The translations under genes were made by a program, and so were the position numbers. From Costertonia aggregata (lineage in GTDB: Bacteria; Bacteroidota; Bacteroidia; Flavobacteriales; Flavobacteriaceae): a stretch of 64,000 nt of DNA. Under the pieces are notes generated by a model, which searched no databases, was not told the origin of the DNA, and saw nothing but the letters and a program-made list of their open reading frames with translations. Of this stretch, positions 1-64,000 are shown piece after piece (positions within the stretch are counted from its first letter, which is position 1; each line of letters starts with the position of its first letter). The DNA lies in contig NZ_CP058595.1 of NCBI RefSeq assembly GCF_013402795.1, positions 841,501 to 905,500 of the forward strand, read 5' to 3'.

Positions 1-630
1 TTTGTTCAGGATATAGGTTTTGCCCAATTCCAAAGTGGTTCGGGTTGATTTGTGGGCTTCTAGAGCATCGTTGAAACTCGTTATCGCCAAATCATATTGT
101 TGATGGTATTGATACACTTCGCCCAGTTTTGACAATGATTTGCCCAGCTCTTTTTTATTGGCCCGTTTGCCCAATTGAGCTATGGACTGTGTGATGAAAT
201 CTATACTCTTTTCTATGTTGGTCTTTTTATAAAAATCGGCAGAGTCCAAATACATTTGATGTTGCAGCGTATTTTCACGTCTCACCGTTTTGCCACGAAT
301 ACTCGATACATTATCTGGTGTATACCCTTCTACCAATACATCAACATCCTCATCACTTTTTATAATATGGCGTTTGGTCGTGATATCTGGGGACCTGAAA
401 ATCAACTCGTCGCCGATAACGGCCTGTATTTTATATTCCCCCAAGGCGTTGGTTTTTGTATAGGCACCTCTGTTGGTCGAGACCTCAACACCAGAAATTG
501 GTGTGCTTTTTTCTTTCCCCATTACAGAGCCTTTTATAACGACCCTCTTAGCACTTGGTTGCACCTGTTGGGACAGCACTATAAAAGAGCTGAAAAATAA
601 TATCGTAAAGATGTGAACTGCCTTATGCAT
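1..630 (-). CDS. Carboxypeptidase-regulatory-like plus TPR protein, C-terminus cut by window edge
   Basis: I translated this by hand from an ATG at 628-630 on the minus strand; the frame is open for 210 codons to base 1. It begins with a signal peptide (MHKAVHIFTILFFSSFIVLS). A region of about 70 residues follows that resembles a carboxypeptidase-regulatory-like beta domain (ISGVEVSTNRGAYTKTNALG, then GDELIFRSPD). After that comes a helical part with TPR character (LGKSLSKLGEVYQYHQQYDL, AITSFNDALEAH). In Flavobacteriaceae this N-terminal layout is common in two-component or LytS-like sensor proteins that carry a kinase or DNA-binding domain after the TPRs. That C-terminal domain lies outside the window, so the sensor role is inference. 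The gene is divergent from the DUF4349 gene. The coding frame is certain, the family assignment moderate. Confidence 0.75.
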   Translation of the reverse strand, partial: MHKAVHIFTILFFSSFIVLSQQVQPSAKRVVIKGSVMGKEKSTPISGVEVSTNRGAYTKTNALGEYKIQAVIGDELIFRSPDITTKRHIIKSDEDVDVLVEGYTPDNVSSIRGKTVRRENTLQHQMYLDSADFYKKTNIEKSIDFITQSIAQLGKRANKKELGKSLSKLGEVYQYHQQYDLAITSFNDALEAHKSTRTTLELGKTYILNK

Positions 631-832
631 ATTGTCTAGAATACCCTGTAAACATAGCTGATTTTGATGTTAATAAAAAATACCCGTTCTGTGAAAAACA
701 TGGTATTTACCTTAATTTTTGATGCTTTACACATTCGGGCTGCAACTTCACTCGATCAAAAGCACATTTACCTCATTTCGCATTTTTTTAGAAAAAGTTT
801 GAAAATACTTTTATCCCATAAAACAATATGCG

Positions 833-1678
833 ATGACACCTCTTGTAAAAAAACTATTCAAAAAAATAATTATAGGATTATCACTGCTATTTGTTGTACT
901 ATTTGTTTTTAGGTTGCTGTATGGATATCAAAAAAAGATAGCACCAACTTTTCAAGATAATACAACAGTGCTTAACGAGAGCATACCTGAAGTACGTAAA
1001 AACTATGCCTCAAAAAAATATCAGGTCAATTCAGGTTCAAATGCGGTTAGGGTTGATCAGAAATATGAAAAAATAGCGAATATCAATTCCGTCTCCACAA
1101 AATTCGATACCGAAGAAGAACGCATCCGAAAAGAGATAAAAGGTTTGGAAGGTCTTATACAGTTTGAAAATAAAAACGGAAACAAAGGTTATCGCAACCT
1201 CAATTTGATTATTGGCGTGCCACCGGAAAATTTTGACAAACTCTACAACAACTTGATCAAAATCGGCACAATACGGGCAAAGCAGATTACAAAGAAGGAC
1301 AAGACCAATGAGTATAAAGAACTGAACGCCAAAAAAGCATCTTTAGAAAAAATACGACAATCCCTAATAGACCTAAAAACCAAAGGCGGTAGAATTGATG
1401 AATACATGCAATTGGAAAATAGAATCTTGGACATTGAGCAGCAATTGCAGGATTTAAGCGTAAGCCTTGGGAATTTTGATGACGAAAACGAATTTTGCAC
1501 CGTCAAATTTACGCTAACCGAAGGTGCCGAACTTAAGATTGGTCTTATGCAACGAATAAAGGTAGCCTTGGAATGGACCATAAAACGGTTTTTAATGCTC
1601 ATGATCGCATTTACGTTTATGACCCTTTTCGCCTATCTACTGGTATTGACCATTGAAAAAATACGAACAAAAGTTTAA
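833..1678 (+). CDS. DUF4349 domain membrane protein
   Basis: This 281-residue protein has an N-terminal membrane segment (about residues 10-29), an extracytoplasmic region, and a second hydrophobic helix near the C-terminus (about 248-272). The middle contains the DUF4349 pattern: KYEKIANINSVSTKFDTEEE, a beta-rich part with IGVPPENFDKLYNNL, then a heptad-rich coiled coil (about 150-205) ending in a beta stretch. The family's biochemical function is unknown; related proteins are often annotated as putative lipoproteins or anti-sigma-like envelope proteins. It starts at ATG 833. The VWA lipoprotein gene begins 19 bases after its stop, so the two are probably co-transcribed. I see no full TAnnTTTG box upstream, only TACTTTTA near 807-814. 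Family assignment is good; function is unknown. Confidence 0.8.
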   Translation: MTPLVKKLFKKIIIGLSLLFVVLFVFRLLYGYQKKIAPTFQDNTTVLNESIPEVRKNYASKKYQVNSGSNAVRVDQKYEKIANINSVSTKFDTEEERIRKEIKGLEGLIQFENKNGNKGYRNLNLIIGVPPENFDKLYNNLIKIGTIRAKQITKKDKTNEYKELNAKKASLEKIRQSLIDLKTKGGRIDEYMQLENRILDIEQQLQDLSVSLGNFDDENEFCTVKFTLTEGAELKIGLMQRIKVALEWTIKRFLMLMIAFTFMTLFAYLLVLTIEKIRTKV

Positions 1679-1697
1679 TTAAGATAAATAGATAATC

Positions 1698-2879
1698 ATG
1701 AAAAATGCAAGACAGATTTTAGGTGCCGGACTCATGGCCTTTACCTTGGCCACATCAACTGCCTGCGAGGCCAAAACGAAAAAAACCAGCAAAGAAACAC
1801 TGATCGCTCAAGTGATGACGAACAAAGAAAAAACAGCCAATAATACCGTAAAAATAGCCCTGTTGCTCGATACCAGTAACAGTATGGACGGGCTCATCAA
1901 CCAGGCCAAGGCACAACTATGGGATATTGTAAATAAATTTACCCATGCCAAGTGTGGCAACGAAACGCGTCCCAAATTAGAAATTGCCTTATACCAATAT
2001 GGTAATGACGCCTTATCATCCAAAGAAGGGTATATTCAACAAGTTTTGGATTTTAGCGGTGACCTCGACGAGATTTCAGAAAAGCTTTTTTCGTTGACCA
2101 CCAATGGTGGAGAAGAATATTGCGGAACGGTAATACAGACCTCTCTCAAACAATTGGACTGGGGCAAAAATCCGGACAATCTCAAAATGATATTCATTGC
2201 AGGGAACGAACCCTTTACCCAAGGCAAATTAAATTATGTAGATGCCGTTACCAATGCCAAGGAAAAAGATGTGGTCGTCAATACCATTTTTTGTGGAAAT
2301 TATGAACAGGGCATCAATACCAAGTGGAAAGATGGTGCAAAACGTACCGGCGGCGAATACATGGCGATAGACCATAACAAACAAGTTGTTCATATTGATA
2401 CGCCCTATGACGATATTATCATAAAACTGAACGGAAAACTAAACAAGACCTATATCTCTTACGGTAGTTTAGGTCAGGTGAAAATGGAGGCCCAAGCCAC
2501 ACAAGATACCAATGCTTACGAAATGGAAGAGGCTGTAGCCGTAAAAAGGGCCGTGAGCAAAAGTTCAAGGCTGTACAGCAATTCCTCTTGGGATTTGGTA
2601 GATGCCTCGGACGATTCTGGATTTGACGTATCAAAAATAAAAAAAGAACAGCTACCGGCAACATTGAAGGGTAAATCCAATGCTGAGATAGAGACATTCA
2701 TAGCCGAGAAAAAAGCAGAACGCAAAAAAATTCAAAAAGAAATACGGGAACTCAATACCAAACGAAATGCCTATATCGCCAAAAATCAAAAAGAAGGCAG
2801 TAAGGGCGAACTGGAAAATGCTATGCTGAACGCTATTGAAAGGCAGGCGAGCAAAAAAGATTATCGCTGGGAAAAATAA
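1698..2879 (+). CDS. VWA-domain lipoprotein
   Basis: The 393-residue product has a signal peptide ending in a lipobox (TSTAC, Cys23), so it is probably a lipid-anchored envelope protein. Residues about 50-245 form a von Willebrand factor type A domain. The metal-site (MIDAS) motif DTSNS begins at Asp58, and TTNGGEEYCGT carries the conserved Thr region. The C-terminal third is charged and helical (KKAERKKIQKEIRELNTKRN), probably a coiled coil. VWA domains usually mediate metal-dependent protein binding; the partner here is unknown. It follows the DUF4349 gene by 19 bases and ends at a strong rho-independent terminator at 2905-2946, so the two genes look like a complete operon. I infer that the DUF4349 protein could be a functional partner, from gene pairing only. 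Confidence 0.85.
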   Translation: MKNARQILGAGLMAFTLATSTACEAKTKKTSKETLIAQVMTNKEKTANNTVKIALLLDTSNSMDGLINQAKAQLWDIVNKFTHAKCGNETRPKLEIALYQYGNDALSSKEGYIQQVLDFSGDLDEISEKLFSLTTNGGEEYCGTVIQTSLKQLDWGKNPDNLKMIFIAGNEPFTQGKLNYVDAVTNAKEKDVVVNTIFCGNYEQGINTKWKDGAKRTGGEYMAIDHNKQVVHIDTPYDDIIIKLNGKLNKTYISYGSLGQVKMEAQATQDTNAYEMEEAVAVKRAVSKSSRLYSNSSWDLVDASDDSGFDVSKIKKEQLPATLKGKSNAEIETFIAEKKAERKKIQKEIRELNTKRNAYIAKNQKEGSKGELENAMLNAIERQASKKDYRWEK

Positions 2880-2904
2880 AGGTAGGTTAGGTTGTTTGCG
2901 TTGG

Positions 2905-2946
2905 TCAAAGGGTTTATCAATTTAGATTGATGACCCTTTGATTTTT
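2905..2946 (+). terminator. Rho-independent terminator after the VWA gene
   Basis: A nine-base outer stem (2905-2913 with 2933-2941, TCAAAGGGT/ACCCTTTGA) continues into an inner ATCAAT/ATTGAT stem around a TTAG loop. A run of T residues follows at 2942-2946. It lies 26 bases past the VWA stop and reads correctly for the plus strand. The hairpin may also stop transcripts from the converging PorP/SprF gene, but there is no T-run on that side. Confidence 0.85.
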
Positions 2947-3973
2947 AATAATTCACAGCAGGACACTTGCAATCGTAACGTTTGGCGGTCTCCTGCCCAA
3001 AGTCATATCCTAAGGTAATCTGATGAAAGCCACCATTGTCCAAGCGTATATCACCCGATTGGTACGAATAATTATATGAGAACATGAAATTATTTACGTT
3101 TACGCCAACGATAGGGGTAAACAATTGTAAACGCTGTTCCCCTAAGGTTCCGTTTTGTTGAAACTGAGCGCCATCAAAACTTCTTCTGTAGGATAGTCCT
3201 GCCCAAACACGCCCAAAGCCAACCTCGCGATACACTTTGGCATTTATGTCTATGGTCTTCTCCTCGGTAAATTCCGTAAGCTGTAACAATACAGAAGGTT
3301 CTATCTGCCATTCACTTTTTCCGAACACATAGCCAACGGACAATAAATATCTTCTCAAGTTATCTACCCTCGGAATACCTAAGTTATCAGGATCATCGGT
3401 TCTACCAATCCTATATAACTCTCTTTTACTTTCCAAAGCATTTAACACCGAAAAATGTGTATAAAATTCCATAAAATTATAAGATATCCCAAAATCTACA
3501 TTATAATAAGCAGCTGTAGTTTTAACACCACTAATTGCATTGTCAACTAGAATTGACCTGAACTCGCTTTCGTCCAAACTGCTTAAAAGTATAGTTGGGC
3601 TAAGTCCAAAAGATAATTGATTAAGGTTTCTCATATCACGGGAAAAACGCAAATGATGAGCATAAGTTAATTTAATACCTGTCTGCGAATGAAAGCCATT
3701 GGCATCATTAAAAAGAATACCTCCTAAACCACTATTTTCTCCTACTCTATAATGTGCATTAAATGTCTGTAAATTAGGAGCATTTACTACATCAAACCAC
3801 TGCTTTCTGGCTGTTAAGCGTAATTTTCCACCTTCGCCTATACCGGCCATAGATGGGTGCACTAGATAATAATTGTCGGATAGATAATCAAAATAAACCG
3901 GGATGCCCTCTTGCGCTCTCGATATGAAACTAAAAGCAAAAAACAGCATTAAAATAGCAAGTGTACGTTTCAT
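2945..3973 (-). CDS. PorP/SprF family type IX secretion membrane protein
   Basis: This is a 342-residue outer-membrane beta-barrel of the PorP/SprF family, whose members help the type IX secretion system deliver or anchor surface proteins. Diagnostic features are the signal peptide (MKRTLAILMLFFAFSFISRA), the early PVYFDYLSDNYYLVHPSMAG segment, many alternating aromatic strands, and a short C-terminus ending CKCPAVNY. I chose ATG 3971-3973 because the signal peptide begins there; the frame stays open 29 codons further upstream but adds only non-coding-looking sequence. A textbook Bacteroidota promoter lies directly upstream (4007-4036). No large adhesin gene, the usual SprF partner, is adjacent, so the client protein must lie elsewhere. 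Confidence 0.9.
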   Translation of the reverse strand: MKRTLAILMLFFAFSFISRAQEGIPVYFDYLSDNYYLVHPSMAGIGEGGKLRLTARKQWFDVVNAPNLQTFNAHYRVGENSGLGGILFNDANGFHSQTGIKLTYAHHLRFSRDMRNLNQLSFGLSPTILLSSLDESEFRSILVDNAISGVKTTAAYYNVDFGISYNFMEFYTHFSVLNALESKRELYRIGRTDDPDNLGIPRVDNLRRYLLSVGYVFGKSEWQIEPSVLLQLTEFTEEKTIDINAKVYREVGFGRVWAGLSYRRSFDGAQFQQNGTLGEQRLQLFTPIVGVNVNNFMFSYNYSYQSGDIRLDNGGFHQITLGYDFGQETAKRYDCKCPAVNY

Positions 3974-4006
3974 CAAAGTTTTAGGGCAGTTATATAAATA
4001 ATCGTT

Positions 4007-4036
4007 CAAATATATGTTATAACGGATATAATGCAA
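4007..4036 (-). promoter_or_regulatory. Promoter of the PorP/SprF gene
   Basis: On the minus strand TTG (4034-4036) is followed after 19 bases by TATATTTG (4007-4014). This matches the Bacteroidota -33 TTG / -7 TAnnTTTG consensus including the spacing. The predicted transcript starts about 25-30 bases before the chosen ATG at 3973, which supports that start. Confidence 0.7.
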
Positions 4037-4072
4037 CATTATTATGCAATAGGACAACATGTAAATAGGTCG

Positions 4073-4080
4073 TATTTTTG
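4073..4080 (+). promoter_or_regulatory. Candidate -7 box of the Nfu gene
   Basis: TATTTTTG matches TAnnTTTG and lies 16 bases before the ATG at 4096, which would give a very short leader. I find no TTG at the expected -33 distance, so only the -7 element is supported. It is divergent from the PorP/SprF promoter. Confidence 0.45.
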
Positions 4081-4095
4081 TAAAAAATTAATTTG

Positions 4096-4998
4096 ATGAA
4101 AGATTTCACGATTACAACGGTCCCAACGAGCAATCCGGCTATCTTAAAGTTCGAGACCAATCAGTTTATCACAAAAAACAATAATTACGAGTATAAAAAT
4201 ATAGACGAAGCTAAAAATTCGCCTTTGGCCCAGCAGTTGTTTTACCTGCCATTCATCAAAACCGTCTACATCTCCGGTAATTTTATCGCTTTGGAACGGT
4301 ACGATATCGTACAATGGGACGATGTTAAGGACGAAGTGGCGCAACAGTTGGTAGATTATCTGAATGAAGGCGAGCCCGTGGTAAATGAAACAGAGACCAC
4401 CAAGAAAGTGCCCGTTACGGTGTATGCGGAGTCCACACCCAATCCCTCGGCCATGAAATTCGTGGTCAACAAACGTATTGTACCTACGGTATTTGAATTC
4501 AAAAACATAGATGAAGCCAAAGATTCAGAACTGGCCAAGCAATTATTTCTTTTACCCTTTGTAAAAGAAGTGTTCTTTGACGAAAATTATGTTTCGATAA
4601 ACAAATACGATGTTGCCGAATGGGATGAAATCACTTTAGAAGTTCGTGAACTCATACGAAACTTCATTGCGGACGGAAAAGAAGTCGTATCACAGCAGGG
4701 CCTTTCAAAAAAAGTGACCGAAACCCCGGAAAAAATCTTGGAGGATGACAGCCTTGACGACACCTCGAAAGAAATCATAGCTATTTTGGAAGAATACGTA
4801 AAACCGGCAGTAGCTATGGATGGCGGTAATATTATGTTCAAATCCTATGAGGCAGAAAGCAAAACGGTGAACGTGATCCTACAAGGGTCATGTAGCGGCT
4901 GTCCCTCATCTACCTTCACATTAAAAAACGGAATTGAAAATACACTCAAAAATATGATGGGTGACCGTATAAACGAAGTAGTAGCGCTTAATGGGTAA
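4096..4998 (+). CDS. NifU/Nfu-family iron-sulfur cluster protein with duplicated N-domain
   Basis: The protein has 300 residues. Two tandem copies of the Nfu N-terminal domain occupy about residues 4-92 and 107-195. The repeat is plain: NIDEAKNSPLAQQLFYLPF in the first and NIDEAKDSELAKQLFLLPF in the second. The C-terminal NifU-like domain (about 225-297) holds the cluster-binding CSGC pair at Cys266 and Cys269. Nfu proteins bind a [4Fe-4S] cluster at a dimer interface and pass it to client enzymes. This window encodes possible clients, including QueG and ActB, but that link is inference. The start is ATG 4096, not the TTG immediately before it. The gene is followed 72 bases later by dodecin on the same strand. 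Confidence 0.92.
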   Translation: MKDFTITTVPTSNPAILKFETNQFITKNNNYEYKNIDEAKNSPLAQQLFYLPFIKTVYISGNFIALERYDIVQWDDVKDEVAQQLVDYLNEGEPVVNETETTKKVPVTVYAESTPNPSAMKFVVNKRIVPTVFEFKNIDEAKDSELAKQLFLLPFVKEVFFDENYVSINKYDVAEWDEITLEVRELIRNFIADGKEVVSQQGLSKKVTETPEKILEDDSLDDTSKEIIAILEEYVKPAVAMDGGNIMFKSYEAESKTVNVILQGSCSGCPSSTFTLKNGIENTLKNMMGDRINEVVALNG

Positions 4999-5070
4999 TT
5001 TAAAGTAGCTTTTGATTTACTTTTCCGTGATTTATTCATTATATTGAACTGAATCTTAAAAACACTGATT

Positions 5071-5271
5071 ATGGCAATTTTAAAAGTTATAGAAGTACTG
5101 GCAAATTCTGATAAAAGTTGGGAAGATGCCACTAAAAAAGCGGTAGCCCAAGCATCAAAATCGGTCAAGAACATACGCTCGGTTTATGTAAACGAACAAA
5201 GTGCAATGGTAGACAATGGCGAAGTCTCCGAGTTTCGCGTAAATGTAAAGATCACTTTTGAAGTGAAATAA
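5071..5271 (+). CDS. Dodecin family protein
   Basis: This 66-residue protein covers the entire dodecin fold: MAILKVIEVLANSDKSWEDA, the helix ATKKAVAQASKSVKNIRSV, and a final strand FRVNVKITFEVK. Dodecins assemble into hollow dodecamers that bind flavins (FMN, riboflavin) or CoA and are thought to buffer free flavin in the cytoplasm. The length is normal for the family. It lies 72 bases after nfu and has a terminator 19 bases past its stop, so it may be the last gene of an nfu-dodecin unit. Confidence 0.93.
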   Translation: MAILKVIEVLANSDKSWEDATKKAVAQASKSVKNIRSVYVNEQSAMVDNGEVSEFRVNVKITFEVK

Positions 5272-5290
5272 CCCTCAAAAGAAAGCATAA

Positions 5291-5317
5291 AAAAAGCACC
5301 TTAACAGGTGCTTTTTT
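5291..5317 (+). terminator. Rho-independent terminator after dodecin
   Basis: AAAAAGCACCT (5291-5301) pairs with AGGTGCTTTTT (5306-5316) around a TAAC loop, and the T-run continues to 5317. The A-run on the left side means it could work in both directions. Confidence 0.9.
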
Positions 5318-5413
5318 TATGCCCGGCCATTAAACACGTAACTTTGAAAAAGTATACGATGACTAAGGTTACAACTCTATTTTTTGAAAAGAACATCCTT
5401 ATAATTTGATATA

Positions 5414-7462
5414 ATGCCACATAAACACACCAATAACCTTATAAACGAAACCAGCCCGTACCTCTTGCAGCATGCCCACAATCCGGTACAATGGGAAGCA
5501 TGGAGCGAGGACCTATTGAAGAAAGCCCAACAAGAAAATAAGCTGTTGCTCATCAGTATCGGTTATGCCGCTTGCCACTGGTGCCACGTTATGGAACATG
5601 AGTGTTTTGAGGACGAAGAGGTGGCCCGTACCATGAATGCGGATTTTATCAATATCAAAATTGACCGGGAAGAAAGACCTGATATTGATCATATTTATAT
5701 GGATGCGCTGCAAATGATGACCGGTAGCGGTGGTTGGCCCTTGAATGTTGTCGCCTTGCCCGATGGCCGCCCTTTTTGGGGAGCTACCTACGTAAAAAAA
5801 AATGATTGGATAAAAGTACTGAAGCAGCTATCCGATTTACATAAGAAAGACCCCGAAAAGGTAACAGGTTATGCCAAGAACATGGCAGAAGGCATTCAAC
5901 AAATAAATTTAGTGGAACATAAAACAGATACGGAACTTTATACTTTACCTAAATTGGATGATGCAGTTCAAGACTGGTCAAATTATTTCGACACTTTTCT
6001 AGGGGGCTATAAACGTGCACCCAAGTTTATGATGCCCGTAAACCTAGATTTTTTATTGCATTACAGTACTTCCCAAAACAATGAAAACATTTTGGAATAT
6101 GTAAACACCACCCTTACCCGTATGGCTTATGGCGGCATATTTGACCATGTGGGCGGAGGTTTTTCCAGATATGCGGTAGATACCAAATGGCATGTTCCCC
6201 ATTTTGAAAAAATGCTTTATGACAATGGGCAATTGGTAAGTCTTTATGCCCAGGCATATGCGGCGACCAAAAATGAGCTCTATAAAAAAGTAATCGAAAA
6301 AACCGTTCAATTTGTGACCGATGAATTAATGGATGAAAACCATGCATTTTATTCTTCCCTGGATGCAGATAGTTTAAACGAACATGGTACTTTAGAGGAA
6401 GGCGCCTATTATGTTTGGAAAAAAGAGGTACTAAAAAATATTTTGTGCAAGGATTATAAAATCTTTGAGGAATATTACAATATAAACCCTTACGGTCATT
6501 GGGAAAATGACAATTTTGTCTTGATACGTGACAAGACCAACGCGGCGATAGCAAAAAAGTATTCGATTACCGTTGAACAGCTCAATGCAACACTGGAAAC
6601 ATGCTTGGCGCTACTTTCTAAGGAGCGGGACAAAAGGAGCAGACCAAGGCTGGACGACAAAATATTGACATCATGGAACGGTCTGATGCTCAAAGGATTG
6701 GTTGACGCATATAGATACTTACAAAACAATGAGTATCTACAGTTGGCCCAACAAAACGGAAATTTTATCATGAATACGATGATGAAAAAAGATGGGAGTC
6801 TTTTTCATAACCACAAAAATGGCAAAAGCACTATAAATGGGTATTTAGAGGATTATGCATCGGTCATTGATGCATTCATAGGCCTGTACGAAGTTACTTT
6901 TGATACCAAATGGCTCAATTCGGCCAAAAACTTGACGAACTATTGTATTGCCCATTTTTATGACAATGGCAGTGGTCTATTTTTCTTTACATCAAAAAAA
7001 GACCCTTTTGTCATTAGAAGAACACTGGAAGTGGCCGACAATGTGATACCCGCATCCAACTCCATTATGGCGAAGAACCTTTTTAAACTCTCCAAACTTT
7101 TTTCTGATGAAAGTTATGCCGAAAAGGTCAACATTATGCTGAAAAACGTACAGGACAATTTTGGTAAAAACGCACAAAGCCACGCCAATTGGTTACACTT
7201 GATATTATATAAAAACCAGCCTTATTATGAAGTCGCTATCGTAGGAAAAGAATACATATACAAAGCAAAAGAAATACACCAAGCCTATTTGCCAAATACT
7301 GTACTTGCGGCAACCGAAAAAGACGGGGAACTTGCATTGGTACAGCATAGGCATATTGAGCATTCTACTCAAATTTATATTTGCGAAGAAGGTGTTTGCA
7401 AGCTTCCATTGACCCAAACAAAAAAAGCTTTAGCCCTATTGAACAAGACCATGGTACGTTAA
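5414..7462 (+). CDS. YyaL/DUF255-type thioredoxin-domain protein
   Basis: The 682-residue length matches the YyaL/SPATA20 family. The N-terminal thioredoxin-like DUF255 domain has the hallmark [17 protein letters not shown] near residue 10 and the CHWCH redox-type motif at Cys54/Cys57. Further family marks are [15 protein letters not shown] and GSGGWPLNV. From about residue 190 the chain resembles an (alpha/alpha)6 barrel of the glycosidase/epimerase type ([46 protein letters not shown]). No signal peptide is visible, so it should be cytoplasmic. The enzymatic reaction of the family is not established; thiol chemistry and sugar binding are both only suggested by the folds. It is followed 69 bases later by the MscS gene. 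Confidence 0.92.
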
Positions 7463-7531
7463 CAATAGTTTAATGAAATTGGTTTGTGTTACTATTTTCA
7501 ATTTTCAACATTTGCAAAAATTAAAACTTTT

Positions 7532-8353
7532 ATGGAACAATTCACAAATTATAAAGAACATATCGATAACGCCATCAAATGGTTTTGGGAAGCTTTGCCC
7601 AGCTTGGTATTAGCCATAATACTTTTAATAGTCGGCACCTATATCATTAGATTGATAAACAAACTGGTACGTAAGTTTTTTCAAAAAAAAGATTACGATC
7701 CATCATTGGAAACTTTTCTGCAAAGCTTCATTTCCATAGCGTTAAAAATTATACTGTTTGTACTGGTAATCACACAATTGGGAGTTCAATCCTCGTCTTT
7801 GGTAGCCATAATCGGTGCTGCAGGTCTAGCTATTGGTTTGGCCTTACAGGGGTCGCTGTCCAACTTTGCGGGTGGTGTTCTGATATTGCTCTTCAAACCC
7901 TTTAAGGTCGGGGATTTTATCTCTGCACAGGGCGTGGATGGCACGGTAAAGGAAATATCGATATTCACGACAAAATTGAATACATTTGGTAACCAAGTGG
8001 CCATAATTCCAAACGGGCAACTCTCCAACAACAACATCATCAATTACAATGCAGAAAGTACTAGGCGCGACAAAATAGATGTTGGTATAGGTTATGGTTC
8101 AAACATTAAAAAAGCAAAGGATATTTTATTGCAGATATGTGCTGAAAACGAAAACATACTCAAAGAACCGGCTCCCGAAGTATATGTTGGGGAGTTGGCC
8201 GATAGTTCGGTAAATCTTACACTACGTTTTTGGGCAAACAACGATGTTTTTTGGTCCGCCCATTTTTATGTGATGGAAGAATTAAAACATAGGTTTGATG
8301 CCGAAAATATTGAAATTCCTTTCCCGCAAAGGGATATACATAATAAGTCTTAA
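7532..8353 (+). CDS. MscS-family mechanosensitive ion channel
   Basis: The 273-residue small MscS-type channel has three predicted transmembrane helices (about residues 20-42, 65-83 and 88-120). The third is the Gly/Ala-rich pore helix (GAAGLAIGLALQGSLSNFAG), followed by the conserved beta-domain entry FKPFKVGDFI. The C-terminal beta and alpha/beta parts include VAIIPNGQLSNN and end FPQRDIHN. Such channels open under membrane tension to release solutes during hypo-osmotic shock. I chose ATG 7532; an in-frame TTG 48 bases upstream only adds a non-conserved segment. Its stop codon overlaps the stop of the convergent tsaB gene by four bases, so no terminator fits between them. Confidence 0.93.
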   Translation: MEQFTNYKEHIDNAIKWFWEALPSLVLAIILLIVGTYIIRLINKLVRKFFQKKDYDPSLETFLQSFISIALKIILFVLVITQLGVQSSSLVAIIGAAGLAIGLALQGSLSNFAGGVLILLFKPFKVGDFISAQGVDGTVKEISIFTTKLNTFGNQVAIIPNGQLSNNNIINYNAESTRRDKIDVGIGYGSNIKKAKDILLQICAENENILKEPAPEVYVGELADSSVNLTLRFWANNDVFWSAHFYVMEELKHRFDAENIEIPFPQRDIHNKS

Positions 8354-9024
8354 GGTTTATTGATCGTACCGATGAAATCTTTCAAATAAAAAGGCTCAAA
8401 GTAAGCTACATCCTCAAAATCGTTTGCTTTGAGTTTTTCATATGATAAAATCGCCATTTCTTTTGAAGACGGAACGACATGTGTATCAAAATGGACATTA
8501 GTGTGACGAACGATCTTTTTACATTTTTCCGCCCCGCTCCCCAATAAAAGCGTTTTGCCTTTTTGCAGATATTCCAAGAAGGAATTTTCATCAATAATTT
8601 CGGCCTTGGTATCTCTTATAATATTGACTTCTGTATCAAAAACCTTGGAATAGACCTCCATTCGCCTAGCATCCAAGAGCGGGATTATAAAATCGTAGGT
8701 TTTTGCCGCACCCTGAAAAGCCATGCTGTCTAATGTTGCGATGGAAACCAAGGGTATATCCAAAGCAAAACAAAGGCCCTTAGCGGCCGAAACCCCAATT
8801 CTGAGTCCAGTATAAGATCCAGGCCCTTTGCTGACGGCAATGGCATCTAAATCACGAAAAGAGACAGAAGCTTCTTTCAATACCTTCTCGATAAAAATAT
8901 GCAACTGTTCAGAATGGGAATAGTTTGGGGTATTATGCTCTTTCAACGCTAAACGTTTGCCGTTTTTGGCCACGCACACCGAGCAGTTGGTCGTAGCGGT
9001 CTCTAAATTTAGAATCAATGCCAT
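8350..9024 (-). CDS. tsaB: TsaB, tRNA threonylcarbamoyladenosine complex subunit
   Basis: TsaB is the inactive TsaD paralogue that dimerises with TsaD in making N6-threonylcarbamoyladenosine at position 37 of ANN-decoding tRNAs. The 224-residue protein shows the ASKHA-fold start MALILNLETATTNCSV and the family motif AVSKGPGSYTGLRIGVSAAK, then IPLVSIATLDSMA and the LLDARRMEVYS segment. The length is normal. It lies after tolC on the same strand. A tolC terminator hairpin ends only about 12 bases before its ATG, so it is either expressed by read-through or from a promoter inside or upstream of that hairpin. Its 3' end overlaps the MscS gene by four bases. Confidence 0.93.
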   Translation of the reverse strand: MALILNLETATTNCSVCVAKNGKRLALKEHNTPNYSHSEQLHIFIEKVLKEASVSFRDLDAIAVSKGPGSYTGLRIGVSAAKGLCFALDIPLVSIATLDSMAFQGAAKTYDFIIPLLDARRMEVYSKVFDTEVNIIRDTKAEIIDENSFLEYLQKGKTLLLGSGAEKCKKIVRHTNVHFDTHVVPSSKEMAILSYEKLKANDFEDVAYFEPFYLKDFIGTINKP

Positions 9025-9036
9025 ATCAACAGCGAA

Positions 9037-9073
9037 TATAAAAAGACCTGCTAGGTTATAAAAACCTAACAGG
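9037..9073 (-). terminator. Terminator hairpin between tolC and tsaB
   Basis: On the minus strand CCTGTTAGGTT (9063-9073) pairs with AACCTAGCAGG (9047-9057), with one G-U pair, around a five-base loop. A TCTTTTTAT tract at 9037-9045 follows. The single imperfect pair is a wobble only on the minus strand, which favours that orientation. It sits directly in front of the tsaB start. Confidence 0.8.
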
Positions 9074-9097
9074 CCATTCTGAACATTTATCTATTTT

Positions 9098-10447
9098 CTA
9101 ATCGATTGAAATTGGCATCCCAAAATAAAATTCCAATATCTTTAATCTAAAAATATAATCATACTTGGTCCTGATTACCTCAGCTTCGGCATTGTCTACC
9201 CTTGCCTGTGCCTGACTAAAATCAAAGGCGTTCATCAACCCAACATCAAAACGCTCTTTGGAGTACTCATAGGCCAATCTTCTGGCTTCCAACGTTTTTT
9301 GTGCGGCTTCGTAGGATTTTGAAAAGTTTTTCACGTCTACATAAGCCTGGTTAATGTTGGTCTCCAACTCCAGTTTAGTTTGCTCTAACTGTATCTTGGA
9401 CTGTAATACGTTTATTTTTGATCGTTTGATATCATTACGTGTACTGAAACCGTTGAAAATCGGAATGCTTAATTGTGCTCCATAGGAAATACCGTCAAAA
9501 ATCCATAGTTGATCTGTAAAGTTAGGTGTAAACGGTGTATTGTTCTCGTCCAGTAATTGGGTAACATCAGAATACCTTGTACCATAGTTAAAAAATCCTG
9601 TTAAGGTAGGCAACAAAGCACCTTTGGAGATTTTCAAATCCTTTTCTGCCAGTGCTACATTGGATTCAGAGAATTTTATATCGTTCCTAAAGGTCAATGC
9701 CTTGTCGTAAATCACCTTTGCTGAATTGTTCAAAATATCCGAAGGAGGCACATCAAACTCCTCATCGGCTATATCAAAGTTTTCATAATCGGTAATTTGA
9801 AGCAATTGTGCCAAATTGATTTTGGATATCAGAACAGCATTTATGCCATTTACGATTTGCTGCTCTTGACCGGCAGCCGTTGCCTCGATTTCCAACAAAT
9901 CCCCTCTTGGCACTACTCCGGACGCCACCAACTCCTCGGTTCTTTTTAAATCCTGTTCCGTAACCGCATATTGGGCTTTAAAAACTTTTAAGGATTCCTT
10001 GTTGGACAATACGGATAAATAAGCATTGGCCACATTAAGCCTAATGTCATCTTTTAAGTCGTCTAAGCGGTATTGGCTTGCAATGGCATTAAGTTTGGCT
10101 CTATTGAACCTATGTACGTTTCGTAGACCATCAAACAAGGTTATATTACTGCTAAAACCGGCATTTATATTGTTTGCCGTACTTGTTGTCGGAAGGTTGT
10201 TCGTTGGGTTGATGGAAAAACCTGTATTACTGTTGAAAGACGAGGATGCGTTCAAATTTGGAAGAAAACTCCCCAAGGCATCTGATTTATCAATAGCTGC
10301 ATTTTCAAAATCAAGTTCAAATTGCTCTATGGAAAGGTTGTTGTCCATCGCATAGGTAACACACTCCTGCAAGGTCCATTTTTTTTGCTGTGCCGATACG
10401 ATTCCCATTGCCAGAATAAGCAATAGGACTGTTAGTTTATGTTTCAT
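9098..10447 (-). CDS. TolC-family outer-membrane efflux protein
   Basis: The 449-residue protein has a signal peptide (MKHKLTVLLLILAMGIVSAQ) and then WTLQECVTYAMDNNLSIEQF, the typical opening of TolC-family (OEP) proteins. Two homologous halves of long helices and strands follow: a first half with LNVANAYLSVLSNKESLKVF, a second with ETNINQAYVDVKNFSKSYEA and FDVGLMNAFDFSQAQARVDN. TolC proteins form the trimeric outer-membrane duct of tripartite exporters. It is the last gene of the eight-gene locus that begins at 18647, 35 bases after an adaptor gene, so it is expected to serve the MacAB-like pumps encoded upstream. It is followed by a terminator hairpin at 9037-9073. Confidence 0.93.
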   Translation of the reverse strand: MKHKLTVLLLILAMGIVSAQQKKWTLQECVTYAMDNNLSIEQFELDFENAAIDKSDALGSFLPNLNASSSFNSNTGFSINPTNNLPTTSTANNINAGFSSNITLFDGLRNVHRFNRAKLNAIASQYRLDDLKDDIRLNVANAYLSVLSNKESLKVFKAQYAVTEQDLKRTEELVASGVVPRGDLLEIEATAAGQEQQIVNGINAVLISKINLAQLLQITDYENFDIADEEFDVPPSDILNNSAKVIYDKALTFRNDIKFSESNVALAEKDLKISKGALLPTLTGFFNYGTRYSDVTQLLDENNTPFTPNFTDQLWIFDGISYGAQLSIPIFNGFSTRNDIKRSKINVLQSKIQLEQTKLELETNINQAYVDVKNFSKSYEAAQKTLEARRLAYEYSKERFDVGLMNAFDFSQAQARVDNAEAEVIRTKYDYIFRLKILEFYFGMPISID

Positions 10448-10482
10448 TTAGTGATTTTTGTTGATTATTTTGATTGATGTTC

Positions 10483-11622
10483 TTACTCTTCGGTCTCTTC
10501 ATCCCCATCTTCCTCTTCTCCTATTTTTACAGGTTCGGTTTTGTTCCATACTTTTACTTCATCGCTTTCCGTAAGACCTGAGACAACTTCTACGTTTACC
10601 CCGTCGGAAATTCCGATCTCAATGTCTTTTCTTTCAAACTTTTGGTCGCCTTTAGCCAATTCAACATAAGGTTTGTCCGTTTTTTTGTCAAACTGTAACA
10701 AAGCTTCGGGAATGACAAGCACGCTGTCCTTTTTCTCCAATACCAATGAAGCATTGGCACTATACCCGGCACGAATAAAGATATCATCCTTTATCTCTAC
10801 GTCACCTTCAATTTTGAACTGTACCGCCCCCGTTTCCTCGACACCTTTAGGGGCCACAAACTTTAGCTTGGCGTCTAGCTCTGCACCTTCTATGGCACCC
10901 AAGCTCACTTTTAACGGCATGCCCACTTTCAGCTTGCCCACTTCGCCTTCATCTACCTTTCCTTCAAAAATCATTTTACTCAAATCGGCAATGGAAGCGA
11001 TTGTGGTCCCATCGTTGAAATTATTACTTTGTATTACCTGATCGCCTTCCTCAACCGGTATTTCCAAAATAGTACCTTCTACGGTAGCCCTAATATCGGT
11101 ATTTGCTGTACTTCCCCCACCGGCAGAACCTATTCGAATGATCTGATAATCGGCCCGTGCATTTTTGAGTTCTTGTTCAGCTTGGTTAAACTGTAATTGT
11201 AACGTGTTGAAATCTTGGCTTGAAATTACTCCCTTATCAAAAAGAGCTTTATTACGTTCGTATTCAATTTTGGTGTTGTTCAGTGCCAATTCGGCATTTC
11301 TTACCCTACCTCTTGACTGGTTCAAAGCCTGTTCATTGGGAACTACTTTGATACGTGCGATCAAATCCCCTGCTTTTACCTTAACACCTTCCTCTAGGTA
11401 TATTTTTTCGATAATGCCCGAAATTTGGGGCTTTATCTCTATCTCATCTTCCGGAACTACCTTACCCGTGGCTACGGTTTTCTTTTCTATGTTTGAGATG
11501 AAAGGTTTTTGCGTATCGTAGGTTATCGCAGATTTACTATTGGATTTCACAAAGAAGGCAGCGGCCCACAAAGCACCCAACACTAAAATTACGATACCCA
11601 CCCATTTTAAAACTTTTTTCAT
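10483..11622 (-). CDS. Periplasmic adaptor (HlyD/MacA type), second copy
   Basis: This 379-residue membrane-fusion protein links an inner-membrane transporter to TolC. It has an N-terminal membrane anchor (about residues 7-26), then the barrel/lipoyl start IEKKTVATGKVVPEDEIEIK with the lipoyl half ISGIIEKIYLEEGVKVKAGD. A hairpin coiled coil follows (ALNQSRGRVRNAELALNNTK to about residue 155), then the second lipoyl half and a beta-barrel (DLSKMIFEGKVDEGEVGKLK). The C-terminus is acidic (EEDGDEETEE). It closely resembles the adaptor at 14946-16058, including nearly the same KMIFEGKVDE segment, so the two are probably a tandem duplication. It lies 35 bases after a permease and 35 bases before tolC. 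Confidence 0.92.
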   Translation of the reverse strand: MKKVLKWVGIVILVLGALWAAAFFVKSNSKSAITYDTQKPFISNIEKKTVATGKVVPEDEIEIKPQISGIIEKIYLEEGVKVKAGDLIARIKVVPNEQALNQSRGRVRNAELALNNTKIEYERNKALFDKGVISSQDFNTLQLQFNQAEQELKNARADYQIIRIGSAGGGSTANTDIRATVEGTILEIPVEEGDQVIQSNNFNDGTTIASIADLSKMIFEGKVDEGEVGKLKVGMPLKVSLGAIEGAELDAKLKFVAPKGVEETGAVQFKIEGDVEIKDDIFIRAGYSANASLVLEKKDSVLVIPEALLQFDKKTDKPYVELAKGDQKFERKDIEIGISDGVNVEVVSGLTESDEVKVWNKTEPVKIGEEEDGDEETEE

Positions 11623-11657
11623 TTGTAGTTATTTATTCAATTTGTATTTGGTTTAGT

Positions 11658-12920
11658 TTATTCTTCTCGCAATGCATCAATTGGTTTTATGCTTACGGCA
11701 CGTTGGGCAGGAATCAAGCCTATCAACGTTCCCAAAATCACCATCAATGCCAACGACCCCAGAACCAAGGGAATCGGCACAGTTGGGTTGGTATAGGGGA
11801 AATCGGTACCTTGTGTGAGGGCATCAATGACTTTTAATGTCAATGCCCCAAATATAATTCCCACGATACCGGCCAACAATGTCAAAAACAATGACTCTAT
11901 TATAATTTGATTGCGGACCTCGCTCGGCGTTGCCCCGAGAGCTCTGCGTACACCCAGTTCTTTGGTACGCTCTTTTACAGAAATCAATAATATATTCCCT
12001 ATTCCGATAACACCGGCTAAAATGGTTGCCATACCTACTATCAAGGACAAGAATGTGAGTCCGTTGGAAAAACCCATTATCTTGTTGAAAACCTCTCCCA
12101 AATTAAACGAACCGAAAGCCCTTTCATCATCTGGATGAACCCTATGTATACTTCTTAATGTCGCCTTGATATCCTCTTCGACCTTTACGGCATCGGCATC
12201 ATCATAAGCGGCAATGGTAAGCCAACTTACGTCTTGCCCCGTATTGTATAGTTTTCTAAATGTGGTAAACGGAATGTAAATATCCCCATCAGTCTCAAAG
12301 CCACCACCGGGGGTGAATTTATGCACACCTACCACTTGAAAATATATATTATCGAGTCTTATGTAAGCTCCAATGGGATCTTCGCCTTTATCAAACAATT
12401 CTTTTTGGGTACGTTCACCTATCACGCACACTTTTCGGGTCTGATCAATATCCTCGTCATTAATGAACCTACCGTTATCGTATATTTTTTTAGTAGCTAT
12501 CTTGGTAAATACGGGATAATCCCCGTAGACCGGAAAATTACTTGATTTTGTCCCCCTAACCGCGGCAGCCGGTGTTCCGCCAAAAACTCCTTTGGCGTTT
12601 CTGGGTGCTATGTACTCTATATCGGGAATTCTATTCTGTAGCACTTCAATATCCCCCAATTTCAGTTGCAATTGCCTACCCGTTTTATACCCACTGTAAG
12701 GTATACTTGTGTTCTGTGCCCAAGCAAAAATACTGTTCATGGCCACAGTTTCAAATTGACGCTCAAAACCGTTGTCCAAACCTTTTGACGCTCCCGATAA
12801 GCCTATATAAATATAGATACCTACAAAAACCCCGATCATCGTTAAAAAGGTACGAACCTTGTTCTTACTGATCGACTGAAAAATCTCCTGCCATGTATTA
12901 CTGTCAAATAACTGTCTCAT
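11658..12920 (-). CDS. MacB-type ABC transporter permease (fourth in locus)
   Basis: The 420-residue permease has the MacB/FtsX architecture but no ATPase domain. A first transmembrane helix lies near residues 20-40 (NKVRTFLTMIGVFVGIYIYI). A large periplasmic MacB_PCD domain follows (about 45-270, with PVYGDYPVFTKIATKKIYDN), then three C-terminal helices. The coupling-type segment VKERTKELGVRRALGATPSE sits between helices two and three, and the chain ends KPIDALREE. MacB-type transporters do not carry substrate through the membrane; they use ATP in the cytoplasm to drive export of periplasmic substrates through TolC. Its start lies two bases after the stop of the preceding permease, so the two may pair as a heterodimer powered by the ATPase at 14148. 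Confidence 0.92.
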   Translation of the reverse strand: MRQLFDSNTWQEIFQSISKNKVRTFLTMIGVFVGIYIYIGLSGASKGLDNGFERQFETVAMNSIFAWAQNTSIPYSGYKTGRQLQLKLGDIEVLQNRIPDIEYIAPRNAKGVFGGTPAAAVRGTKSSNFPVYGDYPVFTKIATKKIYDNGRFINDEDIDQTRKVCVIGERTQKELFDKGEDPIGAYIRLDNIYFQVVGVHKFTPGGGFETDGDIYIPFTTFRKLYNTGQDVSWLTIAAYDDADAVKVEEDIKATLRSIHRVHPDDERAFGSFNLGEVFNKIMGFSNGLTFLSLIVGMATILAGVIGIGNILLISVKERTKELGVRRALGATPSEVRNQIIIESLFLTLLAGIVGIIFGALTLKVIDALTQGTDFPYTNPTVPIPLVLGSLALMVILGTLIGLIPAQRAVSIKPIDALREE

Positions 12921-12922
12921 AA

Positions 12923-14155
12923 TTATTCGTCTCTTAGGGCTACAATGGGTTTAATCTTCGCAGCTCGTCTTGCCGGTATATAGCCTGCAATGGTTCCGCA
13001 AATAATCAATAAAATCGTAGCGAAAATTGCAGTACCCGTATTTATAAACGGGTTTGTAATAAAATAGTCCTCTTCAAGCGAGTCACCTAAAAACCGCAAC
13101 AAGGCAACTCCGATCAACATACCGATAAAACCAAAAATAGTTGTAATAAAAACGGACTCCAACAAAATAGTTCTGGTTACATTTTTAGGGGTGGCCCCCA
13201 AAGCTTTTCTGATACCTATTTCCTTGGTTCTTTCCTTTACCACGTACATCATTATATTACTTATGCCAATGATACCTGATATGATTATAGCGAAGGCGAT
13301 ACCGGAAATAATAAGTTGCAGGACCCCAGCAAATTGCTGGTTTTGTTTTAACTGATCAGCGATGTTTCGTATAAAAAGACCATTGGGGTCTTTAGGGCTT
13401 ATGAACTTTTTGTTCCGAATGTACTTTTCCAGACTTTTTTGAAACGCCATTGCACCTGCATATCCTATCTCAGGTTTAAAACCAAGGATTATCTGGTCTA
13501 TCTTATCCGTATTTTTTTCGATAAGCTGTCTTGTGGTATAGGGTATGTAAATATTTCGCTCTTCATTGTCCCCGCCCTCATCTTGAAAAACCCCTATTAC
13601 CTTGAATACACTGCCACTGACATCTATATACTTGCCCATGGCATTTTCATCCTTAAAAAGGTCTTCCTCTACCAAACGGCCGATAACTGCATACTTGGTT
13701 TTGTTCTTGATATCCAAATCATTAAGATACCTACCTTTCATGATTATGGTCTTTTCGGCAAATTGATGCGGAGGAGCGACCGCCCTGGTACCATAATTAT
13801 TGGATTCCTCCTTATATTTTACAACTGCGCTTCTTGTGATCCTTGGTGTGATGTATTCAAGAAACATATCAAAGTCTTTTTCAATGGCAGCCAGATCATC
13901 GTTCTCGAATTCTATACTTCTATTGGCTTTATACCCCTTGTAAGGCATAGTGGTGCGACCAGGAAATATGAAAAAGACATTGGTAGCATCATCCCCAAAA
14001 AATTTGGCAAAGGTATTTTTGAGTCCGTTACCCATCCCGAAAAGCGATACAAAAATAAAAATACCCAAGGCCACGGTAAAACCGGTAAGAAAAGTACGCA
14101 ACTTGTTCTTTTGAATGGTCTTGAATATTTCTTTCCAAGTATCTAGACTAAACAT
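12923..14155 (-). CDS. MacB-type ABC transporter permease (third in locus)
   Basis: This 410-residue permease has the same layout as its neighbours: TM1 (KNKLRTFLTGFTVALGIFIF), a periplasmic MacB_PCD domain (about 45-265), and three C-terminal helices with VKERTKEIGIRKALGATPKN. The C-terminal signature is RAAKIKPIVALRDE. Its start overlaps the stop of the ATPase gene by eight bases, a sign of translational coupling and of a direct ATPase-permease pair. The next permease begins two bases after its stop. Substrate is unknown. Confidence 0.92.
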   Translation of the reverse strand: MFSLDTWKEIFKTIQKNKLRTFLTGFTVALGIFIFVSLFGMGNGLKNTFAKFFGDDATNVFFIFPGRTTMPYKGYKANRSIEFENDDLAAIEKDFDMFLEYITPRITRSAVVKYKEESNNYGTRAVAPPHQFAEKTIIMKGRYLNDLDIKNKTKYAVIGRLVEEDLFKDENAMGKYIDVSGSVFKVIGVFQDEGGDNEERNIYIPYTTRQLIEKNTDKIDQIILGFKPEIGYAGAMAFQKSLEKYIRNKKFISPKDPNGLFIRNIADQLKQNQQFAGVLQLIISGIAFAIIISGIIGISNIMMYVVKERTKEIGIRKALGATPKNVTRTILLESVFITTIFGFIGMLIGVALLRFLGDSLEEDYFITNPFINTGTAIFATILLIICGTIAGYIPARRAAKIKPIVALRDE

Positions 14156-14849
14156 ACTGGGACGCCCTTACTTGTTCTACTTTTTTGTCTTCTACGATCA
14201 CACCGTCTTTTAGATGTACGATGCGCTTGCACATATGCGCAATATCTTCCTCGTGGGTGACCACTAGAATGGTGTTGCCGGCATCGTTGATTTTCTGTAT
14301 CAAATCCATGACCTCATACGATGTGGTACTGTCCAAAGCTCCGGTAGGCTCGTCCGCTAAAAGTACCTTGGGTTCGGCAGCCATGGCCCTGGCTATGGCA
14401 ACACGTTGTTTTTGACCACCGGAAAGTTCGCTGGGCAAATGTGTGGCCCATTGCTTGAGACCTACTTGCTCTAAATATTTCAAGGCTTTTTCCTGACGCT
14501 CCTTTCTGTTTACCCTTTGATAGTATAAGGGCAATGCTACATTTTCCATCGCGCTTTTATAGTTGATCAAGTTGAACGATTGAAAAATAAAGCCCAAAAA
14601 TTTATTCCTGTAATTGGCCGCCTTGGTCTCGTTCAAGTTTTTTATGGGCACACCGTCCAAGGTATAGGAGCCTTCATCCAATTCATCCAACATGCCCAAA
14701 ATGTTCAAGAGTGTAGATTTGCCCGAACCTGACGACCCCATAATGGCTACAAGTTCACCTTCTTCAACAGAAAAATTTATTCCTTTTAAAACATGTAGGG
14801 AATTGCTCCCCATTTTATAGGATTTGTGAAGATTTTCAATTTTGATCAT
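14148..14849 (-). CDS. MacB/LolD-type ABC transporter ATP-binding protein
   Basis: The 233-residue ATPase carries Walker A GSSGSGKST (about residues 38-46), the Q-loop FIFQSFNLI, the ABC signature LSGGQKQRVAIARA, Walker B VLLADEPTGALD and the switch His in VVTHEED. The opening MIKIENLHKSYKMGSNSLHV and the Q-loop wording place it in the MacB/LolD/FtsE subfamily that pairs with FtsX-fold permeases. It is the only ATPase gene in a locus with four such permeases, so it probably energises both permease pairs. It lies 96 bases after the first adaptor gene and overlaps the next permease by eight bases. Confidence 0.95.
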   Translation of the reverse strand: MIKIENLHKSYKMGSNSLHVLKGINFSVEEGELVAIMGSSGSGKSTLLNILGMLDELDEGSYTLDGVPIKNLNETKAANYRNKFLGFIFQSFNLINYKSAMENVALPLYYQRVNRKERQEKALKYLEQVGLKQWATHLPSELSGGQKQRVAIARAMAAEPKVLLADEPTGALDSTTSYEVMDLIQKINDAGNTILVVTHEEDIAHMCKRIVHLKDGVIVEDKKVEQVRASQYV

Positions 14850-14945
14850 GGTCGGTTTTCTTTTTTCTTTGAATTGCTAAATCCGTTAATAGGACTTACA
14901 AAGTCCAAAATTGTTACAAGATTTGCTCTAAATTATTTGTTAAAA

Positions 14946-16058
14946 TCAGTTGCCATTTTCTTCTTCCTCTATTTCGTTCCAAACTTTTATCTTATCATCT
15001 GCGGTCACACCTGATTTTACCTCAACGAAAATACCGTCACTTATCCCCAATTCAATATCTTTTCTTTCGAATTGCTGATCTCCTTTTTCAATTTCCACAA
15101 ACGGTTTTTTCGTTTCCTTATCAAACTGGACCAAGGCTTCTTTTATAGACAATACACTATCTACCCTAGCCAAGATAATTGATGCATTGGCACTAAGGCC
15201 TGCTCTGATAAAAACCGAATCCTGTTTTTTTAGAGTACCCTTGATCTCAAACTGAATGGCCCCATTCTCTGTTTTGCCTTTGGGTGCGATATAGTCCAAT
15301 ACCGCGTCAAATTTTAAATCTTCAATTGCCCCTACGGTAATTTCCAAAGGAAGGTTTTCTTTTATTTTGCCCACTTCCGACTCGTCCACTTTTCCTTCAA
15401 ATATCATTTTATCCACATCAGCTATAGCTGCTATGGTCGTACCTTCGTTAAAATTGTTGCTTTCTATGACCTGATTACCTACTTCTACGGGTACTTCCAA
15501 AACCATACCGCTGACGGTTGCCCTAATTTGGGTGTTGGCCGCATTACCATAGCCCCTGGCAGTACCCGTTTTTACGATTTCATATCCTTTATTTGCAGCA
15601 CCATAAGCCTGTTTTGCTTGGTCGTACGATACCTGGGCACGCTCCAAATCCACTTGAGAAATCACCCCTTTATCAAACAGGCCTTTTTGCCGTTGCAAAT
15701 TTCTATTTTGGTCGTTCAAAGCAATTTTTGCTTCATCAATCGCATTTTTGGCATTGTTCAGGGCATTAAGATTTGGAACCACTTTTATCTTACAAATTAA
15801 ATCGCCGGATTTCACATAATCACCGCCCTCAACAAAAACCTCCTCGATGACTCCCGAAATATTGGGTTTTATAAGAACTTCTTCTAAAGGCAGAATACTA
15901 CCGGTAGCAACCGTTTTTTTAATAATGGTTCTGGTCGATGCCTTATCGGTTTCATAGACTGTTGGGTCTTCTGAATTTTTTTGATACAGGTAATACATTG
16001 CCCCGCCAAATAAAACTACGATTAACAATAAAATAATTCTGGTTATTGATTTTTTCAT
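14946..16058 (-). CDS. Periplasmic adaptor (HlyD/MacA type), first copy
   Basis: This 370-residue membrane-fusion protein has an N-terminal anchor (ITRIILLLIVVLFGGAMYYL) and the lipoyl/barrel start IIKKTVATGSILPLEEVLIK. A coiled-coil hairpin follows (about 95-150: LNNAKNAIDEAKIALNDQNR), then the second lipoyl half (SGMVLEVPVEVGNQVIESNN) and the barrel with DKMIFEGKVDESEVGKIKEN. It is closely similar to the adaptor at 10483-11622. It connects the permease pair at 16094-18647 to a TolC duct; the only tolC nearby is at 9098. It begins 35 bases after the second permease gene. Confidence 0.92.
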   Translation of the reverse strand: MKKSITRIILLLIVVLFGGAMYYLYQKNSEDPTVYETDKASTRTIIKKTVATGSILPLEEVLIKPNISGVIEEVFVEGGDYVKSGDLICKIKVVPNLNALNNAKNAIDEAKIALNDQNRNLQRQKGLFDKGVISQVDLERAQVSYDQAKQAYGAANKGYEIVKTGTARGYGNAANTQIRATVSGMVLEVPVEVGNQVIESNNFNEGTTIAAIADVDKMIFEGKVDESEVGKIKENLPLEITVGAIEDLKFDAVLDYIAPKGKTENGAIQFEIKGTLKKQDSVFIRAGLSANASIILARVDSVLSIKEALVQFDKETKKPFVEIEKGDQQFERKDIELGISDGIFVEVKSGVTADDKIKVWNEIEEEENGN

Positions 16059-16093
16059 ATTCCGATTGGTTTAAATATATCTGATTGATGTAA

Positions 16094-17350
16094 TTATTCT
16101 GTTCTGAGTGCCTCGATAGGCCGTACTTTAATTGCTTTGTTCGCAGGAATAAAACCTGCCAATAAACCTGAAACAACCAGTATAACGAGAGCGATTAAAA
16201 CTACTCCTATACTAACACTGGGGTTCAGGAACATATCTACCGGGCCAACGGAATCTAACAGCGTATTTATACCATAAATAAAAAGTGCCCCAAAAATGAT
16301 ACCTACCATTCCCGATATAATGGTAAGAAAAATAGACTCCATCAATATTTGCAATTTAATAGACCAAGGGTTCTCTCCCAGAGCCCTTCGAATACCAATT
16401 TCTTTGGTACGCTCCTTAATAACGATAAGCATTATATTACTAACACCAATTATTCCCGATATGAGTACTAAAATCCCAACAAAATATGCTATGAACCGTA
16501 AGGCCCCGAAAAGACTTTCAACCCTGTTGAATTGCTCATACAGGTCAAAAAAACCAATAGCACGTTTATCGTCAGGATGTACTTTTCTGCTTTGCTTTAC
16601 CGTTTGGATGATTGATTCGCTGAGTTCACTTATTGAACTTCCATCCTTTGCCGTTATTGCCATCCAACCCACATTATCGGACTGATTGAAAGCGAGGGAA
16701 AATGTAGTAAAAGGCATGAAAATCTCCCGCTCACTATTCTCGCCACCGCCATTACTGGTTTTTTCTTTATAAGTACCCACTACCATAAAATTTATGCCAC
16801 TTATTTTAAGGTATGTACCCAATACTTCTTCGTCTTCATCATATAAATCTTGACGAATACCATCCCCGATGACCACTACTTTTCGTTTTTTTTCAATATC
16901 GTTATAATTAAAAAAGCGACCATGAGCTACATAAATAGGGTTTTGCTCAATGATTTCTGGGTAATCACCGAATATTCTATATTGTCCGCTTTCAATGCCC
17001 CTGATTACATTATCGCCTTCTGATCTTCTAAGACTGTTTCTAGGGGAAATTATACGTAATTCAGGAACATTTCTACGGATCAGCTCAACATCGCCCAATT
17101 TAAAATTGAAATCCCTACCTTCCGGAAGCCCCTGATAAGCCATTGTCGTGGTTTCTGTCCACATAAACATAGTATTTGTGGCCACACCATTAAAGTCTTG
17201 TCGAATACCATTTTCAAGCCCTTTTCCCGCAGCCAATAAAATAATCAAAATAAAAATACCCCAACCCACACCGAATGCAGTAGCAACCGTTCTTAGCATG
17301 TTGCTAGAGAGCACTTCCAATATTTCTTTCCAACGATCTTTGCTAAACAT
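16094..17350 (-). CDS. MacB-type ABC transporter permease (second in locus)
   Basis: The 418-residue FtsX/MacB-fold permease has TM1 at about residues 18-40 (TAFGVGWGIFILIILLAAGK), a periplasmic MacB_PCD domain, and three C-terminal helices with IKERTKEIGIRRALGENPWS. It ends IKVRPIEALRTE. There is no nucleotide-binding domain. It follows the first permease after 46 bases and precedes the first adaptor by 35 bases, forming a permease-permease-adaptor set that mirrors the second set at 10483-14155. It resembles the 11658-12920 permease (both have KLGD and HPDD(E/K)RAFG/AIG motifs), which supports duplication of the whole block. Confidence 0.92.
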   Translation of the reverse strand: MFSKDRWKEILEVLSSNMLRTVATAFGVGWGIFILIILLAAGKGLENGIRQDFNGVATNTMFMWTETTTMAYQGLPEGRDFNFKLGDVELIRRNVPELRIISPRNSLRRSEGDNVIRGIESGQYRIFGDYPEIIEQNPIYVAHGRFFNYNDIEKKRKVVVIGDGIRQDLYDEDEEVLGTYLKISGINFMVVGTYKEKTSNGGGENSEREIFMPFTTFSLAFNQSDNVGWMAITAKDGSSISELSESIIQTVKQSRKVHPDDKRAIGFFDLYEQFNRVESLFGALRFIAYFVGILVLISGIIGVSNIMLIVIKERTKEIGIRRALGENPWSIKLQILMESIFLTIISGMVGIIFGALFIYGINTLLDSVGPVDMFLNPSVSIGVVLIALVILVVSGLLAGFIPANKAIKVRPIEALRTE

Positions 17351-17396
17351 GCTTTATTCTATTTTTACACTGGCTTACTACAAAACCATAAATATA

Positions 17397-18647
17397 TTAT
17401 TCATCCCGTAAGGCTTCGATTACCTGAACCTTAACAGCCTTCCATGCAGGAAAAAAACCCGCCAGAGCACCTACTACAATGAGTAAAATAACAGTAGAAA
17501 AAGCCACATTGAAGTTTACCGATGGATTTAGGACATAATCTACCTCTACATGCGGGCCTACAAGTTCTAAAAGCCCCATACTGAATATTAGTCCCGCAAA
17601 ACCCGCGATTGCGGTTACAAAAATCGCCTCATGCATTATCATAACTATAATTGACCATGGTTTGGCACCTAGAGCTTTTCGTATGCCTATTTCGCGTGTG
17701 CGTTCTTTTACAACGATCAACATGATGTTACTAACACTCACTACACCTGCGATTATCGTCAAGAGACCAACAACCCAAAAAAAGAGTTTGATTCCCCCTA
17801 TTAATGCATAGTAGCGTTTGGCTTCTTGGATAGGGTTCCAAATACGAATGGCACGCTCGTCCTCGGGAGATACATTGTGTTTTTGCTTAAGATACCGCAT
17901 TAACTGATCGGTGAAAACAGTATTGTTGGCTACCATTTCATCAAAAGATTCTAGCTCGGGCAGCATAAAATTCATATTATTGATTCTATCTGCCCCATTA
18001 AAGGTTAATTGTGCCGTTGTTATCGGTACGAAGATACGCTCCTCCTCTCCTTCGTTCTCGCCATATTCGCCAAAGACCCCAACGACCTTGAAACCAGCAC
18101 CCGATATCGTCAAATACTCCCCTATCGGAGTTTCGATATCCCCAAATACTTCTCTTTTGATTTTATTGCTAATGACCGCAACTTTGGCATTTTGCCGTAC
18201 GTCAGTTTCGTTAATATATCTACCTTCCGATAAAAATTCGTTTTCTATTGTTTGTAAATCCCCATTTGTACCAGCTAAATTATATACCAACAAATCATTT
18301 TTATAAACCACTTGTACATCCCTTGGAAAAAACAAAACCGATGCCTTTTCAAAATCGGTATTCATTGATGTTGTAATGGTCTCAAAATCCCCATTACGAA
18401 GTTGTATTTGCCGACCCGGATTAAGACCTTTGTACTCTACGGTGGTTCTCCTTGGCCAAACCCATAAACTAGTCGCAGCGTCCTCTTTAAATTCGGCAGC
18501 TATGCCATTTCTCATTCCCTGACCAAAACCCAATAAAATTACAAGTATAAATATTCCGGAAGCTACGGAAAGACCGGTAAGGAAAGTGCGAAGTTTATTT
18601 TTTCGAATGGTATCGAAGATTTCCTGCCATCTCTCGATATCGAACAT
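17397..18647 (-). CDS. MacB-type ABC transporter permease (first in locus)
   Basis: The 416-residue permease has TM1 (RKNKLRTFLTGLSVASGIFI), a periplasmic domain with FFPRDVQVVYKNDLLVYNLA, and three C-terminal helices with VVKERTREIGIRKALGAKPW. It ends VKVQVIEALRDE. It is the first gene of the exporter locus. The 107 bases upstream, toward the small CxxC protein, show no TAnnTTTG box, so the locus promoter is uncertain and read-through from the cytochrome oxidase assembly genes is possible. Substrate is unknown; MacB relatives export peptides, lipoproteins, lipids or antibiotics. Confidence 0.92.
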   Translation of the reverse strand: MFDIERWQEIFDTIRKNKLRTFLTGLSVASGIFILVILLGFGQGMRNGIAAEFKEDAATSLWVWPRRTTVEYKGLNPGRQIQLRNGDFETITTSMNTDFEKASVLFFPRDVQVVYKNDLLVYNLAGTNGDLQTIENEFLSEGRYINETDVRQNAKVAVISNKIKREVFGDIETPIGEYLTISGAGFKVVGVFGEYGENEGEEERIFVPITTAQLTFNGADRINNMNFMLPELESFDEMVANNTVFTDQLMRYLKQKHNVSPEDERAIRIWNPIQEAKRYYALIGGIKLFFWVVGLLTIIAGVVSVSNIMLIVVKERTREIGIRKALGAKPWSIIVMIMHEAIFVTAIAGFAGLIFSMGLLELVGPHVEVDYVLNPSVNFNVAFSTVILLIVVGALAGFFPAWKAVKVQVIEALRDE

Positions 18648-18754
18648 ATGGTGATTGTTTAGTGATTGATTGATGTATAGCGCATACTATATAATAGTAG
18701 ACTACACCAACGGCAAATCTGTTACACTATATATCTTAAAATAATGTTAAAAAA

Positions 18755-18964
18755 TTAGTTTCTCATTTTTCTATAGATAAAATAAAACAGTCCGGCCACA
18801 AGAATATATGGGATTGCCATTAGATAAACAATACCGTTATTGATGCCTTCAGCAGTTTTACCGCCTTCCTCGCTTTCCAGTACAGCACGGCACATAGCGC
18901 ACTGTGCCTCTACCGACTGGGAGAAAAGCAAAACAAGCAACACAACAAATAAAATCTTTTTCAT
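18755..18964 (-). CDS. Small membrane protein with an N-terminal CxxC
   Basis: A 69-residue protein with a signal peptide (MKKILFVVLLVLLFSQSVEA) is followed at once by QCAMCRAVLES, a CxxC placed right after the likely cleavage site. A single transmembrane helix (about 44-64) and a basic tail (YRKMRN) complete it. I do not recognise a named family, but the sequence looks like a genuine, conserved small envelope protein. It is the last of four same-strand genes (thioredoxin-like, SCO, DUF420, this), 39 bases after DUF420, next to cytochrome oxidase genes. A role in copper or thiol handling during oxidase assembly is inference from the CxxC and the context. Confidence 0.75.
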   Translation of the reverse strand: MKKILFVVLLVLLFSQSVEAQCAMCRAVLESEEGGKTAEGINNGIVYLMAIPYILVAGLFYFIYRKMRN

Positions 18965-19003
18965 TTCTTAAACTACTTAGCCCAACGATCGCAAAGACGT
19001 GTA

Positions 19004-19537
19004 TCAATTTGCATAATAGGGTGAAATCATGATGTAGACCACTACCCCGGTTATGGCAACATACAACCAAATGGGAAACGTGATCTTGGCCAATTTTCTA
19101 TGACTCTCAAATTTCTTTAAATACGCCCTCGCATATGTTTTTAGAACCAAGGGAATAATGGCTATCGATAAAAAAATATGACTGATCAATATAAAATAGT
19201 ACACATATCTTATGATTCCTTCTCCTCCAAAAGCGGTGGACTCCGATGTCATGTGATAGCCGATATACATTAATAAAAAAAGCAAGGACAATGCAATACA
19301 CGTTGTCATCAATTTTTGATGTAGTTCCCGCTTTCCGTTTTTTATCGCCCAAACCGCCACTATCAATAAAACGGCCGTTAAACCATTTATGGACGCGTAT
19401 ATGGGGGGGAGAAAACTCAAAGGCTCTACGTTCGGTATTTTTACTCGAAACAAAAGTGCCACGACAACTGGTACTATTATTGACACAATAGTTATAAGTG
19501 TATTGAATTTTTTCTCCTTTGCAGCAATGGTATCCAT
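19004..19537 (-). CDS. DUF420 membrane protein (CtaM/YozB-like)
   Basis: The 177-residue protein has five predicted transmembrane helices and belongs to the DUF420 family. Recognisable parts are PPIYASINGLTAVLLIVAVW, KRELHQKLMTTCIALSLLFL and RYVYYFILISHIFLSIAIIP, with conserved His residues in the helices. In Firmicutes a related protein (CtaM) is needed for cytochrome aa3 oxidase maturation. The setting here, two bases after the SCO gene and near oxidase subunits, agrees with an assembly role. The exact biochemical function is unknown. Confidence 0.88.
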   Translation of the reverse strand: MDTIAAKEKKFNTLITIVSIIVPVVVALLFRVKIPNVEPLSFLPPIYASINGLTAVLLIVAVWAIKNGKRELHQKLMTTCIALSLLFLLMYIGYHMTSESTAFGGEGIIRYVYYFILISHIFLSIAIIPLVLKTYARAYLKKFESHRKLAKITFPIWLYVAITGVVVYIMISPYYAN

Positions 19538-19539
19538 AA

Positions 19540-20268
19540 TTATTCCTCCAATAATTTTTTGATATCCTGCTTTAAAATGGATATCTGTTCTTTCTCACCG
19601 TCCTTGTTTACCCCTTTTTCCTCAGCGACCATTCCCCGATAATAAATTATGGGGTTACCAAACTTGTCTTTGCGTGAACGTATATAACCTTGTTTATCAA
19701 CCAAAGCGAACATTCCCGAATGCTCAAACCCGCCGGCAACTTTATCATTTTCTTCGGCGCCCAAATAAAAGCCATTATTTGCTAAATTATATACAGCCTC
19801 TCTATCCCCGGTAAGCAAATGCCAATCCAAATCTGTAATCCCATACTTTTCGGCATACTCTTTTAACACCTTTGGCGTATCGTATCTTGGATTAATGGTA
19901 AATGAAGCTACTCCGAACGCATCGGAATCCTTGAATTCGTCTTGAATACTTATTAGATTATCGGTCATAATAGGACATATGGTGGGGCAGGTGGTAAAAA
20001 AGAACTCTACTACATAAACCTTGCCCAAATAATCTGCGTTTGATATCACCAAACTATCTTGGTTGATAAACTCAAAAGCCGGGACCTTTCTCTTGTTGCC
20101 TTTGCTATCTTTTACATATTCAAGATAAATGGGGCTTGCGGTACCGCTCATTCGGTCGCTTTCGACAATAGTGCCTTGTTTTATCCTGTTGATAATCCTT
20201 GGTATAAAAATGATTCCAAAAACCAATATTATCAATGATACCCAAACATATGTATATTTTTTATTCAT
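19540..20268 (-). CDS. SCO1/SenC family copper chaperone for cytochrome oxidase
   Basis: SCO proteins deliver copper to, or reduce the thiols of, the CuA site of oxidase subunit II. This 242-residue protein has an N-terminal membrane anchor (about 8-24) and a periplasmic thioredoxin fold. The copper ligands are in FFTTCPTICPIM (Cys94, Cys98), with the distal ligand His183 in GFEHSGMFALVD. DWHLLTGDREAVYNLANN is also typical. The gene starts one base after the stop of the thioredoxin-like gene and ends two bases before DUF420, so it is tightly co-transcribed. The expected client is the subunit II gene at 47433-48548. Confidence 0.95.
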   Translation of the reverse strand: MNKKYTYVWVSLIILVFGIIFIPRIINRIKQGTIVESDRMSGTASPIYLEYVKDSKGNKRKVPAFEFINQDSLVISNADYLGKVYVVEFFFTTCPTICPIMTDNLISIQDEFKDSDAFGVASFTINPRYDTPKVLKEYAEKYGITDLDWHLLTGDREAVYNLANNGFYLGAEENDKVAGGFEHSGMFALVDKQGYIRSRKDKFGNPIIYYRGMVAEEKGVNKDGEKEQISILKQDIKKLLEE

Positions 20269-20269
20269 A

Positions 20270-20902
20270 TTATTTTTTTCGGTCAGATGTATTCTTTTTG
20301 AGTGCCAAACGATACTCGGCCAAAATGATTTTTACATCATCTTCCATTTTATTGTTGAGTTCAGCTACTGACGTGGTATTGAACCCATATTTTAACCCTT
20401 CGTCTTCATCATCTGACCTACCCCTCAAGTTATTATCCTTATCAATTATAAACACGTAAGGGGTACCAAGGTTTTCATCTAAGGTAATATTGGACTCTAA
20501 ACCCGAAAATAGGGTTCTTATGTTTTGTTCGTCACTATGAACAAATTTCCATTTTTTCACATCGGCCAGTTCGCCTAGCTCTGCTTTGAGTTTCTCGACT
20601 TCTGACTCGGTCCCGTGCGGCATGACCATCACAAATTGAAAGTCCTTGAACTCGTAAAAACGTTTGTATATTTTTTGATTTAAATTAAAGGCATTACCCT
20701 TTTTCTGGCCCACGTCATTTCCCAAAAAACCCAAAACGGTAATCTTTTCCTTAAAGGTTTGGCCGGCATCCAAGAGGCTTATATCGGGTACATTTTTGGT
20801 AACTATGGCCAACTTCCCAAAGTTGGTAACCCCCGAAGCAAAAAACAGATATACCACGATGGGCATTACAAATAAAACAACTAAAACAAAGGTCTTTTTC
20901 AA
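20270..20902 (-). CDS. Membrane-anchored thioredoxin-like protein lacking the CxxC, TTG start
   Basis: The 210-residue protein has an N-terminal membrane helix (about 4-24) and a thioredoxin/SCO-like core: VPDISLLDAGQTFKEKITVL, FLGNDVGQKKGN where a CxxC would be expected, FQFVMVMPHGTESEVEKLKA, and GTPYVFIIDKDNNLRG. It contains no Cys in the catalytic position, so it cannot do ordinary disulfide or copper chemistry there. The start is TTG at 20900-20902; a stop in frame lies four codons upstream and no ATG is available before residue 13. A terminator and a -7 box lie just upstream (20920-20955). It begins the assembly operon with SCO, DUF420 and the small CxxC protein. Confidence 0.8.
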   Translation of the reverse strand: MKKTFVLVVLFVMPIVVYLFFASGVTNFGKLAIVTKNVPDISLLDAGQTFKEKITVLGFLGNDVGQKKGNAFNLNQKIYKRFYEFKDFQFVMVMPHGTESEVEKLKAELGELADVKKWKFVHSDEQNIRTLFSGLESNITLDENLGTPYVFIIDKDNNLRGRSDDEDEGLKYGFNTTSVAELNNKMEDDVKIILAEYRLALKKNTSDRKK

Positions 20903-20919
20903 TAGCTTAAATTATAGTA

Positions 20920-20927
20920 CAAAAATA
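20920..20927 (-). promoter_or_regulatory. Candidate -7 box for the SCO assembly operon
   Basis: TATTTTTG on the minus strand matches TAnnTTTG and lies 17 bases before the TTG start at 20902, directly after the subunit IV terminator. No TTG is seen at -33. The placement between a terminator and a gene start supports it. Confidence 0.5.
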
Positions 20928-20955
20928 AAAAAGACGGCTCTAAAGACCGTCTTTT
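20923..20955 (-). terminator. Terminator after cytochrome oxidase subunit IV
   Basis: AAAAGACGG (minus strand from 20955) pairs with CCGTCTTTT (ending at 20929) across a nine-base loop, and the minus strand continues TTTATTTTTG. It lies 18 bases past the subunit IV stop and would end the cyoE-subunit III-subunit III-subunit IV transcript. Confidence 0.8.
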
Positions 20956-20973
20956 AATACTGTTAATTATACG

Positions 20974-21357
20974 TTAGAAATCTATTTTTATAAAGCCGTC
21001 CTTGAAGACGTTATAAATATAATCCGCTTCAAAAAGGAGTATAAAGACCAAATAGGCCACCAAAAAAATAGGAGTCCAAACTATGGCTCTACGCAAGGAG
21101 CTTTTTTCATCCCTAAGGTGCATAAAGTCCCATGCGATGTAATATGCTTTTACCAATGTTAAAATGATGAATATCCAATTCAACAATTTCATGCCTAGAA
21201 AGGTTCCTTTGACCAAAACTGCAGGTTTCATAATACCCAAGGCTACCTCAATAGCGGTTACTACGGAAAGGAATATCAAAACACCCCATATTTTCTGGGT
21301 ATTGGACTTAAATTTTAGTAGCCCCCTGAATATCTCTAATTTATGTTCGTGTGCCAT
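20974..21357 (-). CDS. Cytochrome c oxidase subunit IV family protein
   Basis: The 127-residue protein has three predicted transmembrane helices (about 25-45, 55-75 and 90-112), with TQKIWGVLIFLSVVTAIEVA and KAYYIAWDFMHLRDEKSSLR, the hallmark of the bacterial subunit IV (CyoD/CtaF-like) family. The subunit stabilises the oxidase and is not catalytic. It ends the subunit block and is followed by a terminator. It lies 62 bases after the larger subunit III gene. Confidence 0.92.
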   Translation of the reverse strand: MAHEHKLEIFRGLLKFKSNTQKIWGVLIFLSVVTAIEVALGIMKPAVLVKGTFLGMKLLNWIFIILTLVKAYYIAWDFMHLRDEKSSLRRAIVWTPIFLVAYLVFILLFEADYIYNVFKDGFIKIDF

Positions 21358-21419
21358 TTCTCAATTTATAATTTAAATACTATTCAATAGATTTTTACTT
21401 TACGATACGTCGTCTAAGA

Positions 21420-22394
21420 TCAAACCAAATAGAAAAACGTAAATACGAATACCCACACCAAATCTACAAAGTGCCAGTACAACCCTACTTTCTCTACCAT
21501 CTCATAATGTCCTCTGCGCTCATAAGTACCCAAAACAACATTGAAGAAAATAATGACGTTGATAAGAACCCCGGAAAATACGTGGAAACCGTGAAAACCG
21601 GTGATAAAGAAGAAAAAATCAGCAAATAATCTACTACCATATTCATTGCGTACCAGATTGGCACCTTCTACGACCAGAACAGCTTCTTTGAGCTTGGCCA
21701 AGGACTGTTCCCTGTTCAATACGGCCTTTTCACCTTCTTCGTTTATAAATTCAGTTCGTATAAGAATGTTCGGGTCAGCTTTGAAACCGGCCACGACCTC
21801 CTCTAAATTATAACTGGGCATGTAGCCTTCGTCATAATACCAAATTCCATTTTTATTTTCATGTTTTACCCGCTCTCCCGGTATGGTTTTAGCGAAGTCC
21901 CCTATGGCTGCCCTATCTCCTGTATCAGCATTAACAAACTGTAATATTCTACCCCCTTTGGTTTCGAGAGCACCATAATCCCCTTTGATAAAAGTAGCCC
22001 ATTCCCAAGCTTGCGAACCAACGAATATAGCACCGCCGATAATGGTCAAGAACATATACCATATTACGGCATTCTTTTTATTATTGTGCCCCGCATCAAC
22101 GGCCAATACCATAGTTACCGAGGACATGATCAGAATAAATGTCATAAAGGCAACATAGTACATAGGGTAGTTACCATGAAAAAAAGGCACGTGAGTAAAT
22201 ACCTCATCGGCGATTGGCCATGTTTCTATAAACTTAAATCTAGAAAAACCATAGGCGGCCAAAAAACCGGAAAAAGTCAAGGCATCCGAGACCAAGAAAA
22301 ACCACATCATCAATTTTCCATAGCTAGCTCCTAAAGGTCTGTTGCCACCTCCCCAAACATTTTCTTCTGCACCTGTTGTTACCGTTGAGTCCAT
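21420..22394 (-). CDS. Cytochrome c oxidase subunit III with a large inserted loop
   Basis: The 324-residue subunit III carries recognisable family parts: YGKLMMWFFLVSDALTFSGF, IFVGSQAWEWATFIKG, and the C-terminal FFFITGFHGFHVFSGVLINV plus GLYWHFVDLVWVFVFTFFYL. Between the QAWEW helix (about residue 131) and the FITGFHG helix (about 262) lies a hydrophilic insertion of roughly 100 residues (about 138-255), where ordinary subunits III have a short loop. Subunit III supports proton-uptake stability of subunit I and does not bind metal. A second, shorter subunit III gene lies immediately upstream. A -7 box at 22424-22431 may give this gene its own promoter. Confidence 0.93.
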   Translation of the reverse strand: MDSTVTTGAEENVWGGGNRPLGASYGKLMMWFFLVSDALTFSGFLAAYGFSRFKFIETWPIADEVFTHVPFFHGNYPMYYVAFMTFILIMSSVTMVLAVDAGHNNKKNAVIWYMFLTIIGGAIFVGSQAWEWATFIKGDYGALETKGGRILQFVNADTGDRAAIGDFAKTIPGERVKHENKNGIWYYDEGYMPSYNLEEVVAGFKADPNILIRTEFINEEGEKAVLNREQSLAKLKEAVLVVEGANLVRNEYGSRLFADFFFFITGFHGFHVFSGVLINVIIFFNVVLGTYERRGHYEMVEKVGLYWHFVDLVWVFVFTFFYLV

Positions 22395-22423
22395 ATACTA
22401 CTATCGTATTAATAAAAGTTTCA

Positions 22424-22431
22424 CAAATTTA
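22424..22431 (-). promoter_or_regulatory. Candidate -7 box before the larger subunit III gene
   Basis: TAAATTTG on the minus strand matches TAnnTTTG, 30 bases upstream of the ATG at 22394, in a 98-base spacer. No -33 TTG at normal spacing. An imperfect AT-rich hairpin lies just upstream (about 22435-22460). Confidence 0.35.
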
Positions 22432-22492
22432 TAGTTTTCTTCGTTCAAACGAAAAACTAATTAGCATCAAAAACCGACTTTCTAGTTATTTA

Positions 22493-23074
22493 TTATCGAA
22501 AGAAATAAAAAAACAATATTAAATACACCCATAAAAAGTCTAAAAAGTGCCAAAAAGTGGCTCCTATTTCCAAACCGACCATATCATCTGGTGTGTATTT
22601 TCCCTTGGTTTGATTAAAAATCACCACCAATAAAGAAATAATTCCCGCTACCACGTGTGCAATGTGCACGGCAGCAATGAGAAAAATATAGGAGAGCGTT
22701 ATATTACTTGTGGGGCCCGTAAAATAATATCCACTGCCTATCATCTCTGAAAAGCCCCTAAATTGCAATAAGATAAAAGCAATACCAAGCCCCAAGGTAA
22801 CCAACAGCCAAGTGGTGCTTCGTTTTTGTTTATTGGACTTCAAAGCCATTTTGGCAAAATAATATGTGACGCTGCTGAATATGATGATTACCGTACTTAC
22901 GAAAAAAGACTGTGGCAGTTCAAAATCCTGCAGCCAATCTTCCCTGGTACTACTTACAATGTAAGCGCTCGTCCAACCTGCAAAACCCATTAACAAGCTC
23001 ACAATACCAAACCAAAGCATCATTTTTTTGGCCCTGTCACTCTTTTCCTTTTCCGTACCTTTTGTTAAATCCAT
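22493..23074 (-). CDS. Cytochrome c oxidase subunit III, short form
   Basis: This 193-residue subunit III paralogue has about five transmembrane helices: MMLWFGIVSLLMGFAGWTSA, FVSTVIIIFSSVTYYFAKMA, TTWLLVTLGLGIAFILLQFR, SYIFLIAAVHIAHVVAGIIS and the final ATFWHFLDFLWVYLILFFYF. The WHF-D-LWVYL ending is shared with the larger paralogue. Many Bacteroidota carry two subunit III genes side by side; whether both enter one complex is not shown by sequence. It starts five bases after the cyoE stop, so it is co-transcribed with heme o synthase. Confidence 0.92.
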   Translation of the reverse strand: MDLTKGTEKEKSDRAKKMMLWFGIVSLLMGFAGWTSAYIVSSTREDWLQDFELPQSFFVSTVIIIFSSVTYYFAKMALKSNKQKRSTTWLLVTLGLGIAFILLQFRGFSEMIGSGYYFTGPTSNITLSYIFLIAAVHIAHVVAGIISLLVVIFNQTKGKYTPDDMVGLEIGATFWHFLDFLWVYLILFFYFFR

Positions 23075-23079
23075 CCTCT

Positions 23080-23985
23080 CTATATAAACTTATCCACCAC
23101 GTAAACTACCTGCATCAATGTAATATAGCTTACACTGGCCAACATTAAGCTACGTGCCGATTTATTGTCTTTTCTCGTAAACAGGCGCAATGCAAAAACC
23201 AACATCACCATTCCCATCAAAAATATAACTATCGCCGCCACGATCGATAATTGTAACCTACCGGTTATACCAAAAACGGGGATTATTGAAATGACTATCA
23301 TCCAAATGGTGTACATAATTATTTGTAGTGCCGTGCCCTTATCTTTTTTTCCGGTAGGCAACATTTTGAATCCGCCACGTTTGTAATCGTCATCCAACAT
23401 CCAACCCAAAGCCCAAAAATGTGGGAACTGCCAAAAAAATTGAATCATAAAAAGAGTTCCCGGTTCAATGCCAAAATCGTTCGTTGCCGCCACCCAGCCC
23501 AACATAAAGGGAATAGCTCCTGGGAACGCCCCAACAAATACCGCTAGTGGCGTTTTCGTCTTTAAGGGTGTATACACGCTAGTATATAAAAAAATAGATA
23601 TAGCACCGAACATTGCGGTTTGGGGGTTTAGAACATACAGTGCGATGACACCGAGCACGGTCATGGTAATTGCGATGGACAATGCGGTGTTCACGGTCAT
23701 GCTACCGGCTGGTATGGGCCGATTTTTGGTGCGGTTCATCAATGCATCCAAATCTTTCTCAATAACCTGATTATAGGCATTTGATGCGCCTACCATACAA
23801 TAGCCGCCAAAGGCCAATAACAATACCGAAGTGAGCTGTATTTCAGTAGCACCTAAAAAATAACCGGCAATCGAAGAGAAAACAACACTTACCGCCAACC
23901 TTGCCTTGGTGATTTCCTTAAAGTCCGTAAAAACCAAAGATAAAGGGGAGGTTTTTGCTGTATTGACCGCAGTCTTCATGCACAT
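23080..23985 (-). CDS. cyoE: Protoheme IX farnesyltransferase (heme o synthase)
   Basis: The enzyme adds a farnesyl group to protoheme to make heme O, the precursor of heme A used by the aa3 oxidase. The 301-residue UbiA-family membrane protein has the prenyl-binding Asp-rich segment NAYNQVIEKDLDALMNRTKN (about 69-88) and the second loop WQFPHFWALGWMLDDDYKRG. About nine helices are predicted. The start may be ATG 23985 or the in-frame ATG 23979 two codons later. A good promoter lies just upstream (24000-24030). It heads the cyoE-subunit III-subunit III-subunit IV transcription unit. Confidence 0.95.
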   Translation of the reverse strand: MCMKTAVNTAKTSPLSLVFTDFKEITKARLAVSVVFSSIAGYFLGATEIQLTSVLLLAFGGYCMVGASNAYNQVIEKDLDALMNRTKNRPIPAGSMTVNTALSIAITMTVLGVIALYVLNPQTAMFGAISIFLYTSVYTPLKTKTPLAVFVGAFPGAIPFMLGWVAATNDFGIEPGTLFMIQFFWQFPHFWALGWMLDDDYKRGGFKMLPTGKKDKGTALQIIMYTIWMIVISIIPVFGITGRLQLSIVAAIVIFLMGMVMLVFALRLFTRKDNKSARSLMLASVSYITLMQVVYVVDKFI

Positions 23986-23999
23986 TTTTTATTGGTTGG

Positions 24000-24030
24000 C
24001 AAAGATACGCCCCAAACCCATTTTTTGCAA
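24000..24030 (-). promoter_or_regulatory. Promoter of the cyoE unit
   Basis: On the minus strand TTG (24028-24030) precedes TATCTTTG (24000-24007) by 20 bases, close to the -33/-7 Bacteroidota consensus. The predicted leader is about 10-15 bases. Confidence 0.6.
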
Positions 24031-24050
24031 CCAAATGCAGAGGTTTATGT

Positions 24051-24058
24051 TATTTTTG
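24051..24058 (+). promoter_or_regulatory. Candidate -7 box of the metallo-hydrolase gene
   Basis: TATTTTTG matches TAnnTTTG and lies 34 bases before ATG 24092. It is divergent from the cyoE promoter. No TTG at the usual 19-20 base spacing. Confidence 0.45.
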
Positions 24059-24091
24059 ACAAACAGTGCGTCTAAGCATTAAACCCACATT

Positions 24092-24997
24092 ATGAAAACA
24101 AAAAAGAAATTCATTTTAGCCCTATCCACGGTATGTACAACCCTTTTACTGAACGCACAACAAAAAAAGGTTACGATTACCGTTGACACCTTATCAAGCC
24201 AAGTCTACATGCTAACGGGACAGGGAGGAAATATTGGTATTTATGTTGGCGAAGACAACGTATTCATGATCGATGACCAATTTGACCGCCTGAGCGATAT
24301 GATAAAAACCACTATTGCCCAACTAACGGATAAGCCCATTGCTTTTCTATTCAATACACACATGCACGGGGACCATTCCGGGGGCAATGCGAAATTTAAT
24401 TCCGAACACACTACTTTGGTGGCGCACGATAATGTAAGGAAGCGAATAAAAAGCAACCAAAAAATGAAATTGGAGAACAATACCATTATCAAGGAGTATT
24501 ACGAAAAAATGTTACCCGAAGTTACGTTTTCGGACGATATCACTTTTCACGATGGCGATGAGACCATTATGGGGTTTCATGTGCACAATGCCCATACCGA
24601 TGGTGATGCCATGATATATTTTATGAAAAACAACGTGTTGCACATGGGCGACACCTACTTTTCAGGTCGATATCCTTTTATCGATTTAAATAGCGGTGGT
24701 AGTATAACAGGTTATATCGCAGCACACAAAAAGGCTTTGATGCTTATAGATGATGAAACTAAAATCATCCCCGGTCATGGTAAACCATCCAACAAAAAGG
24801 AACTTGAAACATATGTAGGTATGTTGGAAGAAATAAAAATGAAAATCGATGCGGAAATTACCAAAGGGGCATCACTCAACGAAGTAAAAACAAATTCAAG
24901 CTTAAGTAAAGCCTATGACGAATCGCACGGAAGCGGATTCATAAATCCCGAAAAATTAAGGGAGACCTTTTACAAAAGCTTAAAATCAGTGGAATAA
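24092..24997 (+). CDS. Secreted metallo-beta-lactamase-fold hydrolase
   Basis: The 301-residue protein has a signal peptide (MKTKKKFILALSTVCTTLLL, then NAQ) and an MBL fold: FNTHMHGDHSGGNAKF carries the HxHxDH zinc motif, NAHTDGDAM the third-His region, MGDTYFSGRYPF the bridging-Asp region, and IIPGHGKPS the last His. Its action is periplasmic or outer-surface. The long C-terminal helix region after the fold is family-like. Substrate cannot be deduced; relatives include quinoprotein-relay-like hydrolases and class B beta-lactamases, and I would not call it an antibiotic-resistance enzyme from this evidence. Confidence 0.9.
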   Translation: MKTKKKFILALSTVCTTLLLNAQQKKVTITVDTLSSQVYMLTGQGGNIGIYVGEDNVFMIDDQFDRLSDMIKTTIAQLTDKPIAFLFNTHMHGDHSGGNAKFNSEHTTLVAHDNVRKRIKSNQKMKLENNTIIKEYYEKMLPEVTFSDDITFHDGDETIMGFHVHNAHTDGDAMIYFMKNNVLHMGDTYFSGRYPFIDLNSGGSITGYIAAHKKALMLIDDETKIIPGHGKPSNKKELETYVGMLEEIKMKIDAEITKGASLNEVKTNSSLSKAYDESHGSGFINPEKLRETFYKSLKSVE

Positions 24998-25054
24998 ACA
25001 GTATTAGAAAAAAATCTCCAAAAAATAATCCAAATATATTTTGGCTGTAGCCCA

Positions 25055-25086
25055 AAAATAAAAATCCCGAGTCAAGACTCGGGATT
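25055..25086 (-). terminator. Terminator between the metallo-hydrolase and tonB
   Basis: A perfect ten-base stem, AATCCCGAGT (25063-25072) with ACTCGGGATT (25077-25086), surrounds a CAAG loop. On the minus strand it runs into TTTATTTTTG, so it suits tonB, whose stop is 27 bases away. On the plus strand only GTTT follows, so it may act weakly for the metallo-hydrolase gene. Confidence 0.85.
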
Positions 25087-25112
25087 GTTTATGATTCATT
25101 TTGAATGGATTC

Positions 25113-25817
25113 TTATTGCAACTTAAAGTTTATCGGAATACTGAAAGGTACACGCACCGCTCTACCCCTTTGTTTTCCTGGAGTCATTTTAGGCAATTTA
25201 CTAATGATTCTAGCGGCCTCTTTCTCCAAGTTCTTGTCCGGCCCCCTCATACGTACACCACCGATACTACCGTCTTTTTGAATGACGAACATCACGCTTA
25301 CCCTTCCTTGTACACCCATTTCTTGTGCAATTTCTGGATAACGAAAGTTCTTTCTAATGTGCTTGTTCATCATTTCTTGAAAACAAGCCCTTTTGTTACT
25401 GGCACTTTCACAACCGGGAAAAACCGGCACGTCCTCAATAACCGCAAAAGGTACATCAACATCTTCCTCGACTTCTTCTACTTCAACATCTTCGACTTCC
25501 ATCACCTCATCCTCTTGGCTGGTTTCGGTAGATTCGATTACCGTTTCCTCAACTTCTTCCTCGTCTTCGACAACCTCGATTACCTCGGGTGCCGCTGGCG
25601 GTGGCGGTGGCGGTGGCGTCTTTATCTGTTCGGTCATGGGAACTTCCTCATCCAACTGATCCTCAACATTCAATGATATGTCATAATCATTGTTATCGTC
25701 ATACGTTTTCCATTCCAAAGCTCCATAAATCAGAGCCATTACAACAGCTAGACCGATAACAAAATATAAACTGCTATTTCGCCTCAAATCAGCTTTAGGA
25801 TTCTTTTTTAGTTCCAT
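25113..25817 (-). CDS. TonB-type energy transducer
   Basis: TonB couples inner-membrane proton motive force (through ExbB/ExbD) to outer-membrane receptors. This 234-residue protein has a basic N-terminus, one anchor helix (about 17-33: YFVIGLAVVMALIYGALEW), and a proline-rich spacer (TPPPPPPPAAPEV). A very acidic stretch (about 85-130) follows, then the C-terminal TonB domain with EMGVQGRVSVMFVIQKDGSI and MTPGKQRGRAVRVPFSIPIN. The C-terminal wording (VFPGCE...CFQEMMNKHIRKNF) is typical of Bacteroidota TonB. No exbB/exbD genes are in the window. It lies 62 bases after the VanZ gene and ends at a clear terminator. Confidence 0.92.
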   Translation of the reverse strand: MELKKNPKADLRRNSSLYFVIGLAVVMALIYGALEWKTYDDNNDYDISLNVEDQLDEEVPMTEQIKTPPPPPPPAAPEVIEVVEDEEEVEETVIESTETSQEDEVMEVEDVEVEEVEEDVDVPFAVIEDVPVFPGCESASNKRACFQEMMNKHIRKNFRYPEIAQEMGVQGRVSVMFVIQKDGSIGGVRMRGPDKNLEKEAARIISKLPKMTPGKQRGRAVRVPFSIPINFKLQ

Positions 25818-25879
25818 CTTACAAAATTTTAATGTTCGCTAATTTAATTATTTATTTTATACAAAAGCAACTAATTGCC

Positions 25880-26302
25880 CTATTTTAATACACTTTTGGA
25901 TGCAAAAAACAGTTTAACCACAACCGCCCCGGCAAATGCACCTAAACTATTTGCCAGTGCATCGTAGACATCCCCGCTTCTATTCGGAAAAAAATTATAT
26001 TGCAAAATTTCAATAACCATACCATATGTTATGGCAAATAACAGGCTTATCATCAAAACAGGTAATATTTTGTTTCTTTTATCAAAAAATCCCAAAAAAA
26101 AGAAAAAACCCAAAAATGTTGCCACAAAATAAAATATGAAATGGGCGATTTTATCTTTGTGCGGTATATTCAAATTTAGCCATCCACCACCGCTGTTGGT
26201 CAATGTAGCCAAGCTAAGATAGGTTACGGTCGCCATCCAAGAAACAAAAGCAATGCCGGATGTTGCTTTTTTAAGCACCGACCAATGCTTTGTAGTCGGC
26301 AT
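25880..26302 (-). CDS. VanZ-family membrane protein
   Basis: The 140-residue protein has four predicted helices: about 15-32, then [40 protein letters not shown], and a C-terminal helix with [20 protein letters not shown]. The IAHF and [20 protein letters not shown] segments are VanZ marks. Function in most bacteria is unknown; in vanA clusters VanZ gives low-level teicoplanin resistance, which I do not infer here. ATG 26302 overlaps the 3' end of gcvH by 32 bases. A GTG at 26278, overlapping the gcvH stop by eight bases, is a possible alternative start. It is clearly in the gcvH transcript. Confidence 0.85.
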
Positions 26303-26651
26303 CGGTCAACAAACTTTCCACTTCGGACAAATCGCTAATCTTGATTTTTATCATCCAGCCTTCACCATAAGGGTCACTGTTCACTTTTTCGGGCTCGTCC
26401 TCCAAGGCCTCATTGAACTCCACGATTTCACCAGTAAGGGGCAAAAACAGGTCTGAAACGGTTTTTACCGCTTCGACCGTACCAAAAACCTCATCTTTGT
26501 CCAAAGTCTCGTCCAAGGTCTCAACTTCAACATAAACAATGTCACCAAGCTCACCTTGGGCAAAATCGGTTATGCCTACCGTGGCCATGTCGCCCTCTAT
26601 ACTTACCCACTCGTGATCTTTGGTGTACTTTAATTCTGATGGTATGTTCAT
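26271..26651 (-). CDS. gcvH: Glycine cleavage system H protein
   Basis: GcvH carries a lipoyl group that shuttles the aminomethyl intermediate between the P, T and L proteins of glycine cleavage. The 126-residue protein begins [17 protein letters not shown], contains [18 protein letters not shown], and holds the lipoylated lysine at Lys63 in [13 protein letters not shown]. The length is normal. No gcvP or gcvT is nearby. A promoter with both elements lies just upstream (26674-26704). The VanZ gene overlaps its end, so gcvH-VanZ and possibly tonB form one unit. Confidence 0.96.
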
Positions 26652-26673
26652 TTGTTTTCTATTTGATTTTGAA

Positions 26674-26704
26674 CAAATGTAGATTATTCCATGGCGATTT
26701 TCAA
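26674..26704 (-). promoter_or_regulatory. gcvH: Promoter of gcvH
   Basis: On the minus strand TTG (26702-26704) precedes TACATTTG (26674-26681) by 20 bases, matching the Bacteroidota consensus. It lies 23 bases before the gcvH ATG and marks where the repeat-rich spacer ends. Confidence 0.6.
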
Positions 26705-26742
26705 GAAAAACCTGAGTTGAAGTTGAGATGGAAAATGTTTTG

Positions 26743-27069
26743 GATTTCTCAATCGATATGATGCTTCTCGTTTTGAAATGACCCTAGTTACGCTCCGTCA
26801 TTTTGAACCGAATGCAATGAGTGTGAGAAATCTATAGTATAGATGCCGCAAATTGCTCAATGGCAATATAGATTTCTCGTCGTTTCACTCCGTCGAAATG
26901 ACTTTTTCAGATTTCTTAATCGTCCCGAAAATTCGGGACCCATTTGAAAAGACTATCGTTTTGTTCTGTCAATTCGAACCTTTCGACTGCGCTCAAGATA
27001 GGCTCCGTTGAAAAATCTTAGAGTCTTTGGATTTCTCACTCGATGCGATGCATCTCATTTCGAAATGAC
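26743..27069. repeat. Array of six related repeats in the sprA-gcvH spacer
   Basis: This 435-base spacer (26652-27086) holds no plausible gene. It contains diverged copies of one unit whose two ends are GATTTCTC and GAAATGAC. Three clear direct copies are at 26743-26782, 26871-26902 and 27030-27069. An inverted copy is at 26797-26832. A degenerate direct copy at 26910-26953 contains a perfect 18-base palindrome (26922-26939, GTCCCGAAAATTCGGGAC). A degenerate inverted copy is at 26968-27017. Units are about 32-50 bases long with variable middles. The pattern resembles dispersed intergenic palindromic repeats that I recall as common in Flavobacteriaceae. Function is unknown; folding in the sprA 3' transcript is possible. 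Confidence 0.75.
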
Positions 27070-27086
27070 AAGAAGTATACAAGATA

Positions 27087-30000
27087 TCAATTCCCAAAAT
27101 TATAACGCAACGTAAAGCCCGTATTGATAGTAGTCTGCGGAAAGGCCGTAGAAACCGCAAATTCCGAAAAGGCATGATCGTAGAAAAAGAGTGCGTTCAG
27201 GTTTTTGCTCAAAGCGTAATCTGCCGTAAATTTAAACGAGAACAGGTTCTGCCCCGAGGTCACTTGGTTGTTATCGATATCCAAATTGCGTATTATGGTA
27301 ATGTTATCCCTAAGGGTCAAATCGGCCTTTAGGTTTAAATCCCCTTTTAAGCGCTGTTTTTGCCCCCCGATATTGGTAACCAACTTTACGTCCTTAAAGC
27401 GATAGCCCAGACCTACAGTATATTCTTTACCGTTTATCTCGGTCATTAGGCTATTGTCTAAACTCAGGGAGAGCACCCTATCCGTTCGTACTTCGGCCAA
27501 AACGCTCAACGAGTTTTTCATTTCAAAATCTACGCGCACCAATGGGTTAAAGGCGTCGTTCAAAGTTACCGTGTTCAAAATCAGGTCTGGTAACAAATCT
27601 TCATTTTCAGTATTAAAATTTCCGTTTTCTTTTTCCAAATTGGTCTGAAAAGAGTTGATGCTGTATGCCGCCCGATACCCATGGCTTAATGAAAATCGTT
27701 TGAATTTTTTCTTGAACCATTTATTTTTCATCAACCCTGTATATTTTACATTCCAGTTAGGGATAGGGATATCCCGAAACGCATCCAAATTTACCCGGTT
27801 CACATCTTGGCCTGTATAGGCTGCGAAGAAAGCCGGTAATAAAACATCTTGCTGGGTTTTCCCGTAACGTTGGGGAAAATTATCATCGTCTAAAGTTCCT
27901 GGAACCTGTCCCCTATCGGAGACCAACCTGTTGGCGATTATAATTCTATTTTGTTTGAATGTCTCGAAAAGTTCCGAATTGAATTCATCACTTTTCTTAA
28001 AAGCAGTACCTATCATCATCGTCGAGATACTAAAGTTCCCAATATTATTGCCCAATAGTTGATTGTACTCTCCATTTTCAATATTAAAACTCTCCTGATA
28101 ACTATCGGAATATTGCCTATCGGCAGAAAGATCTATGGTCAAATCTTTTGTAGGTTGAGCCGTTGCCGTCAGATTTAATATTTTATTGGTACGTTCAATA
28201 TATTGTTCATTAAACCTTGAGAATTCAGTAAGCCAACCATTACGAGCCGCTTCAAAACGCACATCGGCCTGACTACCAAAAACAAATCCCAACGAGGGTC
28301 TTGTTGTACCGATAAAACCAACACTTTGCGTGTATCCAGGCAATACCTTACCATTGTTCTCGCTATAGTTGATATTTAAACGTTTTACCATAGTAACAAC
28401 ATCTATAACCGTATTGTACAACCCGCTGGTCTTCCCTTTTGGTTTCTTTGCATCCTCCTTGGTATTGCCCGCTTTATCCCTTCGCACGGGTTGTCTGGCA
28501 TTGGCCTCTTTCCCCGAACGTTTTTTTAGCCCCAATACATCATAAAATTTTTGCAGGGTCAAGTTTGCGGTCAAGTTATGTGTATTTGCATTCTGTATCG
28601 TATTAATTTGCGCTCCAGGTCCTAATTCCTCTTCGGCAACCTCTGCAATAGCATCACCGCCACGTTGCCAATCAAAATTGCTGGTGTACGAGTATTGCGC
28701 ATTTATAAAGTCCAACGCCGGTATTTTATTGAACGGTAAATCATAGTTCAACTGCATTTGTTGGGCGTGCCGATTGGGCTCGCCAATATCAAAGAAACCG
28801 TCCCATAAATCCAAAGCCTCGTTTATTCCCGATTCATCATTGCCTTCCTCGTTAAAATAGTTACGGACAATATTATTGTTACTCGCCGTTAAATTTAATC
28901 GCAGGGATTTGCTCAAACTATAGTTTACGGCATATTGCCAATTGAACAGGTAGTTGCGTTGCTGCAATAAAGGTAGTTCCAATCTATCAACACCTGGCTC
29001 CAATACGTCTCTAAAACGTTGTTGGTTGAAAGAGCGGTTTAAGTTTGAATTGACCGATACACTGGTTGGCAATAGATTAAAATTCAAATCTTTTAACCAT
29101 TTCCAATACTTACCTGTAAAAAGGGAGTCTTTTTTTGCAAAAGGGGCTACTTCAACAGGTTTAAAATTATGATTGTACACAAACCCGGTCACTACGTTTT
29201 GATCGCGCAGACTGGCTATCTCAAAGTCCCGATGATCCGTTTCGTTATATGAATAGTTAAAAGTAAAGTTCTCGATATCGTAAAAATTGGCATCGGCCTC
29301 CTCACCTCGCTCCTTTCTTACCCCAATCAGGTTGATACTTGTACGCTTGGTATAATCCTCTGCTTGTTCTTGTATGGTTTCCGCATCTTCAGGTGTGTCC
29401 GCCGCCGCTATTCTATCTTCCAATCGTAAATCATCATATACGGGATCAAACTCGGGTGTAATGATCTGCTCGGCAATACCATAGTTAAAAGGTATGGTGA
29501 TTCCCCATTTTTTTGGCAATAACTGTCCCACATTCACATTCGTGACCACATCATAGGAGATAGCATCTTCCCGAGCCCTTTCATTGGGCATTTGATCTAT
29601 GCCACCAAACCCTGAAGTGCTTTTACTCCCCGTTGCCGATACGTTGGCAAAATCGGCCATGTTCGCGTCAATAGCGGCAACTGCGGCCCATCCCCCATTA
29701 TTGTCCAAACCTGCCAAACGCAATTCATTGAACCAGACCTCGCCACGGGCGGGAATATTATCCGTATTCTTGATACCTACCATCATTCCGCGAATACTTC
29801 CCAAGGATGGGTTACCGCGAATACCAATCCTGTGCGCCCCAAGAGTTCTTGGCGCAAATTCCGGTACCGGAACCGGCTCTCCATCAATAATATCATAATA
29901 GGTCACCTCACTCAATGTCTGGTTGGCTATCCCTAGGGATTTTACTTTTTTCAAGGCATCCAACGATATGTTGATCTCATTGACATCGGGCCAAATTTCC

Positions 30001-33000
30001 TCGGCAGTCAGTGCTCCAAAAGGGGTAAACTGCAATGGCAGTTCTATTTGATAAAAATTCTCGGAGAAGTCCGTTCCTATCCGTAGGAAACCTACCAAGG
30101 GCGTATCATCATCGGAATAGTCGGTATCAATTATCTTTTCAGCATGCATGAACATTCTAAGGCGTTCATATTGCCTCATATCAATATTCACATTTTTGAA
30201 CACCCCTCTTGAATCTTCGGATTCCAAATTTTCCACGACAAAAGAAAGGGACTGTTCATTTTGACGGATTATCGTGTTGTTGTTGTTCAACCGTTCCCGA
30301 ACCACGCCTGGTGGAAGCACATATGGGATAGGTGTTCTATTTTCGTTTTCTTCAATATTGACCGCATTTACGTCGGTCGTTGTGTTATCATCGGAAGGGT
30401 CGGCATCAATACTGGCATCTTGTAACGTACGGGTATAGGCACGCCAGTCGCCACGAACCAAATCTAAGGTCGCAAAACGAAGCACGGTAGGCCCTGTGAA
30501 ACCTGTTAAATACATACGCATAAAACTAATGGACCTAAAATCAGTAATGCCACCGATAGCATCGGTAAAATCGGTCAACGGAATTTTATATTGAATCCAA
30601 CGCCTATTTAAACTCCTACCATCGGGAACTTCCCCGGCCGGCACCTGTTCGGTTTCCAAGATATCGGTAACATATTGATCGTTAATCGTAGTATTCGGTT
30701 TGATCTGGATACGATATTCGTAATAACTGTTTACCGTATTCATGGTCAAATCCCTATCTACATCCTCTACATCGGGCAAGGTGGTCGAGCCTCTATCGGT
30801 CTGCGTTACTTCGACCGGGGAGTTTCCTTCCAAGTTGTTATAATCCAAGTAACGTTCCAAAACGTTACCTTCCCTTGCCAGATAATATTGATAATTGTCC
30901 AAGGCAGGGTCGAGGCCGGTATTGTTGGAGTACACTGCGCCCTCTTCGGCATCAGGCAGTCCGTCAAAACCGATATCCTGCAAATCCCTGCTGGCCTCAT
31001 CGGCATCAAATGCATATACTAACGATTGTGTTGACGGTGTTTCCCCCCAAGAAGTCGATGCTACCAAATCGTTACTGTTTACTCCGGGAAGGCCATTTTC
31101 GTACTGCTTTCTACCATCTTTCAAGATATCCTCGGAGATATTGCCCAGATTTATGACCAATTCTCCCGGCGAATTTGTAATTCCATCAACATAGGGGTCC
31201 ATTACCCAAAACTGAACAAACTCTACGTTGGATTGTTCAAAATTGGTACTGCTCAAAGGCCGCATAATCCCTGCCCATTTGTTTTCCGGTACCTCGGTAT
31301 CAAAATTAGGGTTGTTGTTGTATGGCCCTTTTACATTAGGGTAATAATTGATGTTCAAGGTATTCTGGGCCTGGGTCTGCCCCTGAGCCACATCTTGATT
31401 GAACAATCTATTGATAAAAATCTGGCGGGTCTCGTTGGACGACACGTCACTATCCGAAACTCCCGAAGGCCTTTGGTTTCGGCTATAAAAGATACGGTCA
31501 ATACTATACCACGCCATTTTTGCACGGCCATAACCATTTAACAAATTATCCGGATCTGTTGGCGAACTCCCTGACAATTGTCCACCCGGTGCAAACTCCA
31601 ATGGTGTACTCGCCAAGGTCCACCCTAAAAAAGAACGGATATCTATAAGTGCCTGTGCACCTTCAAAATCATCCAAGTATGTTGTGGTTTCCCCGTTAAA
31701 ATCCGCATTTTTGGGAGAATTGGGCTTTAAAAAGGCCACTTCCCCACGAACGGAAACATTAGAGGGTACATCTGTATCAATATTTGGGAGTTTGTTCGCC
31801 AAACGGGTCAAGAAAGGTACTTCAGTAGAAAAATTACCGTTTAGGCCAAAAATGGTATTGTTCACAGGTTCTATACCAAAATTGGATTTTTGGGTCAAAG
31901 GTCGCTCGTTAAGGTTCAATAAAGTAGCTCCCAATAGAAAGTTCTCATTGACCCTGTGCTCGACATTGATTCCCGTAAATCGCCTGGTCTGTTGTCCGAA
32001 GACCGCATTATTTTCTACGGATATATTTATGGGCGTATTCGAGGCCTCTAAACTGGGGTCTAAAAGCTGTACGGTTCCCGCCTGATAATTTACCGTGTAA
32101 TCAATACCTTCTTGCAATTGCCTACCACCGGCCGTAACACGAACCGACCCTCTTGGAACATTGAACGCCCCAATGGGAATACCATTGTTCCCCTCGGATT
32201 TATAACGCCCGGTCAATTGAAACCTATTTTTTTCGGCATCCTGCAACGAAGCCGCCTTGGTCTTCGCATACATGTTACGGAAGACGTATTTTTGTTGATT
32301 CTCATTATAACCTTGGTCATTCTCAACATTATAAACACCACCACCCAATAAATCAAACAGATACTCCCCGAAAGGCTCCACTTTAGTAAAAATAATACGC
32401 CCGGATTGCGTGTCTACCGTCCTGCCAGGAACAAAATCAAAAAAACCGTCACCGCCCGGCTGCACATCATTGTAAACATTTAAACGGTCCAAATTAAAAA
32501 CGTCCAAAAGAATTCGTTCTTCCAGTGGTTTTCCATTCGGTCCATTTGAACCTGCTGGAAAAGGCTCTACCGGAGTAATATAATTTCTTGGCGTGGGGTC
32601 CGAGTACAAGATGTTCAATTTAAAATCCTCTTGACTCAATCTAAATGCGCCCGTTGCATAGATGTTCTTCATCATCAAATCCCAAATAGGATCGGTAACA
32701 TTGGTAATGTTACTTTTGAGTAATTTTAGCACCAACGTATTGTTGCTAACCACTGGATTAACACCTTGAGATACCGTGGTGGCATCCAAACCGCCATTGG
32801 CGAACTCCCCAACTTGAAAAACCTGACCATTGAAAATATACTGATAGGCGACGGCCAAAACCTCATCGTTGCTCAATCTTTGGTTCAATGAAATATAACC
32901 TAACTGTGTATCAAATTGATAATCCCTATTGGGTTCCAGCTTTCTAGCATTTTCCAAAAAGGCATAATCAAACCCTTGTTGCGGTGTATAACCAGGTATA

Positions 33001-34286
33001 TTGAACCCTGCCTCCACAGTTGCAATATCACGTATTGAAGAAGTCAATGCTCCCCCATTGGCAATTAAAGCAGGATCGTAATTGTTCGCATTATTCCTTG
33101 GGAGATCATTTGGGCCATTAGGATTTGTATTGAAAAAAGTTCCTGTCACCCCTTCTAGCCTACCTGCCCTTGTGGTTCTTTCCAGAGGACTAGGGTTTAG
33201 AACATCAAACTCACCTAAATCTTGAAGGGCCACGATATTCCTAACGTTTGTTGTTTGCTGGCTCCTATTGGTCACCCAAACCTCTATTCTGGTAATTTGC
33301 ACCTGACTTTGTACAAAGGGGTATTTCTCTAGCGCACTATCGTAATTATCCCTAAAATATTGCGATAAAAAAAAGTGTTTGTCCTCGTCGTAGTCCAAAG
33401 CGGTCAGGGAAAAATCATTTAAAGTACCACCACCCTGTGCGACTACCGTGTTACTTTGAGAGCGCTGTTCGGAAAAGACCGCCGTTACCGTGGTTCTCCC
33501 AAACTGCAATTGTGTCTTTACCCCAAAAAGGCTTTGCGCTCCCTGTATCAAAGAGCTGTTCAAGGGCATATTCACGTTACCCACTTCAATCTTACGTAAA
33601 ATATCGTCCTCGGTAGGGGTATAGTCCAATTTCACCAAATTCTGAAAATCAAAAGTGGCCTCGGTATCATATCCGGCGGTTACTTTTAATCGTTCCCCGA
33701 TGCTGCCCAACATACTCAAACTTATACGCTGATCAAAATCAAAGGAGGGTACGGTTCTGTTTCTTATAGACCTGGCAGGGTTGTCGTTGCGCTGAATAAT
33801 CACACCTAAGTCCATAGCAACCGAACCTTGGGGGATTACCTCAATAGTGTTACCCCCAAAAACCGACTCAAAGAAATTATTGTTGATATAAAAGTTAGGC
33901 AACAAATTTTTACGCGCCTCTTCACTTCCCTCTTTTTTACCTGTGTATGCGTCGATTTTTTCTTTGAAATAGTCTTTCATAGACTCCTTTCGCACCAAAT
34001 CACGATACTGTTGGGGGGTTAAAATTATAGGATAGTTTATATCAAAATCACCAACACTCTCCGTATAGATATATCTATCCAGTTTTGGATCATAAGTATA
34101 TTTGGAAACTACGCTCTGCGGGTTTTGTAACTTTAATTTTCCAAGGGAGTAACCTGTTTTAACAGAATCTTGCCCTTTCTCATTGGTTTCTTGGGCCAAA
34201 GAAGTATTTGTGACCGCAAAAAAAACAATGAAAGAGAAAAGAAACTTAAATGTTGGTTTAAGAATTGATTTAGCCCCTGTTTTCAA
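27087..34286 (-). CDS. sprA: SprA, type IX secretion system outer-membrane translocon
   Basis: SprA (Sov in Porphyromonas) is the giant 36-strand outer-membrane barrel through which T9SS cargo leaves the cell. At 2399 residues it has the expected size. It has a signal peptide (about 1-31, FKFLFSFIVFFAVTNTSLAQ) and family segments such as GNTIEVIPQGSVAMDLGVII, DFDQRISLSMLGSIGERLKV, YLDDFEGAQALIDIRSFLGW and, in the C-terminal half, WFNELRLAGLDNNGGWAAVA. The start is TTG at 34284-34286, since no upstream ATG or GTG precedes the signal peptide in frame. It begins five bases after the ruvA stop, so it is translated from the maeB-ruvA transcript or one starting in ruvA. Surface adhesins and secreted enzymes would be its cargo; none is encoded here. 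Confidence 0.96.
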   Translation of the reverse strand: MKTGAKSILKPTFKFLFSFIVFFAVTNTSLAQETNEKGQDSVKTGYSLGKLKLQNPQSVVSKYTYDPKLDRYIYTESVGDFDINYPIILTPQQYRDLVRKESMKDYFKEKIDAYTGKKEGSEEARKNLLPNFYINNNFFESVFGGNTIEVIPQGSVAMDLGVIIQRNDNPARSIRNRTVPSFDFDQRISLSMLGSIGERLKVTAGYDTEATFDFQNLVKLDYTPTEDDILRKIEVGNVNMPLNSSLIQGAQSLFGVKTQLQFGRTTVTAVFSEQRSQSNTVVAQGGGTLNDFSLTALDYDEDKHFFLSQYFRDNYDSALEKYPFVQSQVQITRIEVWVTNRSQQTTNVRNIVALQDLGEFDVLNPSPLERTTRAGRLEGVTGTFFNTNPNGPNDLPRNNANNYDPALIANGGALTSSIRDIATVEAGFNIPGYTPQQGFDYAFLENARKLEPNRDYQFDTQLGYISLNQRLSNDEVLAVAYQYIFNGQVFQVGEFANGGLDATTVSQGVNPVVSNNTLVLKLLKSNITNVTDPIWDLMMKNIYATGAFRLSQEDFKLNILYSDPTPRNYITPVEPFPAGSNGPNGKPLEERILLDVFNLDRLNVYNDVQPGGDGFFDFVPGRTVDTQSGRIIFTKVEPFGEYLFDLLGGGVYNVENDQGYNENQQKYVFRNMYAKTKAASLQDAEKNRFQLTGRYKSEGNNGIPIGAFNVPRGSVRVTAGGRQLQEGIDYTVNYQAGTVQLLDPSLEASNTPINISVENNAVFGQQTRRFTGINVEHRVNENFLLGATLLNLNERPLTQKSNFGIEPVNNTIFGLNGNFSTEVPFLTRLANKLPNIDTDVPSNVSVRGEVAFLKPNSPKNADFNGETTTYLDDFEGAQALIDIRSFLGWTLASTPLEFAPGGQLSGSSPTDPDNLLNGYGRAKMAWYSIDRIFYSRNQRPSGVSDSDVSSNETRQIFINRLFNQDVAQGQTQAQNTLNINYYPNVKGPYNNNPNFDTEVPENKWAGIMRPLSSTNFEQSNVEFVQFWVMDPYVDGITNSPGELVINLGNISEDILKDGRKQYENGLPGVNSNDLVASTSWGETPSTQSLVYAFDADEASRDLQDIGFDGLPDAEEGAVYSNNTGLDPALDNYQYYLAREGNVLERYLDYNNLEGNSPVEVTQTDRGSTTLPDVEDVDRDLTMNTVNSYYEYRIQIKPNTTINDQYVTDILETEQVPAGEVPDGRSLNRRWIQYKIPLTDFTDAIGGITDFRSISFMRMYLTGFTGPTVLRFATLDLVRGDWRAYTRTLQDASIDADPSDDNTTTDVNAVNIEENENRTPIPYVLPPGVVRERLNNNNTIIRQNEQSLSFVVENLESEDSRGVFKNVNIDMRQYERLRMFMHAEKIIDTDYSDDDTPLVGFLRIGTDFSENFYQIELPLQFTPFGALTAEEIWPDVNEINISLDALKKVKSLGIANQTLSEVTYYDIIDGEPVPVPEFAPRTLGAHRIGIRGNPSLGSIRGMMVGIKNTDNIPARGEVWFNELRLAGLDNNGGWAAVAAIDANMADFANVSATGSKSTSGFGGIDQMPNERAREDAISYDVVTNVNVGQLLPKKWGITIPFNYGIAEQIITPEFDPVYDDLRLEDRIAAADTPEDAETIQEQAEDYTKRTSINLIGVRKERGEEADANFYDIENFTFNYSYNETDHRDFEIASLRDQNVVTGFVYNHNFKPVEVAPFAKKDSLFTGKYWKWLKDLNFNLLPTSVSVNSNLNRSFNQQRFRDVLEPGVDRLELPLLQQRNYLFNWQYAVNYSLSKSLRLNLTASNNNIVRNYFNEEGNDESGINEALDLWDGFFDIGEPNRHAQQMQLNYDLPFNKIPALDFINAQYSYTSNFDWQRGGDAIAEVAEEELGPGAQINTIQNANTHNLTANLTLQKFYDVLGLKKRSGKEANARQPVRRDKAGNTKEDAKKPKGKTSGLYNTVIDVVTMVKRLNINYSENNGKVLPGYTQSVGFIGTTRPSLGFVFGSQADVRFEAARNGWLTEFSRFNEQYIERTNKILNLTATAQPTKDLTIDLSADRQYSDSYQESFNIENGEYNQLLGNNIGNFSISTMMIGTAFKKSDEFNSELFETFKQNRIIIANRLVSDRGQVPGTLDDDNFPQRYGKTQQDVLLPAFFAAYTGQDVNRVNLDAFRDIPIPNWNVKYTGLMKNKWFKKKFKRFSLSHGYRAAYSINSFQTNLEKENGNFNTENEDLLPDLILNTVTLNDAFNPLVRVDFEMKNSLSVLAEVRTDRVLSLSLDNSLMTEINGKEYTVGLGYRFKDVKLVTNIGGQKQRLKGDLNLKADLTLRDNITIIRNLDIDNNQVTSGQNLFSFKFTADYALSKNLNALFFYDHAFSEFAVSTAFPQTTINTGFTLRYNFGN

Positions 34287-34291
34287 ACTTA

Positions 34292-34873
34292 TTACAAATT
34301 TTTAAGCGAAAGTTTTATAATGTCCTCAACGCTTAGTGTGGGGTCTTGGTTGGTTATTTTATCCACTATTTTTTCGGATTGTCTGCGAGCAAACCCAAGA
34401 ACCTCTAAAGCAGATAACGCTTCTTCTTTGTTTGTATTGTTTGGACTTACCGAAACTTCATCAATATCATATATTTTTAAAACCTTGTCTTTTAGGTCTA
34501 GAATCACACGTTGGGCCGTCTTGGCCCCTATTCCCTTAATACCCTGTATTATGGGCACATCCCCCATTGCAATGGCATCCCTAATTTGTACAGGCGATAA
34601 CGAGGACAACATGGTACGTGCCGTACTGGAACCGATACCCGAAACCGACAATAACAATCTAAAAATTTCACGTTCCGATTTTTCCGCAAAACCGAACAGG
34701 GTATGTGAATCTTCCTTTACTTGAAGGTGTGTGAACAGGGAAATGTTCTCCGAGTCGATTAACCGTGAAAAAGTATGCAACGAAATATTGACAAAATACC
34801 CTACGCCTGCACATTCAACTATGACATTCGTTGGATTTTTTTCTACCAATTTTCCTTTAAGGTGATGAATCAT
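34292..34873 (-). CDS. ruvA: Holliday junction branch migration protein RuvA
   Basis: RuvA binds four-way DNA junctions and loads the RuvB motors. The 193-residue protein has the N-terminal OB domain (MIHHLKGKLVEKNPTNVIVE, CAGVGYFVNI), two helix-hairpin-helix motifs (LLLSVSGIGSSTARTMLSSL and IIQGIKGIGAKTAQRVILDL), and the C-terminal domain III that contacts RuvB (EEALSALEVLGFARRQSEKI). ruvB is not adjacent; it lies at 41180-42202 in another unit, as is usual in Bacteroidota. It lies 119 bases after maeB and five bases before sprA. Confidence 0.97.
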   Translation of the reverse strand: MIHHLKGKLVEKNPTNVIVECAGVGYFVNISLHTFSRLIDSENISLFTHLQVKEDSHTLFGFAEKSEREIFRLLLSVSGIGSSTARTMLSSLSPVQIRDAIAMGDVPIIQGIKGIGAKTAQRVILDLKDKVLKIYDIDEVSVSPNNTNKEEALSALEVLGFARRQSEKIVDKITNQDPTLSVEDIIKLSLKNL

Positions 34874-34992
34874 ATTTTGAGTTCAGAGTTTAAATTTTAA
34901 AACAATCCCTTAATGACTTCAATGCCAAAAACATAACTACTTTTCTGAAGCGGATTGGCACGAACTGTTCATTATGAGTGTAAATTATCCCT

Positions 34993-37287
34993 CTACACGT
35001 TGGACTTCGCTTTTCTACGCTTTTCCCGTTCTTGTGCATCGATTACCGCCACGGCGGTCATATTCACCATTTCGTCAACACTCGCCCCTAATTGCAGTAT
35101 ATGTACCGATCTACGCAAACCTACCATAATCGGGCCGATTGAATCTGCCCGGTTCAACTCTTTCAAGAGTTTATAGGTAATATTGGCAGATTCCAAATTC
35201 GGAAAAATCAAAGTATTTACCTTCTTGCCCGCCAACTTTGAGAACGGAAACTGACTTTGCAAGAGCTCTTTATTCAAGGCGAAATCGGTTTGTATCTCTC
35301 CGTCTACCACCAAATCGGGATTGGTCTCATGTAGAATTCTTACCGCTTCCCTCACTTTTTTGGCATGTGGATGCGATGAAGAACCAAAATTGGCATAGGA
35401 CATTAAAGCCAATACGGGATCAAACCCAAAGGTTGAGGCAACATTGGCCGTCATCCTGGCAATTTCGGCTATTTCTTCGGCATTGGGATCAATATTGATC
35501 GAGGTATCCGCCAAGAACAAAGGTCCCCTATCAGTTATCATGATATTGACCGTAGATACCCGTTTCACATTGGATGCTCGGCCGATGACTTCAAAAATAG
35601 GTTTTACAACGGTGGGATACGCTCTTGAATAACCGGAAATCATCCCATCGGCATCACCCTCCAAAACCATCATAGCGCCAAAATAATTACGTTCGCGCAT
35701 TTTGGCCTTGGCACTATAAAATGTAGTCCCGTCACGTTTGCGACCTTCCCAGTATTTTGTCGCATACCTAATCAACTTGTCATTAAAACCGTCTGATTTA
35801 GGGTCTATGATGTTTAGATCGGCATCAAATTCGAGTTCGTTCTTCAGCTCCAGTATAATTTCTTTTCTTCCCAATAGAATGGGCTCGGCAATACCTTCTT
35901 CATGCACAATTTGAGCTGCTTTCAATACATCCAACTGATCTGCCTCTGCAAAAACTATCTTTTTTGCGTTTGACCTGGCGCGGTTGTGCAATAGCCTTAC
36001 CACTTTGTTATCATTACCCGATCGCTGTAGCAGTTCCTCTTCATATTTATCCCAATCCTCTATTGGGGCTTTCGCCACTCCACTTTCCATAGCTGCCCTT
36101 GCGACTGCTGGAGGAATAACAGAGATCAATCGTTGGTCAAAAGGTTTGGGAATAATATAGTCCTTACCAAAAGTAAGCCGTGTTTCACCATAGGCAATAT
36201 TTACTTGCTCGGGTACAGGCTCTTTGGTAAGTTCGGCCAACGCCTTTACGGCGGCCATTTTCATTGCTTCATTTATAGAAGTTGCCCTAACATCCAATGC
36301 TCCGCGAAATATAAATGGAAAGCCCAAAACATTGTTTACTTGATTTGGATGGTCCGATCGCCCGGTGGCCATAATAATATCCTTACGTGTTTTACATGCC
36401 AAATCATAGGCAATCTCAGGGTTTGGATTGGCCATCGCAAATACAATGGGGTTATCTGCCATGGATTTCAACATCTGTGGTGTAACGATATCCGCAATGG
36501 AGAGTCCCACAAAAACATCGGCATCTACCATAGCTTCTTCCAAGGTATCTATTTTTCTATCCGAGGCAAATTCCCGCTTTTCCTTCGATAAATTTTCCCT
36601 ATCGCTGCGAATGACCCCTTTACTATCGAGCATTACGATATTTTTGGAACTGGCCCCAAAAGCTTTGTACAAACGTGTACAGGAAACAGCTGCAGCTCCC
36701 GCACCGCTGATTACGATACGAACATCCTCTATCTTTTTTTCCGATAGTTCCAAAGCATTTAAAAGTGCTGCTGCCGAAATAATCGCAGTACCATGTTGGT
36801 CATCGTGCATTACGGGGATATCCAGCTCTTCCTTTAATCGCCGCTCTATTTCGAAGGCCTCCGGCGCTTTTATATCTTCTAAATTGATACCACCAAAAGT
36901 GGGGGCTATCATTTTTACGGTTTCCACAAATTTATCCACATCCTCGGTATCGAGTTCAATATCGATTCCATCAATATCCGCAAAAATCTTGAAAAGCAAG
37001 CTCTTTCCTTCCATTACAGGCTTTGAGGCTTCCGGACCAATATTTCCCAGTCCTAAAACTGCCGTACCATTGGAGATTACGGCCACTATATTACCTTTTG
37101 CCGTGTACTTGTAAACATTTTCCTTGTCCTTGGCAATTTCCAAACAGGGTTCCGCAACACCTGGCGAATAGGCCAAGGCCAAATCCCTTTGTGTGGAATA
37201 AGGTTTTGTGGGTACTATCTTTATCTTTCCAGGTTGTGGCTTGGCATGGTAGATAAGTGCTTCACGTCGTTGCTTCTGTTTGCTCAT
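34993..37287 (-). CDS. maeB: NADP-dependent malic enzyme with phosphotransacetylase-like domain
   Basis: It oxidatively decarboxylates malate to pyruvate, producing NADPH. The 764-residue length fits the two-domain MaeB type. The malic N-domain has PTKPYSTQRDLALAYSPGVA, the metal and substrate segment PVMHDDQHGTAIISAAALLN, and the NAD(P)-binding part IVISGAGAAAVSCTRLYKAF. From about residue 430 comes the phosphotransacetylase-like regulatory domain (KKIVFAEADQLDVLKAAQIV, GLRRSVHILQLGASVDEMVN). In E. coli that domain binds acetyl-CoA for regulation. A TAAATTTG box lies 20 bases upstream. It is followed by ruvA and sprA on the same strand. Confidence 0.96.
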   Translation of the reverse strand: MSKQKQRREALIYHAKPQPGKIKIVPTKPYSTQRDLALAYSPGVAEPCLEIAKDKENVYKYTAKGNIVAVISNGTAVLGLGNIGPEASKPVMEGKSLLFKIFADIDGIDIELDTEDVDKFVETVKMIAPTFGGINLEDIKAPEAFEIERRLKEELDIPVMHDDQHGTAIISAAALLNALELSEKKIEDVRIVISGAGAAAVSCTRLYKAFGASSKNIVMLDSKGVIRSDRENLSKEKREFASDRKIDTLEEAMVDADVFVGLSIADIVTPQMLKSMADNPIVFAMANPNPEIAYDLACKTRKDIIMATGRSDHPNQVNNVLGFPFIFRGALDVRATSINEAMKMAAVKALAELTKEPVPEQVNIAYGETRLTFGKDYIIPKPFDQRLISVIPPAVARAAMESGVAKAPIEDWDKYEEELLQRSGNDNKVVRLLHNRARSNAKKIVFAEADQLDVLKAAQIVHEEGIAEPILLGRKEIILELKNELEFDADLNIIDPKSDGFNDKLIRYATKYWEGRKRDGTTFYSAKAKMRERNYFGAMMVLEGDADGMISGYSRAYPTVVKPIFEVIGRASNVKRVSTVNIMITDRGPLFLADTSINIDPNAEEIAEIARMTANVASTFGFDPVLALMSYANFGSSSHPHAKKVREAVRILHETNPDLVVDGEIQTDFALNKELLQSQFPFSKLAGKKVNTLIFPNLESANITYKLLKELNRADSIGPIMVGLRRSVHILQLGASVDEMVNMTAVAVIDAQEREKRRKAKSNV

Positions 37288-37306
37288 GAATCTGATTTTT
37301 GGAAAA

Positions 37307-37314
37307 CAAATTTA
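37307..37314 (-). promoter_or_regulatory. maeB: Candidate -7 box of maeB
   Basis: TAAATTTG on the minus strand matches TAnnTTTG and lies 20 bases before the maeB ATG. No TTG is present at -33. If real it would also drive ruvA and sprA. Confidence 0.45.
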
Positions 37315-37414
37315 AGGGTATTGTTTGTAAAAGAGCACTAGATGCAAGTGTTTAATATTCAAACTTTTCAATACTGGTATATAAAACACCTCTGCAAAGA
37401 ACCCATGCAAGATA

Positions 37415-38737
37415 TTAATCAGCAGTTACAGCACTGGCAGCTTTGGATACGTTCAATCGCATGGCCAACATAGCCGCTATAACGAAGAACGCTCCCGCAA
37501 ATAAGATGGCATTTACGGCACTACCGCCCAGAAGATACTTGTAAATAGGTCCAAAAGTCAATGTTTCAATACCCATAGGGATTACGATCATCATATTCAA
37601 AATTCCCATATACACCCCACGCCTTTCTTGTGGAACAACTTTTGAGACCATGGTATATGGTATTCCCATCATAGCTGCCCAACCAATACCAAAAAGGACC
37701 ATTGGCGCCAATACCAACAAAGGATCGTTAATAAACGGTATGGCAAAAAGTGCCAGACCGGTACCTACCAAACTCAGGGAATACACTTTTTTACCTCCAA
37801 ATTTTAAGGTAAGCGGTACTAGCGCAAGGGCTACTACCATGGTAACTATGTTATACGTTAAACTCATTTGGGCCGACTGTGATGCAGCCTCGGAAGTTGA
37901 ATACCCTAACGTGGACTTGAACAAAGGCGTTATGTATTGCCAGTAGACAAAAAGGGCATACCATTGAAATAAGTAAACGGCCCCTAGTTTCCACATGAAT
38001 TTTGGCATATCTTTTATCGCTGTACCAATCTCTGAAAACGGTTTGGCAATACGCTGACCCATGGGCAAACTTTTAGTATGGTTTATTTCGGCCAATTCCT
38101 CAGATGATGGCGGTATTTCTGGAGTTTTCAAAACCGACCATAATATGGTGGTTATCGATAAAATTCCCCCTATGTAAAATGAGTAGTACAACCACTTTGG
38201 AATCTCGCCAGCAACTTCAACCGAATCTCCCCCAAACAGATATTGAAAGAGTACGATAGACCCATTGGCCAAAAGAATACCTGCTCCCACAAACAAACTT
38301 TGCATTTGGTAGCCCAAACTCAATTGTTTTTCGGGTAGTTTATCCCCAACAAAAGCACGGTACGGTTCCATGGCCATATTGTTTCCAACATCCAAAATCC
38401 ATAATAAACCTACGGCAAACCAAAGTACCGGACTGGTAGGAAAAGCAAATAGACAAAGGCTACCTATTATGGCCCCTATCAAAAAATAGGGTTTACGCCT
38501 ACCCCATTTTTGTGACCAGGTTTTATCTGACATGGCCCCGATAATTGGCTGAACGACCAAACCTGTTACCGGACCGGCTATATTTAAAATAGGCAACATC
38601 TCTTCCGGTGCTCCTAAATAAAGAAATATGGGATTGATGGCTGTTTGCTGAAGCCCAAAACTATATTGGATTCCCAAAAAACCCACGTTCATATTAAATA
38701 TCTGCCAAAAGTTCAATCTAGGTTTACCTATTTTCAT
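37415..38737 (-). CDS. MFS transporter, SLC45/GPH-like sugar type
   Basis: The 440-residue protein has about twelve predicted helices. The loop between helices two and three reads IIGAMSDKTWSQKWGRRKPY, a signature of SLC45-like and related glycoside/sucrose transporters. Other marks are DVGNNMAMEPYRAFVGDKLP and GIPYTMVSKVVPQERRGVYM. It probably takes up an oligosaccharide or disaccharide with protons or sodium. No glycoside hydrolase or SusCD pair is adjacent, so the substrate is open. It lies 118 bases after queG on the same strand; I see no TAnnTTTG box in that spacer. The 127 bases downstream before maeB hold only its candidate promoter. Confidence 0.88.
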   Translation of the reverse strand: MKIGKPRLNFWQIFNMNVGFLGIQYSFGLQQTAINPIFLYLGAPEEMLPILNIAGPVTGLVVQPIIGAMSDKTWSQKWGRRKPYFLIGAIIGSLCLFAFPTSPVLWFAVGLLWILDVGNNMAMEPYRAFVGDKLPEKQLSLGYQMQSLFVGAGILLANGSIVLFQYLFGGDSVEVAGEIPKWLYYSFYIGGILSITTILWSVLKTPEIPPSSEELAEINHTKSLPMGQRIAKPFSEIGTAIKDMPKFMWKLGAVYLFQWYALFVYWQYITPLFKSTLGYSTSEAASQSAQMSLTYNIVTMVVALALVPLTLKFGGKKVYSLSLVGTGLALFAIPFINDPLLVLAPMVLFGIGWAAMMGIPYTMVSKVVPQERRGVYMGILNMMIVIPMGIETLTFGPIYKYLLGGSAVNAILFAGAFFVIAAMLAMRLNVSKAASAVTAD

Positions 38738-38855
38738 TTTTTGATAATTTTATAGCAATATATTGAACAATATAGCATTTTAAACGCTAGGTGTACACAA
38801 AATAAAAACCTAAATGGTTATGATAGCCAAACGAAAACGATGTAGTTATATGTTT

Positions 38856-39776
38856 TCACTTTATGAACTCTATATTGCGTTGCAAACCTGAAAACTTGGT
38901 GCGCTTTACAGCAGATTTTTGGAACACTTTCTTAAAGACATCTTCAGTGATTTCTTCCCAGTCCTTTTTGGTCATAGAGAGCAAATCTGGATGGGCATCA
39001 AACAAAGGTTCTCTATGCGGTTTTGAAAACTTGTTCCAAGGACAAACGTCTTGACATATATCACAGCCAAATGCCCAATCGTCAAACTTGCCATGAAATT
39101 CGTCTGGAATTTCGTTTTTCAACTCAATGGTAAAATAAGAAATACATTTACTGCCGTCCACAACGTAAGGCTCGGTAATCGCTTCTGTAGGGCAAGCGTC
39201 TATACAAGCGGTACAGGTGCCGCAATGGTCGGTGACAGGCGTATCATACTCCAATTCCAAATCAACGATCAGTTCGGCAATAAAGTAAAAAGAACCTACT
39301 TGTTGTGTTAATAAGTTACTGTGTTTCCCTACCCATCCCAGCCCGCTTTTGGCAGCCCAAGCCTTATCCAATACCGGAGCGGAATCTACGAAAGCCCGAC
39401 CGTGTATCTCCCCTATTTCTTCCGATATAAATTCTTGTAGTGTTTTAAGTTTTGATTTGATGACGTGGTGGTAATCCTGACCGTAAGCGTATTTGGATAT
39501 TTTATAGGTGTTCGCTACTTGTTCTTTTTCGGGATAGTAATTCAATAAAAGGGAGATTACCGATTTGGCACCGTCTACTAATAATCTTGGATCCAATCGC
39601 TTGTCAAAATGGTTTTCCATATATCCCATTTCGCCATGCATATTATTGTTGAGCCATTTTTCCAACCTAGGGGCTTCTTCTTCTAGAAACTCTGCCTTGG
39701 AAACACCACATGACAAAAAACCAAGGCGTTTGGCTTCGGTCTTTATCATTGCTGTATTTATAGCTTTTGAATTCAT
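38856..39776 (-). CDS. queG: Epoxyqueuosine reductase QueG
   Basis: QueG performs the last step of queuosine synthesis, reducing epoxyqueuosine in the wobble position of certain tRNAs, using cobalamin and two [4Fe-4S] clusters. The 306-residue protein shows [20 protein letters not shown] at the start, the cobalamin-domain segments [20 protein letters not shown] and [16 protein letters not shown], and the ferredoxin-like cluster motifs [12 protein letters not shown] and [11 protein letters not shown] chose ATG 39776; the frame extends eight codons further upstream, but that would overlap the P450 gene. The gap to the P450 stop is seven bases, so it is in the ruvB-P450 unit. Confidence 0.95.
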
Positions 39777-39783
39777 TGTATAA

Positions 39784-41166
39784 TCAATCCCTGGGAACAA
39801 ATTTCAGTGGAACCGCTTTAGGCTTTAACGATATCAGCGGATTGATTTCAACTTCGTTATTATCCGTATGGATACGGTATTTTTTAACAAGTTCGGCAAT
39901 GACCATTATCATTTCATACATAGCGAAATTATTTCCCACGCACATTCTAGGGCCCGCCCCAAAGGGAAAATAATAGTCCGTATAGTCCTTTTTATTTTCT
40001 GGGTCAAAACGTTCCGGTATAAATTCGGTTGGATTTTCCCAGAAATCGGCATGCCGATGCAGTTCATATATACTCATCAACCACACCGTTCGCTTTTTAA
40101 AATCATACCCGTCAACCGTATCATCTGCCAAGCTAACCCTATCTATTACATACACTGGCGGATATAAGCGCATGGACTCTTCAATACATTGCTTGGCATA
40201 TTTTAACTGCGCCAAGGACTGCATTATATCGTCCTTTTCAAAATCGGTATTTTTTACCTCTTGGTATAATTTTTCTTGTATAACGGGGTATCTTGCCATT
40301 AAAAACAGAGTAAAGCTAAGCGTATTCGCCGTTGTTTCATGACCGGCAGTGAACAAGATCAATACCTCGTCAATTAACTGTTTTCTTGACATGCCCATGC
40401 CATCTTCATATCGGGCCTTCAATAACATATCCAACAAATCATCTTTTTCTTCCCCTGAGTCTATGCGCTCTTGAATGATATCATCCAGCAATTTTTGGGC
40501 ATCTTTTGAAAATTCCAAATGTTTATTGATATCCCCGCTCAACTGAAACCACCACTTTAAGTATGGCTGACGCATTTCTTTAATCAGCATCTTCTGATTC
40601 GTGGTAGTGATGTCCTGCAGCTTTCGCATTCTTTTACGAATGTTATCTGCACTAAAAAGGGATTGTGCCACTACCTGAAAAGCTAAATCTCCCATAATAG
40701 GAAATACATCTTGCGCTTTATTTGGAAATATTTCCCGCAGTTCGGTTTGGATAGATTTGTGCATAATCCCAAGTAGACCTTCTAATTTTTTCTTATGGAA
40801 AGCGGGCTGTACCATTCTGCGATGCACACGCCAAAAATCCCCATTTGACGTGAGCAGACCTTGACCAATATATTTGGCCAAATCTTTGGTTTGCAAGGAA
40901 GATTTGTGATAGTTCTTATGGTTCTTTTGAAGTATGTACCGTATGGATGCCGCATTTCTTGTAAAAACCACCTTACTGCCCAAACCGATATTGACCATAA
41001 ACGTATCACCGTACTTTTCAAAATTTTCATTATGAAAAGGTAATGGGTTTTTTAAAATTCGGTTTCTATTTTTAAAAACGGTGAGTTGTGAAACTGCGAC
41101 CAAAGGTTTTTTCATTTTTGGGGTACTTTTTAATGGGGCCGTTTTGATTGTTTTTGTACTATTCAT
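39784..41166 (-). CDS. Cytochrome P450
   Basis: The 460-residue monooxygenase has all P450 marks: the C-helix [16 protein letters not shown], the I-helix oxygen-activation motif [11 protein letters not shown], the K-helix ExxR in EESMRLYPP, the PERF segment FIPERFDPE, and the heme-binding [14 protein letters not shown] with the axial Cys409. The C-helix wording and length resemble the CYP4/CYP102-like bacterial group acting on fatty acids or terpenoids, rather than CYP101-like forms. No membrane anchor is evident. It sits between ruvB (13 bases upstream) and queG (seven bases downstream). No ferredoxin or ferredoxin reductase gene is in the window, so the electron donor is unknown. An internal ATG at 41115 is an alternative start. 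Confidence 0.94.
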
Positions 41167-41179
41167 AAATGCTGAGACC

Positions 41180-42202
41180 TTAGAACAATCCCGGTTGTGT
41201 TCCTCCTTTTATTTTGCCTAAATGCTTATACGCCAGTTCGGTGACTTCTCGACCTCTAGGTGTACGCATAATAAACCCCTGTTGGATTAAAAAAGGTTCA
41301 TACACTTCCTCTATGGTTTCCGCGCTTTCGGAAACTGCAGTTGCCAATGTGGTAATCCCCACAGGGCCGCCCTTGAACTTATCGATGATGGTCACCAAAA
41401 TCTTATTGTCCATTTCATCAAGCCCGTGTGCATCAACATTCAATGCCTTTAAGCTGAATTTTGATATTTCCATATCAATTTTACCGTTACCCTTTATTTG
41501 GGCGAAATCCCTTACCCTACGCAATAGCGCATTGCATATTCTCGGCGTTCCCCTACTACGTCCGGCGATTTCGATCGCGGCGTCATGGGCAATGGGTACT
41601 TTTAGGATTTCGGCACTACGTTCAACTATGGTCGACAAAAGTTCGGTAGAATAGTATTGGAGTCGACTTTGAATGCCGAACCTTGCTCGCATAGGAGCTG
41701 TTAACAAGCCAGAGCGAGTGGTGGCACCGATAAGCGTAAAAGGATTTAGATTAATTTGAACAGAACGTGCATTGGGCCCGGTCTCTATCATGATATCGAT
41801 TTTGTAATCTTCCATGGCAGAATACAAATACTCTTCTACGATAGGGCTCAACCTATGTATTTCGTCAATGAACAGCACATCACGTTCATCCAAATTGGTT
41901 AGTAATCCCGCAAGATCTCCCGGTTTGTCCAGTACCGGGCCAGAAGTAATTTTGATACCGACGCCCAGTTCATTGGCCAGAATATGCGCCAAAGTCGTTT
42001 TCCCCAAACCGGGCGGGCCGTGAAACAGGGTATGATCCAACGCTTCTTTCCTTTGGTTGGCAGCCTCAACAAAAACCTTTAGATTTTCAAGAACTTGCTC
42101 CTGTCCCGTAAAATCATCAAAATTTACAGGGCGTAAAGCTCTTTCTATATCCAATTCGGCATCGGAGAAACCGTCGGTCGTAGAGTCTAGATTATCGTTC
42201 AT
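41180..42202 (-). CDS. ruvB: Holliday junction ATP-dependent motor RuvB
   Basis: RuvB is the hexameric AAA+ motor that migrates Holliday junctions together with RuvA. The 340-residue protein has [19 protein letters not shown], Walker [10 protein letters not shown], Walker [13 protein letters not shown], sensor [18 protein letters not shown], and the winged-helix C-domain with [19 protein letters not shown]. The length is normal. It begins a three-gene unit with the P450 and queG. A TATCTTTG box only eight bases before the ATG (42210-42217) would give an almost leaderless transcript if it is the promoter. Confidence 0.97.
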
Positions 42203-42209
42203 ACATTAA

Positions 42210-42217
42210 CAAAGATA
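42210..42217 (-). promoter_or_regulatory. ruvB: Possible -7 box very close to the ruvB start
   Basis: TATCTTTG on the minus strand matches TAnnTTTG, but it is only eight bases before the ATG, so transcription would start at or just before the initiation codon. No -33 TTG. Could be chance. Confidence 0.3.
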
Positions 42218-42301
42218 GCTGAAAAAGAAAAAATAGCGCTACGCTTTGATACACTACGTTCAAGATTATATAGTAGCCAATAAAATTTGTAATTTCATAG
42301 T

Positions 42302-44566
42302 ATGGAAAAGAAAATGTACCCTGGCGGAATTCTTCAATATATTCCGTTTTTTTATGTGATTTGGTCAGATGACCTTTTATCTGTTTCAGAGATAAATGTA
42401 GTACAGAAAGCTATTAAACAAGATAAGGGTTTAACCAAAGATGAGGCTGCGACCTTGAATTCTTGGTTAAACATCAAACAACCGCCAGCCGATGAAACAC
42501 TCAAAAATTGGAAGCATATCGTTTCCAATTCCAAGGTGAGGTTGGTAGAGAGCAATACCTACCCGTTAACCACCTTAAGTCAAAACGTGGTTTGCCATTA
42601 TTATAACGAATGTCCTTTCAACGATTCCTTAAAATATATTGAAGTGAATTTGGGGATTCAACCCAACCACTACAACCATCTATTTGATGTTGAAGTGGAT
42701 CATGAAATCACCTCTGATTATTATGATGCTTCTGAGATAGACACAATTTTAAAAGGAAAACATGCCCCGGTCATTGATGGGTTCAGAGCTGCCTTGGACA
42801 AACCCATTTTTGCATGGGACATACACCGTAAAAAAGAGAAGTTTCGAGAAATTGTTCTAAAGCAGGTACAGTTTTTGGCCCATAAGGGTTTTGGTGCAAT
42901 GGCCTATCCTCAGGCATATGGCGGAACCGGAGATATGGAAGGTTACGCTACCATCTTTGAAAACATGATGTATGTAGATGGCAGCCTTACCATTAAATTT
43001 GGTGTGCAGTTTGGACTGTTCGGGGGTAGCATACAAAAATTGGGCACAAAAAAACATCATGACAAATACTTGAAAAAAGCGGGCACAGCAGATTTGCTCG
43101 GTTGTTTTGCCATGACAGAAACTGGGCACGGCTCTAACGTTAGAGGCATAAAAACTACGGCAACCTTTGATAAAACATCTGATAACATCATTATCCATAC
43201 CCCGGGCAAAAACGACAATAAAGAATATATAGGCAATGCCTTGCATTCCAAAATGGCTTCGGTTTTCGCACAACTTATCGTAAACGGTAAAAACGAAGGC
43301 GTACATGCCATTCTTGTTCCCGTGCGTGATGAAAAACACGAATTACTCCCTGGCGTAACCATAGAAGACAATGGGTATAAGCTGGGACTTAATGGCGTAG
43401 ACAATGGTAAAATATGGTTCAATCAAGTTGCTGTGCCGAGGGAAAATTTATTGAACAAATACGGCACCATAACCGACAAAGGAGAATATCACTCCGATAT
43501 CAAAAATCCCAATAAACGTTTCTTCACTATGTTAGGAACCCTAGTTGGGGGCAGGATATGTGTTGCAAGAGCTGGATTGGGGGGTGCCAAGATGTCTTTG
43601 ACCATCGCGATAAAACATGCTTTAAAAAGGCGACAATTCAACGATAGTGTAAAAATTCAGGAAGATCTTTTGATGGACTATCCAACACATCAGCTACGAT
43701 TGACCCCCTTGGTAGCCAGCGCATACGTATATCACGTGACCTTGGATAAAATGATGGAGGTATACTGTGACGATTCACAGCCGGACAAGCGCAAAGTAGA
43801 AACCCAGGTTGCCGGATTAAAATCGATCATAACCTGGTATGCAAACAATACCATACAAGAATGTCGTGAAGCCTGCGGCGGAAAAGGATATCTTATCGAA
43901 AACCGTATAGCCGACCTAAAGGGAGATGTGGATATTTTCACAACTTTTGAAGGGGATAACAACGTTCTGCTTCAACTTGCCGCCAAAGGCGTTTTATCAG
44001 ATTTTAAGGCCGAGTTCAATAGTGCAGGGTTTTCATCGGTATTAAAAGTATTGGCCAAACAATTGAGCGATAAGCTATCCAACATAAACCCCATGTACTC
44101 AAATAAGGTTGACAAGGAACATTTGTACAATCCCAAGTTTCACAAACACGCTTTCGACTATCGTACGCGAAGATTAACCTACACATTGGCCATGCGTATA
44201 CGCAGTTACATCAAAAAAGGTATTCCATCATACCAAGCCTTTCTCAAGGTCCAAACCCATTTGTTGGCGTTGGGCAAAGCCTATAGCATTGAACTTGCTT
44301 ACCGCACATTTGCCGATTTTGCAGAGACCATTAAAGACGAGAAGTATAGGGCCCTTTTTGAAAAATTAGGTACTTTGTATGCGCTATATGAAATACGAAA
44401 AGATGCAGCTTGGTATCTGGAGCAAGGTTACATAGGCAGTTCAAAATCAAAAGCTATCCGACAAAGAGTGGAACGTTTATGTACCGAACTCAGACCGCAC
44501 ATTGATGTTTTGGTTGATGGTTTTGGCATCCCCAAGCACTGTATGTCGGCGCCCGTAGCCAACTAA
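42302..44566 (+). CDS. Acyl-CoA oxidase/dehydrogenase family flavoprotein
   Basis: This 754-residue FAD enzyme of the acyl-CoA dehydrogenase superfamily desaturates acyl-CoA at the alpha-beta position in fatty-acid beta-oxidation. Its length and motifs match the acyl-CoA oxidase-like branch: FAMTETGHGSNVRGIKTTAT, LGLNGVDNGKIWFNQVAVPR, CREACGGKGYLIENRI and DIFTTFEGDNNVLLQLAAKG, with the likely catalytic Glu in TFEGDN. The first 90 residues form an extra N-terminal helical part not found in short acyl-CoA dehydrogenases. Whether electrons pass to oxygen or to an ETF cannot be told from sequence. It is monocistronic; its stop overlaps the convergent GIN-domain gene by four bases. Confidence 0.92.
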   Translation: MEKKMYPGGILQYIPFFYVIWSDDLLSVSEINVVQKAIKQDKGLTKDEAATLNSWLNIKQPPADETLKNWKHIVSNSKVRLVESNTYPLTTLSQNVVCHYYNECPFNDSLKYIEVNLGIQPNHYNHLFDVEVDHEITSDYYDASEIDTILKGKHAPVIDGFRAALDKPIFAWDIHRKKEKFREIVLKQVQFLAHKGFGAMAYPQAYGGTGDMEGYATIFENMMYVDGSLTIKFGVQFGLFGGSIQKLGTKKHHDKYLKKAGTADLLGCFAMTETGHGSNVRGIKTTATFDKTSDNIIIHTPGKNDNKEYIGNALHSKMASVFAQLIVNGKNEGVHAILVPVRDEKHELLPGVTIEDNGYKLGLNGVDNGKIWFNQVAVPRENLLNKYGTITDKGEYHSDIKNPNKRFFTMLGTLVGGRICVARAGLGGAKMSLTIAIKHALKRRQFNDSVKIQEDLLMDYPTHQLRLTPLVASAYVYHVTLDKMMEVYCDDSQPDKRKVETQVAGLKSIITWYANNTIQECREACGGKGYLIENRIADLKGDVDIFTTFEGDNNVLLQLAAKGVLSDFKAEFNSAGFSSVLKVLAKQLSDKLSNINPMYSNKVDKEHLYNPKFHKHAFDYRTRRLTYTLAMRIRSYIKKGIPSYQAFLKVQTHLLALGKAYSIELAYRTFADFAETIKDEKYRALFEKLGTLYALYEIRKDAAWYLEQGYIGSSKSKAIRQRVERLCTELRPHIDVLVDGFGIPKHCMSAPVAN

Positions 44567-45384
44567 TCCTTTTCTTTGTGCAGCTCCGAGGTATCCAAAA
44601 ATTCAGTGACTACTATTGTAGGATTACCGAATAAGTAGGTTTTTGATGAACCCTTGGAAGATAGCTCAAAATCCTTAAAGGCATATATTTTTGCAGTGGC
44701 GGATTCTTCCAATTTAGCACTAACCGTAGCAGCTTCCAGTTTTTGACCCCTAAAATCAGAATCGCCCAGTAGTGTTACCTGAAGCTTATCCGTTGTACCT
44801 TCCAACTGGGCTTTGGTATCCTTGTCCATTCTGATATGGTTCGATTCGCTTACTGCATAAATTCGGGCATCTACCCTGTCCTTTAATGAAATATTAAGTG
44901 AGTCGCTATCTAGGTTAAAATTACCAAAACTATTGCCTTCCATACTTATGGCTACAAAAGCAGCACTCGTGTTGAGTTCCAACACGGAATCCTCAAAAAG
45001 GTTTAAGTACAAATTATCGGTAGAAACTACATCTGTTATCATTTTACCGCTTTTTAAAGTAATCGCATTTAGCACATTGTAGTTGACCGTTATATCCAGT
45101 TTCTTTTTTGATGTAATGTTATAGAAAGAGGTAATAATCAAGGTGCTATCTATCACTTTGAACTTTAATACATCCATTAAATTGTCATCGGCCTCTACAA
45201 TATAGCTTTCCAATCGTGATGATTTCAGGTTAATTTCCAAATCGTCAATTAACTCTATGGCATTGAACGGCGGTAAATCTTCACGTATTTGCGTTACATT
45301 TTTATTCCCTTTTATTTTAGGTTTGCGTTGCGCGTAAATAGATAAACCGGACAACAAACATATTAAGATGATTATATTTTTCAT
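44563..45384 (-). CDS. Secreted GIN-domain (DUF2807) protein
   Basis: The 273-residue protein has a signal peptide (MKNIIILICLLSGLSIYAQ) followed by an auto-transporter-head-like GIN domain (DUF2807). The marks are FNAIELIDDLEINLKSSRLE and a ladder of short strands such as LKFKVIDSTLIITSFYN, LDITVNYNVLNAITLKSGK and LQVTLLGDSDFRGQKLEAAT. GIN domains are right-handed beta-helices with no assigned enzymatic role and are frequent in Bacteroidota envelopes. I chose ATG 45384; the frame stays open 27 codons upstream without a signal peptide start. It has a candidate promoter at 45420-45427 and lies beyond the oxidase operon terminator, so it is a separate unit. Confidence 0.85.
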   Translation of the reverse strand: MKNIIILICLLSGLSIYAQRKPKIKGNKNVTQIREDLPPFNAIELIDDLEINLKSSRLESYIVEADDNLMDVLKFKVIDSTLIITSFYNITSKKKLDITVNYNVLNAITLKSGKMITDVVSTDNLYLNLFEDSVLELNTSAAFVAISMEGNSFGNFNLDSDSLNISLKDRVDARIYAVSESNHIRMDKDTKAQLEGTTDKLQVTLLGDSDFRGQKLEAATVSAKLEESATAKIYAFKDFELSSKGSSKTYLFGNPTIVVTEFLDTSELHKEKD

Positions 45385-45419
45385 TTCTTGAATTTTAACT
45401 TTCAACACGGTGACCGCTC

Positions 45420-45427
45420 CAAAGGTA
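45420..45427 (-). promoter_or_regulatory. Candidate -7 box of the GIN-domain gene
   Basis: TACCTTTG on the minus strand matches TAnnTTTG and lies 36 bases before ATG 45384, supporting that start over upstream in-frame codons. No clear -33 TTG. Confidence 0.45.
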
Positions 45428-45502
45428 AACCGATTTAAATGGATTGGCATGACTAAATATATCACAAAAAAACCGAACCTTTTTTACTCCATTACAGGGT
45501 AT

Positions 45503-45529
45503 AAAAAAACCCATCTAAATGATGGGTTT
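45503..45529 (-). terminator. Terminator of the act-cta respiratory operon
   Basis: AAACCCATC (45521-45529, read on the minus strand) pairs with GATGGGTTT (45507-45515) around a five-base loop and continues into a T-run (45503-45509). It lies 16 bases after the ctaD stop. Confidence 0.9.
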
Positions 45530-45544
45530 CTTTACAATTTTTAT

Positions 45545-47368
45545 CTAGTGATTCAATTCCTCTTCATCGTCCTGTAAAGGGATGTTTTGCGGAACAAAAT
45601 CCTGTCCGGGAATAATGTATTCCCCGTTTTCATCTACTTTACTGTAGTCGTAGGCCCAACGGTGAACTTCTGGAATAGCTCCAGGCCAGTTCCCATGTAT
45701 GTGCTCTTGTGGTGTTGTCCACTCCAAAGTATTGGATTTCCATGGGTTTTGAGCGCCTTTCTTTCCATAAAAAATACTACTGATAAAATTATATACAAAT
45801 ACCAGTTGCGCTGCGCCCGCAATTATAGCGAAAACGGTCATTAGCACCTGAACATCAGTTAGGTCGTCAAACATTGGGAAGGCCGTGTTCTGATAATAGC
45901 GTCTTGGCACACCTGCCATACCCACAAAATGCATGGGAAAGAATACCCCATAGGCACAAATAGCTGTTACCCAAAAATGTACATATCCCAAATTTTTGTT
46001 CATCATTCTGCCTTGGAACATTTTAGGAAACCAATGATAGACTCCTGCAAAAAGACCATATAAGGCCGAAATACCCATTACCAAATGGAAATGCGCCACA
46101 ACAAAATATGTATCATGCACATTGATATCCAGAGTACTATCCCCTAAAATTATACCGGTAAGACCACCCGTGATGAATGTAGATACCAGACCAATTGAAA
46201 ACAGCATAGCTGGATTAAGCTGCAAATTACCCTTCCAAAGTGTTGTAATATAATTAAATGCTTTTACCGCAGAAGGTATAGCAATCAACAGAGTCGTAAA
46301 CGTAAATACCGAGCCCAGGAACGGATTCATACCAGAAATGAACATGTGGTGCCCCCAAACTATCGTCGATAAAAATGCTATCGCCAAAATAGAGGCGACC
46401 ATGGCACGATACCCAAATATAGGTTTACGGGCATTGGTAGACATAACTTCGGAGGTTATACCCAAAGCTGGCAATAAAACGATATATACCTCTGGGTGAC
46501 CCAAGAACCAAAATAAGTGTTCGTACAATACCGGTGAACCACCTTGATAGTGCAACACTTCACCTTGAATAAAAATATCAGAGAGGAAAAACGATGTTCC
46601 AAAACTTCTATCCATTATCAATAACAAAGCCGCAGATAACAGAACAGGAAATGAAATAACACCGATAATCGCCGTAACGAAAAATGCCCAGATAGTCAAT
46701 GGAAGTCTAGTCATAGACATTCCTTTTGTTCTTAAGTTGATTACGGTCACAATGTAATTCAATGAACCCAATAACGATGACGCAATGAATATAGCCATTG
46801 ATACCAACCATAAGGTCATACCCATTCCTGAACCCGGCTGTGCCATCGGCAAAGCACTCAAAGGAGGGTAAATAGTCCACCCAGCGGCAGCTGGGCCGGC
46901 CTCGACAAACAATGAGATTATCATTATTAAAGAGGACAAAAAGAAAAGCCAATACGAAACCATGTTCAAAAAGCCTGATGCCATATCACGGGCACCAATC
47001 TGTAATGGAATTAAAAGGTTACTAAATGTTCCACTTAGTCCTGCCGTCAAAACAAAGAAAACCATAATGGTACCGTGAATGGTGACCAATGCCAAATATA
47101 TATCGGCAGACATGACACCATCGGGTGCCCACTTGCCCAATACCGCTTCAAAAATCGGGAACGACTCACCTGGCCATGCCAACTGCATCCTAAACAATAA
47201 GGACATGGCAATACCGATGAAGCCCATTATCAAACCAGTAATCAAATACTGTTTGGCGATCATCTTGTGATCCTGGCTAAAAATGTATTTTGTTACAAAT
47301 GTTTCTTTGTGATGATGTCCATGATCATCATGTGTGTGATCATCTACATGTGCTGTTACTGCTGACAT
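45545..47368 (-). CDS. ctaD: Cytochrome c oxidase subunit I (aa3 type)
   Basis: This is the catalytic heme-copper subunit that reduces oxygen to water and pumps protons. The 607-residue protein has twelve expected helices, the Tyr-His crosslink and proton-channel Glu region FWFLGHPEVYIVLLP, the CuB ligands in VWGHHMF, and the heme ligand region DTYFVVAHFHLVMG. The GHPEVY wording indicates an A1-type oxidase. An unusual His-rich N-terminal stretch, HVDDHTHDDHGHHH, occupies residues 7-20. It is the last gene of the operon, 64 bases after ctaC, and ends at a terminator. Subunits III and IV are encoded separately at 20974-23074. Confidence 0.97.
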   Translation of the reverse strand: MSAVTAHVDDHTHDDHGHHHKETFVTKYIFSQDHKMIAKQYLITGLIMGFIGIAMSLLFRMQLAWPGESFPIFEAVLGKWAPDGVMSADIYLALVTIHGTIMVFFVLTAGLSGTFSNLLIPLQIGARDMASGFLNMVSYWLFFLSSLIMIISLFVEAGPAAAGWTIYPPLSALPMAQPGSGMGMTLWLVSMAIFIASSLLGSLNYIVTVINLRTKGMSMTRLPLTIWAFFVTAIIGVISFPVLLSAALLLIMDRSFGTSFFLSDIFIQGEVLHYQGGSPVLYEHLFWFLGHPEVYIVLLPALGITSEVMSTNARKPIFGYRAMVASILAIAFLSTIVWGHHMFISGMNPFLGSVFTFTTLLIAIPSAVKAFNYITTLWKGNLQLNPAMLFSIGLVSTFITGGLTGIILGDSTLDINVHDTYFVVAHFHLVMGISALYGLFAGVYHWFPKMFQGRMMNKNLGYVHFWVTAICAYGVFFPMHFVGMAGVPRRYYQNTAFPMFDDLTDVQVLMTVFAIIAGAAQLVFVYNFISSIFYGKKGAQNPWKSNTLEWTTPQEHIHGNWPGAIPEVHRWAYDYSKVDENGEYIIPGQDFVPQNIPLQDDEEELNH

Positions 47369-47432
47369 AATCGAATTTTTATATTAATCTTCTTTTTATA
47401 GCCTAATTAAATTTGAGCAAATCCTTGGGGAT

Positions 47433-48548
47433 TTACTCAATAGCAGCGGTTTCAGCGCCCTTTGTCATGTTAAAGGCCGGTACCGCTTCATCCTTTACCA
47501 TGGTATCAGCGAAGGTTTTTTGCTCCGCTATCCATGCATTATATTCTTCTTGGGTCTCCACTATAATCTTCATCTGCATATTATAGTGTGAAGTACCACA
47601 TATTTTGTTACATAGCAATATATAATCAAACTCCCAAGGCTCTGAATTATCCTCTCCATTGGCTGCCCTTTCTGCCCGGATTGTATTTACTCTTTTTACC
47701 TTATCGATTATATCTGGTGACTGGCGCATTTGCTCCGTAGTCTTTATAGGTGTAAAAGAGAATTCCGTAATCATACCCGGAACGCAGTTCATTTGAGCCC
47801 TAAAATGTGGCATGTATGCAGAATGCAAAACGTCTTGGGAACGCATCTTAAAATTAACTTTTCTGCCCACGGGCAAATGCAGTTCCTTAACTATAATATC
47901 ATCTGCCGCATTTGGGTCGGCTTCATCAAGACCTAATACATTAGCTCTGTTGATATCTATCATCCTTACATTGGCATCTCCCAATACGTTATCCTCACCA
48001 CCATATCTAGCGGTCCAATTGTATTGCTGCGCATACAATTCAACGATTAACGGATCGTCTTCTTCATTTATATCCATGATATTTGTCCAAGTATATAGAC
48101 CCCATAAAATAAGTCCGGCAAGAACAATAACAGGGATAATGGTCCATATAAACTCCAATCTGTCATTATCGGCGTAAAACAAAGCCTTTCTACCCTTTTC
48201 CCCTCTGTATTTGTAACCAAAATAATGTAAAAGTGCCTGAGTAATCGTCTGTACAAAGAAAATAATGATAAAAGACACCAACATTAGATAGTCTACATCC
48301 AAACCATGTTCAGAGGCAGCCTCTGGCAATAATACCCTGGTGTATTTCCAAAAACTGAAAATCGTGATGCCATATATAAATACAAGAAACGCGAACAACA
48401 TGTAACCGTTATTCTTGTTATCGCTATCATTTGCTATTTGAGCATTTGAGCTATCTGTTTTTAGTTGGGACAATTCGAAAATTTTGGTCATTTGCCAAAT
48501 CGCAATTGCCACGAGTACTAAAACAGCTAAAGTTAATAATGCAGTCAT
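47433..48548 (-). CDS. ctaC: Cytochrome c oxidase subunit II with extra N-terminal helices
   Basis: Subunit II holds the CuA centre that receives electrons. The 371-residue protein has the ligands His242 (DVLHSAYMPHFRAQ), Cys313, Cys317, His321 and Met324 (CNKICGTSHYNMQM). Hydrophobic helices are predicted at about 1-20, 49-67, 86-110 and 132-153. The last two are the canonical pair before the cupredoxin domain, so the first two are an addition. No cytochrome c domain is fused to its end, consistent with electrons arriving directly from Alternative Complex III. It lies 34 bases after actF and 64 before ctaD. Confidence 0.96.
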   Translation of the reverse strand: MTALLTLAVLVLVAIAIWQMTKIFELSQLKTDSSNAQIANDSDNKNNGYMLFAFLVFIYGITIFSFWKYTRVLLPEAASEHGLDVDYLMLVSFIIIFFVQTITQALLHYFGYKYRGEKGRKALFYADNDRLEFIWTIIPVIVLAGLILWGLYTWTNIMDINEEDDPLIVELYAQQYNWTARYGGEDNVLGDANVRMIDINRANVLGLDEADPNAADDIIVKELHLPVGRKVNFKMRSQDVLHSAYMPHFRAQMNCVPGMITEFSFTPIKTTEQMRQSPDIIDKVKRVNTIRAERAANGEDNSEPWEFDYILLCNKICGTSHYNMQMKIIVETQEEYNAWIAEQKTFADTMVKDEAVPAFNMTKGAETAAIE

Positions 48549-48582
48549 TGTATGATTCTATATTATACCTTAATATTTTCTT

Positions 48583-49956
48583 TTAATAATGAAAGTGTTT
48601 ACTTTCTTCAATAAATGGGTTTCTCTTAGGTTGCAAGGGTGCCGAAGCCAACGCTTTGAATACCCAAAATATAAATGCACCGGCAAAAAACAATATAGCC
48701 CCGATTTCTGGGATACCGATAAACCATTGATCTCCTACCGTTGCGGGCATGATAGCATTGAATATATCCATATAATGCCCTACAAGGATAACAACACCAG
48801 TCATTACAACAAACCAATTTATACGTTTATAGTCGCTGTTCATCAGTAGCAACAATGGAAAAACGAAATTCAAGGCAACCATTCCGAAGAACGGTAAATT
48901 ATAGTCGGCGATTCTTGTAACGTAATACGTAACCTCCTCGGGAATGTTAGAGTACCATATTAACATGAACTGGGAGAACCACAAGTATGTCCAAAATATA
49001 CTGATACCGAACATAAATTTAGCCAAATCATGAATATGGCTATCGTTTACTTCTGGTAGATATCCCTTTGATTTTAAATAAATGGTTATCATAGCGATTA
49101 CCGTGATACCGGATACGAACATACTCGCAAAAATGTACCACCCAAACAGAGTACTGAACCAGTGCGGGTCAACACTCATGATCCAATCCCAGGACATCAT
49201 CGACTCTGAAATCAAATAAAACACCAGGAAACCTGCAGATGCCCTGAAATTTTTCTTGAAGTTGCTATTGTCATCGGACTCATCTTGAGCCAAGGAAAGC
49301 TTTCTGGAATATTCACGATATAAAATCCAACCGGCTAGGAATATGGCCGCACGAATCAAAAAGAAAGTTGGGTCCAAATATCCTGCTTTTCCCTGTAATA
49401 AAGCATCATGGGCAACTACTTCTGGGTCCATCCACACAAAAAGGTGGTTCATATGTAGAACCGATAATACCAAAATCACAAAAACAGCGATACCCCCTGG
49501 AACCAGATAGGCTGTAATACCCTCCATTACCCTAAACAATAAGGGGGACCAACCTGCTTGTGCCGCACGCTGTATAGCATAAAATGCCAACACACCAAGT
49601 GCTATCATAAAGAAAAAGAAGGCTGCAACATATAATGCTGCCCAGGGCTTGTTCTGTAATTGATGTAGCACATGCTCTTCGTGCAACATAGCATGGCCTT
49701 CGTCTACATGTACCCCATCTTCGGCATGGCTTCCTGACTTTTCAATTACCGTGCCATGGGCTACCCCCTCACCTTTATCCAAATGTGGTACTGACCCACC
49801 ATGATCACCACCGTGGCCATTGCCATGTGCAGAAATCATTTCCATAGCCTCTGCTTCAGTGCTCGGCGCAGCTAGAAAACCCCATGCAATGCCTATTGCA
49901 CCTACGACCATTAAAATAATGGAACCAATTTTCAATCTATTTGAAATCGTGTACAT
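48583..49956 (-). CDS. actF: ActF, Alternative Complex III membrane subunit with His-rich loop
   Basis: ActF is a polytopic membrane subunit of the quinol-oxidising Alternative Complex III, distantly related to ActC/NrfD. The 457-residue protein has about ten helices, with WAALYVAAFFFFMIALGVLA, MMSWDWIMSVDPHWFSTLFG (a strong family mark) and WFSQFMLIWYSNIPEEVTYY. Between the first and second helices is a soluble stretch (about 44-98) with eleven His residues among Gly, Asp and Glu. It lies 13 bases after actE and 34 bases before ctaC. Its role in proton handling is proposed for the family, not shown here. Confidence 0.93.
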   Translation of the reverse strand: MYTISNRLKIGSIILMVVGAIGIAWGFLAAPSTEAEAMEMISAHGNGHGGDHGGSVPHLDKGEGVAHGTVIEKSGSHAEDGVHVDEGHAMLHEEHVLHQLQNKPWAALYVAAFFFFMIALGVLAFYAIQRAAQAGWSPLLFRVMEGITAYLVPGGIAVFVILVLSVLHMNHLFVWMDPEVVAHDALLQGKAGYLDPTFFLIRAAIFLAGWILYREYSRKLSLAQDESDDNSNFKKNFRASAGFLVFYLISESMMSWDWIMSVDPHWFSTLFGWYIFASMFVSGITVIAMITIYLKSKGYLPEVNDSHIHDLAKFMFGISIFWTYLWFSQFMLIWYSNIPEEVTYYVTRIADYNLPFFGMVALNFVFPLLLLMNSDYKRINWFVVMTGVVILVGHYMDIFNAIMPATVGDQWFIGIPEIGAILFFAGAFIFWVFKALASAPLQPKRNPFIEESKHFHY

Positions 49957-49969
49957 ATTGTCCTATGTA

Positions 49970-50530
49970 TTATTTTTGTAATTCTTGTTTCAATTGCATT
50001 ACGTACTCCGAAACCTTCCACATTTCATCATTATTCATTTGCGAAGCATAAGAACCCATAGAGTTTAAACCGTAATAAATGGTATGGTAGGTACTGCCAA
50101 CCGTTATATTTCTCGCCACGTCATCATAACTAGGAACCCCAAGAATTTTTTCTTGCTTTACCAACCACCCCTGACCATTACCTTTATCACCATGGCATAT
50201 AGCACAATAAATAGTGTATAGCTGCATACCTTCGGCCAAATTTTCTTCTTTTTGTATGGAATCCAACGGACTTACATCAACCCGTGCCAAGTCTTTACCC
50301 TCTAGAGTGTTCTCAAAGTCATAAGGCATCCAGCCTCTTGAAATAGTACCTTCGACAGGTTTCATGGCTTCGGAACCGTTTGGTAGGAAATCTACTTCTT
50401 GATAGGTTTCATAACCTACAGATTCATACATATTTGGCATGTATTGATAGTTACGGCTGTTCTGGTCAGAACAAGACGCTACAAAAATAACCAAGGCGAA
50501 TACCAATACTACTTTTCTAAAACTGTTCAT
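49970..50530 (-). CDS. actE: ActE, monoheme cytochrome c lipoprotein of Alternative Complex III
   Basis: The 186-residue protein begins with a lipoprotein signal (MNSFRKVVLVFALVIFVASC), so it is anchored at the periplasmic face or outer leaflet. One heme-c site is present, YCAICHGDKGNGQG, with the distal Met ligand probably in SMGSYASQMNNDEMWKV. FLPNGSEAMKPVEGTISRGW is typical of ActE. In known complexes it is the heme nearest the electron exit. The start is ATG 50528-50530; a TTG two codons earlier overlaps actD and is unlikely. Spacing to actD is two bases. Confidence 0.95.
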   Translation of the reverse strand: MNSFRKVVLVFALVIFVASCSDQNSRNYQYMPNMYESVGYETYQEVDFLPNGSEAMKPVEGTISRGWMPYDFENTLEGKDLARVDVSPLDSIQKEENLAEGMQLYTIYCAICHGDKGNGQGWLVKQEKILGVPSYDDVARNITVGSTYHTIYYGLNSMGSYASQMNNDEMWKVSEYVMQLKQELQK

Positions 50531-50532
50531 AT

Positions 50533-51063
50533 TCAATGACTGTTTTTTTCTGATACACTTATTTCTACCGCACCCGTATTCAACAACAACTCTTTTAGTT
50601 CGTTTTCATTATCGTGCAATTCTATCTCCATTACAAAATGGTCATCCGTTGTTCTAACATCTGGATTTTCAGCTTTTTTGAACGGCCACAACCTACTTCT
50701 CAAATAAAAAGTAATCACCATTAAGTGAGCTGCAAAGAATACGGTAAGCTCAAACATAATCGGAACAAAGGCAGGCATGTTTTCCAGGTAACTAAAACTT
50801 GGCTTACCACCTATATCCTGTGGCCAGTCCTCTATCATAATATAATTCATCATTACAATGGCTACCGTGAGGCCAACACAACCATACAAAAAGGAAGTTA
50901 TCGCTATTCGTGTAGGAGCCAAACCCATTGCCTTGTCCAAACCATGTACAGGAAAGGGGCAATATACCTCTTCGATGTGATGTTTAGCGGCCTTTACCTT
51001 TTTAACGGCATGCATCAACACATCGTCATCATTATAAAATGCCTGTATAACTTTAGATGCCAT
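50533..51063 (-). CDS. actD: ActD, Alternative Complex III membrane subunit (DUF3341)
   Basis: The 176-residue protein of the DUF3341 family has a soluble N-domain (ASKVIQAFYNDDDVLMHAVK, EEVYCPFPVHGLDKAMGL) and two transmembrane helices (about 56-75 and 97-118). The soluble C-terminus includes TTDDHFVMEIELHDNENELK. It is a structural subunit without cofactors. It begins two bases after the actC stop and ends two bases before actE. Confidence 0.94.
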   Translation of the reverse strand: MASKVIQAFYNDDDVLMHAVKKVKAAKHHIEEVYCPFPVHGLDKAMGLAPTRIAITSFLYGCVGLTVAIVMMNYIMIEDWPQDIGGKPSFSYLENMPAFVPIMFELTVFFAAHLMVITFYLRSRLWPFKKAENPDVRTTDDHFVMEIELHDNENELKELLLNTGAVEISVSEKNSH

Positions 51064-51065
51064 AT

Positions 51066-52811
51066 CTACTTTTTGTTATTTAACAATATTGCTTGACCTG
51101 CCCAATCGTCACGTTGTGCCCTGCCTGGGAAAGATTCAGTTATAGAATCCAACAAATCATATTCCTTTTTGGTCATTCTACCTACTTGGGCAAATGTGTA
51201 GATACCGATTTGGTTTAGGGTCGCCTCCATCTGCGGACCGATACCTTTTATTTTCTTTAAATCGTCTGGTGTCTCGGTCGTGGAATCAAAAGTACCGATA
51301 GTACTTAAAAGTTCGTTCACACCAACTTTATCGCCAACCGTAGGTACTGGTTCGCCCATTAGAACATCGTCTGTGATTGTTTCTTTTTCAGCAACTACGC
51401 CTTTTCTTTCTATAGTATACAATGGCTTACCGGCATCACGGAGCTTTTTATACTTTGAGCCCGATGATTTCAAAATCGATTTTACCTCTGCTTGAGCGAT
51501 TACAGGAAAAGTTCTTGCATATAAAAGGAACAATACAAAGAAAAAGCCTATCGTACCGATAAAAATCCCGATATCCACAAAAGTGGGAGAGAACATTGTC
51601 CAAGATGATGGCAAATAATCCCTGTGCAAAGAAGTTACGATAATCACGAATCGTTCGAACCACATCCCAATATTCACGACAATCGAGATAAAGAAAGAAA
51701 ACATGATACTGGTCCGTAATTTCTTGGACCACATGAACTGCGGGGAAAATACGTTACAAGTCATCATAGCCCAGTAAGCCCATGCATAAGGACCTGTCGC
51801 CCTGTTCAAGAAAGCGTATTGCTCATACTCAACACCGGAATACCATGCCATGAACAATTCGGTTATATAGGCACACCCTACTATTGAGCCCGTAATCATA
51901 ATCACGATGTTCATCAACTCAATATGCTGTACGGTTATATAAGCTTCGAGACTACATACCTTGCGCATGATGATAAGAAGGGTATTCACCATTGCGAAGC
52001 CGGAAAAAATTGCCCCAGCAACAAAATATGGAGGAAATATGGTAGTGTGCCATCCGGGTATTACCGATGTAGCAAAGTCAAACGATACGATGGTGTGTAC
52101 AGAAAGCACCAATGGTGTGGCCAGACCGGCCAATACCAACGAAACCTCTTCAAAACGTTGCCAATCTTTGGCACGACCGCTCCATCCAAAGCTTAATAGT
52201 CCATATATTTTTTTCTGAAATGGTTTAACGGCCCTATCACGAATCATAGCGAAGTCAGGCAGTAGCCCCGTCCACCAGAATACCAAAGAAACCGATAAAT
52301 ATGTAGATATCGCAAATACATCCCATAACAATGGTGAGTTAAAGTTTACCCATAAAGAACCAAATTGATTGGGAATAGGCAATACCCAATACGCCAACCA
52401 AGGTCGGCCCATGTGTATAATCGGGAAAAGACCCGCTTGAACAACCGAGAAAATGGTCATCGCTTCCGCTGAACGGTTAATGGCCATTCTCCATTTTTGG
52501 CGAAACAATAACAATACCGCAGAAATCAATGTTCCTGCGTGACCGATACCCACCCACCATACAAAATTAGTGATATCCCAGGCCCAGTTGACCGTTTTGT
52601 TCAATCCCCAAGTACCGATACCTGTGGATATTGTATAAATAATACAACCTACTCCCCAAAGAAAAGCGACCAAGGCGATGGAAAAAACTATCCACCAGTG
52701 CTTATTGGCTCTTCCTTCCACTGGAGCGGCAATATCCACGGTTACATCGTGGTAGCCTTTGTCTCCAATAACTAAGGGTTTTCGTATAGGTGCTTCGTAA
52801 TGCGACGCCAT
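51066..52811 (-). CDS. actC: ActC (NrfD-like) with a C-terminal helix-hairpin-helix domain
   Basis: ActC is the main quinol-interacting NrfD/PsrC-type membrane subunit of Alternative Complex III. Its 581 residues have about ten helices (ALVAFLWGVGCIIYTISTGI, DITNFVWWVGIGHAGTLISA, SLVFWWTGLLPDFAMIRDRA, GTIGFFFVLFLLYARTFPVI). After the last helix (about 450) comes a tail of about 130 residues. It ends in DDLKKIKGIGPQMEATLNQI and GIYTFAQVGRMTKKEYDLL, a helix-hairpin-helix fold of the type seen in RuvA and in ribosomal L21 extensions. The typical NrfD subunit ends shortly after the last helix, so this is a domain fusion. It overlaps nothing; actD starts two bases after its stop. Confidence 0.95.
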   Translation of the reverse strand: MASHYEAPIRKPLVIGDKGYHDVTVDIAAPVEGRANKHWWIVFSIALVAFLWGVGCIIYTISTGIGTWGLNKTVNWAWDITNFVWWVGIGHAGTLISAVLLLFRQKWRMAINRSAEAMTIFSVVQAGLFPIIHMGRPWLAYWVLPIPNQFGSLWVNFNSPLLWDVFAISTYLSVSLVFWWTGLLPDFAMIRDRAVKPFQKKIYGLLSFGWSGRAKDWQRFEEVSLVLAGLATPLVLSVHTIVSFDFATSVIPGWHTTIFPPYFVAGAIFSGFAMVNTLLIIMRKVCSLEAYITVQHIELMNIVIMITGSIVGCAYITELFMAWYSGVEYEQYAFLNRATGPYAWAYWAMMTCNVFSPQFMWSKKLRTSIMFSFFISIVVNIGMWFERFVIIVTSLHRDYLPSSWTMFSPTFVDIGIFIGTIGFFFVLFLLYARTFPVIAQAEVKSILKSSGSKYKKLRDAGKPLYTIERKGVVAEKETITDDVLMGEPVPTVGDKVGVNELLSTIGTFDSTTETPDDLKKIKGIGPQMEATLNQIGIYTFAQVGRMTKKEYDLLDSITESFPGRAQRDDWAGQAILLNNKK

Positions 52812-52839
52812 ATTTTATAGTATTGTTACTTGCTTATTA

Positions 52840-55800
52840 TTATGCTTCGTTGGTGTTTCTCACTTTCACATGGTAGAATACGTTAGGTTTTGTACCCACA
52901 TGCTCCAACAAATGATACATACGGTCACTTTCCTTTAATTCAGCAACCTTGCTCGTATCATCGTTGATATCCCCAAAAACAATTGCTCCACTGCTACATG
53001 CCGATGAACAAGCCGTTTGAAACTCACCATCTGCAACAGGACGGCCTTCTCTCTTCGCATCCAAAATAGTTTTTTGGGTCATTTGTATACATAAAGAACA
53101 TTTCTCTATTACCCCTCTGGAACGCACGGTTACATCGGGGTTGATGACCATCTTACCCAGATCATTGTTCATATGGTAATCAAACTCATCATTATTATTG
53201 TATAGGAACCAATTGAACCTACGTACTTTGTACGGGCAGTTGTTGGCACAATATCTTGTTCCAACACATCTATTGTATGCCATATGGTTTTGACCTTGGC
53301 GACTGTGTGATGTTGCCGCAACAGGACAAACCGTTTCACAAGGCGCATGATTACAATGCTGGCACATTACCGGTTGAAAGGCCACTTGAGGGTTAACAGA
53401 AGGATCTTCCAACTCCCCAAATCCCCCTAAAGAACCTTTATCGCCTGTAAGACCATCAAATTCATCTTTCTTGGTATTATCACCTTCAAAAGTTTCTTCC
53501 GATGAATAGTATCTGTCAATACGCAACCAGTGCATATCCCTTGATTTTCTTACTTCTGCCTTACCTACCACAGGTACGTTATTTTCCGCATGACATGCGA
53601 TAACACAAGCTCCACAACCCGTACATGCGTTCAAATCTATTGACATGTTGAAATGATGCCCTATTGAACGGTCAAAACTATCCCACAAGTCAACGGTTGT
53701 AGCGGGTACTTCTTGATGATCTAAAGACACCACAGGCACTTCGTTCCATTCTCGAGCATCTTTGGTATTAAAGATTTCCAAGGTAGTCTCTTTTATGATA
53801 TCACCCCTACCCATTAATGTTTTATGCAACTGAACACATGCAAATTCATGCATGCCAGCTGATTTCTCTATAGATACCGGTTGTACGCTCTTGAACCCTT
53901 GGTATAGAGGATAAGCGTTAACACCCGTCTGCATTTCTTCTTTTAAACCTATTGTTTTACCATACCCAAAAGAAAGTCCTATCGAACCTTTGGCCTGGCC
54001 GGGTTGAATGATTACCGGAACATTATCAACGCTAACACCGTTGACCGTAATTTTTGCATAGCTTCCATTTAATCCACCATCGGCAACGTTCATATTTTCA
54101 AATCCAAGCTCTTGGGCATCTGCTTTTGAAACGGTAACATAATTGTCCCAAGAGACCCGTGTTATAGGATCGGGAAATTCTTGCAACCAAGGATTATTGG
54201 CCTGTTGACCGTCTCCCATACCTACTTTGGGATAAAGCGTAAGTTCCATCCCTTCACTTGGGGTGTCAGCCAAACTTCTAATGGCCGAAGCGATTGGAAT
54301 TGCAGACGTCGTTGTTTCATCAGAAGCCATCACATCCATTTGCTCCTTATCATCAGCGGCAGAAACATTTGTCGGGTCGGCTAACACTGAAACTTCGTTG
54401 GCCACTTTAAATACACCGTCATGTAGTGCTTGGTTCCAACTACCTCCATTAAGTATAAAGGTACTCCAAGTCTCTTTTATATAATCGTAATATGTTTTAT
54501 CACTGCCCATCCATTGCAACAGACAGCTTTGAAATTGACGTGTATCAAATAACTCTTTTATGGTAGGCTGCATCAAACTGAAATGTCCTTTCTTCATTTC
54601 CGCATCACCCCAAGATTCTAAATAATGATTGGATGCAGCTGCGTAATTAGAAACTTGAGCAGTCTCATTATTCGCTTGTGTAAAGGCAATAGACAAATCT
54701 ACATTCTTCATACCCTCGGCAAAGTCGGACGCATTGGGTAAAGTGTACATGGGATTTACACCATCCATAAACAAAGCACCAACTTTCCCAGCTTTCATAT
54801 CGGCAATTAAACCGTTTAAAGCTTTCACATTGCCCTGTCTTGTGTATTTTGGGGATTTTGAATCAAAAGCTTCGCTTCCCAGCATTTCGTTTATGGCCAA
54901 GACAACCGTCTGAGCATTGACATCGTCTATACCTGTAACTACTACGGCACGTTTTTTATTTTTCCCGATTTGAGTCACCAAGTTGTCCAAGGCTTTATCA
55001 ACGGTGTCTGGCAGCTCTCCACCAACGTTGGTACGGTTTAGTTTACCGTATAATTTCGCTAAAGCGATTTTTTGTTGTGAAGGCGTCAAGGAAATACGCT
55101 TATCAGCATTTGCCCCAGTTAAGGACATGTTTGCTTCTAGCTGAACATGTCTTGACATTTTCCCATTGGCCGGAATCCGTCCTTTTGCATAACCGCTGTC
55201 GTAACCACCACCCTGCCAGTCTGAAAGGAAATCCGCACCGAAGGACACAATCAAATCAGCTTTTTCAAAATCATAATCCGCCAAGGCCCTTTCCCCATAT
55301 CTGGCTTCAAAGGCATTTAATGCAGCATCTTCGGCAATGGCATCGTAGGTTACATGGTTCATATTACCATATGCAGCCTTAAACTCAGCCATCAATCTAG
55401 CGGTTGAAGGGCTGGCATATGTTTGCGTTAATAAAGCTATTTGCTTACCGCCATTTTTCAACGAAGCCAGTTTAGCTTTCACTGTAGCGTCCAACACTTT
55501 CCACTCCACCGGTTCACCATTTGCCGTAGGGCCTTGCAATCTCTTACTGTCGTACAATGAGAGAACAGAAGCCTGAACCCTTGCATTTGCCCCACCGTTT
55601 ATTTTGGCATCGGTATTGTTTTCTACCTTGATTGGCCGACCCTCACGGGTCTTTATCAAAATACTGGCAAAATCAAAACCATTAGCTATCGTAGTGGCAT
55701 AATAGTTGGCAACACCAGGAACTATACGATCCGGTTGAACCACATAAGGGATCGATTTGATAACCGGGCCCTCACAAGCAGCGACCGTTGCTGCAGCTGT

Positions 55801-55986
55801 ACTAAAACCAACATATTTCAAGAAATCCCTTCGATTGGTAGAGCCTGTAGACAGGTTTTCCTTATCCCCCAAAAACTCATCCACAGGAATAGCTTCCGCA
55901 AACTCATTTTGTCTTAGCGTCTCAATAATGGAATCGTTCGGATTTAATTCCGCTTCGTTTTTCCAATATTTCTTGTTTGATGCCAT
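52840..55986 (-). CDS. actB: ActB, iron-sulfur subunit of Alternative Complex III
   Basis: The 1048-residue subunit fuses a molybdopterin-oxidoreductase-like domain, lacking the cofactor in known ActB, to a ferredoxin-like domain with several Fe-S clusters. A Tat motif NRRDFLKYVGFS (Arg52-Arg53) is followed by AATVAAC with Cys71, so it may be a Tat-exported lipoprotein. The 50 residues before the twin arginines are long for a Tat signal. C-terminal cluster motifs are CTGCGACVIAC, CQHCNHAPCETVC, CVGTRYCANNC, then CSLC and CSSACSSG. In the F. johnsoniae structure, ActB carries one [3Fe-4S] and one [4Fe-4S] cluster. It lies 32 bases after actA and 28 before actC. Confidence 0.97.
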   Translation of the reverse strand: MASNKKYWKNEAELNPNDSIIETLRQNEFAEAIPVDEFLGDKENLSTGSTNRRDFLKYVGFSTAAATVAACEGPVIKSIPYVVQPDRIVPGVANYYATTIANGFDFASILIKTREGRPIKVENNTDAKINGGANARVQASVLSLYDSKRLQGPTANGEPVEWKVLDATVKAKLASLKNGGKQIALLTQTYASPSTARLMAEFKAAYGNMNHVTYDAIAEDAALNAFEARYGERALADYDFEKADLIVSFGADFLSDWQGGGYDSGYAKGRIPANGKMSRHVQLEANMSLTGANADKRISLTPSQQKIALAKLYGKLNRTNVGGELPDTVDKALDNLVTQIGKNKKRAVVVTGIDDVNAQTVVLAINEMLGSEAFDSKSPKYTRQGNVKALNGLIADMKAGKVGALFMDGVNPMYTLPNASDFAEGMKNVDLSIAFTQANNETAQVSNYAAASNHYLESWGDAEMKKGHFSLMQPTIKELFDTRQFQSCLLQWMGSDKTYYDYIKETWSTFILNGGSWNQALHDGVFKVANEVSVLADPTNVSAADDKEQMDVMASDETTTSAIPIASAIRSLADTPSEGMELTLYPKVGMGDGQQANNPWLQEFPDPITRVSWDNYVTVSKADAQELGFENMNVADGGLNGSYAKITVNGVSVDNVPVIIQPGQAKGSIGLSFGYGKTIGLKEEMQTGVNAYPLYQGFKSVQPVSIEKSAGMHEFACVQLHKTLMGRGDIIKETTLEIFNTKDAREWNEVPVVSLDHQEVPATTVDLWDSFDRSIGHHFNMSIDLNACTGCGACVIACHAENNVPVVGKAEVRKSRDMHWLRIDRYYSSEETFEGDNTKKDEFDGLTGDKGSLGGFGELEDPSVNPQVAFQPVMCQHCNHAPCETVCPVAATSHSRQGQNHMAYNRCVGTRYCANNCPYKVRRFNWFLYNNNDEFDYHMNNDLGKMVINPDVTVRSRGVIEKCSLCIQMTQKTILDAKREGRPVADGEFQTACSSACSSGAIVFGDINDDTSKVAELKESDRMYHLLEHVGTKPNVFYHVKVRNTNEA

Positions 55987-56018
55987 ACGTATATCTCTGA
56001 ATTATCTGCTTAATATTA

Positions 56019-57383
56019 TTAATAGTGGCACTTTCCACATTCAAGACCACCCATTTGTGCGGCCGTTAATTTATCAACGCCATATTTTTTGGAAAGTTCA
56101 TCATGAATTTTGGCGTAGTATTCGTTACCCTCGACTTTTACATTTGTCTCTCTATGGCAGTTGATACACCAACCCATGGTCAACGGAGAATATTGATACA
56201 TGATTTCCATTTCCTCTACCGGTCCGTGACAGGTCTGACATTCAATTCCTGCAACAGAAACGTGCTGGGAGTGGTTAAAATAAGCCAAATCAGGTAAATT
56301 ATGGATTCTTACCCATTCCACCGGCTGTGATTCCCCTGTGTATTTTTGGTTCTCTTCGTCCCAACCAACAGCTTTGTATAATTTCTTTATTTCGTTCGTG
56401 TAGAATTCATTGGTATACCCGTTGGCCAAATCTTCTTGACTGGGACCTTCGGCTGTTCCCTTATACTCGTAAATGGATTTATGACAATTCATACAAACGT
56501 TTAACGATGGGATACCCGAATGCTTTGAAACCCTTGCGGAAGAATGGCAATACTTACACTCAATTTTATTGACACCCGCATGTATTTTATGGGAATAGTG
56601 AATAGGCTGTATGGGTGCATACCCCTGGTCTACCCCTACCTGCATCATCCAACCGTAAGCGAAATATGCACTACCCAACAACAAGAAAACAACCGATACC
56701 AAAACCAAAAATTGATTCTGTACAAATGCCTTCCAAATAGGGGTACGTTTTTCAGCCTTTTCTTTTTCGACAACGACGCCATTGGCTTCGGCAATTCTTC
56801 GCAACGTATTGTTCACCAAGAATAACATTACAACCAACAAGCCAAAAACAAGCACCAATGCGCCTAAAATCACTTCGTTTGAAATTCCTGAACCTCCACC
56901 AGAAGGCACACCCTCAGCCACAGCACCTGGAGGTGGTGGTGGCGCAGCCGGTGGCGGTGCGGCCGTGTAGGCCAAAATATCATCAATATCCGCATTGGAC
57001 AACGTAGGAAACGCGGTCATCGCCGCTTGGTTGTATTCGTTGTAGATCTTGATGGCATAAGCATCACCAGAAGCGATCATTCCGGCACTGTTCCTAATCC
57101 ATTTGTACAACCATTCCTTATCCAAACCTTCCTCTTCATACAATCTCGTTTCCACATTTGCCAATGCAGGCCCAGTCATTTTACGATTAAGCGCATGACA
57201 AGCTGCACAGTTTTGGTTAAAAAGAGATTTTCCTTTAGCGGCATCACCAACAGAAGCTTCTGTCTGCTCACCCTCAGCAGGTGTTTCCTCTTGAGCAAAC
57301 ATAGAAACAGAAAAAAGTAGGAATACTACTAAGCTGATACTTAAAATTTTAGAGATTTGATTGCGGTAAGAAACCTTTTTCAT
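56019..57383 (-). CDS. actA: ActA, multiheme cytochrome c with a tethered extra heme domain
   Basis: ActA is the heme-c subunit of Alternative Complex III. The 454-residue protein carries six CxxCH motifs. One is in an N-terminal cytochrome-c domain (NCAACHALN, about 45-140). Five are in the C-terminal domain (ECKYCH, VCMNCH, ECQTCH, WCINCH, and ECGKCH at the extreme C-terminus). A Pro/Ala/Gly-rich linker (APPPAAPPPPPG) and one transmembrane helix (about 170-190, with a second near 225-245) separate the two. The usual pentaheme ActA is the C-terminal part, so the N-terminal monoheme domain is an extra, probably mobile electron carrier. Signal peptide about 1-29. It heads the operon; a -7 box lies at 57468-57475. 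Confidence 0.95.
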   Translation of the reverse strand: MKKVSYRNQISKILSISLVVFLLFSVSMFAQEETPAEGEQTEASVGDAAKGKSLFNQNCAACHALNRKMTGPALANVETRLYEEEGLDKEWLYKWIRNSAGMIASGDAYAIKIYNEYNQAAMTAFPTLSNADIDDILAYTAAPPPAAPPPPPGAVAEGVPSGGGSGISNEVILGALVLVFGLLVVMLFLVNNTLRRIAEANGVVVEKEKAEKRTPIWKAFVQNQFLVLVSVVFLLLGSAYFAYGWMMQVGVDQGYAPIQPIHYSHKIHAGVNKIECKYCHSSARVSKHSGIPSLNVCMNCHKSIYEYKGTAEGPSQEDLANGYTNEFYTNEIKKLYKAVGWDEENQKYTGESQPVEWVRIHNLPDLAYFNHSQHVSVAGIECQTCHGPVEEMEIMYQYSPLTMGWCINCHRETNVKVEGNEYYAKIHDELSKKYGVDKLTAAQMGGLECGKCHY

Positions 57384-57467
57384 ATGAATTTTATTTCTAT
57401 CAAAATCTTGGCATGATAATAGTAATACTAGGTTGTCGGCACAATTATCGAATGCTCAAATTGAACG

Positions 57468-57475
57468 CAAAAATA
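57468..57475 (-). promoter_or_regulatory. Candidate -7 box of the act-cta operon
   Basis: TATTTTTG on the minus strand matches TAnnTTTG; a TTC instead of TTG lies at the -33 distance. The leader to the actA ATG (57383) would be about 78 bases. The rest of the 231-base divergent spacer is AT-rich with no gene. Confidence 0.5.
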
Positions 57476-57554
57476 CGACATAGACTTTATTTTGGAAATC
57501 TTAAAGTATTGATAATTTATAATTTATAATTATTCTAAATAACGACCGAATCTT

Positions 57555-57582
57555 TTGTTTAACCTTTAAAAAAGTACTTTTG
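57555..57582 (+). promoter_or_regulatory. Candidate promoter of the SPOR-domain gene
   Basis: TTG (57555-57557) precedes TACTTTTG (57575-57582) by 17 bases, two short of the usual spacing. The box matches TAnnTTTG and lies 32 bases before ATG 57615. Divergent from the actA promoter. Confidence 0.5.
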
Positions 57583-57614
57583 TACCGTAGGAATTTTAAA
57601 CAATTACAGGTAAT

Positions 57615-57980
57615 ATGAAAACATTAGTCTTTCCGTTGGTTTTTGTTGGTTTTTTCTGTTTTGGAAGTGCCCAAAAGGGTCAAATACATATTGAACAAGA
57701 TGAAAAAATTGATGAGTTAATAGAAATTTACAAGTCCACTAACGAAGATGATGGTTTTTACACGATTCAAGTTGGCTTTGGGTCGTTACAAAAAGCACAG
57801 CGCATCAAAAATAATGTAGATACAGATTTTCCCGGTTGGAACTCAAAGATAAAATTTGAAACACCCAGTTACCGGGTTCGTGTGGGGAAATTCAAAACCA
57901 AACTTGAGGCTGAACGAAAATTTAACGAGCTTAGAAAAAAATATCCTGAAGCCATGCTTCTTAATCCAGAAAAAAAATAG
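57615..57980 (+). CDS. Secreted SPOR-domain protein
   Basis: The 121-residue protein has a signal peptide (MKTLVFPLVFVGFFCFGSAQ) and one SPOR domain (about 45-118). It contains YTIQVGFGSLQKAQRIKNNV, the central beta strand YRVRVGKFKTKLEAERKFNE, and the C-terminal helix LRKKYPEAMLLNPE. SPOR domains bind denuded glycan strands of septal peptidoglycan, so a cell-wall or division-site location is likely. Length and layout are ordinary. It stands alone between divergent actA and a terminator shared with infB. Confidence 0.9.
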   Translation: MKTLVFPLVFVGFFCFGSAQKGQIHIEQDEKIDELIEIYKSTNEDDGFYTIQVGFGSLQKAQRIKNNVDTDFPGWNSKIKFETPSYRVRVGKFKTKLEAERKFNELRKKYPEAMLLNPEKK

Positions 57981-58004
57981 GATTATCCCATAAAGTGTGT
58001 AAAT

Positions 58005-58038
58005 AAAAAAACAGCGGTGCATACCCCGCTGTTTTTTT
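58005..58038. terminator. Bidirectional terminator between the SPOR gene and infB
   Basis: AAAAAACAGCGG (about 58005-58016) pairs with CCGCTGTTTTTT (58026-58037) around a nine-base loop. A-runs and T-runs on opposite sides make it effective for both converging genes: 25 bases after the SPOR stop and 22 after the infB stop. Confidence 0.9.
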
Positions 58039-58059
58039 ATTTAATTCGATTACTTTTCT

Positions 58060-60771
58060 CTATTTGGATTTCAGCTTTTTCTTTACTGCAACTTCTTGGT
58101 AGGCTTCTACGATATCAAGCTCCTTAATGTCATTGTAGTTTTTAATCTGTAGTCCACAATCATATCCTTTGGCAACTTCTTTGACATCGTCCTTAAAACG
58201 CTTTAAAGAAGCAAGCTCACCAGTGTAAATAACGACTCCGTCACGTATTAACCTAATATTCGAACTTCTGTATATTTTACCACTGGTTACCATACACCCT
58301 GCAATGGTACCAACTTTGGAGATCTTGAAAGTCTCGCGTATCTCGGCAGTACCGGTAATTTCCTCCTTCATTTCCGGAGAAAGCATACCTTCCATAGCGT
58401 CTTTAAGGTCGTTAATGGCATCGTAAATGATAGAGTACATTCTGATATCGATTTCCTCCTTGTCCGCTATTGACCTAGCATTGCCCATCGGCCTCACGTT
58501 AAACCCGATAATAATAGCATCTGATGCTGTGGCCAACAGTACATCTGACTCGGTGATTGGGCCAACTCCTTTGTGGATTACGTTCAATTGAATTTCATCG
58601 GTGGACAACTTCTGGAAAGAATCCGTTAAGGCCTCGACAGAGCCGTCCACATCACCTTTGAGTATAATATTCAATTCCTTGAAATCACCTAATGCGATAC
58701 GGCGACCGATCTCGTCCAATGTAATGTGACGCTGCGTCCTAACGGATTGTTCACGTTGCAACTGACTTCTTTTAGTCGCTATGTTCTTAGCTTCTCTCTC
58801 ATCTTCAAATATAGAAAACTTGTCCCCTGCCTGAGGAGCACCATCAAGTCCTAAAATTGATATAGGGGTTGCCGGGCCGGCCTTCTCTATATCCCTACCA
58901 CGTTCATCTTGCATGGCTTTTACCTTACCGCTGCATGTTCCTGCCAGCACATAATCGCCTACTTGTAGGGTACCCGCCTGTACCAAAATAGTGGAAACAT
59001 AGCCCCTGCCCTTATCCAGGAAAGCTTCAACGACCGTACCAGAAGCCAATTTATCGGGATTTGCTTTCAATTCTAAAAGTTCAGCCTCCAATAATACTTT
59101 TTCCAGTAGTTCTTTGACACCCTCCCCAGTTTTGGCAGAGATATCATGGGATTGTATTTTGCCGCCCCAATCCTCTACCAAGAGGTTCATTTGGGCAAGA
59201 CCTTCCTTAATTTTATCTGGATTGGCAGTTGGCCTGTCTATTTTGTTGATAGCAAAAACAATCGGAACACCAGCTGCTTGGGCGTGACTTATGGCCTCTT
59301 TGGTTTGCGGCATAATATCGTCGTCAGCCGCAATTACGATAACGGCAATATCGGTAACCTGGGCACCTCTTGCACGCATGGCCGTAAAGGCTTCGTGACC
59401 AGGTGTATCCAAGAACGTGATTTTTTGTCCGTCTTCCAGAGTGACCCCATATGCACCAATATGCTGGGTAATACCACCGCTCTCGCCGGCGATAACATTT
59501 GCTTCACGCACATAATCCAACAATGACGTCTTACCATGGTCTACATGGCCCATTACGGTTACAATCGGAGCTCTGTGCTTCAAATCCTCAGGGGCATCTT
59601 CCTCTTCAACAATGGCCTCTTCAATATCCGCGGTTACAAATTCAACTTCATACCCAAATTCATCGGCAACTATAGTGAGCGTTTCAGCATCCAATCGTTG
59701 GTTCATGGTAACCATAATACCCAAGGACATGCAGGCAGATATGATTTGCATCGGCGAGATATCCATCATGGTAGCCACTTCGTTTACAGTTACGAATTCA
59801 GTTACCTTTAGGATTTTGCTTTCCAATTCCTGCTGTTCAAGATCCGCTTCGGTTTGTTGCCTGTGCTGATCCCTTTTGTCCCTTCTATATTTGGCTCCTT
59901 TACCTTTTTTGGATTTACCTTGCAGTTTTTCCAAGGTCTCCCTTACTTGTTTTTGAACTTCCTCTTCGGTAGGTTCACTTTTGGAAACTGTTTGACGTTG
60001 ACCTATACCTTTTCTACCAGGAGTTCTTGTGCCTTTTGCGCCACCTTGGTTATTGTTTCCTGTATTGCTTACTATTCGTCTCCTTCGTTTTTTTCTATCA
60101 CCTCCCGCATCTTTGCTTTTAGGCGCTTCTTTTTTCTTTTTGGGCTTTTCAAACTTGGAAAGGTCAATTTTATCTCCTGCAATTTTAGGGCCTGAAAGTT
60201 TTTTGTATTGGGTTTCTATAACTTCTGGCTCCTCAACTTTGTCTTCCTCGGTTTTTTTAACCTCGACAGCCTTTTCCTCAGCTTTTACTTTGGTTGATTC
60301 AACTTCTTCCGCAACCTCTTTAGCAACCTCTTTTTGAGGTTCTTGCTTGACCTCTTCCGGTTCGGGTTTTTCTTCTAAAGTTGTCTCCTTTACCGGTTTC
60401 TTTTTCGCATCCAAATCTATTTTACCAACAGTTTTGGGGCCGGCAAGTTCAGCCTTTGCTTTTACGATTTCATTTGCGGCAGCTCTTTTTTCGCGCGCGA
60501 GTCTTCTTTCCTCCTGCTCTTGCTCTAACTGAACCCGTATCGCCTCTTTTTCCTTCCGCTTCTCTTCACCGACTTCCTTGGATGCAACTTTCTTGCTCAT
60601 ATCCGTTTGGAACTCATCCAAAAGCACTTGATATACCTCATTGGAAATTTTCGTGGTGGGCCTAGCCTCCACATCGTGACCTTTGGAAGATAGAAAATCT
60701 ACCGCCCTGTCCAATGAAATATTAAGCTCTCTCAGAACTTTATTAAGCCTTATTGTTGCAGTTTCTGCCAT
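58060..60771 (-). CDS. infB: Translation initiation factor IF-2
   Basis: IF-2 is the GTPase that brings initiator fMet-tRNA to the 30S subunit. The 903-residue protein has an IF2 N-terminal domain ([20 protein letters not shown]), a long charged Lys/Glu-rich region (about 60-330, with [20 protein letters not shown]), then the GTPase: G1 [10 protein letters not shown]3 [10 protein letters not shown]4 NKID, G5 SAKTGEGV. The C-terminal domains that bind fMet-tRNA end [18 protein letters not shown]. It lies 42 bases after nusA and is the last gene of the rimP-nusA-infB operon. It ends at the shared terminator. Confidence 0.97.
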
Positions 60772-60813
60772 AAAAAATTGTTCCTGTACTTATAATTTTT
60801 TGCTAATATATAG

Positions 60814-62046
60814 CTAATCTTCTAATTCTTCTTTTAGTATACGCACAACTTCTGTAATTGTTTCCTCTTCCAGATCTGTACGTTTTACCAAATCGTCAAC
60901 GTCTTGTTCCAGCACGCTTCGTGCCGTATCCATACCTATTTTCTTGAATTCCTCGATAACCCAACCTTCAATTTCATCCGAAAATTCGGTAAGCTCTACA
61001 TCTTCCTCTACCCCTTCGCGGAAAACATCTATCTCGTAACCCGTTAATTGACCCGCCAAGCGTATGTTATGACCTCCACGACCTATGGCCTTTGAAACTT
61101 CCTCAGGTCTTAGATATACCTGAGCCGTCATTTTTTCGTCATCGAGTTTGACCGATGATACCCTAGCCGGACTCAAGGCCCTGGTCACCAACAATTGTGG
61201 ATTACCAGTCCAGTTGATGACATCTATATTTTCATTGCCCAATTCACGAACGATACCGTGTATTCTTGACCCTTTCATACCTACACAAGCACCTACCGGA
61301 TCAATACGGTCATCATAGGAATCAACGGCCACCTTTGCTTTTTCACCTGGAATACGTACCGCTTTTTTAATGGTGATCAAGCCATCGAAAACTTCGGGTA
61401 TTTCCTGAAAGAAGAGCTGCTCCAAAAACTTAGGGGAGCTTCTGGACATTATGATGGAAGGTTTACTTCCCTTCAATTCCACACTTTCAATAATCCCACG
61501 CACGTTATCCCCTTTTCTAAAAAAGTCAGAAGGGATCTGTTTGTCCTTCGGAAGAATAATCTCGTTACCTTCGTCATCCAACAAAATAATGGCCTTATGG
61601 CGAATATGGTGTACCTCAGCGGTATATATTTCGCCCTCTAGGTCCTTAAATTGCTTGTATATTGTGGTATTATCGTGCTCATGTATTTTGGAAATCAAGT
61701 TTTGACGCAACGCCAAAATAGCCCTTCGCCCCAAATGCATCAACTTCACCTCTTCGGATACATCTTCACCGACTTCAAAATCAGGTTCGATTTTACGTGC
61801 CTCGGACAATGATATTTCTTCGTTTGGCTCTTCTACCTCACCATCCTCAACAACTACACGATTTCTCCAAATCTCCAAATCTCCCTTATCCGGATTAATG
61901 ATGATATCAAAGTTATCATCAGACCCAAATTTTTTCTTTAAGGCATTTCGGAATACATCCTCCAAAATTGCCATAAGTGTTACCCTGTCTATGAACTTAT
62001 CGTCCTTAAATTCCGAAAAGGATTCGATCAGCGCAATATTCTCCAT
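60814..62046 (-). CDS. nusA: Transcription elongation/termination factor NusA
   Basis: NusA binds RNA polymerase and promotes pausing, termination and antitermination. The 410-residue length is normal for Bacteroidota NusA, which lacks the C-terminal acidic repeats of the E. coli protein. Recognisable parts are the N-terminal polymerase-binding domain, the S1 domain (EGEIYTAEVHHIRHKAIILL), KH1 (CVGMKGSRIHGIVREL) and KH2 (AIGRGGHNIRLAGQLTG). An acidic helical tail ends VVRILKEELED. It starts ten bases after the rimP stop. In many bacteria NusA regulates its own operon through the leader. Confidence 0.97.
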   Translation of the reverse strand: MENIALIESFSEFKDDKFIDRVTLMAILEDVFRNALKKKFGSDDNFDIIINPDKGDLEIWRNRVVVEDGEVEEPNEEISLSEARKIEPDFEVGEDVSEEVKLMHLGRRAILALRQNLISKIHEHDNTTIYKQFKDLEGEIYTAEVHHIRHKAIILLDDEGNEIILPKDKQIPSDFFRKGDNVRGIIESVELKGSKPSIIMSRSSPKFLEQLFFQEIPEVFDGLITIKKAVRIPGEKAKVAVDSYDDRIDPVGACVGMKGSRIHGIVRELGNENIDVINWTGNPQLLVTRALSPARVSSVKLDDEKMTAQVYLRPEEVSKAIGRGGHNIRLAGQLTGYEIDVFREGVEEDVELTEFSDEIEGWVIEEFKKIGMDTARSVLEQDVDDLVKRTDLEEETITEVVRILKEELED

Positions 62047-62056
62047 CGTGTTTTGA

Positions 62057-62518
62057 TTAAAATTTTAATACAACTTTTGCTTCTAATATATCAGAAATTG
62101 CAATTTCCTGCTTTTTCTGGACTGTAACTTTACCCTTTCCAACGGGCTTGGGCTCTCTTGCCTTCCACTCCAGGGTTATCGTTTCGTTTGTGGCAGCGGT
62201 AAGGTTTCCCTCAATTTGATTTTCCGGAAGCTTAACCTCTAATTTTCTACCTATATTTTTTAAGTACTGTCTTGGATTTACGATAGGGGAAGCCGCTCCT
62301 GCTGAAGCTACTTCTAAAGAAAAATCCTCTTCTTCCCTATCCAAATTATGCTCTATGGCCCTACTGACCAACATACAGTCCTGAACGGCAACACCTTCAT
62401 CACCATCGATTATAATTTTTATCTTGTTGTCCGATGTTATTGAGAAATCAATCAAAAAAAGTGATTTGTTTTCCTCTAGAACATCATTTAAAAGTTGCGT
62501 TACCTTATCCTTCAACAT
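62057..62518 (-). CDS. rimP: Ribosome maturation factor RimP
   Basis: RimP helps assemble the 30S subunit. The 153-residue protein has the DUF150 N-domain (LLNDVLEENKSLFLIDFSIT, KIKIIIDGDEGVAVQDCMLV, SRAIEHNLDREEEDFSLEVA, SAGAASPIVNPRQYLKNIGR) and the SH3-like C-domain (AATNETITLEWKAREPKPVG). It is the first gene of rimP-nusA-infB. The 5' leader holds a terminator-like hairpin (62538-62556) and a good -7 box (62586-62593). Confidence 0.95.
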   Translation of the reverse strand: MLKDKVTQLLNDVLEENKSLFLIDFSITSDNKIKIIIDGDEGVAVQDCMLVSRAIEHNLDREEEDFSLEVASAGAASPIVNPRQYLKNIGRKLEVKLPENQIEGNLTAATNETITLEWKAREPKPVGKGKVTVQKKQEIAISDILEAKVVLKF

Positions 62519-62529
62519 AAAATTTATCG

Positions 62530-62556
62530 AATAGAAAAGGGGACAAATTGTCCCCT
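62530..62556 (-). promoter_or_regulatory. Terminator-like hairpin in the rimP-nusA-infB leader
   Basis: On the minus strand AGGGGAC (62550-62556) pairs with GTCCCCT (62538-62544) around AATTT and is followed by TTTCTAT. The hairpin ends 20 bases before the rimP ATG and lies downstream of the candidate promoter, so it is inside the leader. It could act as a weak attenuator or as a structure controlling rimP translation; both are inference. Confidence 0.55.
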
Positions 62557-62585
62557 ATGAATACTATTATATCCTTTCAGTGATG

Positions 62586-62593
62586 CAAATATA
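62586..62593 (-). promoter_or_regulatory. rimP: Candidate -7 box of the rimP operon
   Basis: TATATTTG on the minus strand matches TAnnTTTG. Predicted transcription would start near 62580, giving a leader of about 60 bases that includes the hairpin at 62538-62556. No clear TTG at -33. Confidence 0.5.
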
Positions 62594-62682
62594 CAACTTT
62601 TTTTATTTTTTCTACGTTAGATGGTATATCTAAATCAGATATGGGATAAAACCTGTATATTCAACCACCAAACCACTTGACC

Positions 62683-64000
62683 ATGGATATTTTATCTTCT
62701 TATAACCTAATCATTGAAGCATCGGTAATCGTTATTCTTTCTTTTTGGTTTAACGGTATTTCCAAAAAAACAAACATCCCTTCTGTACTGATGCTCATTA
62801 TATTGGGCATTATACTTCAATATGTTTTAAAATATTTTGTGCCCGAAGCAATGGATTTTTCCGGAGGCCTGGAACTATTGGGTATAGTAGGGCTGATCAT
62901 GATTGTTTTGGAGGCCGCACTAGAATTGGAACTAAAGCGTGAAAAACTGGTTCCCATTCTTAAATCAATGGCCATCGCCTTATTGGGACTGGTGGGCTCC
63001 GCTTATGTAGCAGCTTTGATTTTGCACCAGTTCATAGAGGGTATGACCATGCAATCCGCTTGGTTGTATGCCACACCGCTTTCCATACTTTCAAGTGCGA
63101 TCATTATTCCCAGTGTCAGCGGACTCTCTGAGGAAAAAAAGGAGTTTCATATTTATGAAAGCACTTTCTCCGATATTATGGGGATTATGATGTTTTATTA
63201 TCTGATCGGCGGACTAAACCCCGCAGAAGATGCCGGAGTTGCGGGGTTTGCCGGCAATCTGGTTTTAACGGTTGTTATAGGTCTGGTTGCTAGCTATGCC
63301 ATTATTTTGATATTTCAGCAAATAAAGAGCCAGGCTAAACTGTTTTTATTGATAGCCGTGCTATTGTTATTATACGCCATTGGGAAAAAGTTGCACTTAT
63401 CGTCATTGATCATTATCCTGATTTTTGGACTCGTTATCGCCAATGTCAAATTATTTTTCCCCGGTAAAATGGCTGTCTTTTTAGAGGATGAAAAAATAAA
63501 GCAAATTTATCATGAGCTACACATCATCACATTGGAAACCGCTTTCGTGGTCCGTACCTTTTTCTTTGTGGTCTTTGGATTGACCATCGTTATTTCTTCT
63601 TTATTCAGTTTTAATGTGGCATTGATAAGTGTACTTATTGTTGTTTCAATCTACATTATCAGGTTTTTGATTCTTCGCGTTTTTATAGGCAAGGATATTC
63701 TACCCCAACTTTTTGTTGCCCCAAGGGGATTGATTACCGTTCTCCTATTTTATGCGATACCCACTAAAGCACAGGTAGCTAATTTTGAATCGGGCATTTT
63801 GCTTTTTGTCATTATAGCCACTAGTTTGATCATGACCTGGGCCATGATAAAAGACAAGAGGAAAATGAAAACGATTTTGGATGAAATTGATGAAGAATAT
63901 ATGGAACGCAATAAGACAGAGGATATTTTGAGGGAAAAAGCTTCAGAAAGTCCTTCAATGGATGATGTGGTGGAAAATGATACACCCGATGGTTTGAATC
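62683..64000 (+). CDS. Cation:proton antiporter, C-terminus cut by window edge
   Basis: I translated this from ATG 62683; the frame is open for 439 codons to the last base. The protein has about eleven hydrophobic helices. Recognisable antiporter segments are SGGLELLGIVGLIMIVLEAA, ATPLSILSSAIIIPSVSGLS, FHIYESTFSDIMGIMMFYYL and QLFVAPRGLITVLLFYAIPT, in the order expected for CPA-type sodium (or potassium)/proton exchangers. The PRGL segment near the last helices is typical of the family. A charged cytoplasmic tail starts about residue 390 (DKRKMKTILDEIDEEY) and continues past the window. It is divergent from rimP. The ion specificity is not known. Confidence 0.88.
   Translation, partial: MDILSSYNLIIEASVIVILSFWFNGISKKTNIPSVLMLIILGIILQYVLKYFVPEAMDFSGGLELLGIVGLIMIVLEAALELELKREKLVPILKSMAIALLGLVGSAYVAALILHQFIEGMTMQSAWLYATPLSILSSAIIIPSVSGLSEEKKEFHIYESTFSDIMGIMMFYYLIGGLNPAEDAGVAGFAGNLVLTVVIGLVASYAIILIFQQIKSQAKLFLLIAVLLLLYAIGKKLHLSSLIIILIFGLVIANVKLFFPGKMAVFLEDEKIKQIYHELHIITLETAFVVRTFFFVVFGLTIVISSLFSFNVALISVLIVVSIYIIRFLILRVFIGKDILPQLFVAPRGLITVLLFYAIPTKAQVANFESGILLFVIIATSLIMTWAMIKDKRKMKTILDEIDEEYMERNKTEDILREKASESPSMDDVVENDTPDGLN

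Follow-up and report, generated by a model that had tools for sequence, protein, structure and literature searches.

A nuclease-less array of CGTC-like repeats between sprA and gcvH of Costertonia aggregata and its putative mobilisation by a stand-alone GIY-YIG nuclease

The window, that is, the whole stretch of 64,000 nucleotides of the Costertonia aggregata genome that was analysed, contains an array of short repeats in the gap between sprA and gcvH. The features of this gap and its two neighbours, whose names are those used in the original prediction, are as follows.

26271..26651, minus strand: gcvH, the downstream neighbour of the array
26674..26681, minus strand: TACATTTG, between the array and gcvH, likely the gcvH promoter
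26743..26782, plus strand: unit 1, of the 40-nt subtype, with intact ends and a CCA tail on the other strand
26797..26832, minus strand: unit 2, of the 36-nt subtype; the preceding base makes its tag CGTC
26871..26902, plus strand: unit 3, of the 32-nt subtype, with a BLAST match to the nuclease array at C1:1250602-1251342
26910..26953, plus strand: unit 4, degenerate, 44 nt, with an inner hairpin GTCCCGAA-AA-TTCGGGAC at 26922-26939
26968..27017, minus strand: unit 5, degenerate, 50 nt, containing TTTCGACTGCGCTCAAGAT
27030..27069, plus strand: unit 6, of the 40-nt subtype, with intact ends; it holds a 14-base palindrome at 27055-27068
27087..34286, minus strand: sprA, the upstream neighbour, transcribed towards the array

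Inspection of the sequence bore out much of what had first been described. Six related units lie at 26743-27069 in the order of orientation plus, minus, plus, plus, minus, plus, with the common ends GATTTCTC and GAAATGAC around variable middles, and the array adjoins sprA, its last unit stopping 17 nt before the sprA stop codon at 27087. The perfect 18-base palindrome that had been assigned to one unit is absent: GTCCCGAAAATTCGGGAC at 26922 consists of 8-base arms round AA, and the sole perfect palindrome of at least 10 bases in 26720-27090 is the 14-base one in unit 6. The gap had also been called the only long non-coding one in the window. At 435 nt it is indeed the longest between open reading frames taken as genes, but another of 356 nt lies at 18648-19003. 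On its gcvH side, TACATTTG fits TAnnTTTG, the consensus of the Bacteroidota -7 box, and is present in all seven relatives' gaps inspected (those longer than 110 nt).

An intact unit is, as predicted from its letters, an imperfect hairpin of the form 5'-GTC-AT-NNN-GA-(variable inner stem-loop)-GA-N'N'N'-AT-C, with the GTC tag at one end. In units of the window type, five outer pairs after the tag are followed by a GA/GA mismatch (TC/TC) and then by the inner stem. The exact pattern GATTTCTCN{5,35}GAAATGAC occurs three times in the window, always within the array, and the genome-wide count proposed in the original prediction gave 19 copies in the 3.91-Mb genome against none for the reversed control; the array is therefore not a product of chance. 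Of the 19 copies, 12 overlap no open reading frame of at least 100 aa and one overlaps a 492-aa frame by a single base. The other six overlap frames of 108–115 aa, which were judged to be spurious; five of these six lie in one frame built of repeats. Allowing up to two mismatches, the TTTCGACTGCGCTCAAGAT of unit 5 is found in four places in the genome. A single 38-nt unit (L005, C1:905638-905675) is located 138 nt past the window end. Elsewhere (L016–L019, C1:3608717-3615006), serial head-to-head pairs of units of about 80 nt, REPIN-like and spaced at about 170 nt, occur at two places approximately 6 kb apart. A BLAST search of the gap against its own genome (E of 0.001 or better) returned, besides the gap itself, only four units at C1:1250602-1251342, where nine exact units in alternating orientation surround a GIY-YIG gene of 99 aa (L022).

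In a comparison with relatives, the two genes were adjacent in 30 of 30 loci examined (the window and 29 relatives, to which the gap comparison is confined; gcvH was matched in 57 other genomes). Including the sprA stop codon, the gap measures 438 nt in the window, 18–148 nt in 27 of the 29 relatives, 257 nt in one, and 407 nt in one. Window-type units were found in none of the 29 gaps by a relaxed motif, and the window motif was likewise absent from the 29 relatives' gcvH loci. Judged from these sequences, the array is a lineage-specific insertion between sprA and gcvH. In the relative of another genus with the 407-nt gap (L186), an inverted pair formed by another repeat, GTCAGTTCGA..TCGAGAAC, was recognised by eye; repeats of this type surround a different GIY-YIG gene of the C. 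aggregata genome, so that the sprA–gcvH gap appears to have been invaded twice, independently.

The original prediction had offered two natures for the array, a mobile REP-like element or an RNA structure by which the sprA mRNA is terminated or stabilised. The RNA role would suit an array that starts 17 nt after the sprA stop codon, and RNA of the sprA strand folds moderately better than shuffled sequences do (z of −2.6, with 1 of 100 shuffles as good). However, the units are missing from the gap in every one of the 29 relatives, including the 27 with gaps of at most 148 nt, and there is one terminator-like site, on the strand opposite to sprA. With an array unconserved at this place, a lone terminator-like site on the wrong strand, and a moderate fold, the RNA role is unsupported, and we consider it very improbable. 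The terminator-like hairpin, followed by a T run, is formed from unit 3 (26879-26902, plus strand) and is opposite to both sprA and gcvH. A mobile REP-like element, on the other hand, is supported by the dispersed copies, by the absence of units from all 29 relatives' gaps, and by hairpin covariation in short units. Lying without a nuclease gene upstream of the likely gcvH promoter, the window copy most likely has no specific role for sprA or gcvH.

If the array is mobile, the question arises of the enzyme that moves it. An ordinary REP/BIME array would be moved by a RAYT-type Y1 tyrosine transposase, and the alternating inverted layout and the short, tagged, imperfect palindromes are as in the RAYT-linked REPs described in the part of PMC3733652 available to us. 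The original prediction had called for a search for such a transposase. The sole Y1_Tnp match in the genome (L020, C1:3490189-3490548), however, has one internal TAG and no unit beside it, the search around it giving one lone GATTTCTC; the tag of the window units, moreover, is GTC-A and not GTAG. No association of window-type units with a tyrosine transposase was found in this genome, and a RAYT origin was rejected because no RAYT gene is flanked by units there. We regard it as extremely improbable.

GIY-YIG genes present a different picture. The C. aggregata genome has eight GIY-YIG matches, three of which are small stand-alone genes (L021, L022, and L023), and each of them has its own type of repeat, either on its flanks or in an array around it. 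At locus L021 (C1:763271-766486), a perfect inverted repeat of 26 nt encloses the gene and is accompanied by additional partial copies, and at locus L023 (C1:2982994-2986212) the gene lies inside an array of another repeat type, all six copies of which are at that locus. Near the five longer matches, a search with the window-type motif found only isolated half-motifs. The protein consists of a single GIY-YIG domain of about 95 aa and is a predicted nuclease. The L022 protein scores 66.3 bits against PF01541 (cut-off of 22.6), and the conserved residues are Y8 (89/89), Y19, G21, R29, and E69 (90/90), and H33 (89/90), among which the catalytic ones are those of the family. The nearest solved chains, 1zg2 and 1ywl of UPF0213 proteins, are weak matches (E of 1e-4 and 7e-4). 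No NCBIfam model exceeded its cut-off for the three stand-alone proteins, and PADLOC gave weak partial matches for one of the three. In the fuller arrays, a stand-alone gene of this kind with conserved catalytic residues is situated between the repeats; an in-frame stop interrupts it at 5 of 80 named loci.

The association of repeats with GIY-YIG genes holds within Bacteroidota and at several Proteobacterial loci. Matches to the three stand-alone proteins are present in 63 of 99 genomes (C. aggregata included). In a motif-free sample of 40 loci from other genomes, read together with as much as 7 kb of flanking sequence on either side and taken roughly by rank among the matches listed (the sample leaves aside the window genome's own loci, some matches on short contigs, near-duplicates, and one match in an 874-aa frame), local repeats covered 40.4% of bases up to 300 nt from the gene, 14.9% at 300–600 nt, and 1.5–5.4% in each farther bin. 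A repeat pair spanning the gene was found at 30 of the 40 loci (none at the other 10), compared to 22 of 383 other open reading frames of 60–200 codons and 4.7% of 4010 random intervals; under a stricter score, the counts were 24 of 40 nucleases and 10 of 383 frames. In a second, named sample (the best 80 of at least 284 loci from public genomes), a repeat pair of one sort or another spans the gene at 75 loci and is missing at 5. Here, the window motif occurs within about 600 nt of the gene at 30 of 30 loci of close homologues (at least 69% identity) and 37 of 50 loci of distant ones, while the reversed motif does not occur at any of the 80. The density of the motif falls about 80-fold in the close set, from 6.28 per kb at 0–300 nt to 0.08 at 1.5–2.5 kb, and from 3.22 to 0.09 per kb in the distant set over the same distances. 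The two samples overlap: L123 and L080 are on one contig, and the former was excluded from the hairpin scan described below, while L108/L076 and L149/L093, apparently on the same contigs, were both kept.

The subtypes seen in the window recur in such nuclease arrays, the 40-nt subtype in L104, L105, and L106 and the 36-nt subtype in L106, L107, L118, and L126; the arrays sharing them belong to Allomuricauda, strain GF1, Croceivirga, and others. Furthermore, similarity of the flanks tracks similarity of the nucleases across 43 loci (r of 0.337, reached in none of 5000 permutations, whose maximum was 0.154); the syntenic pairs L069/L073 and L059/L064 were left out of this test, and other syntenic pairs may remain in it. 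At the level of whole genomes, all 11 genomes with at least three units have a GIY-YIG match, against 52 of the other 88 (p of 0.006). Among the 67 genomes of at least 2.5 Mb, the counts are 11 of 11 and 44 of 56, which is not significant (p of 0.19), and this correlation, lost once genomes smaller than 2.5 Mb are removed, was set aside. One genome, G033, has 14 exact units and no match to the window-type nuclease subfamily, with one weaker match to the broader profile; units can thus be present without that nuclease. Seven units of this genome share one orientation at G033:C9:74883-75872, with a spacing of about 138 nt in most cases. The draft contigs of L063, L078, and L079 stop 0.1–2.2 kb from their GIY-YIG genes, as if the arrays break assemblies.

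The predicted hairpin was studied by covariation in 210 distinct units. The search pattern leaves one stem pair free on both sides and fixes the other end positions; this freely varying pair is T-A in 189 units, C-G in 21, and mixed in none. Among the 34 units of 25 nt, 27 have a complementary first inner pair, compared to a mean of 17.0 and a maximum of 25 in 2000 shuffles; among the 24 units of 26 nt, 21 do so (mean of 12.8, maximum of 18). In the 31- and 37-nt units, one pair beats all 500 shuffles (17/19 and 14/16, respectively), while no pair did so in the 24-, 32-, 33-, 36-, and 40-nt units; in those of 32 nt, the first inner pair is complementary in 4 of 15, below the shuffle mean of 7.4. 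Covariation across these sequences thus supports a stem in the short units. When units 1, 2, 3, 4, and 6 of the window were folded as DNA (unit 2 being taken as 26799-26834), only unit 4 folded better than its shuffles. Decay of the copy, together with its short and interrupted stems, could account for this, but the result lends the hairpin no positive support. A motif-free scan of 119 loci sought any hairpin with a closing pair, a bulge of 2 nt, and a stem of 5 bp and imposed no other requirement. Of the 260 tags found at most 400 nt from the genes, GTCA was the commonest, with 393 hairpins near (94,500 bases) and 100 far (635,261 bases), and GTCA-tagged hairpins were present at 93 of the 119 loci. 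The runners-up were AAAT by count (130 near, 318 far) and GAGA by ratio among the 15 commonest tags (103 near, 40 far). GTAG, which is absent from the window units, is not among these 15.

A tag of this kind has been described in the class of CGTC REPs, for which the part of the 2013 description available to us gives a CGTC or TGTC tag, a stem starting with a complementary A and T, an uninterrupted stem of 8–9 bp with a loop of 4–5 nt, mostly a CCA tail, and apparently no dedicated transposase (Di Nocera et al. 2013, PMC3733652). Neisseria dRS3 and Rickettsia RPE-4/RPE-6 are included in the class, and Sinorhizobium meliloti and Azospirillum lipoferum are on its species list (PMC3733652, in the same part). 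The window units resemble these repeats in several respects, in some of them only in part. First, they carry a GTC tag, which is CGTC in unit 2, TGTC in units 5 and 6, and GGTC or AGTC in the other three, and hence CGTC or TGTC in half of them. Second, the stem opens with a complementary A and T in four of the six, the degenerate units 4 and 5 being the exceptions; this start is built into the window motif used at the 80 named loci. Third, a CCA tail is present in two of the six (units 1 and 6), and the units are likewise intergenic, are arranged in inverted pairs, and, in this genome, lack a RAYT. In contrast to CGTC REPs, window-type units have a stem broken by the GA/GA mismatch, longer and variable middles, and large alternating arrays, with a GIY-YIG gene inside or beside the arrays where the available part of PMC3733652 has no dedicated enzyme. 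Because window-type units lack the uninterrupted stem of 8–9 bp with its 4–5 nt loop, the window array is called CGTC-like here and is not filed as a CGTC REP.

The repeats at Proteobacterial nuclease loci, by comparison, fit the published description, and their units do have the uninterrupted 8–9 bp stem. Plasmid loci were collected by tblastn with the GIY-YIG protein of the window genome, which gave 11 records, 8 of which were opened. A fixed rule found CGTC-type hairpins beside the gene at five of these eight. In the Rhizobiaceae loci L214–L218, units such as CGTCATCCTCGGGCTTGACCCGAGGATCCA adjoin the gene, on both sides in L215–L218 and upstream in L214, and elsewhere within 10 kb only one such unit was found, 1.6 kb away in L215. 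L219 has no CGTC hairpin, and L220 has a doubtful match at the gene end only. In L221, from Planktothrix, repeats of the GTCATTCTGAG type are visible by eye on both sides and were missed by the rule. The neighbours of this Planktothrix plasmid gene are an MmeI-type restriction gene on one side and a DISARM helicase gene on the other.

When the search was repeated with the protein of S. meliloti, 45 records were obtained, including the first 11, and 10 new loci were opened. The rule finds flanking units at five of them (Azospirillum, Shinella PSBB067, Neisseria, Aeromonas, and Photobacterium). The rule as run scored 7 of 10; its two Sphingobium hits lie inside the gene, with no flanking hit within 600 nt, and were not counted. 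By eye, a CGTCACCCCGGG variant was recognised on both sides in Sphingobium L226 and a CCTC variant about 190 nt downstream in Rhizobium L224, while the Novosphingobium and Salinivibrio loci gave no rule hit. Across the 10 new loci, 26 hairpins lie within 600 nt of the gene and 15 beyond 1.2 kb (2.17 versus 0.20 per kb), the near ones including 14 from Neisseria and the 2 in-gene hits, and the far ones 8 from the far part of the Photobacterium locus. The Neisseria locus weighs little, as its repeats also occur 4 kb from the gene. By the fixed rule, CGTC-tagged REPs thus adjoin a GIY-YIG nuclease at 10 of 18 plasmid loci, the other 8 having no countable hairpin. The GIY-YIG loci with CGTC-type hairpins include those of S. 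meliloti and A. lipoferum, both of which are on the 2013 list.

Closely related genomes provided information on mobility. In A. lipoferum, sufB and sufC are 617 nt apart and enclose the nuclease gene together with a repeat pair on either side of it; in A. ramasamyi, A. oryzae, and strain B510 (about 95–97% identical), the sufB–sufC gaps are 87–129 nt and lack the element. Presence and absence at orthologous sites is seen both here and in the sprA–gcvH gap. In S. meliloti Ak57, an element lies between gltA and lpxB, and in Sinorhizobium K101 (96% identical) this site has no gene and keeps two repeat remnants, a difference that could reflect either gain or loss. No target-site duplication was readable at the empty Azospirillum and Sinorhizobium sites. 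Between two Algibacter loci, the array differs by about 115 nt, and the outer flanks of Arenibacter L114 and of Tenacibaculum L121 and L131 are not shared with their congeners' loci. Two Flavivirga copies have matches of at least 60 nt to each other only over the gene.

Some of these observations could also be read the other way round, with the nuclease gene as a parasite and the repeats as its landing sites. GIY-YIG enzymes include homing endonucleases, and a free-standing one may cut the repeats and be copied in by break repair, the repeats themselves spreading by slippage, recombination, or another transposase. The two Flavivirga copies, alike only over the gene, are consistent with such homing, as are the K101 site with its remnants and no gene and the many units of G033 without a window-type nuclease match; a nuclease merely homing into repeats would leave much the same footprint as one that moves them. 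On the other hand, more similar nucleases have more similar flanking repeats across genera, and the relatives of A. lipoferum lack its gene and repeat pairs in their suf operon as a single block, both of which are as expected if gene and repeats move together. Homing is thus a real but rather unlikely alternative.

Our preferred reading, which we hold to be probably correct, is that a stand-alone GIY-YIG nuclease mobilised the CGTC-like palindromic repeats of the window array, a BIME-like cluster that is partly decayed and has no nuclease gene. The array would have been inserted between sprA and gcvH in this lineage. The nuclease may recognise the tagged hairpin, extruded or single-stranded, and nick it at its GTC tag; the end thus released or broken would then be copied or joined elsewhere. 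Units and unit pairs would spread in trans, and an array with its gene in cis. The association of gene and repeats is shown, whereas cleavage of the hairpin and movement of the repeats by the nuclease are inferred. Spread in trans would be rare or old, given that the L023 subtype and that of S. meliloti (four of four copies in 3.72 Mb) are confined to their nuclease loci. RAYT transposases are thought to mobilise GTAG REPs, and the GIY-YIG nuclease would play a parallel role by means of an unrelated enzyme.

Among other known systems, the arrays resemble the REPtrons, in which GTAG REPs or REPINs accompany a RAYT gene: tagged imperfect palindromes alternate round a small nuclease gene in both, and both have dispersed copies without the gene. 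They differ in the tag, GTC-A instead of GTAG, and in the enzyme, a GIY-YIG domain instead of an HUH Y1 transposase. With PF01541 and the chains 1zg2 and 1ywl, the protein shares a single GIY-YIG domain and conserved residues, the matches to the two chains being weak. The PATEs of Haloquadratum are similar as small, transposase-free mobile repeats with palindromes, but they resemble IS605-type transposons, from which some are apparently derived, according to the accessible part of PMC3119063. Among the matches listed in a literature search, titles and the beginnings of abstracts held no link of GIY-YIG genes to REP-like repeats, and the terms GIY-YIG, nuclease, and RAYT do not occur in the accessible part of a 2025 survey of REPs (PMC12306157).

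Collectively, these results lead us to favour, with somewhat less assurance than for the window array itself, a more general proposal: stand-alone GIY-YIG nucleases may be dedicated mobilisers of a CGTC-type REP superfamily in Bacteroidota, Proteobacteria, and Cyanobacteria (the last from one locus, by eye), forming a second, independently evolved system of a nuclease plus a tagged hairpin, parallel to RAYT and GTAG REPs. REPs are widespread bacterial repeats, and the mobiliser of the CGTC class was reported missing in 2013, as stated in the available part of PMC3733652; if the proposal is true, GIY-YIG mobilisers fill that gap. The tight link to a nuclease of 95 aa makes the question of the CGTC mobiliser testable biochemically. 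It would, moreover, point to a function for a widespread gene, matched in 63 of the 99 genomes, that is annotated just as "GIY-YIG nuclease family protein," and may help to explain why intergenic repeats of the GTCAT type are common to unrelated phyla.
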